From a virus, in IMG/VR virus record IMGVR_UViG_3300031566_014042, positions 1-21,667 of that record: a DNA stretch of 21,667 nucleotides; one strand, 5' to 3'. Positions within the stretch are counted from its first letter, which is position 1. Every line of letters starts with the position of its first letter. Below, piece after piece: positions 1 through 21,667 of this stretch. The notes below the pieces were generated by a model. The model had not been told where the DNA came from. It worked only from the letters and a program-made list of their open reading frames with translations, and searched no databases. Made by a program: the position numbers and the translations under genes.

Positions 1-1434
1 TCAGAGCCAGTCTATGCCCCAGCGGTTGCGCGGGTGGCAGGATATCTTTATCGGCTCGGCTAAGAGCGGGGTTTCCAGGACCATCCAGAGGGGGCGGACG
101 CCGGTTGTGTTAATGGTGATCTCGGCGCCGATCTGCACCAGGAGACCCCGTTTTTCTTCTATTGGCGAGGCCTGCCAGTTCTCTTCTACGCGGTCGGCTA
201 TGGCGAGCACCTGCTTCATAGAAATCCGCGGAGACGGCGGCGGCACCGGATCCGCTTTGGCGTCAAGCTCGGCGATGAGGTTCAGGAACTCAGCCTCGGT
301 GATGTGGCCCTGGACATAGAGGTGAACCGCGCGATCGCGCATGGCGGACAGATCTCTCGCACGCGGAGGACGCATCGGTGCGGGCGGTAGGATGCCCTGT
401 GCGACCTGGGCTTTCGTTTGACTAAAGAAGTTTTGGGCTGCGCGGGCGGCCATAGCGTCCACATAGCGGTCGCTCACATGGTGGCTATCGCAGGCGCCAT
501 AGAGTCGCTTCATTTTGCACACCCATTGGAGAAATCTCACCCCGTCGCTGTTTCCCCTGACTGGAACAAGCAAGGACCCGCAGAGCGAGCAAGAAAGCAA
601 GCCTCCGTAGGCGAGAAGGGTTTGTGGCCGGCGCGGAGAATACTGGCGGTGCTCCAGGAGGGCGGCAGCCTGGTTTACGAGTTCCAGAGGGACGACTTCG
701 GGCACGAGGTCGGGGGCATCAATGGTGCGGCCGGCCCAGAAGAGCTGGCGGCGGTAGAAGGGGCTCTTGAGGAGACGGAGGACGGTGCAGGGGATCCACA
801 GGCTGCCCTTGGGACTCGGAACGCCCTGGCGGTTAAGCTCATAGGCGACTCCGGTAGCATTTCCGCCCGAACGGACATAGGCATCGAACAGCATCCGGAC
901 GTCGTCGGCTCGGTCGGTGATATTGAAGGCCTTCGTGGCAGGGTCGTATTGCATTCCGAGCGGGAGATTACCTCCGGGCCACCTGCCGGCGAGGAACTGG
1001 GCGAGGTGGTGCTCGTAGATTCGCTGGCCGGTGAGCCTGCGTTCAAACTTGCGGACGTGCATCATAAGGCCATGGAGCAACTCGCCGCTGGGCGTGGAGA
1101 GATCAATCGGGTCCTTGATGGAGATAAGCTGGCAATTATGCTTTGCGAGGAAGGCGATACCGGAGTACTCATCCTGGGGATCACGGAAGAGGCGGTCCAT
1201 GCGCAGGACGATAAGGCCATCGAATGGGCGATCTTTGGCACTGACGGCGCGGAGGAGCTCCGACCCAGCGGGCCGCTTCTCGACGGGGATGGCGGCGGAG
1301 ACGCCGAAATCGCGGTAATCGCCGACGAGCTGGTAGTTCTGAGCGGTGCATTCCTGCTTAATGAGCGAGAGTTGGGTATCCAGGGAATCGTCCTGCTGGT
1401 CGGTGCTGCATCGGAGATAAGCGGTGACTTTCAT
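1..1434 (-). CDS. Large serine recombinase (phage integrase type)
   Basis: Site-specific DNA recombinase, the probable integrase of the element. From the ATG at 1434 it has 477 residues. The N-terminal resolvase domain shows Arg8 and the nucleophile Ser10 (YLRCSTDQQ), and the LRMDRLFR motif supplies Arg78, Asp80, Arg81 and Arg84. The Ser10/Arg8 numbering matches classical resolvases, which is why I prefer this start over the in-frame TTG at 1503. A recombinase domain follows (about 155-265), then a zinc ribbon with Cys282, Cys285, Cys306 and Cys315, and a helical tail. The stop codon is bases 1-3, so the gene is complete but its far flank, where an att site is expected, is outside the window. 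It is last in a leftward operon. No good ribosome binding site precedes either start, so translation may depend on coupling. Confidence 0.93.
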   Translation of the reverse strand: MKVTAYLRCSTDQQDDSLDTQLSLIKQECTAQNYQLVGDYRDFGVSAAIPVEKRPAGSELLRAVSAKDRPFDGLIVLRMDRLFRDPQDEYSGIAFLAKHNCQLISIKDPIDLSTPSGELLHGLMMHVRKFERRLTGQRIYEHHLAQFLAGRWPGGNLPLGMQYDPATKAFNITDRADDVRMLFDAYVRSGGNATGVAYELNRQGVPSPKGSLWIPCTVLRLLKSPFYRRQLFWAGRTIDAPDLVPEVVPLELVNQAAALLEHRQYSPRRPQTLLAYGGLLSCSLCGSLLVPVRGNSDGVRFLQWVCKMKRLYGACDSHHVSDRYVDAMAARAAQNFFSQTKAQVAQGILPPAPMRPPRARDLSAMRDRAVHLYVQGHITEAEFLNLIAELDAKADPVPPPSPRISMKQVLAIADRVEENWQASPIEEKRGLLVQIGAEITINTTGVRPLWMVLETPLLAEPIKISCHPRNRWGIDWL

Positions 1435-1494
1435 TGGGGCGGCCTGCGCCGATGGCAGGGGCGGCGTGGGCTGCCGGGTCGTGTGATTGGACGT

Positions 1495-1512
1495 ATTGAC
1501 CAATTTGTCAAT
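1495..1512. promoter_or_regulatory. 18-bp palindrome at the serine recombinase 5' end
   Basis: ATTGACCAATTTGTCAAT is a near-perfect palindrome (ATTGAC/GTCAAT arms), lying between the 85-aa gene and the recombinase and overlapping the alternative TTG start. It could be a repressor or recombinase binding site. Function is inference; only the symmetry is seen. Confidence 0.35.
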
Positions 1513-1532
1513 TTCCCGGGCATTTCAGGGCC

Positions 1533-1790
1533 TCATTCCGGTGGACGGCAGCGGGAGCACGGGCGGTACTGCTCTCGGGCGTCTTTGAGAGATATGGGAT
1601 GCTTGCTGTACTGGAGCGAGCTGCACGAGGCGCGGTGGTAGCACTCGCCGGTATCGGTGATGTAGACGGTGACAGCCTGGGGAGCGTTGAGTGTTGAGTG
1701 TTGAGTGTGGCGAGCAAGGATGAGCCAGGCGGAGCCGGCCAGGAGGACGACGGCCAGGATGGGGATGAGAAACTTGGTGCGGTGTCGCAT
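1533..1790 (-). CDS. Small membrane-anchored protein with Cys-rich C-terminal motif
   Basis: 85 residues. Residues 6-26 form a hydrophobic signal/anchor segment, so the rest is probably outside the membrane. The C-terminal half reads VYITDTGECYHRASC, then a spacer with ISLKDAR and finally PCSRC. This YHxxxC...LxxA...PCxxC layout is known from small metal-binding (Ada-like) modules at the ends of secreted nucleases and competence proteins; no nuclease domain is present here. The linker (about 27-38) is encoded by a 7-bp tandem repeat, giving a HTQHSTLN stretch. The ATG at 1790 has an AGGAG site at good spacing. It sits 98 nt upstream of the recombinase ATG. Function unknown; cargo or cell-surface role is a guess. 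Confidence 0.75.
   Translation of the reverse strand: MRHRTKFLIPILAVVLLAGSAWLILARHTQHSTLNAPQAVTVYITDTGECYHRASCSSLQYSKHPISLKDAREQYRPCSRCRPPE
1686..1709. repeat. 7-bp tandem repeat, GTTGAGT family
   Basis: Three tandem copies of GTTGAGT plus a partial fourth, inside the linker of the 85-aa gene. Related arrays lie at 18448-18470 and 18938-18968. Confidence 0.85.
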
Positions 1791-1811
1791 GGTGTGAGCT
1801 CCTAAGTAAGC

Positions 1812-2348
1812 CTATTTCTTTGGATTAACTGCCAAGTAATCGTTGGCAAAGTTGTCAACCAATTCAAGAATAAGGTCTTTTACATGTTCACGTGAACCGA
1901 GTGCTGAGCCACCACCCAATGCACCATCAGCCCATGTTGTACCAGTGACTGTTTTGTAAGGCGGGCGGGTTAATCTAACTTGTTCGTTCAATTCTAGGTT
2001 GATATTACAAGTAAACCGATTACCATCATGTTTCCTAGCGTTCATAGATACATATAAGGTAGGCCAACCGATCACATTCCAATGTTCCTCTAGGGTTAAG
2101 ACGGGAATTCCTGTGGTGCGCAACCGAAGTTCTACCCATGTCGCAATTTCCTCTCTGGTAGTAAACTCCTTCGCATCATCTGGCAGATTTTCTACTAATA
2201 CGTAGACACCTTTGAGGCCACAAAGTGGTTCACGGAAGATGGCTCTCGAATCAGAACTTAGATCAGACGTGTATCCCGGCCAAATGAATAGGCCAACGAG
2301 CAGACAGAAGCACAAAAACGAAGCGGTGGTGTAAAGTGCTTTTTTCAA
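1812..2348 (-). CDS. Secreted hypothetical protein, possible lysogenic cargo
   Basis: 178 residues beginning at a TTG with a strong AGGAGG site 7 nt upstream. Residues 1-27 form a signal peptide or N-terminal anchor (MKKALYTTASFLCFCLLVG). The remainder is a soluble mixed alpha/beta domain: a GVYVLVENL strand, a REEIATWVELRLR helix, an INLELNEQVRL strand and a C-terminal helix ILELVDNFANDYLAV. No catalytic motif is recognised. Base composition is clearly more AT-rich than the flanking genes, with more A/T third positions, suggesting recent acquisition. It lies between the repressor-like gene and the recombinase in one leftward operon, so it should be expressed in the lysogen. A host-altering or exclusion role is inference. 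Confidence 0.8.
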   Translation of the reverse strand: MKKALYTTASFLCFCLLVGLFIWPGYTSDLSSDSRAIFREPLCGLKGVYVLVENLPDDAKEFTTREEIATWVELRLRTTGIPVLTLEEHWNVIGWPTLYVSMNARKHDGNRFTCNINLELNEQVRLTRPPYKTVTGTTWADGALGGGSALGSREHVKDLILELVDNFANDYLAVNPKK

Positions 2349-2391
2349 CCTTGTCCTCCTGTTTCAATCCTGAATCGGGTCAGCCCGTAGG

Positions 2392-2811
2392 CTAGGCGGA
2401 TTTTCTCTCGCGGAGGTCTTCCGCATTGGCAGTCGGTGCCTCTTGAAGTTCGGAAAGGACCTTCTCGGCTTCCTCCGGCGTGAGGCGCTGGGTCTGCACG
2501 AGATACTCAGCCATTTGCTCCCGGACGAGCATGGGATCGGGATGATCGCCTTCTTGTCTCGGCCATTCTGCTGGGAGAGGAATCCCTGCTGCTTGCAAAC
2601 ATTCGGCCGCTTCCTGTCTGGAAGAAATCAGCTCCAAAAACTTCGGCAACTGGTCCACATATACGGGCACGATGTCGTCTTTGGCCCAGTCCATCAGCGA
2701 AGTGTGGGAAAACAGCCTTGTCCCTTTTCTGACGGCATCCCTGTAGGAGAGGTTATGCCTCTGGAGCAGGTTGCGGATACACTCACCCCATCTTGGATTA
2801 ACTTTCGGCAT
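2392..2811 (-). CDS. Repressor-like regulatory protein
   Basis: 139 residues from ATG 2811. An upstream in-frame start at 2901 would lie inside the divergent control region and is rejected. The N-terminal part (about 8-50: GECIRNLLQRHNLSYRDAVRKG...TSLMDWAKDDIVP) has the length and helix pattern of a degenerate lambda-repressor/XRE-type HTH. The C-terminal part contains helical segments rich in Glu and Gln (MLVREQMAEYLV, LTPEEAEKVLSELQE), possibly for oligomerisation. No LexA-type Ser/Lys protease dyad is evident. It is first in the leftward operon and diverges from the Cro-like gene, the classic position of a prophage repressor. Function is inferred from position and a weak HTH match. Confidence 0.7.
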   Translation of the reverse strand: MPKVNPRWGECIRNLLQRHNLSYRDAVRKGTRLFSHTSLMDWAKDDIVPVYVDQLPKFLELISSRQEAAECLQAAGIPLPAEWPRQEGDHPDPMLVREQMAEYLVQTQRLTPEEAEKVLSELQEAPTANAEDLRERKSA

Positions 2812-2823
2812 TGTAAATCTCAC

Positions 2824-2841
2824 GTACTGCTTACAGTATAC
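2824..2841 (-). promoter_or_regulatory. Possible leftward promoter -10 with inverted repeat
   Basis: On the minus strand TATACT (2840-2835) lies 24 nt upstream of the repressor-like ATG. It is embedded in a small inverted repeat, TACTG/CAGTA. No good -35 box is seen at 16-18 nt (AAGGGA at 17), so an activator or autoregulation may be needed. Confidence 0.4.
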
Positions 2842-2890
2842 GCCATTAGAATGCTCTTCCCTTAACAAGCTGGAAAAAAACTTGTAAAAA

Positions 2891-2950
2891 GGTGTTGACA
2901 CCGGGAAAAGGGTGTGCTATACTCTCCTGGTGTCAGACGGTGCTGACACC
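2891..2950. promoter_or_regulatory. Operator array of the lysogeny/early switch
   Basis: GGTGTTGACACC (2891-2902) and GGTGCTGACACC (2939-2950) differ at one base. The second pairs with GGTGTCA at 2929-2935 to make a 7-bp inverted repeat (GGTGTCA/TGACACC). The first site covers the -35 box and the second lies at and just after the expected transcription start, so binding would block rightward transcription. The binding protein is presumably one of the two flanking HTH products. Confidence 0.7.
2895..2923 (+). promoter_or_regulatory. Sigma-70 type promoter for rightward early genes
   Basis: TTGACA (2895-2900), exactly 17 nt, then TATACT (2918-2923). The expected transcription start is near 2930, upstream of the GTG start at 2969. 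This is the best promoter seen in the window. Confidence 0.85.
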
Positions 2951-2968
2951 AGGAGAGGTGATCCTGCT

Positions 2969-3157
2969 GTGAATGAATACGGATCTGACATTCGTGCCGA
3001 ACGGTCGAGGCGACGGCTGACCCAGGAACAAGTCGTCAGGCGGCGTGGTATCTTCCGCCCGACCCTTGTCGACATCGAACAGGGCCGCATCGAGATCAGC
3101 GAAGCGGAATACAAGCGGTTCCTTGACGCTATAGATCAGGACGAAACCGCCACCTAG
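2969..3157 (+). CDS. Small XRE-family HTH protein (Cro-like)
   Basis: 62 residues from GTG 2969, preceded by AGGAGAGG about 10 nt upstream. A longer reading from 2912 is excluded because it would begin inside the promoter. The sequence SDIRAERSRRRLTQEQVV...FRPTLVDIEQGRIEISEAEYKRFLDAI is a compact XRE helix-turn-helix (about 5-58) with the usual T-Q-E in helix 2 and ...LVDIEQGR in helix 3-4. First gene of the rightward unit, directly downstream of the operator array. It most likely acts as a Cro-type or early-gene autoregulator; which of the two HTH proteins binds which site is not determinable here. Confidence 0.85.
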   Translation: MNEYGSDIRAERSRRRLTQEQVVRRRGIFRPTLVDIEQGRIEISEAEYKRFLDAIDQDETAT

Positions 3158-3180
3158 TTAGGTGAAGCGAGGTAGCATCC

Positions 3181-3933
3181 GTGCAGACAACACCAGTAAA
3201 CCACAACTCCCTGGAAAGCGCCATCCGTAAAAGTGCCAGTTTTGATGCTGACTTCTGGCTACGGGTGGAGAAGAGGGGTGCGGACGAATGTTGGCCCTGG
3301 CTCGGTAGGTGCTCTCCCAGCGGTTATGGTCGTGCGCGGTGGCTTGCCAAGAGCGAATATGCCCACAGGGTAGCATACCGCCTTGCCGTGGGTCCGATTG
3401 CTGACGATCTCTTTGTTATACATTCCTGCGACAATCCGCCCTGCTGTAATCCACTTCATTTGAGGTTAGCGACGGCTGGCGAGAACATGCGGGACCGTGA
3501 CCGCAAGGGCCGGAGCAGGTACGGACCGAACGCACCACGGCTCAAGCTATCCCTAACCGAAGTTGTACGCCTCCGGGCAGAGGAGGCCAAACGCCGAGAG
3601 GCGACCCGCCGTAGAGCCTTGCGTAGACTGATGAACCGACGACTCGCCGAGTTCACGAGGATCGCTGAACCGCTGGTGGCGGATGGCGCATCGCTGGTAG
3701 CCATTGCCCACGCTGCAGATGTGAGCGTCAAGACAGCGACCAAGTTCTGTCGCTTGGGTGGGCTGGCTTATGACAAAAAGCGCCGCATGCCCCTATCCAC
3801 AGGTGAATTTATAAGTTTTGTCAAAAACCGGCGGATGATAGGTTTGAGGATTCTGGATATGGCACGTGAGTTGGGTGTCTCCAAGTACATGGTGAGGAAA
3901 TACATGAAGTTGGCCGGTATCCCTAGTGGCTAG
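3181..3933 (+). CDS. HNH homing-type endonuclease with C-terminal HTH motifs
   Basis: 250 residues from GTG 3181, 23 nt after the HTH gene. The N-terminal half carries the phage HNH pattern: ECWPW (36-40), AHRVAY (61-66), then IHSCDNPPCCNPLHL (80-94) with metal/catalytic His and Cys-Asn residues, and a basic RDRDRKGRSRYG segment. The C-terminal half has two probable DNA-recognition HTHs, near 168-190 (SLVAIAHAADVSVKTATKF) and 222-245 (ILDMARELGVSKYMVRKYM). Such free-standing HNH nucleases are common selfish homing genes in phages; a role in packaging is less likely because it is far from the terminase. A short coding remnant follows its stop, consistent with insertion into an older gene. Confidence 0.85.
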   Translation: MQTTPVNHNSLESAIRKSASFDADFWLRVEKRGADECWPWLGRCSPSGYGRARWLAKSEYAHRVAYRLAVGPIADDLFVIHSCDNPPCCNPLHLRLATAGENMRDRDRKGRSRYGPNAPRLKLSLTEVVRLRAEEAKRREATRRRALRRLMNRRLAEFTRIAEPLVADGASLVAIAHAADVSVKTATKFCRLGGLAYDKKRRMPLSTGEFISFVKNRRMIGLRILDMARELGVSKYMVRKYMKLAGIPSG

Positions 3934-3936
3934 TAA

Positions 3937-3993
3937 GAGATACTGATCTGCCGGCTGGCGGAGCGGGTGCGGGAGATCGAGGAGGAGGGGTAG
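3937..3993 (+). pseudogene. Possible 3' remnant of a disrupted gene
   Basis: Immediately after the HNH stop (TAG TAA), the same frame stays open to TAG 3991 and reads ILICRLAERVREIEEEG, a typical amphipathic helix with GC-rich third positions and no start codon of its own. It may be the tail of a gene interrupted by the HNH gene. Too short for certainty. Confidence 0.25.
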
Positions 3994-4004
3994 GACGGAT
4001 AAGA

Positions 4005-4032
4005 CCCTACTTCGCTCGGAAGCTACGTAGGG
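4005..4032. repeat. Inverted repeat CCCTAC...GTAGGG
   Basis: 6-bp arms (4005-4010 and 4027-4032) around a 16-nt loop containing TTCGCT and CTACGTAG. A related TTCGCTACGTAG sequence occurs at 21506-21534. It lies between the HNH gene and the next gene; weak terminator or dispersed repeat, no T tract. Confidence 0.45.
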
Positions 4033-4047
4033 CATGGAGGCGGCGAA

Positions 4048-4437
4048 ATGGCGTTGAGGATGTACCAGGGAGAGTGCGAGCAGCGGCGTTATACTCGGAA
4101 GCCGGTTGCCAGCATCACGAAGGCCGGCAAGATACGCTTGAACGCGGCGATTGTGAGGGCGCTACCGAGCCTGCGGCGAGTGACCATGTACGCAGACACG
4201 GACGCCAATCCGCCGAAGCTCGTGCTGAAATTAGTTCGGGACGACGAAAAGCCCAAGCTCAGCCGGCGGCTCCACGAAGTAGGAAAGACGGGTTTGGAGT
4301 TGGGCGCGCTGGGGTTTCTGAGATGGTGCGGCGTGGATCACGGCCACGGCACGAGGAAGTACCCGGCGCACTATGACGAGGCGACGCGGCAGATCGTGAT
4401 CACCTTGGAGCCGGGGAAAGGAGCACGGGAGCCGTGA
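4048..4437 (+). CDS. Hypothetical early protein, possible AbrB-like fold
   Basis: 129 residues from ATG 4048, with GGAGG 7 nt upstream. The N-terminal part reads ASITKAGKIRLNAAIVRALPSLRRVTMYADTDANPPKLVLKLV. This strand-helix-strand pattern with 'xSITxxGxIRLNxAxxxAL' resembles small phage and plasmid proteins of unknown role and, loosely, AbrB-type transition-state DNA-binding domains. The C-terminal half (about 75-125) adds RKYPAHYDEATRQIVITLEP. I do not recognise a named family. It overlaps the next gene by GTGA, so the two are translationally coupled. Confidence 0.7.
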   Translation: MALRMYQGECEQRRYTRKPVASITKAGKIRLNAAIVRALPSLRRVTMYADTDANPPKLVLKLVRDDEKPKLSRRLHEVGKTGLELGALGFLRWCGVDHGHGTRKYPAHYDEATRQIVITLEPGKGAREP

Positions 4438-4880
4438 TTAATTTCACGCATCTGAAGCAGATAATGGAAGCCGGTGACTGTTTGTGGTACGCAGCGGAGA
4501 GACTAGTTTGCGTGGACAAGGCTCTACTGCTCCAGTTGCCTGAGGCGGATTACAAGCGACTGGTTGAGTGGCACGTTGAGATCGTCGGCGAGCACCAGGA
4601 CGCACACGATATGGTTCGCCGGGTCTGGGAGCGGAACAAGAACCGGAAAGGTGTTCAGGCGGAAACGCGCAGCAGGGTCCATAAGCAATACCTACGGCTG
4701 TCTGCGCCTGGCATTCTCGCGTACGTAGGCCAATACTACGCGCAGGTATTCGAGCGATTTGACGAACTGCCACTATGGATCACGGGCGAGAGAGAGCCGG
4801 TGCAGATAACGGACAAGGCGGACAAGTTGGTCGGCCTGTTGATGGTATGTGATCTTCGCAAGATAGAAAAACTAGCCTGA
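4434..4880 (+). CDS. Hypothetical early protein, mostly helical
   Basis: 148 residues from GTG 4434, which overlaps the previous stop (GTGA) and follows AAAGGAG by 10 nt. The sequence is predominantly alpha-helical (FTHLKQIMEAGDCLWYAAERL, ADYKRLVEWHVEIVGEH, ILAYVGQYYAQVFERFDELP), with no signal peptide, transmembrane segment or recognisable catalytic motif. A basic stretch RRVWERNKNRKG near 62-73 could contact nucleic acid. It belongs to the early operon between the AbrB-like protein and the ParB-like block. Function unknown. Confidence 0.75.
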   Translation: MINFTHLKQIMEAGDCLWYAAERLVCVDKALLLQLPEADYKRLVEWHVEIVGEHQDAHDMVRRVWERNKNRKGVQAETRSRVHKQYLRLSAPGILAYVGQYYAQVFERFDELPLWITGEREPVQITDKADKLVGLLMVCDLRKIEKLA

Positions 4881-4897
4881 CAAGACGAGGAAAGGGA

Positions 4898-5359
4898 ATG
4901 GAAGTGGAGATACAAATCGAGTGCAAGATGCTGTATTTTCTGGCGGGGGCGCAGGAATGCGTTCTCGACTTCGAGATCGAGGACGAGGAGAAGCGGCCCC
5001 AGCTTCTCAGGATACTGGCTCCGCTGCAAGGAAAGTACGTCCCGATATGCGTGAGGGCGAGCGGTTCCGATGGGGATCGGATATTCCTCGGGACGAAGTT
5101 ATCCGCAGCGGCTCCGGTGGGAGACAGCATCCTGCAGGTGAGCTTTACACTCCCCGGCAACAAAGCCGGGCCAGGTACGCTGGTCCGGAGGGAAACGATC
5201 GGGCGAGCGGCGGCGATCGCGGGGCTCGATGTGAAGCTCTGTATGCAGTGTCCGGAGATTGGGACCACGCTAAGACAAGGAAAGGGGATGGAAGCAGATG
5301 GGAAGGAAGAAAGCAGGGAAGCAGTCAGCGGACAGCGCTCAGCGGACAGCAGAGAGTAG
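4898..5359 (+). CDS. Hypothetical early protein overlapping the parB-like gene
   Basis: 153 residues from ATG 4898 with GAGGAAAGGG upstream. Residues 1-110 look like a compact beta-rich domain (VEIQIECKMLYFLAGAQE, YVPICVRASGSDGDRIFLG, ILQVSFTLPG). The last 20 or so residues (EESREAVSGQRSADSRE) are low-complexity and read through the beginning of a 7-bp repeat array, so the true ancestral stop was probably earlier. The final 62 nt overlap the start of the ParB-like gene in another frame. No known family recognised. Confidence 0.75.
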   Translation: MEVEIQIECKMLYFLAGAQECVLDFEIEDEEKRPQLLRILAPLQGKYVPICVRASGSDGDRIFLGTKLSAAAPVGDSILQVSFTLPGNKAGPGTLVRRETIGRAAAIAGLDVKLCMQCPEIGTTLRQGKGMEADGKEESREAVSGQRSADSRE

Positions 5360-7271
5360 TCAGCAGCCAGCAGACAGCAGCCAGCAGTCAGCAGCCAGCT
5401 ACGCGGAGATTCCGATCGGGAAGATCGTAGTTAGCGGGGACAATCCCAGGAAGCATTTCGACGAGGAGAAGCTGCTGGAACTGGCGGAGAGCATCCGGGC
5501 GCACGGGGTGATCGAGCCGATCGTTGTAAGGCCGGTGAGGTTGTCGGCTGGCGACCGGTTTCAATCCGACGGTCAGGAATACGTGGTGGACGCTCCTGGG
5601 GGCGCTGAGGTCCCGAACATCACCTACAAGAGGGAGAAGGCTCTACAGCCCGCCTGGGAGACTCACGAGGTATTCGCAGAGAAGCACAGCTTTGACTTGA
5701 AAGGCGGGGGTCTATACCGCTACCACCTTATCGTCGGAGAGCGGCGGCTACGGGCCGCGGTGATCGCCGGGTTGACCTCGGTGCCGGCAATCGTGAAGGA
5801 ATGCGACGACAGGAAGTCTAGCGAGCTAAGGCTCATCGAGAACTTGCAGCGGCAGGACCTGGATGTGGTCGAGGAAGCGACGGGCTACCAGGCGTTGATC
5901 GCCCTGGGGTACAGCCAGTCGGAGATCGGGGCGAAGGTTGGGCGAGCACAGCCGACGATTGCGAACAGCATCCGGCTGCTGAAACTGCCGGAGGACGTCA
6001 AGGAACGGGTAAGCACTGGCGAGATCTCCGGCAGCCACGGGCGCGCGCTGGTGCCGTACGCGGAGATCAACCCGGCGGCGGCGTCGGTGTTGGCGTCCGC
6101 CGCAGCGGACCACCGCCAATTGACGTCGAAGCAACTGGAACAGATGGACTACTCTGTGGCCTGCATGCTCGGAGAGAACCTCTGCGTCCAGATGCGGACG
6201 TATGACGCGCCGTTCGTCGAGAAGACGTGTCAGGGCAAATGTGATTGCTACAGAAAGGGCGACTGGTGCCTCAAGCCTGAGTGTTACAAGGCTAAGCTGG
6301 CCGTTGCCGAGCAGGCTCACCGGAAGCGCGTCGAGGCACTGATCGCGAAGGCGACGGGTGAGGGAGTGGAGGTGGTCGACCTGTCCAAGCTCAGAAGCGA
6401 GAACTACGAAACGCTGCGCGAGGGCCATGTCCCGGACGGCTGCCGCGAGGATTGCGAACACCGGCGGTTGGGTTCACATCAAAAGGGCGGCGAGCCTTTC
6501 TCGGTTTGCGTCAACATGCACTGCTATCGGAAGCTACGGAAGGCCACGATCAAGGCCAAGAACGCCGCTCGGAAGCAAGAACTGGACCAGCTCCTGAGCC
6601 GGTGCATCGAGGGCCTGGACGCGCACCAGAGGTTCGACCGCCTGGAGGCGGTGGTATGCTGGGAGGCGATTCGAGCGGCGAACAAGGACGTCGTCAAGGC
6701 GGCGATCGCCCGGCTCGACCTGCCGCTCGACGTGGAGCTGCTCAAGGGATTCGGCAAGTTGACGGAGAAGCTGGACGCCCTGCGCTCGCTGCCGGGCACG
6801 ACCGCGATGTACCTTGCGGCTGAGATTCTTCTGCGCGGGGAGCACAAGCAGGCGCTCCCGTCGGGGGAGTATTGCGCCGGAGCGACTCCGGTAGGGATGC
6901 AGTGGTATCTCGAGATCGAGGAGACTTCCGGCTCGGCTGAAGGCGCGGCGGAGGAAGAGACTGTCGAGCAGGCGGCCGAGCCGGCGTCCGAAGACGGCGC
7001 TGTTTTCGTCGTTTGCGTGGCCTGCGGGTCGGAACTCCGCCTAGCCGAGGATTCTGAGAAGGCGGAGGTTGGGGACCCATTCGGGACCGCGTATTGCGCC
7101 AACGAGGAGTGCGAGACCCCGGTCATGGTGCCGATCGGGGCGACAGTTCAGATCCCAGGGGAACGGTGGACATGGACGGAGATCGGCTGGCAGGGGGTAC
7201 TGGGCCTCGAAGCCGAACCGCCGATAGACGCCGATGGGAGTGGAGAAGAGAGCGATGTCGCCGGCGACTAG
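5298..7271 (+). CDS. ParB/Spo0J-like protein with cysteine clusters
   Basis: 657 residues from ATG 5298. Residues 1-34 are a Ser/Gln/Ala linker coded by a repeat array. The ParB nuclease/CTPase-like core starts at YAEIPIGKIVVSGDNPRKHF (35-54) and includes the GERRLRAA motif (148-155) and ELRLIENLQRQDL (176-188), with a roughly 60-residue insert before GERR. A HTH follows (GYSQSEIGAKVGRAQPTIANSIRLL, about 204-228). Beyond about 305 come Cys pairs (CQGKCDC, CLKPECY, CREDCEH, CVNMHCY) and a C-terminal zinc ribbon (VCVACGS ... CANEECETP). ParB proteins load onto DNA at parS-type sites; phage and plasmid members also act in replication or transcription. No ParA is encoded here, so classic partition is doubtful. 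The cysteine clusters suggest extra metal-dependent DNA or protein contacts. Confidence 0.88.
   Translation: MGRKKAGKQSADSAQRTAESSQQPADSSQQSAASYAEIPIGKIVVSGDNPRKHFDEEKLLELAESIRAHGVIEPIVVRPVRLSAGDRFQSDGQEYVVDAPGGAEVPNITYKREKALQPAWETHEVFAEKHSFDLKGGGLYRYHLIVGERRLRAAVIAGLTSVPAIVKECDDRKSSELRLIENLQRQDLDVVEEATGYQALIALGYSQSEIGAKVGRAQPTIANSIRLLKLPEDVKERVSTGEISGSHGRALVPYAEINPAAASVLASAAADHRQLTSKQLEQMDYSVACMLGENLCVQMRTYDAPFVEKTCQGKCDCYRKGDWCLKPECYKAKLAVAEQAHRKRVEALIAKATGEGVEVVDLSKLRSENYETLREGHVPDGCREDCEHRRLGSHQKGGEPFSVCVNMHCYRKLRKATIKAKNAARKQELDQLLSRCIEGLDAHQRFDRLEAVVCWEAIRAANKDVVKAAIARLDLPLDVELLKGFGKLTEKLDALRSLPGTTAMYLAAEILLRGEHKQALPSGEYCAGATPVGMQWYLEIEETSGSAEGAAEEETVEQAAEPASEDGAVFVVCVACGSELRLAEDSEKAEVGDPFGTAYCANEECETPVMVPIGATVQIPGERWTWTEIGWQGVLGLEAEPPIDADGSGEESDVAGD
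5322..5399. repeat. 7-bp tandem repeat, CAGCAGN family, in parB-like 5' end
   Basis: An irregular array built from CAGCAGC/CAGCAGA/CAGCAGT and CAGCGGA units. It codes for the disordered N-terminus of the ParB-like protein and, in another frame, the tail of the upstream protein. Confidence 0.85.
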
Positions 7272-7446
7272 GGACTTCATCATCTGCTGGCTGCAGAGGA
7301 TGGCAGAGCGGCAAGGAGGTGAGCCTGATGCTGTGGCTAATAGGGGCGATCCTCGTGCTGGCGATTGTCATAGTGATCGTTCGCTGGCACGAGAAGGACC
7401 TGCCCGGCGGCGGCAGGCCGTGGTGAGAGAAGGCATGGCGAAATGA
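7255..7446 (+). CDS. Small hypothetical ORF overlapping the 32-aa membrane ORF
   Basis: 63 codons from ATG 7255 (SD-like GGAGAAGAGAG just upstream, overlapping the ParB-like 3' end) to a TGA that overlaps the next start as ATGA. The first 22 codons are GC-rich at third positions and read MSPATRDFIICWLQRMAERQ. The second half loses this bias, which moves to the frame of the 7328 ORF. Either only the first part was ever a gene, or a frameshift joins the two. Low confidence. Confidence 0.35.
   Translation: MSPATRDFIICWLQRMAERQGGEPDAVANRGDPRAGDCHSDRSLAREGPARRRQAVVREGMAK
7328..7426 (+). CDS. Tiny single-pass membrane protein
   Basis: 32 residues (MLWLIGAILVLAIVIVIVRW, then HEKDLPGGGRPW) from ATG 7328, with AAGGAGG 8 nt upstream. 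Residues 2-19 form one strongly hydrophobic helix followed by a charged tail, so it should insert in the inner membrane. Third-position GC is high in this frame. Phage proteins of this kind include superinfection exclusion, holin-like and anti-defence peptides; nothing here decides among them. Confidence 0.6.
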   Translation: MLWLIGAILVLAIVIVIVRWHEKDLPGGGRPW

Positions 7447-7736
7447 GACTGAACGTTCCGTATGAGTGGCACCAAGACGTGTACGTTGTGGTCTATATGG
7501 ACGCTATCTGCCCGGCGTGTGAAAGTGTACTTCCGACTAAGGGCGCCTTTGTGGCCAAAGCCGCCGAGCTTGTAGCCTATGAGGTCAGAGAAGACGGATT
7601 GCACCAGGTCGGCACCAAGTACCTGGACGTTATTGGCGATATTCTTTGGAGTGACGCGTGCCTGGTATTCGCAACCATGGCAGCAGCCGAAGTGGTAGCG
7701 GACCGTTTGAACAAACCGAAGAGGAGATGGCCATGA
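7443..7736 (+). CDS. Hypothetical protein with one CxxC
   Basis: 97 residues from ATG 7443 with GAGAAGG about 9 nt upstream. The N-terminus has a hydrophobic strand DVYVVVYMDAICPACES, in which the CPAC pair could be a metal or redox site, followed by a helical segment (FVAKAAELVAYEV) and a C-terminal helix ending LNKPKRRWP. The stop overlaps the next ATG (ATGA). Unknown family; early operon member. Confidence 0.65.
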   Translation: MRLNVPYEWHQDVYVVVYMDAICPACESVLPTKGAFVAKAAELVAYEVREDGLHQVGTKYLDVIGDILWSDACLVFATMAAAEVVADRLNKPKRRWP

Positions 7737-7867
7737 TGGAGATGCGGTTGTGTATTGACTTTGCGGCGCTCCGGCGCTGGTGGGCGGAGGACGGGCGGGA
7801 AATCCTTTGCGGGGCAGGTATCCTCGCCATCCTGTTCGTCGTGGGAGTGCTTGAGGGGAGGGGCTGA
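7733..7867 (+). CDS. Small single-pass membrane protein
   Basis: 44 residues from ATG 7733, chosen because ATGA overlaps the upstream stop and GAGGAG lies 6 nt before it; an ATG at 7727 is possible. N-terminal part RLCIDFAALRRWWAEDGREI is amphipathic and charged; residues 26-41 (CGAGILAILFVVGVLEG) form one membrane helix. Second tiny membrane protein in this run. Function unknown. Confidence 0.6.
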   Translation: MMEMRLCIDFAALRRWWAEDGREILCGAGILAILFVVGVLEGRG

Positions 7868-7873
7868 GTCAGG

Positions 7874-8113
7874 ATGGCAAAAGGTGAAATCGTACGTATA
7901 GAGATTGACGTACCGGGCGAGGGCGTGGAAGCTCACGAGTACGAGCACTGTCCCTTGAGGAGCGTTCATCAGGATACCTGCCGCGTGAGGACGATAAGGT
8001 GCCGGTACGGACTGACCGACCCAAGTCCCCCGGTAGGTTGCCCTATCAGGCGCGGCACCGTTGTAATGAAGTTTTGCCTTTGCAAGGAGATCAGCTTCGA
8101 TGAGGAAGTCTGA
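7874..8113 (+). CDS. Hypothetical Cys-rich small protein
   Basis: 79 residues from ATG 7874, seven nt after the previous gene, with GGAGGGG upstream. Begins with a strand-rich segment (GEIVRIEIDVPGEGVEAHEY), then Cys residues at CPLRS, TCRVRTIRC, GCPI and FCLC. The spacing suggests a small zinc- or disulfide-stabilised fold. No family recognised. Confidence 0.6.
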   Translation: MAKGEIVRIEIDVPGEGVEAHEYEHCPLRSVHQDTCRVRTIRCRYGLTDPSPPVGCPIRRGTVVMKFCLCKEISFDEEV

Positions 8114-8177
8114 GCCGGGCAAGTGACTTTGAGGGCAGGTGAGGGAACTAAAGCTGAAACAGAAAGGAGGTGATATT

Positions 8178-8525
8178 GTGCAGGAGACAAGGAAACCGGG
8201 AATTGCGGAGCGGCCGGCGGAGACATTCACCGAGGAGATGCGGTCTATCCTTGAGCGGTTGGATAAGGCTATCGAGGGGACGCTTGGGAACCAAGAAAGC
8301 GTTTTGCACGCTTCGGTAGCGCTCAGTGGTGTGCTCGGGATGCCACCTATGGAGGTTGGGCCAGTGCCAGCCGTTGAGGAGCCAGGGTTCAGTTGCCAGG
8401 GTCCAATGGGTGAAATCCTCGCGAGGGCTGACCAGATGGTTCAGCGGCTGGTGGCGATCAATTGCGTGGCCAATACCTACATCCGGGAAATCGCGAACTC
8501 GACAGCGCGGATCCACCGGGAGTAA
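8178..8525 (+). CDS. Hypothetical phage protein
   Basis: 115 residues from GTG 8178. The start is set by AAAGGAGGTGAT (8164-8175), almost a perfect complement of the 16S rRNA tail; an in-frame GTG at 8139 has no comparable site. Two helical regions (TEEMRSILERLDKAIEGTL and MGEILARADQMVQRLVAINCVANTYIREI) flank a proline-rich linker (PPMEVGPVPAVEEPG). Likely coiled-coil or oligomeric. Function unknown. Confidence 0.65.
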   Translation: MQETRKPGIAERPAETFTEEMRSILERLDKAIEGTLGNQESVLHASVALSGVLGMPPMEVGPVPAVEEPGFSCQGPMGEILARADQMVQRLVAINCVANTYIREIANSTARIHRE

Positions 8526-8547
8526 TTTACGAGAGGATGGGCTGCGA

Positions 8548-8787
8548 ATGACGAAGGAACTGGCAGAGACGCTGGATCGTGTCTTCGTCTCACCCAATTG
8601 TCAAGACGCCAACGGCGAAGACGCCAATGTCGTTGATGGATTGTATGCGATAGCAAGCGCGATCCGTTCGCTGGCAAGTGCTATCCGCGAACTGGGCCTA
8701 GCGGATGCGGGTACGAGTATGGGTGCTATCGAGGTGTTGGCGGGCGCGGTAAAGGAAGTGGCCGATGCGGTTAGCACGCGAGACTGA
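8548..8787 (+). CDS. Hypothetical phage protein with heptad-like helix
   Basis: 79 residues from ATG 8548, GAGAGGAT upstream. The core LYAIASAIRSLASAIRELGLADAGTSMGAIEVLAGAVKEVADAV is a pair of amphipathic helices with a turn containing MGAIE. Similar short proteins occur in phages and conjugative elements of high-GC bacteria, with no assigned role, to my recollection. Helical oligomerisation is likely. Confidence 0.65.
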   Translation: MTKELAETLDRVFVSPNCQDANGEDANVVDGLYAIASAIRSLASAIRELGLADAGTSMGAIEVLAGAVKEVADAVSTRD

Positions 8788-8828
8788 TGTCCGGCCCGCG
8801 GCCCGTTTGGGAGGAAGGAGGTGATCGC

Positions 8829-8921
8829 GTGGAGGAACAGGCAGGCGCACCGGAGGAGTCCGGGGACGAGAAGCCCGAGGGCGAAGGGACACCTGAGCCG
8901 GGTGAAGGCTCGGAGGAGTAG
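8829..8921 (+). CDS. 30-residue acidic peptide
   Basis: GTG 8829 follows GAAGGAGGTGATC (8814-8826), one of the strongest ribosome binding sites in the window. The product (starting MEEQAGAPEESGDEKPEG) has 11 Glu/Asp-rich positions in 30 residues, almost no hydrophobics and no aromatic residues, so it is disordered and strongly acidic. Such a charge could mimic DNA, as some phage anti-defence proteins do, but the length is very small and this is speculation. The strong site is the main support. Confidence 0.5.
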   Translation: MEEQAGAPEESGDEKPEGEGTPEPGEGSEE

Positions 8922-8940
8922 GGCTCTCTGAGGAAACGAC

Positions 8941-9007
8941 GCCGGCGGCTCAGGAGCCTACGTCGCTGAACGGCGTATTAGCCTAGGCGGCGGAACGGGC
9001 CGCCGGC
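8941..9007. other. Structured GC-rich element with alternative stems
   Basis: GCCGGCGGC (8941-8949) pairs perfectly with GCCGCCGGC (8999-9007). Within the loop, TACGTCG/CGGCGTA (8959-8977) makes another stem. A competing hairpin, GGCGGC/GCCGCC (8986-8991 and 8999-9004), uses the same right arm. There is no T tract, so it is not an ordinary terminator. It occupies most of the 152-nt gap between the acidic peptide and the next gene. Confidence 0.5.
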
Positions 9008-9073
9008 ACCTACCGGGGAAGCAACCGAGAGCAGCCAGCGCTCAGTGGGAGATTGCGAGAGGAGGTGCATTAC

Positions 9074-9403
9074 ATGAAGCAAAGCGATCCCGGATGTTTC
9101 GACAAAGCGCCCGAGGACAAGCTGACCGTGGACGAACTCGCGCAGGCTCTATACGAAGGCACTCCACACGTACAGAACCTTGCCGAGAAGCTGGCCAGAC
9201 AACATGGCCAGGCGGGGGCCCTGACGTTCTATCAGCTCATGGGTGCGGAGGTACAGGCGTTCTGGCAGCACATCGCTCAAGAGGTGATAGATCATGCTAG
9301 GGAGTGGCTACCGAACGACGGATGCTGCTGCATGCTTTCGGAGAGAGAAGTCGAGCGCCTGAAGCAGTTGCCCACGTACAAGCCAGATAACAACGAGATC
9401 TAG
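9074..9403 (+). CDS. Hypothetical protein upstream of the primase
   Basis: 109 residues from ATG 9074 with GAGGAGGTG 7 nt upstream; an in-frame earlier start at 9053 would bury that site. Largely helical (LTVDELAQALYEG, VQNLAEKLARQHGQ, AFWQHIAQEVIDHAREWL), with a CCC cluster near 85-87 and an acidic, charged tail. It precedes the primase by 28 nt and probably shares its transcript. No family recognised. Confidence 0.7.
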   Translation: MKQSDPGCFDKAPEDKLTVDELAQALYEGTPHVQNLAEKLARQHGQAGALTFYQLMGAEVQAFWQHIAQEVIDHAREWLPNDGCCCMLSEREVERLKQLPTYKPDNNEI

Positions 9404-9431
9404 TCACAAAATCTCATTCCATTGGCGCGGT

Positions 9432-12299
9432 ATGGATGTCAAAGACTTTGTAGAGACTATACGCGAGCGGGCACAGATCGTTGATTTGGCCGGGAAAGTT
9501 ACGCAACTTTCGGCGGGGGGTCGGCCTACCGGTCTGTGCCCGTTTCACAAAGAGGACGGACCCAGCTTCACCCTATATCCCGAAGAGAACAGATGGAAAT
9601 GCTACGGGTGCGGGCGAGGCGGGTCCGTCTTCGATTTTGTGATGCAGGCAGAGGGCGTGGAGTTCTGGGAGGCGGCGATCCGGCTGGCCGGGCGGTACGG
9701 GATCGCGATACCGGAGTTCACGAAGAAGGATCAGCAGGCGGCGGCGCGGGAGCAGGCGGTCCGGGCATTCCTCGCGGAATACGTGGCGCGGTCGCACGAG
9801 CTGCTATGGAAGAAGCCGGAGGCCCTGGCATACCTCGCGGACCGCGGGATCACGGAGGATTCGATCAGAGAATATCAGATCGGCTACGGGATCGCGATCA
9901 AGGACGCCCAACTCCGCAAGAAGGCGGTGGTGGCGGGGCTGATCAAGCGGGTGGACGGTCAGGAATACGAGCTGCAGATGGGTCGGCTCATATTCCCGGT
10001 TGTTCACCACGGCAAGGTCCTGCAGATGTGCGGACGGACGCTGCGAGAGGCAAAGCCGAAGTACATCAGCCTGGCCAACGCGGGATACACGCCGATCGTG
10101 CCGATGGGAATGCACAGGCTCCGCGGGCGGCAGTGCGTGCTGGTCGAGGGCGCTATTGACCGCATCCTCCTGGAGCAGGCCGGCATCCCCGCCTGCTCGA
10201 CAATCTCCGCAAGCTTCTCCCGCGACTGGCTGCGCTGGCTCGGCAAGGACACGAGGTTCGTGCTGGCATACGACGCCGACGCCAACCAGGCCGGCCAGGC
10301 GGCGAGCGACAAGATCGGGCGGCTGCTGTTTGAGGCAGGGCATGCCGTCGAGGTCCTGGAGCTCCCAGAGCCGCACGACCCTGCTTCCTACGTCCAAGAG
10401 AACGGCGCCGAGTCCTTCCGGAGCCTGATGGCGCAGGCACTGCCGTATATCAGCTACTGGATCCGCCGGCAGCCGGCGAAGGCGGGAATCGAGGAGCAGC
10501 AGCGCATTCTCCGGCAGGGGTATGAGCTGATTGCTTGTGTGGATCGGGGGGTTCGCGGGCCGTTCGTCAACGAGCTGGCCAAAAGGTACGATCTGATCAG
10601 AGGGGATGTGAGAGACGGCCTGAGTCAGTATCTGCGCGACAGCAGTAAGGAGAAAGACGGACGCGGGCAGGGACTTCCGCTGGCGCTGCCAGAGGATGTG
10701 GACAACGGGCTGCCCGTGATAATGGCCGACTGCGGTGACTTGGTCGTGACCACGGCAGAAAGTTGGGATGCGATTCGCCTGGCGAACCAACCGCCCCAAT
10801 ATTTCAGGCAGGGACGTTCCTGCCTGCGGCTCGAACCGGACGACAACGGGGCGCTCGTGCCCGTTCGGCTCAATCTGGACCTGATGAGGCACACGCTCGT
10901 GCGAGTGTCAAATTGGCGGATAGAAAAGACATCAAAAGGAGGGTTTGGTTACATGCTTAAAAGTTCACCAAGCGACAAGCAAGTCCGTGATGCGCTGGCG
11001 ATCCCGGATATCCCTCTCCCTGTGCTGACGAGGATCACCGAGGTGCCGGTGTTTGCGCCGGACGGGACGCTGCAGACCGATCCGGGCTATCACGCAGCAT
11101 CGAGGACATTCTACCAGCCCGCGGTCGGGGTCGAGATCCTGGAGATTCCGCAGGAGATCACCGACGGCCACATTCAGGCCGCGGTGGATGTATTCGGAGA
11201 TATCGTCTGCGAGTTCCCGTTCAAGGATGTGGCGGACCGGGCTCATGCGTTCTGCCTCTGGCTGCTGCCGTTCGTCCGCGATATGATCCCCGGGCCGACG
11301 CCGCTCCACCTGATCGAGGCGCCTGAGCCAGGATCGGGCAAGACCTTGCTGATGGACGTGTTGATGATGCCATCGGTCGGCCGGCACATCGGCACTGTGA
11401 CCCAGACAACGGATGAGGACGAGTGGCGCAAGAGGCTGACGGCGGTCTTCCAGAAAGCGCAGCCCGTCGTCATGATTGACAACGTCACTAAGAGTCTGGA
11501 TTCCGCTGCCCTCAGCTCGGCGCTGGCAGGGATAGTCTGGGAGGAGCGAATTCTAGGGAAGATCGAGAGTCTGGACGTGCCGATCCGCTGCGTCTGGGTG
11601 GCGACGGCGAACAACCCTACCATGTCCACGGAGATCGCCAGGAAAACGATCCGCATCAGGATTGACCCCCAAGTTGATCGTCCCTGGCTGCGTGAGGGAT
11701 TTAAACACCGGGACCTGAGGTCGTACACGCTCGACAACCGGGCGACTCTGGTATGGGCGGCGCTGCTGATCTGTAAGGCCTGGGTGGACAGGGGGATGGC
11801 GGAGTATCAGGGCAGGCCCTTGGGCAGTTATGAGCATTGGAGTCGGGTTCTCGGGGGGATATGCGAGACGGCAGGAATACCCGGATTCCTGGACAATCTG
11901 ACGGAGTTTTATGAGATCGCGGATATAGAGGGCGGCCTGTGGCGGGCGTTCGTCGAGATTTGGTACGAGAGACACCGCGATCGGCCGGTCGGCGTGTCGG
12001 AGCTCTTCGACACGGCGGTCGAGAGCGAGCTGTGGAGCTTCGGCAAGGGCTCGGAGAGGTCGCAGCGGATCATATTCGGGAAGATGGTCGGGAGACAGCG
12101 GGATCGTGTGATCGGGGATTTCCGGATCGTCCAGGCGGGCGAGCGGCAGCGGGCGAAACAATGGGCGCTCCAGTCCACGAAGGATGCGTCGGAGAGGGAG
12201 CAGGTTGAGGGTGAGGACGTGTTAGGGGCGCCTTCGGATGAGGATCAGGAGGTGCTCGACATTCCGATCGGGGAGGAGTCAGATGCAGGCTCTGATTGA
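9432..12299 (+). CDS. DnaG-type primase fused to P-loop ATPase (primase-helicase)
   Basis: 955 residues from ATG 9432. An N-terminal CHC2 zinc finger has Cys36, His39, Cys57 and Cys60 (CPFH...CYGC). The Toprim-containing RNA polymerase part includes CVLVEGAIDR with Glu239 and AYDADAN with Asp281/Asp283. After a roughly 300-residue linker, a P-loop ATPase has Walker A PGSGKT (633-638), Walker B VVMIDN (679-684) and a sensor-like ATANN (724-728). The protein therefore makes RNA primers and probably unwinds DNA at the phage fork, like other phage primase-helicases. The ATPase is not the RecA-like DnaB type; it resembles helicases attached to mobile-element primases. The start has only a weak ribosome site and may be coupled. 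The end overlaps the next gene by 17 nt. Confidence 0.92.
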   Translation: MDVKDFVETIRERAQIVDLAGKVTQLSAGGRPTGLCPFHKEDGPSFTLYPEENRWKCYGCGRGGSVFDFVMQAEGVEFWEAAIRLAGRYGIAIPEFTKKDQQAAAREQAVRAFLAEYVARSHELLWKKPEALAYLADRGITEDSIREYQIGYGIAIKDAQLRKKAVVAGLIKRVDGQEYELQMGRLIFPVVHHGKVLQMCGRTLREAKPKYISLANAGYTPIVPMGMHRLRGRQCVLVEGAIDRILLEQAGIPACSTISASFSRDWLRWLGKDTRFVLAYDADANQAGQAASDKIGRLLFEAGHAVEVLELPEPHDPASYVQENGAESFRSLMAQALPYISYWIRRQPAKAGIEEQQRILRQGYELIACVDRGVRGPFVNELAKRYDLIRGDVRDGLSQYLRDSSKEKDGRGQGLPLALPEDVDNGLPVIMADCGDLVVTTAESWDAIRLANQPPQYFRQGRSCLRLEPDDNGALVPVRLNLDLMRHTLVRVSNWRIEKTSKGGFGYMLKSSPSDKQVRDALAIPDIPLPVLTRITEVPVFAPDGTLQTDPGYHAASRTFYQPAVGVEILEIPQEITDGHIQAAVDVFGDIVCEFPFKDVADRAHAFCLWLLPFVRDMIPGPTPLHLIEAPEPGSGKTLLMDVLMMPSVGRHIGTVTQTTDEDEWRKRLTAVFQKAQPVVMIDNVTKSLDSAALSSALAGIVWEERILGKIESLDVPIRCVWVATANNPTMSTEIARKTIRIRIDPQVDRPWLREGFKHRDLRSYTLDNRATLVWAALLICKAWVDRGMAEYQGRPLGSYEHWSRVLGGICETAGIPGFLDNLTEFYEIADIEGGLWRAFVEIWYERHRDRPVGVSELFDTAVESELWSFGKGSERSQRIIFGKMVGRQRDRVIGDFRIVQAGERQRAKQWALQSTKDASEREQVEGEDVLGAPSDEDQEVLDIPIGEESDAGSD

Positions 12300-12675
12300 G
12301 CGGTTGAAGGCTCAGGGAATTAGGTTGGAATTACAGGGGGGATCGCTGCGGGTGCATGCGGCTGTGGGCGCTCTGACGCCGGAGATCCGGGAGCTGCTGC
12401 GGACGCACAGCGCGCAGTTGGCCAGGGAGTTGAACGATTCGGACGGGGCGGAGGGCGAGGGGTTGACGGTCGAGGGATTGGTTGATTTGATCCGGGGGCA
12501 ACTAGAGGGCCGCCCCCTGCCGATTGCGATTAGGCCAGGCGAGAGCATTGTGGGGGTCGAGGTTTATGTGCGGAGCGAGGCTCGGACGTTCTTGAGGGGC
12601 TGTCCATTGGCTGTCGGTGCGGTGAGGGGCAGGTTGCAATGTTTGGGTATTGCTGGGAGGGCATTGGAGGGCTGA
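12283..12675 (+). CDS. TubC_N-like docking-domain protein
   Basis: 130 residues from ATG 12283, GGGAGGAG upstream, beginning inside the primase gene. Residues 1-45 (LIERLKAQGIRLELQGGSLRV, then GALTPEIRELLRTHSAQLAREL) match the TubC N-terminal docking domain, which in peptide synthetases joins proteins and in phages and plasmids often sits beside replication genes. The remainder (about 60-130) contains VEGLVDLIRGQLEGR and a hydrophobic C-terminal domain. A protein-protein adaptor for the primase is the simplest idea, from position only. Confidence 0.75.
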   Translation: MQALIERLKAQGIRLELQGGSLRVHAAVGALTPEIRELLRTHSAQLARELNDSDGAEGEGLTVEGLVDLIRGQLEGRPLPIAIRPGESIVGVEVYVRSEARTFLRGCPLAVGAVRGRLQCLGIAGRALEG

Positions 12676-12727
12676 GAGCCGGCTGTTTTCGCTGCTTTTA
12701 ATCTCAAAGGAGTAGACAGGAGTCGGG

Positions 12728-12872
12728 GTGTGAATGTTGTGTATATTTGTGAATGTCCTGCACTGTTACTATACGCAATGCGCGCGCGGCGCGTGCAATA
12801 CGCACACACGCGAATTTGGTAATACGTATATAGCCGGGGCGGAAACATTCACAACATGCACAACATTCACAC
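12728..12872. repeat. 145-bp dyad with iteron-like repeats, candidate origin or centromere
   Basis: A perfect 14-bp inverted repeat, GTGTGAATGTTGTG (12728-12741) and its complement (12859-12872), bounds the segment. TGTGAATGT occurs twice on the plus strand (12729, 12748) and twice on the minus strand (12845, 12863), almost symmetric about 12800. CTATA (12769) and TATAG (12829) are also symmetric. The centre (12771-12812) is nearly pure alternating purine-pyrimidine, prone to Z-DNA or melting. The next gene's proposed ATG (12856) lies inside the right arm. Adjacent replication genes suggest an origin or a ParB-type site. Region 12676-12727 shows nothing further. Confidence 0.6.
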
Positions 12873-13245
12873 GGCCAGAGTGTTAGGAATGTTAAGGCCT
12901 GAGGGTGATCTGGTGCTGAAGTTTGTCGTTTGCGGGGTTGAGAGCGGGGAGCGAGTGATCCGGCTGGAGGATCCGGCGGGATTGTTCGGCGTCGAGGATG
13001 TCGAGTTCGGGCCAGGTGAGTATTTTATAGCTGCCAAGAGGGTGCTTGAGCTTCAGATGGGGCGGAGGGCGCCGGCATGGCTGGCGACGTCGTTCGCCGT
13101 GCACGTGCTCCTCCCCGCGGACGATGGATTCTGCATGACGGGGGAGGAACTGGATCGGTGGATCGAGGGCAGGGTCGCGGCGGCGTGTCCCCCACCCCTC
13201 CGAGACAATTCCCGGCGATTAGCGTGGCGGCGGACGAGGAAATAA
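12856..13245 (+). CDS. Hypothetical protein beside the dyad
   Basis: 129 residues from ATG 12856. This start lies within the inverted repeat, so ATG 12889 (MLRPEGDLVLKFVV) may be the true one. The body is a beta-rich domain (EGDLVLKFVVCGVESGERVIRLEDP, FGPGEYFIAAKRVLELQMG), then a helical C-terminus with EELDRWIEGRV and a basic end RRLAWRRTRK. If translated from 12856, binding of a protein to the repeat would also control its expression. No known family recognised. Confidence 0.6.
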   Translation: MHNIHTARVLGMLRPEGDLVLKFVVCGVESGERVIRLEDPAGLFGVEDVEFGPGEYFIAAKRVLELQMGRRAPAWLATSFAVHVLLPADDGFCMTGEELDRWIEGRVAAACPPPLRDNSRRLAWRRTRK

Positions 13246-13268
13246 CAGGATATATAACACGGTGTGTA

Positions 13269-13297
13269 TTGCGTGATTGCGGGGATTGTGGTATGAT
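13269..13297 (+). promoter_or_regulatory. Possible promoter for the tyrosine recombinase
   Basis: TTGCGT, 17 nt, TATGAT (13292-13297). The -10 box is good and the -35 box weak. It lies about 86 nt upstream of the recombinase ATG in a non-coding stretch. Confidence 0.45.
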
Positions 13298-13343
13298 AGG
13301 GATGGCGCTTGATACTAAGGTGTCGGGCGCGATCGGGCGAAAA

Positions 13344-13364
13344 CTCGCAATGTAATATTGCGAG
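13344..13364. repeat. Inverted repeat upstream of the tyrosine recombinase
   Basis: CTCGCAAT, GTAAT spacer, ATTGCGAG: perfect 8-bp arms, 18 nt before the ATG and just before its ribosome site. It could be an operator, a translation-control hairpin or a recombinase core site; the 5-bp spacer is slightly short for the last. Confidence 0.5.
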
Positions 13365-13382
13365 CGCAGGAGGAGCAAGGCA

Positions 13383-14240
13383 ATGGAGGATGTTTTGAGT
13401 GGATTTCGCGCGGAATTGGAGAGGCAGGATCTGAGTCCGGCGACGGTCCGGGGTTATATCAACGATGTGGAGTTGTTCGCTCGGTGGTACACGGATGCCT
13501 ACGGCGAGCAGTTCGATCCGGCGCGGATCGTTCAGCGGGAGGTCTCGGAATATCGGGCGTGGATGCAGCAGAAGCCCGCTGCGGCTGAGACGATCAACAG
13601 GCGGCTAACCTCGATCAGAAAATTCTTCGATTGGCTGGGCGGAAACAATCCGGCTGCCGCCGTGAAGGGGGTTGCGATTGTTGATCCGGGCGTGCAGGCG
13701 CTGTCCACGCCGGAACTGCGGCGGCTGATGCGGGAGGTCCACGTCCACGGCGTAGTCCGGGATATCGCGATCCTGGAGGTCCTGTGCGGGACGGCGATCC
13801 GGGTCGGCGAGCTGGTGCAGCTCCGGGTCGGGGATGTGGAGATTTCGGAGCGGAGGGGCGCGGTCAAGGTTCGGAGCGGCAAGGGCCGGACGAGCCGGGA
13901 AATCCCGCTGAACGTGGACGTGCGGAAGGCATTGGCGGCATGGATAGCAGCCAGCGGCCAGTCGGAGTGGCTGTTTACGGGGCAGCGAGGGCGGCTGACG
14001 GCCGTCGGAGTGTGGCGGGTCGTGCGGAAGTACGGCAAGTTCGCCGGGATCCCGAATCTGCGAGTGCATCAGCTCCGACACACGGTATTGACGCGGCTTG
14101 TGCGGGAGTGCGGCGCCGACCTGGCGACGGTGGCGAGGATTTCGGGGCATCGGGATATCCGGACACTGACGCGGTACATCGAGCCGACGCAGGACGACCT
14201 GGCGCAGGCGGTGGAGAAGCTGGCGCTGGGAGGGGAGTGA
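13383..14240 (+). CDS. XerC/XerD-like tyrosine recombinase
   Basis: 285 residues from ATG 13383 with AGGAGGAGC upstream. The N-terminal core-binding domain (about 1-90) is followed by the catalytic domain with the full set: Arg140 (GTAIRVGEL), Lys167 (GKGR), His229 and Arg232 (HQLRH), His256 (SGHRD) and nucleophile Tyr265 (LTRYIE). Size and motifs match XerC/D more than long phage integrases, as there is no arm-binding domain. Possible roles are resolving genome multimers after replication, or use of the host dif site. With a large serine recombinase also present, this is a second recombination system. An 8-bp inverted repeat and a possible promoter lie upstream. Confidence 0.92.
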   Translation: MEDVLSGFRAELERQDLSPATVRGYINDVELFARWYTDAYGEQFDPARIVQREVSEYRAWMQQKPAAAETINRRLTSIRKFFDWLGGNNPAAAVKGVAIVDPGVQALSTPELRRLMREVHVHGVVRDIAILEVLCGTAIRVGELVQLRVGDVEISERRGAVKVRSGKGRTSREIPLNVDVRKALAAWIAASGQSEWLFTGQRGRLTAVGVWRVVRKYGKFAGIPNLRVHQLRHTVLTRLVRECGADLATVARISGHRDIRTLTRYIEPTQDDLAQAVEKLALGGE

Positions 14241-14248
14241 CCGGAGGC

Positions 14249-14283
14249 AACCGCCGATGAACGCGGATGGACACAGATCGGAT
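14249..14283. repeat. Short dispersed-type repeat
   Basis: CCGCCGATGAACGCGGATGG followed by ACACAGATCGGAT, made of repeated GATG/GGAT words. The pattern resembles intergenic repeats I recall from other high-GC genomes. Only one copy is in the window. It fills the gap between the tyrosine recombinase and the next gene. Confidence 0.4.
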
Positions 14284-14296
14284 AATTGGTAATGGG

Positions 14297-14560
14297 GTGA
14301 GGGAATTGAGCCGACTTGAGTGGCCGTATGTGGTGTCTGAGGCGGGGATAGTCCATCGGGTTCTGGTGGCCCGGCCGTGGGGCGCATACGGTCAGATGGT
14401 GGCGGTTGAGACGGTGTGCAACGGGTGGCTCTTGCACGTGCCGAAGGGTAGTTTGCGGCGGCATAAACCGCGGGGAGCGCGGCTGTGCAGGAAGTGCTTT
14501 GGGCCAGTCGGAGGAACCGCCAAGGCGCGAAGAGGATCGGGGAAGGAAGCAGCGGGATGA
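14297..14560 (+). CDS. Small putative zinc-binding protein
   Basis: 87 residues if begun at GTG 14297; TTG 14306, after GGGGTGAGGG, and ATG 14267, inside the repeat, are alternatives. The pattern HRVLVARPWGAYGQ...TVCNGWLLHVPKG...RLCRKC with a terminal CxxC and an upstream His and Cys is a plausible four-ligand zinc site, as in many small phage proteins that bind DNA or polymerase. The tail is basic and disordered (TAKARRGSGKEAAG). Its stop overlaps the next ATG (ATGA). Confidence 0.65.
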   Translation: MRELSRLEWPYVVSEAGIVHRVLVARPWGAYGQMVAVETVCNGWLLHVPKGSLRRHKPRGARLCRKCFGPVGGTAKARRGSGKEAAG

Positions 14561-14778
14561 GTGCAACCGGGACAGGCAAACCGGGGTCATGTTGCAGGTG
14601 TGGCGAAGATGGGAACAGGCGGCTTATAGGACTTACTTTCGTCTTCCTCTGTGACGCCTGCTGTGCAAAGGCCAAACACGCCTACTGGCTTTTGCGCAGT
14701 GCCGAGAATGTCTCGCGACGGCCATCGGGCTATGCTCTTAGGCGTTGGGAACAGAAGCATCGGACCAGCCAGGAGTGA
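14557..14778 (+). CDS. Small zinc-finger protein
   Basis: 73 residues from ATG 14557, overlapping the preceding stop (ATGA), with GGAAGGA upstream. A four-cysteine treble clef-like site is visible: CCRCG at about 12-16 and CDACC at about 34-38, separated by 18 residues containing a hydrophobic strand (LIGLTFVFL). A basic helix follows. It pairs with the preceding zinc protein as a two-gene cassette, and a transcription or DNA-binding role is likely but unproven. Confidence 0.7.
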   Translation: MSATGTGKPGSCCRCGEDGNRRLIGLTFVFLCDACCAKAKHAYWLLRSAENVSRRPSGYALRRWEQKHRTSQE

Positions 14779-14791
14779 GGGAGGCGCGGGG

Positions 14792-15070
14792 ATGGCGGAG
14801 ACGATGGGCGATCGGATCAGGAAGGCGCGGATCAAGTTGAAGATGAAGCAGGAGGATGCGGCGGGAGAGGCCGATCTCTCCAGGGTGACCTGGTCGCACC
14901 TGGAGAACGACGAGGTCGACGACCCTCGACTCAGTACTCTGCAAAGAGTGGCGCACGTGCTAAAGATGTCGCTGGAGGCACTGATCGGCGAAAAAAATCT
15001 GCTCCCGGGGCGAAAATGTAAAGGCGCCTTTATTGACAAGGTGGTGGAAAAGCGTAAACTGGTATCGTGA
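14792..15070 (+). CDS. XRE-family transcriptional regulator
   Basis: 92 residues from ATG 14792 with GGGAGG 7-10 nt upstream; the longer in-frame ORF upstream is a shadow of the preceding gene. Residues 6-65 are a clear XRE HTH: GDRIRKARIKLKMKQEDAAGEA, then DLSRVTWSHLENDEVDDPRLSTLQRVAHVLKMSLEALIG. A basic C-terminal tail (RKCKGAFIDKVVEKRKLVS) follows. Last gene before the late block and directly upstream of the first structured RNA, so it may control the replication-to-packaging transition. That role is inferred from position. Confidence 0.88.
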   Translation: MAETMGDRIRKARIKLKMKQEDAAGEADLSRVTWSHLENDEVDDPRLSTLQRVAHVLKMSLEALIGEKNLLPGRKCKGAFIDKVVEKRKLVS

Positions 15071-15071
15071 C

Positions 15072-15091
15072 GAAGCACTGTATTGTGCTTC
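15072..15091 (+). terminator. Hairpin after the XRE gene
   Basis: GAAGCAC, TGTATT loop, GTGCTTC, one base after the XRE stop. It lacks a strong T tract (CACTTTC follows), so it may be a weak terminator or a transcript-end stabiliser. Confidence 0.35.
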
Positions 15092-15114
15092 ACTTTCACC
15101 TCCTATCCGTCAGA

Positions 15115-15142
15115 GGGGACGGTCGGTGTGGTGGCCGTCCCC
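15115..15142. repeat. 8-bp GC inverted repeat
   Basis: GGGGACGG (15115-15122) and CCGTCCCC (15135-15142) around a 12-nt loop. No T tract follows. Probably a dispersed palindrome. Confidence 0.45.
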
Positions 15143-15153
15143 GGAATTACAGA

Positions 15154-15188
15154 CAGTCGGTAGTGGATAGTCGGTAGTCGGTAGTGGG
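15154..15188. repeat. 7-bp tandem repeat, TAGTCGG family
   Basis: Consecutive TAGTCGG/TAGTGGA/TAGTCGG/TAGTCGG/TAGTGGG units in non-coding DNA before the first structured RNA. Confidence 0.8.
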
Positions 15189-15220
15189 AGGAGAAGAGTA
15201 AGGGTAAGACAACTGAATAA

Positions 15221-15318
15221 TTTGCCCGAATAGGCATCCGGCCAGGTGCCGAAAGCGGAGATTTCACAAAGCCCTGATCCTTGCGCAAGGGGGATCGGGG
15301 CTTTTCTCCGTTTCGGGC
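15221..15318 (+). ncRNA. Structured leader RNA, copy 1
   Basis: P1: GCCCGAA (15224-15230) with TTCGGGC (15312-15318). P2: GGCATC/GGTGCC (15233-15250). A GAAAG joiner follows. P3: CGGAG (15256-15260) with CTCCG (15306-15310). P4: AAAGCCCTGATCC (15268-15280) with 15292-15304, topped by TTGCGCAA and followed by TTTTCTCC. A paralogous copy at 21383-21484 preserves all four stems with different P2 bases. It ends 26 nt before the exonuclease start. P4 looks like an intrinsic terminator within a larger fold, as in attenuating riboswitches. No known class recognised. Confidence 0.6.
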
Positions 15319-15344
15319 TAGTTTTAAGGGTGAGGGATGCCGGC

Positions 15345-15908
15345 GTGATAGATCATATTGTCCTCGACGTGGAAATCCAGAAGACGCTTGAGGAGCTGCC
15401 GAACGGGTGGGATGACACCCATCTGATGGGCGTCTCCTGCGGCGTTGTCTACGAGTACTCCACCGATCGGTTCCGAATCTACGGGCCGGACGACGTGCCG
15501 GCGCTCCAGGAGCGGCTACTCCGGGCGGACCAAATTACCGGGTTCAACATCTGGAGGTTCGACTTCCCGGTGATCTGGGGGCTGCCGTGCCGGCAGAGGG
15601 TGGAGAGCCTTCGCACGCTTACGAACGACCTACTCCAGCGGATATGGCAGACTCTGGGCCTGGACGAGGAGCAATTCTCGGATTTGCACAAGGGCTGGGG
15701 TCTGGATGCAGTCGCTCGTGGGACTCTGGGGGTCGGCAAGAGCGGCCATGGCGCCTCTGCGCCCGAATGGTATCAGGCGGGGAACTGGGCTCGCCTGGTT
15801 GACTACTGCATGGACGACGTCCGCTTGGAGCGCGACCTGGCGGCATTCGTGGACCGGTATGGCTATGTGGTGAACGGAAATACCGGGAAGGTATTGAGGC
15901 TGGGCTGA
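15345..15908 (+). CDS. DEDD-type 3'-5' exonuclease (RNase H-like, YprB-like)
   Basis: 187 residues from GTG 15345 with GAGGGA 6 nt upstream; GTG 15330 is a possible alternative, and a longer reading would run through the leader RNA. Motif I is VLDVE (acidic pair near 6-8), motif II lies in ITGFNIWRFDFPVIWG, and motif III is YCMDDVRLERDL, a typical Exo III-like Y-x-x-x-D arrangement. Metal-dependent nuclease with an RNase H-like fold. As the first gene of the packaging transcript and abutting TerS (1-nt overlap), it may process DNA ends or recombination intermediates, but this is inferred. Confidence 0.78.
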   Translation: MIDHIVLDVEIQKTLEELPNGWDDTHLMGVSCGVVYEYSTDRFRIYGPDDVPALQERLLRADQITGFNIWRFDFPVIWGLPCRQRVESLRTLTNDLLQRIWQTLGLDEEQFSDLHKGWGLDAVARGTLGVGKSGHGASAPEWYQAGNWARLVDYCMDDVRLERDLAAFVDRYGYVVNGNTGKVLRLG

Positions 15909-16768
15909 TGAGCGGCGAGGATGAGGCAAGAGAACTGAATAGCGGGGAGCAGGCGACTGCGGATTCGCCCTCACCCTGCCCTCTCCCGCAAGCGGGCGAG
16001 GGAGAAACGGCCAGCGACCAGTCCGCGACGGTGGACCCCGCTTCGTCTGAGGCTTCCGACTCCGCTAAAAGCTACGTCGGACAAGCCGTAGGGCAAGCGG
16101 GGTGGACGGAGGAGCAGATCAAGCTGTTCCCGGACCTCGAGCTCTTGTCCATGACGGACGAGCAGCTCGGGCTGGACCTCGACTTGCCGGAGACAGAACC
16201 GCTGAATCCCCGCGAGAAGATATTCGTGCTGGAGTACTGCGCGAACGGGATGAACGGCACGGCGGCGGCGAGGACGGCGGGGTACGCCCACTCGCACGTT
16301 GCGGCGTCGAGGCTGCTGAAGCGCCCGAGGATCCAGGCGGCGGTTGCGAAAGAGCTGGCGGCGCTGTTGGAGGACGGCCGATTGTCGAGGGAAGCGCTCC
16401 TGCTGAAGCTGCGGAGCATAATCCACGCGAATGTGGTTGACCTGATCGAGCAGGGCGGGCCGGACGGCATCGAGTTGAAGGACCTGACTGAATTATCTCC
16501 CGAAGTGTCGGCGGCGATCAAGGAGTTGACTGTCAACTCGACGGAACGGTCCGGCGTAAAGGGCACAGTGCGGGAAAGCTCCGTAAACATCAAGCTGCAC
16601 GATCCGCAGCGGGCGATAGAGCTCGCTGCGAAGATACTGAATTTCCTGGGCGATAAGGTGGATGTGACGACCGGTGGGAAGCCCCTTCCCGCGGGTTCGA
16701 CCGCTATAATTTACTTGCCGGCGGTAAGCAGGCCGGAGCAGGATGCGGAGGGTGAGAACGACGGCTAG
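15908..16768 (+). CDS. terS: Terminase small subunit
   Basis: 286 residues from ATG 15908, which overlaps the previous TGA by one base. The canonical small-terminase HTH is at about 99-140: LNPREKIFVLEYCANGMNGT, then AAARTAGYAHSHVAASRLLKRP, followed by helices for oligomerisation and a VDLIEQ...LTELSPEVSAAIKEL region. TerS recognises the phage DNA and delivers it to TerL. The first 95 residues are an unusual disordered extension, part of which (PSPCPLPQAGEG, about 21-32) is coded by a dispersed palindromic repeat. It overlaps TerL by 26 nt. Confidence 0.88.
   Translation: MSGEDEARELNSGEQATADSPSPCPLPQAGEGETASDQSATVDPASSEASDSAKSYVGQAVGQAGWTEEQIKLFPDLELLSMTDEQLGLDLDLPETEPLNPREKIFVLEYCANGMNGTAAARTAGYAHSHVAASRLLKRPRIQAAVAKELAALLEDGRLSREALLLKLRSIIHANVVDLIEQGGPDGIELKDLTELSPEVSAAIKELTVNSTERSGVKGTVRESSVNIKLHDPQRAIELAAKILNFLGDKVDVTTGGKPLPAGSTAIIYLPAVSRPEQDAEGENDG
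15979..16002. repeat. Palindromic CCCTCTCCCGC repeat within terS
   Basis: CCCTCTCCCGC, AA, GCGGGCGAGGG: 11-bp arms with one mismatch, inside a CCCTCACCCTG context. It resembles a repeat type widespread in bacterial genomes and adds a PLPQAGEG stretch to TerS without breaking the frame. Confidence 0.75.
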
Positions 16769-18440
16769 GTATCAGCCGTGTCCGAAGTGTGGGATTCCGT
16801 GCGGAATAGAGCCGGGCGAGAATACCTGCCCCGCATGTGGCTATAAATGGATGGCGATCATGCCGCAGGAAGGGCCTCAGACGGTCTTTCTGGGTCTTGC
16901 CTCGGTTGACATTATTGTTTACGGCGGAGCGGCAGGCAGTGGGAAGACGTGGGCGCTGCTCCTGGATCCCGTCCGAGACTTTGAGGACCCGGATTTCAGA
17001 GGAACGTTGTTCCGGCGCAAAAGCGTGGAGCTCACCCTCGCCGGCGGCCTCTGGGACGAGAGCCACAAGATATACCCTCACTTAACGGGAAAAGCGACAG
17101 CCTCACCCACGCATAGATGGGTATTTCCGGGTGGGGCGAGCTTAGCGATGACTCACCTGAACATGGAAGACGACAAATATTCTCACCAGGGCGCTCAGAA
17201 CGCCTGGCAGGGGTGGGATGAGTTGACCCATTTTTCGGAGGCGCAGTTTTGGTATCTCCAGAGCCGAGGGCGGAGCGTTTCGGGGGTTCACGTGCGAACC
17301 AGAGCGACCACGAACCCGGACGGCGGATCGTGGGTGAAGAAGATGCTCGCTCCCTGGGTAGACGACACCTATCCGGACAAGGCGAATCGGAATGGAGAGG
17401 TTCGCTGGCTGGTGCGGATCGAGGAGTCCGAGGGGCAGGACGCCCAATATCACTATTTCCGCCGGCGTGAAGACGCGGTGGCATTCGCTAAAGAGGCGCA
17501 TCATCTCTCCGATGAGGATGCGGAGTATGCGATCAAGTCAGTCGCTTTCGTCGAAGCGGAGCTCGCCGATAACGTCATTCTCAAACGAACGAACCCGGGC
17601 TACCTGGCGAATCTTCTGACTCTTCCGAAGGTGGAGCGGCAGAGGCTGCTTTACCGGGACTGGAACGTACTGACGGATACATTCTTCGACGAGTGGAAGC
17701 CGAACCTGGAGGATGGGCGACCGTGGCATGTGATCCCAGCCGATGCTGTTCCGCGGGGCTGCAATTACTACATCGGGAGCGACTGGGGGTTCAAAGATCC
17801 CTGTGCTCACTATCTGATCGCGGTGCTTTCGGGTGGACGCAAAATCGTATGCCGAGAGGTCTACGCAAGCAGGGTGAAGACCAGGGAGCAGGGCGATGCG
17901 ATAATCCGGATGATGCAGCAGACGGGCTGGACGGACGGCCCGGGCAAGGCCATTGGCTTGAAGTTGGATCAGGCGACGGTATGCGCCGGATTCGACGTTT
18001 TCGCGAGGCGGCTTCGGAGTGACGGGAGCTACGACGAGCCGATCGTCCAGACCTGGTGGGACATGGGATTAAACGTGGTATCGGCGGGGCGTGATCCGCT
18101 GAACCGGGCGGACAACATGCGCAGTCATCTGGCCGACTGGGGCCCGGATGAGGGCTGGGAGGACGGACGTCCCGGCCTGCAGGTGATGGACTGCTGCCCG
18201 AACCTGATTCGAACGATCGGGCTTCTGAAATCGGATCCCAACAATTCCGAAGTGGTGAACACAACGCTTGAAGACCACGCGTTCGATGCGGTCGGGCACG
18301 TACTGACTTCCGCGCCGGCGACACCGCAGCCACCTCGAAAAGAACGGTCGAGACCGGACCGCGCACTCGAGGAAGAGATCGAGGAGCTGGAGAGGCAGGA
18401 GAGGGAAGAGGTTCGAGGGCCAGAGGTTTATGTGATGTAA
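16743..18440 (+). CDS. terL: Terminase large subunit (packaging ATPase/nuclease)
   Basis: 565 residues from ATG 16743, overlapping TerS. An extra N-terminal zinc ribbon (Cys13, Cys16, Cys29, Cys32: CPKCG...CPACG) precedes the motor domain. The motor shows Walker A GGAAGSGKT (61-69), Walker B ending in Asp159-Glu160 (GWDELTHF) and the coupling motif TTNP (189-192). The RuvC-like nuclease domain has Asp347 (IGSDWG), Asp409 (LDQATV) and Asp511/Asp515 (EDHAFDAVGH). The protein packages DNA into the procapsid and cuts it. The C-terminus is charged and coiled (ALEEEIEELERQEREE). The zinc ribbon is not standard for the family and might help bind DNA or TerS. Confidence 0.95.
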   Translation: MRRVRTTARYQPCPKCGIPCGIEPGENTCPACGYKWMAIMPQEGPQTVFLGLASVDIIVYGGAAGSGKTWALLLDPVRDFEDPDFRGTLFRRKSVELTLAGGLWDESHKIYPHLTGKATASPTHRWVFPGGASLAMTHLNMEDDKYSHQGAQNAWQGWDELTHFSEAQFWYLQSRGRSVSGVHVRTRATTNPDGGSWVKKMLAPWVDDTYPDKANRNGEVRWLVRIEESEGQDAQYHYFRRREDAVAFAKEAHHLSDEDAEYAIKSVAFVEAELADNVILKRTNPGYLANLLTLPKVERQRLLYRDWNVLTDTFFDEWKPNLEDGRPWHVIPADAVPRGCNYYIGSDWGFKDPCAHYLIAVLSGGRKIVCREVYASRVKTREQGDAIIRMMQQTGWTDGPGKAIGLKLDQATVCAGFDVFARRLRSDGSYDEPIVQTWWDMGLNVVSAGRDPLNRADNMRSHLADWGPDEGWEDGRPGLQVMDCCPNLIRTIGLLKSDPNNSEVVNTTLEDHAFDAVGHVLTSAPATPQPPRKERSRPDRALEEEIEELERQEREEVRGPEVYVM

Positions 18441-18447
18441 GGATGTC

Positions 18448-18470
18448 GAGAGTTGAGTGTGGAGTGTTGA
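18448..18470. repeat. GTTGAGT-family repeat after terL
   Basis: GAGAGTTGAGTGTGGAGTG then TTGA: degenerate 7-bp units in the gap between TerL and the next small ORF. Confidence 0.75.
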
Positions 18471-18485
18471 GCGGGCGGATGAGGC

Positions 18486-18623
18486 ATGGTTGACGATCAA
18501 ATGATTGACCGACGGCGAAGATGGCGGACCCGGATCCTCGGGCGGGAGGGTTCGGACCGGGGATATTGGTGGCCCGTTCGGTTGATCGCATGGAAAGTCG
18601 TCAAGACGGTGTGTTGTCTATGA
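18486..18623 (+). CDS. Small basic hypothetical protein
   Basis: 45 residues from ATG 18486, ending with a TGA that overlaps the next ATG as ATGA (18620-18623). Very Arg-rich N-terminal part (DRRRRWRTRILGREG), then a hydrophobic tail YWWPVRLIAWKVVKTVCCL that may associate with the membrane. The start-stop overlap and absence of any other ORF in the gap support it. A start at ATG 18501 is possible. Function unknown. Confidence 0.45.
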   Translation: MVDDQMIDRRRRWRTRILGREGSDRGYWWPVRLIAWKVVKTVCCL

Positions 18624-18937
18624 AGGAAGGAATCATCATTATCGCAGTCTTGGTGGCGCTTCTCGTGTGGGAGAAGGTTCAGCGCATCGTCGAGGGGCGG
18701 CGCTGGGCCGGGGAGAGGCGTGATCTGCTGAACCGGGTGATGGCGAGGAATTTTGACGAGTACGTGGTCAGCACGGAACAGCCAGTAGTCAGGATTCAGC
18801 AGCCAGTAGGGAGCGGTCAGGGGGAAGATCAGGAGCCGGAAGAAGACATAGACCTGGCCCGGGGCGAGCATGAGGTCATAGCACAGCTTACCTCGAAGGC
18901 CGAGGCAGGATATCAGGAGTTTGTGGGACGTCGGTAG
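18620..18937 (+). CDS. Small membrane-anchored protein between TerL and portal
   Basis: 105 residues from ATG 18620; starts at 18521 and 18590 have no better ribosome site, and coupling to the 45-aa ORF through ATGA favours this one. Residues 4-17 (GIIIIAVLVALLVW) form a membrane helix, followed by a charged region (EGRRWAGERRDLLNRVMARNFDEY) that is conserved-looking in small phage proteins at this location. A linker QPVVRIQQPVGSGQ comes from a repeat. The C-terminus is acidic. Function unknown; a holin or spanin is not supported. Confidence 0.65.
   Translation: MKEGIIIIAVLVALLVWEKVQRIVEGRRWAGERRDLLNRVMARNFDEYVVSTEQPVVRIQQPVGSGQGEDQEPEEDIDLARGEHEVIAQLTSKAEAGYQEFVGRR
18779..18811. repeat. CAGCAGCCAGTAG-type repeat in the membrane protein gene
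   Basis: CAGCCAGTAGTCAGGATTCA followed by GCAGCCAGTAG, related to the CAGCAGN and TAGTCGG units elsewhere, and read in frame as QPVVRIQQPVG. Confidence 0.6.
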
Positions 18938-18968
18938 AGTTGAGTGTTGAGTGTTGAGAGTTGAGAGC
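18938..18968. repeat. GTTGAGT-family tandem repeat before the portal gene
   Basis: AGTTGAGTGTTGAGTGTTGA then GAGTTGAGAGC: at least three 7-bp units starting one base after the upstream stop and ending 18 nt before the portal ATG. Confidence 0.85.
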
Positions 18969-18985
18969 AGGAACAAGAGGCCGCG

Positions 18986-20752
18986 ATGGAGACGGGACGG
19001 AAACAATTTAATCCGGAAACGAGCAAGGTAGACGAGGGGAAGTTCGTCGAGGAGTTCGGCGAGCCGTCATTCGAGTTCGCACTGGCGGCAAAGCGGCCGT
19101 TCGAGCGGATGGCGCGGCTCGCGCTGTTATACGCCGGCGGGCAGCAGACCCTCGACATCGACGCTTCGGAGACGAACCACTTTGTAAGGCGAGCATTGGA
19201 GCAGCCGCAATGCGAGACAGTGAGCAGGGTCAACAACCGGATTCCGATCTATCTACGCTCCATATCCGCAGCGTTCGGGAGTAACCTGCCGGACTTCGAG
19301 GGAGTGCCTCACACGCAGGATCTACCGGACACCGAAGCATCAGGGATAGGCACGCGGATATTAAAGTGGCGCGATCGCGCGGACAACGAGCGCAGAAAGC
19401 GGAAGATCGAACTAAACTTCACGCTCTGCACCGGCGAGGCCCTGCGGCTCGACTGGTGGAACACGAAAGCCGGGCGGCCGGGACGCAACGAGGGGGATGT
19501 ACAGACCGACTGGGTGAGCCTATTCAACTACGCGATCGATCCATACAGTGCTAACGTATGGCCTCCGCGGTGGCTGATCTACTACGACTGCCGGCATGTG
19601 GATGAAATTCGGGCGATGTACGGGAAGCAAATCGAGCCGGAGGATGTCAGCGACGTCATGAGGTGGCTGGACCGGCTGGTGCTAAACGTGCCCGGAAGCC
19701 GGGAAGCCTCTAGAGAGGGACTCAAAGATCACGCGATTCTGAAGTGTATGTACGTACCTCCGAGCGAGCGGTATCCGGAAGGCTACTCCTGGGACTGGAC
19801 GAAGAAGGAGCTCTTAAACGGCCGCAAACTGCAGGCGGGGCAATGGCCGTGGAGTAGATTCCAGTGGTTCGAGTTAGGAAGCCGGCTATACGGGATGGGC
19901 CTGGTCGAGTGGTTGATCTCAGACCAGAAGCAACTTAACCTCATGCTCAGCCAGCTACAGGAAGTTGCAACCAGGCAAATTCGAGGAGACGTTCTGACTG
20001 TGGGCAGCCAGAAGATAACAGAGATCGTGATCGATCCGAAGAGCGGGCGAAAGCAAATCATGCTCCCGCCGGGCACTCAGAAGTTCGAAATTCTGAGGTA
20101 CGATCAGGTTTGGAGCAACGCGGCGATGTTGTACGACTGGTTGCTGGCCGACCAGGATGCGAAGGCGGGCCAGAGCAGGCCGACGCTGGGGCAGACGCTG
20201 GAGAAGCAGGCGCGGGTTGGAGAGCTCCAACTGGCGATCGAGCGGGACTTGGGAATGCTTGGCTGGCACATGGAGGATTATGCGGATCATCTATGCGAGA
20301 TAAACCGGCAGAAACTGGCCTTGACGGCGGAGTATGTCAAGAACGAGCGGATGATGGAGTTGTTCGGCAAGTCATCCGCGAACGCGGTGCCATACTTCAC
20401 GGGAGCGGACCTCCTCGACACGAGGGACGTGATAGCGATCCCTGTGCCCAGGCTGTCGCCGGCGATGAAGCGGCAGGCGATCATGCAGGCGGGAGAGATG
20501 GGATGGTTACCGCCATGGGAAGGACCGGAACACCAACTCAGAGGGCGGATGCTTTTGAGGTACATGGGGCTGACGGAGATGGAGGACGAGCTCGCGCAGG
20601 TCTACGGATCGCTGGAGGACCTGCGGGGATTCGTATCCGGTCTGTCGGCGATGAGCCGGGAGCTCCTGATGATGCAGGCGCGGGCGGCGCTGGAACTCGC
20701 GGCGAACCCGCCGGCACCAGCACCCGAGCCGATGCAGATGGCGGCGGGCTGA
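18986..20752 (+). CDS. Phage portal protein
   Basis: 588 residues from ATG 18986 with AAGAGG 7 nt upstream. The assignment rests on position after TerL, on length, and on portal-like features: an early VNNRIPIYLRSISAAFGSNLP region, WVSLFNYAIDPYS near 177-189 resembling the clip/stem approach of P22-type portals, then a long helical wing-stem segment (YGMGLVEWLISDQKQLNLML, SQLQEVATRQIRGDVLT) and a helical crown with LGQTLEKQARVGELQLAIERDLG and LCEINRQKLALTAEYV. The C-terminus is Ala/Pro-rich. Portals form the dodecameric DNA channel that docks TerL. The family subtype is not determined. Confidence 0.8.
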   Translation: METGRKQFNPETSKVDEGKFVEEFGEPSFEFALAAKRPFERMARLALLYAGGQQTLDIDASETNHFVRRALEQPQCETVSRVNNRIPIYLRSISAAFGSNLPDFEGVPHTQDLPDTEASGIGTRILKWRDRADNERRKRKIELNFTLCTGEALRLDWWNTKAGRPGRNEGDVQTDWVSLFNYAIDPYSANVWPPRWLIYYDCRHVDEIRAMYGKQIEPEDVSDVMRWLDRLVLNVPGSREASREGLKDHAILKCMYVPPSERYPEGYSWDWTKKELLNGRKLQAGQWPWSRFQWFELGSRLYGMGLVEWLISDQKQLNLMLSQLQEVATRQIRGDVLTVGSQKITEIVIDPKSGRKQIMLPPGTQKFEILRYDQVWSNAAMLYDWLLADQDAKAGQSRPTLGQTLEKQARVGELQLAIERDLGMLGWHMEDYADHLCEINRQKLALTAEYVKNERMMELFGKSSANAVPYFTGADLLDTRDVIAIPVPRLSPAMKRQAIMQAGEMGWLPPWEGPEHQLRGRMLLRYMGLTEMEDELAQVYGSLEDLRGFVSGLSAMSRELLMMQARAALELAANPPAPAPEPMQMAAG

Positions 20753-20765
20753 TGATAGGACGAAC

Positions 20766-20921
20766 ATGCCCAATGTGAACAAAGGCGAGAGTGAAAAGCA
20801 CTACGTGAGTCGCGCGATCCGGGTTATCATGCGCGAGCATCCGGGCATGAAAGCCGACCAAGCCGCGGCAATCGCGCACAGTCTCTGGCAGAAGAACAAG
20901 GACCGGGGGAGAAAGCATTGA
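20766..20921 (+). CDS. Small conserved phage protein downstream of portal
   Basis: 51 residues from ATG 20766, TAGGACG upstream. The form KGESEKHYVSRAIRVIMREH, then PGMKADQAAAIAHSLWQKN fits a widespread small phage family (K-G-x-S-x-x-x-x-S...G-x-x-x-x-Q-A-x-A-I-A) typically placed near portal or head genes, and of unknown function. Its stop overlaps the next gene's TTG (TTGA). Strongly basic and helical. Confidence 0.7.
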   Translation: MPNVNKGESEKHYVSRAIRVIMREHPGMKADQAAAIAHSLWQKNKDRGRKH

Positions 20922-21241
20922 TTCGGAGCCGGATCGTGATCGAGGAACGGCGGTCGGGAGGAAGATTCTCGTGGAGGTACAGGGCGCAAGCCCGATGGTT
21001 TGGATTGTTCTGGCGATCCTCAAGGCCTTCGCCATGGTTCAGCGACTACGACCGAGTACTCGAGGCGATGCACGACCAGTACTGCAGCATTCTGGAGAAG
21101 CGGACCGGTCGGAGGATAAGCCGCCGGGAACGCAGGAGGTGGGCGTTAGAATGGGCGCACAGGAAGGCGAGCGGATCGGCAGGGGCTGTTTGTGCTACTG
21201 GGCCAGGCGCGTCTGGTATTACCCCGAAGGGGCATCTATGA
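20918..21241 (+). CDS. Hypothetical basic protein
   Basis: 107 residues from TTG 20918, coupled to the previous stop by TTGA, with GGGGGAG 7 nt upstream. A region rich in Trp, Phe and Arg (GGRFSWRYRAQARWFGLFWR) is followed by helices DYDRVLEAMHDQYCSILEKR and SRRERRRWALEWAHRK. The tail is low-complexity. Its TGA overlaps ATG 21238 (ATGA), supporting this frame over the overlapping +1 frame. Possibly nucleic-acid-binding; no family recognised. Confidence 0.55.
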   Translation: MIRSRIVIEERRSGGRFSWRYRAQARWFGLFWRSSRPSPWFSDYDRVLEAMHDQYCSILEKRTGRRISRRERRRWALEWAHRKASGSAGAVCATGPGASGITPKGHL

Positions 21242-21360
21242 CTCGGCTGCCTTATCCGACTGCGGAAATGATACCCGATTTGACGCCGGATGAGTTCCGC
21301 CTGCTGGACGCAGCGGGGCAGATCGTGCGGCGGGAGGCGTGGGAAGAGGCCAGCACCTAG
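21238..21360 (+). CDS. Short hypothetical protein
   Basis: 40 residues from ATG 21238 (MTRLPYPTAEMIPDLTPDEF, then RLLDAAGQIVRREAWEEAST), overlapping the previous stop as ATGA with GAAGGGG 6-7 nt before it. An earlier ATG at 21151, after AGGAGG, would add 29 residues and overlap more. One helix-rich domain with no recognised family. Last gene before the second structured RNA. Confidence 0.5.
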   Translation: MTRLPYPTAEMIPDLTPDEFRLLDAAGQIVRREAWEEAST

Positions 21361-21382
21361 CGGCCAGTAGCAGAATTTCATA

Positions 21383-21484
21383 TTTGCCCGAATAGTCCCG
21401 ATGGCCATCGGGACGAAAGCGGAGGCTAGAAAGCCCTGATCCTTACGTAAGGGAGGATCAGGGCTTTCTCTGTTTTCGGGCAAA
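21383..21484 (+). ncRNA. Structured leader RNA, copy 2
   Basis: P1: TTTGCCCGAA (21383-21392) with TTCGGGCAAA (21475-21484), 10 perfect bp. P2: GTCCCGAT/ATCGGGAC (21395-21402 and 21407-21414). GAAAG joiner 21415-21419. P3: CGGAG (21420-21424) with CTCTG (21468-21472). P4: GAAAGCCCTGATCC (21429-21442) with 21455-21468, topped by TTACGTAA and followed by a T-rich run (TGTTTTC). Same layout as 15221-15318, with complementary changes. It lies 109 nt upstream of the last ORF. Confidence 0.6.
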
Positions 21485-21505
21485 GTCGTGGCGGCTCCGA
21501 CCATT

Positions 21506-21534
21506 ACTACTCTGCGAAGTAGCTTCGCTACGTA
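21506..21534. repeat. Overlapping hairpins with TTCGCTACGTAG
   Basis: GCGAAG/CTTCGC (21514-21528) and GTAGC/GCTAC (21519-21531) are alternative pairings. The CTACGTAG part recurs at 4005-4032. It lies in the leader between the second RNA and the final ORF. Confidence 0.45.
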
Positions 21535-21592
21535 GCACGAGATTTCGGGCGAAATACCGCTCTCTAGGGGGCGAGACTTCAGAGGAGGAGAG

Positions 21593-21667
21593 ATGCTTAC
21601 TCTCACAGGGATGCTAGCCGTCGGCTTGGCCGCTCTACTCGGAGCGGTGGTCGAGGGCGGCAGCGCC
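21593..21667 (+). CDS. Partial ORF with hydrophobic N-terminus
   Basis: The first 25 codons from ATG 21593, with GAGGAGGAG 4-8 nt upstream, run off the right edge. MLTLTGMLAVGLAALLGAVV is hydrophobic and could be a signal peptide or membrane helix. In most tailed phages a scaffold or capsid gene would follow the portal, but the visible part does not identify it. Confidence 0.6.
   Translation, partial: MLTLTGMLAVGLAALLGAVVEGGSA

Follow-up and report, generated by a model that had tools for sequence, protein, structure and literature searches.

A Two-Copy int-alpA-like RNA Element with an Extended P3 Arm in a Phage Genome

Introduction

What is a sequence that occurs twice in a phage genome, whose stems differ between the copies and still pair, and what might it do for the genes that follow it? 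The question arises from a window of 21,667 bases, the whole stretch of DNA analysed here, taken from an IMG/VR record. Within this window, positions 15215-15325 and 21382-21481 form a same-strand repeat pair with an identity of 79%, and no third copy is present. A preliminary description, made from the letters of the DNA, had presented the pair as a four-stem RNA motif supported by covariation, belonging to no recognised family and placed just upstream of a packaging operon. We examined the fold of the two copies, their relationship to known RNA families and the genes around them. Probably, both copies are int-alpA-type leaders that act in cis (Rfam RF02996, or the nearest relative of that family), with a changed regulatory arm.

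Extent and Predicted Fold of the Two Copies

Both copies lie on the plus strand. Copy 1, from P1 to P1', occupies 15224-15318 as delimited by repeat comparison, Rfam scanning and folding, and copy 2 occupies 21383-21484 by repeat comparison and folding. Their folding energies are far below those of shuffled sequences (z of -4.28 for copy 1 and -7.39 for copy 2), with no shuffle equally stable, and the four stems P1, P2, P3 and P4 are predicted in both. In copy 1, folding and the parsing of family members place the 5' strand of P1, GCCCGAA, at 15224-15230, opposite TTCGGGC at 15312-15318. Member parsing then gives the joiner J1/2, UA (15231-15232), the P2 hairpin GGCATC-CGGCCA-GGTGCC (15233-15250) and the joiner J2/3, GAAA (15251-15254). 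The 5' strand of P3, GCGGAG (15255-15260), pairs by folding and alignment with CTCCG (15306-15310), which is followed by a T at 15311. Enclosed by P3, folding predicts P4 (15268-15304), a long AAAGCCC...GGGCTTT hairpin that substitutes for the P3 loop of int-alpA and carries the palindrome CCTTGCGCAAGG at its top. Copy 2 is laid out in the same manner. Its P1 joins TTTGCCCGAA (21383-21392) to TTCGGGCAAA (21475-21484) by folding; folding and parsing give UA at 21393-21394, P2 as GTCCCGAT-GGCC-ATCGGGAC at 21395-21414 and GAAA at 21415-21418. P3, GCGGAG (21419-21424) with CTCTG (21468-21472), surrounds a P4 that folding and a terminator scan place at 21428-21469.

The preliminary description held that P1, a GAAAG joiner, P3 and P4 are common to both copies; P1, UA, GAAA, P3 and P4 are indeed common to them. 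It also held that P2 differs completely and yet pairs. Pairing is indeed kept in both copies (GGCATC/GGTGCC in copy 1 versus GTCCCGAT/ATCGGGAC in copy 2), but the difference is not complete: counted from the base of the stem, three pairs are changed on both sides, one is changed on one side and two are the same, and P2 of copy 2 is longer by two pairs. The pairing-preserving changes described in P4 (U-G to U-A) and in P3 (C-G to U-G, or G-C to G-U as we write it) are correct. The change in the P4 cap from TTGCGCAA to TTACGTAA, by contrast, does not count as covariation, since the G-C or A-U pair in question would close a loop of two nucleotides; what this change does preserve is a 12-bp palindrome. 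The perfect 12-bp palindromes of the copies, CCTTGCGCAAGG and CCTTACGTAAGG, are maintained via symmetric changes. Direct covariation evidence had been claimed for the pair as a whole. A P2 that is replaced and yet paired speaks for this claim, but covariation within a single pair of copies is thin evidence, and the decisive support for a structured RNA is the comparison with int-alpA. The broader proposal, a functional structured RNA in place of a plain DNA repeat, is supported, as stems have been replaced while pairing and junction letters were retained.

Relationship to the int-alpA Family

A scan of the whole window against Rfam at gathering thresholds gave no match. A permissive scan aligned copy 1 to model positions 1-71 of int-alpA (RF02996) with 24.9 bits and an E value of 0.0023, corrected for all families. 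The alignment contains a 42-nt insertion inside P3, and its score is below the family's gathering score of 35.8 bits, which makes the Rfam comparison that had been proposed for this locus a near-match for copy 1. For copy 2 an int-alpA match was absent up to an E value of 10; its matches to miRNA and sRNA families were rejected as chance resemblance to its hairpin.

For a comparison at the level of single letters, int-alpA RNAs were gathered from viral contigs and from a set of 299 genomes, all of one phylum and chosen around a Comamonadaceae genome, of which 47 contributed. The alignment held 98 matches, from which 66 distinct members were parsed. J1/2 reads UA in 63 of the 66, J2/3 reads GAAAA in 44 and GAAA in 7 (51 together), and J3/1 reads CU in 48 and U in 12 (60 together). 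The P2 loop is GACG in 27 members, CGGCCA, the second commonest, in 12, and GGCC in 4. The corresponding letters are UA, CGGCCA, GAAA and U in copy 1, and UA, GGCC, GAAA and U in copy 2. Both copies therefore have the three-way junction of P1, P2 and P3 with the int-alpA joiners UA, GAAA(A) and U or CU, and both have a P2 loop of the family type. Random junction letters equalled the scores of the copies 0 and 1 times in 2,000,000. Furthermore, the GCGGAG...CTCCGTT and CGGCCAG of copy 1 recur in the accepted int-alpA loci L210, L213 and L223 (38.3 and 37.2 bits).

Other searches did not reach the two copies or their relatives. Neither copy was recovered by covariance models made from int-alpA sequences (44 in one, 16 in the other), presumably owing to the 42-nt insertion in P3 together with the longer P2, and we still count this failure against membership. 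DNA pattern searches for the window-type motif, both exact and gapped, found no relative in the viral and genome collections; what they matched by chance were tRNA genes, coding sequence and an unrelated hairpin. A pattern search of the viral collection for int-alpA RNAs whose P3 is long gave no true member, and no other P3-extended member was found. Taken at the level of sequence, the element is very probably related to int-alpA as a divergent variant. The fitting label is an int-alpA-like divergent variant, not a filed member, in view of our own int-alpA-only models that miss both copies. The suggestion that the motif is of no known family and could be new is mostly overturned by the Rfam match and by junction letters like those of the 66 members, and it survives for the long P4 arm on P3, which is new.

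The likeness between the window copies and int-alpA extends beyond the junction, the joiners and the CGGCCA or GGCC loop of P2. Both are intergenic, lie on the coding strand of phages shortly 5' of a start codon, and occur in several copies per element. The differences are found in the arms. In the window copies, an extra hairpin of 15-17 bp (P4) takes the place of the P3 loop, which in int-alpA measures about 5-11 nt, and the P2 stem of 6-8 bp is unlike that of int-alpA. A pseudoknot between loop and downstream sequence is typical of the family (64 of 81 members), whereas the window copies have no significant complement; AAGGG stands at the position of the int-alpA pseudoknot strand in copy 1 only. 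Closest in letters is a GAAAG...UU sub-type from Enterobacter phages (L210, L223, L224 and L246), with the CGGCCAG loop and CGAAAGCGGAG...CTCCGTT as in copy 1 and, like the window, two copies per phage with differing stems. Unlike the window copies, this sub-type has a loop, CACAGA, that pairs with UCUGUG, has no P4, and is followed by HNH endonucleases and not by an exonuclease-like gene.

int-alpA as a Putative Cis-Acting Leader

Rfam types int-alpA as an sRNA gene, and the gathered members allow this filing to be reconsidered. An open reading frame of at least 100 amino acids starts within 60 nt of 76 of 92 int-alpA RNAs, versus 22 of 97 in a mirrored control. Of 81 members, 64 have a complement of at least 5 nt to the P3 loop just 3' of P1' (shuffled mean 14.7); 46 have another further downstream (shuffled mean 17.4), at a median of 7 nt 5' of a start codon. 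Loop and partners change together across the family, CCUUCA occurring with UGAAGG and CACAGA with UCUGUG. With a P3 loop complementary to a decoy strand downstream and also to the Shine-Dalgarno sequence, int-alpA has the appearance of a translational leader acting in cis, and the sequences suggest a switch in which the two pairings would exclude each other.

The genes downstream of int-alpA encode diverse accessory proteins and frequently come straight after an integrase; HNH endonuclease genes within tail operons are also found downstream. It is directly 5' of HNH endonuclease-type genes at L246:20001-20107 and L246:27143-27230 (Enterobacter phage ENT1), at L245:12001-12086 and at L224:4382-4442. 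The two ENT1 copies differ in P1, P2 and P3, share an identical loop, decoy and Shine-Dalgarno hairpin, and each precede an HNH gene; this is the same paired-copy pattern as in the window. In E. coli strain ABWA45, int-alpA lies inside a prophage tail operon, and the gene that follows has no Pfam match. Elsewhere, three copies on one contig (L203:2651-5157) and two on another (L204:6411-7168) are found within a few kilobases, with short gaps to the next open reading frames, as if there were one leader per clustered gene. The window itself contains an HNH_3 endonuclease frame at 3181-3933, with neither copy of the element upstream of it. Among known phage leaders, the homing-endonuclease genes of T4 carry hairpins that sequester the ribosome-binding site (PMC2988022). 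These are alike in being structured phage leaders thought to control the timing of translation, and differ in being simple hairpins governed by promoter choice, with no conserved junction (PMC2988022).

Genes and Start Signals around the Copies

Copy 1 marks the boundary between regulator and late genes. The gene 3' of it (15345-15908, plus strand) is RNase H-fold 3'-5' exonuclease-like by weak PHROG and Pfam matches. Its GTG start at 15345, which homologous proteins support, lies 26 nt past the end of P1' at 15318. The placement of the motif 26 nt upstream of a packaging operon thus holds for the distance, but the first gene is the exonuclease-like one, and the small and large terminase subunits come after it. 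Between P1' and the start lie AAGGG and then GAGGG (15326-15336, plus strand), the latter being the Shine-Dalgarno sequence, 8 nt before the GTG. Copy 2 is followed by an open frame (21593-21667, plus strand) that begins 108 nt after P1' and runs off the end of the contig, so that the distance to the start codon is family-like for copy 1 and atypical of int-alpA for copy 2. No motif was found upstream of relatives of the exonuclease-like gene, which counts against the leader reading, and a terminase search gave no close viral relatives.

One further pairing partner is present in copy 1. GGATGCC at 15335-15341, over the Shine-Dalgarno region, is complementary to GGCATCC on the 5' strand of P2 (15233-15239); this 7-nt complement has a p of about 0.03 for the core and 0.08 for the whole motif and is suggestive only. 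Pairing of P2 with the Shine-Dalgarno was not borne out as a trait of the int-alpA family, and a pseudoknot in the window copies, when tested, was not significant.

Some observations concern the record and its neighbours more widely. The record holds both a large serine recombinase (1-1503, minus strand) and a tyrosine integrase (13383-14240, plus strand). A dispersed GTTGAGTGTTGAGTGTTGAG minisatellite lies between genes at 1680-1716, 18446-18482 and 18933-18969 of the window, and filler repeats similar to it are found at 5316-5412 and 15150-15195. Such filler repeats are common in planctomycete-like genomes. On a different contig of 66 kb (IMGVR_UViG_3300047496_000334, with loci L043 and L088), tandem CTAGCGGAGATTACTCGAMAAGCG-like units lie near both ends.

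Weighing the Explanations

P4 is the feature on which a different account can be built, namely that the copies are structured intrinsic terminators, with P4 halting or attenuating transcription from one phage module to the next and P1 to P3 doing no more than stabilising or insulating it. The strong AAAGCCC...GGGCTTT hairpin of P4 has a T-rich stretch behind it, copy 1 is situated where the regulator gives way to the late genes, and a simple terminator scan flags P4 of copy 2 as terminator-like. In copy 1, P4 also resembles the GAAGCCCUGA...GGGGCUUC hairpin of the sar antisense RNA (RF00262), a weak match of 17.8 bits (the gathering score is 43) to an RNA that has no three-way junction. However, U fills 5 of 8 positions of the tail, P4 of copy 1 is unflagged, and a terminator at copy 2 would halt transcription within the late gene run. 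This account also leaves the retained UA, GAAA and GGCC letters and the replaced yet paired P2 unexplained, and the int-alpA relatives have no P4. We consider it unlikely. The preliminary description had proposed control of late-gene read-through or a structured terminator. P4 is transcribed before the 3' strands of P1 and P3, so a complete junction comes too late to control termination at P4. Termination as the main role of the element is, in our judgement, rather improbable.

The two other accounts part with int-alpA altogether. A categorically new class of phage RNA that has converged on an int-alpA-like junction would fit the score below gathering, the int-alpA-built models that miss the element, its unique P4 arm and the DNA patterns that yield no relative; it is very unlikely, given junction and P2-loop letters that fit int-alpA beyond chance and P3 letters identical to those of known int-alpA RNAs of Enterobacter phages. 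A mobile inverted-repeat element of the MITE kind, or a palindrome to which a protein or recombinase binds, would act as DNA and not as RNA. Two intergenic copies, the 10-bp terminal inverted repeats of copy 2 and the symmetrically maintained 12-bp palindromes can be read in this way, but the P2 arms were replaced and still pair, no target-site duplication is seen, no further copies were found in genome or viral collections, and the junction letters fit an RNA family, which leaves this the most improbable account.

The int-alpA-type leader with a changed arm would work as follows. The element would form part of the 5' untranslated region of phage transcripts, and its architecture, as the letters show, is P1 - UA - P2 (GGCC-type loop) - GAAA - P3 - U(U) - P1', as in int-alpA. 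The P3 loop of an ordinary int-alpA RNA most likely chooses between the decoy and the ribosome-binding site, and hence sets translation. We infer regulation in this phage on the grounds of sequence: copy 1 would serve the exonuclease-like gene, and copy 2 likewise the next late gene. The P3 loop would here have been swapped for the P4 hairpin, which buries the anti-Shine-Dalgarno-like letters CCCU and CCUU that could pair with AAGGG and GAGGG. The window copies may then be locked with the Shine-Dalgarno free, may use another strand (the P2 arm of copy 1 with the Shine-Dalgarno region), or may act in part as a weak terminator. Translational control in cis is the role that we lean towards, with a slight preference. 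That the output arm was exchanged, from an anti-Shine-Dalgarno P3 loop to a terminator-like P4, with the same core now acting on transcription or RNA stability and not on translation, is a doubtful extension of the leader reading; if true, int-alpA would thereby gain its first branch with an extended P3.

Significance for the int-alpA Family

The comparison suggests that int-alpA, filed by Rfam as an sRNA gene, is rather a cis-acting leader that serves accessory genes of phages, HNH endonucleases among them. To this family the window would add a divergent two-copy branch, in which the P3 loop is replaced by a long hairpin and the junction is retained. That the junction stayed while the loop was exchanged suggests that recognition resides in the junction, and what the junction senses, be it a protein, the ribosome or a ligand, becomes a testable question.
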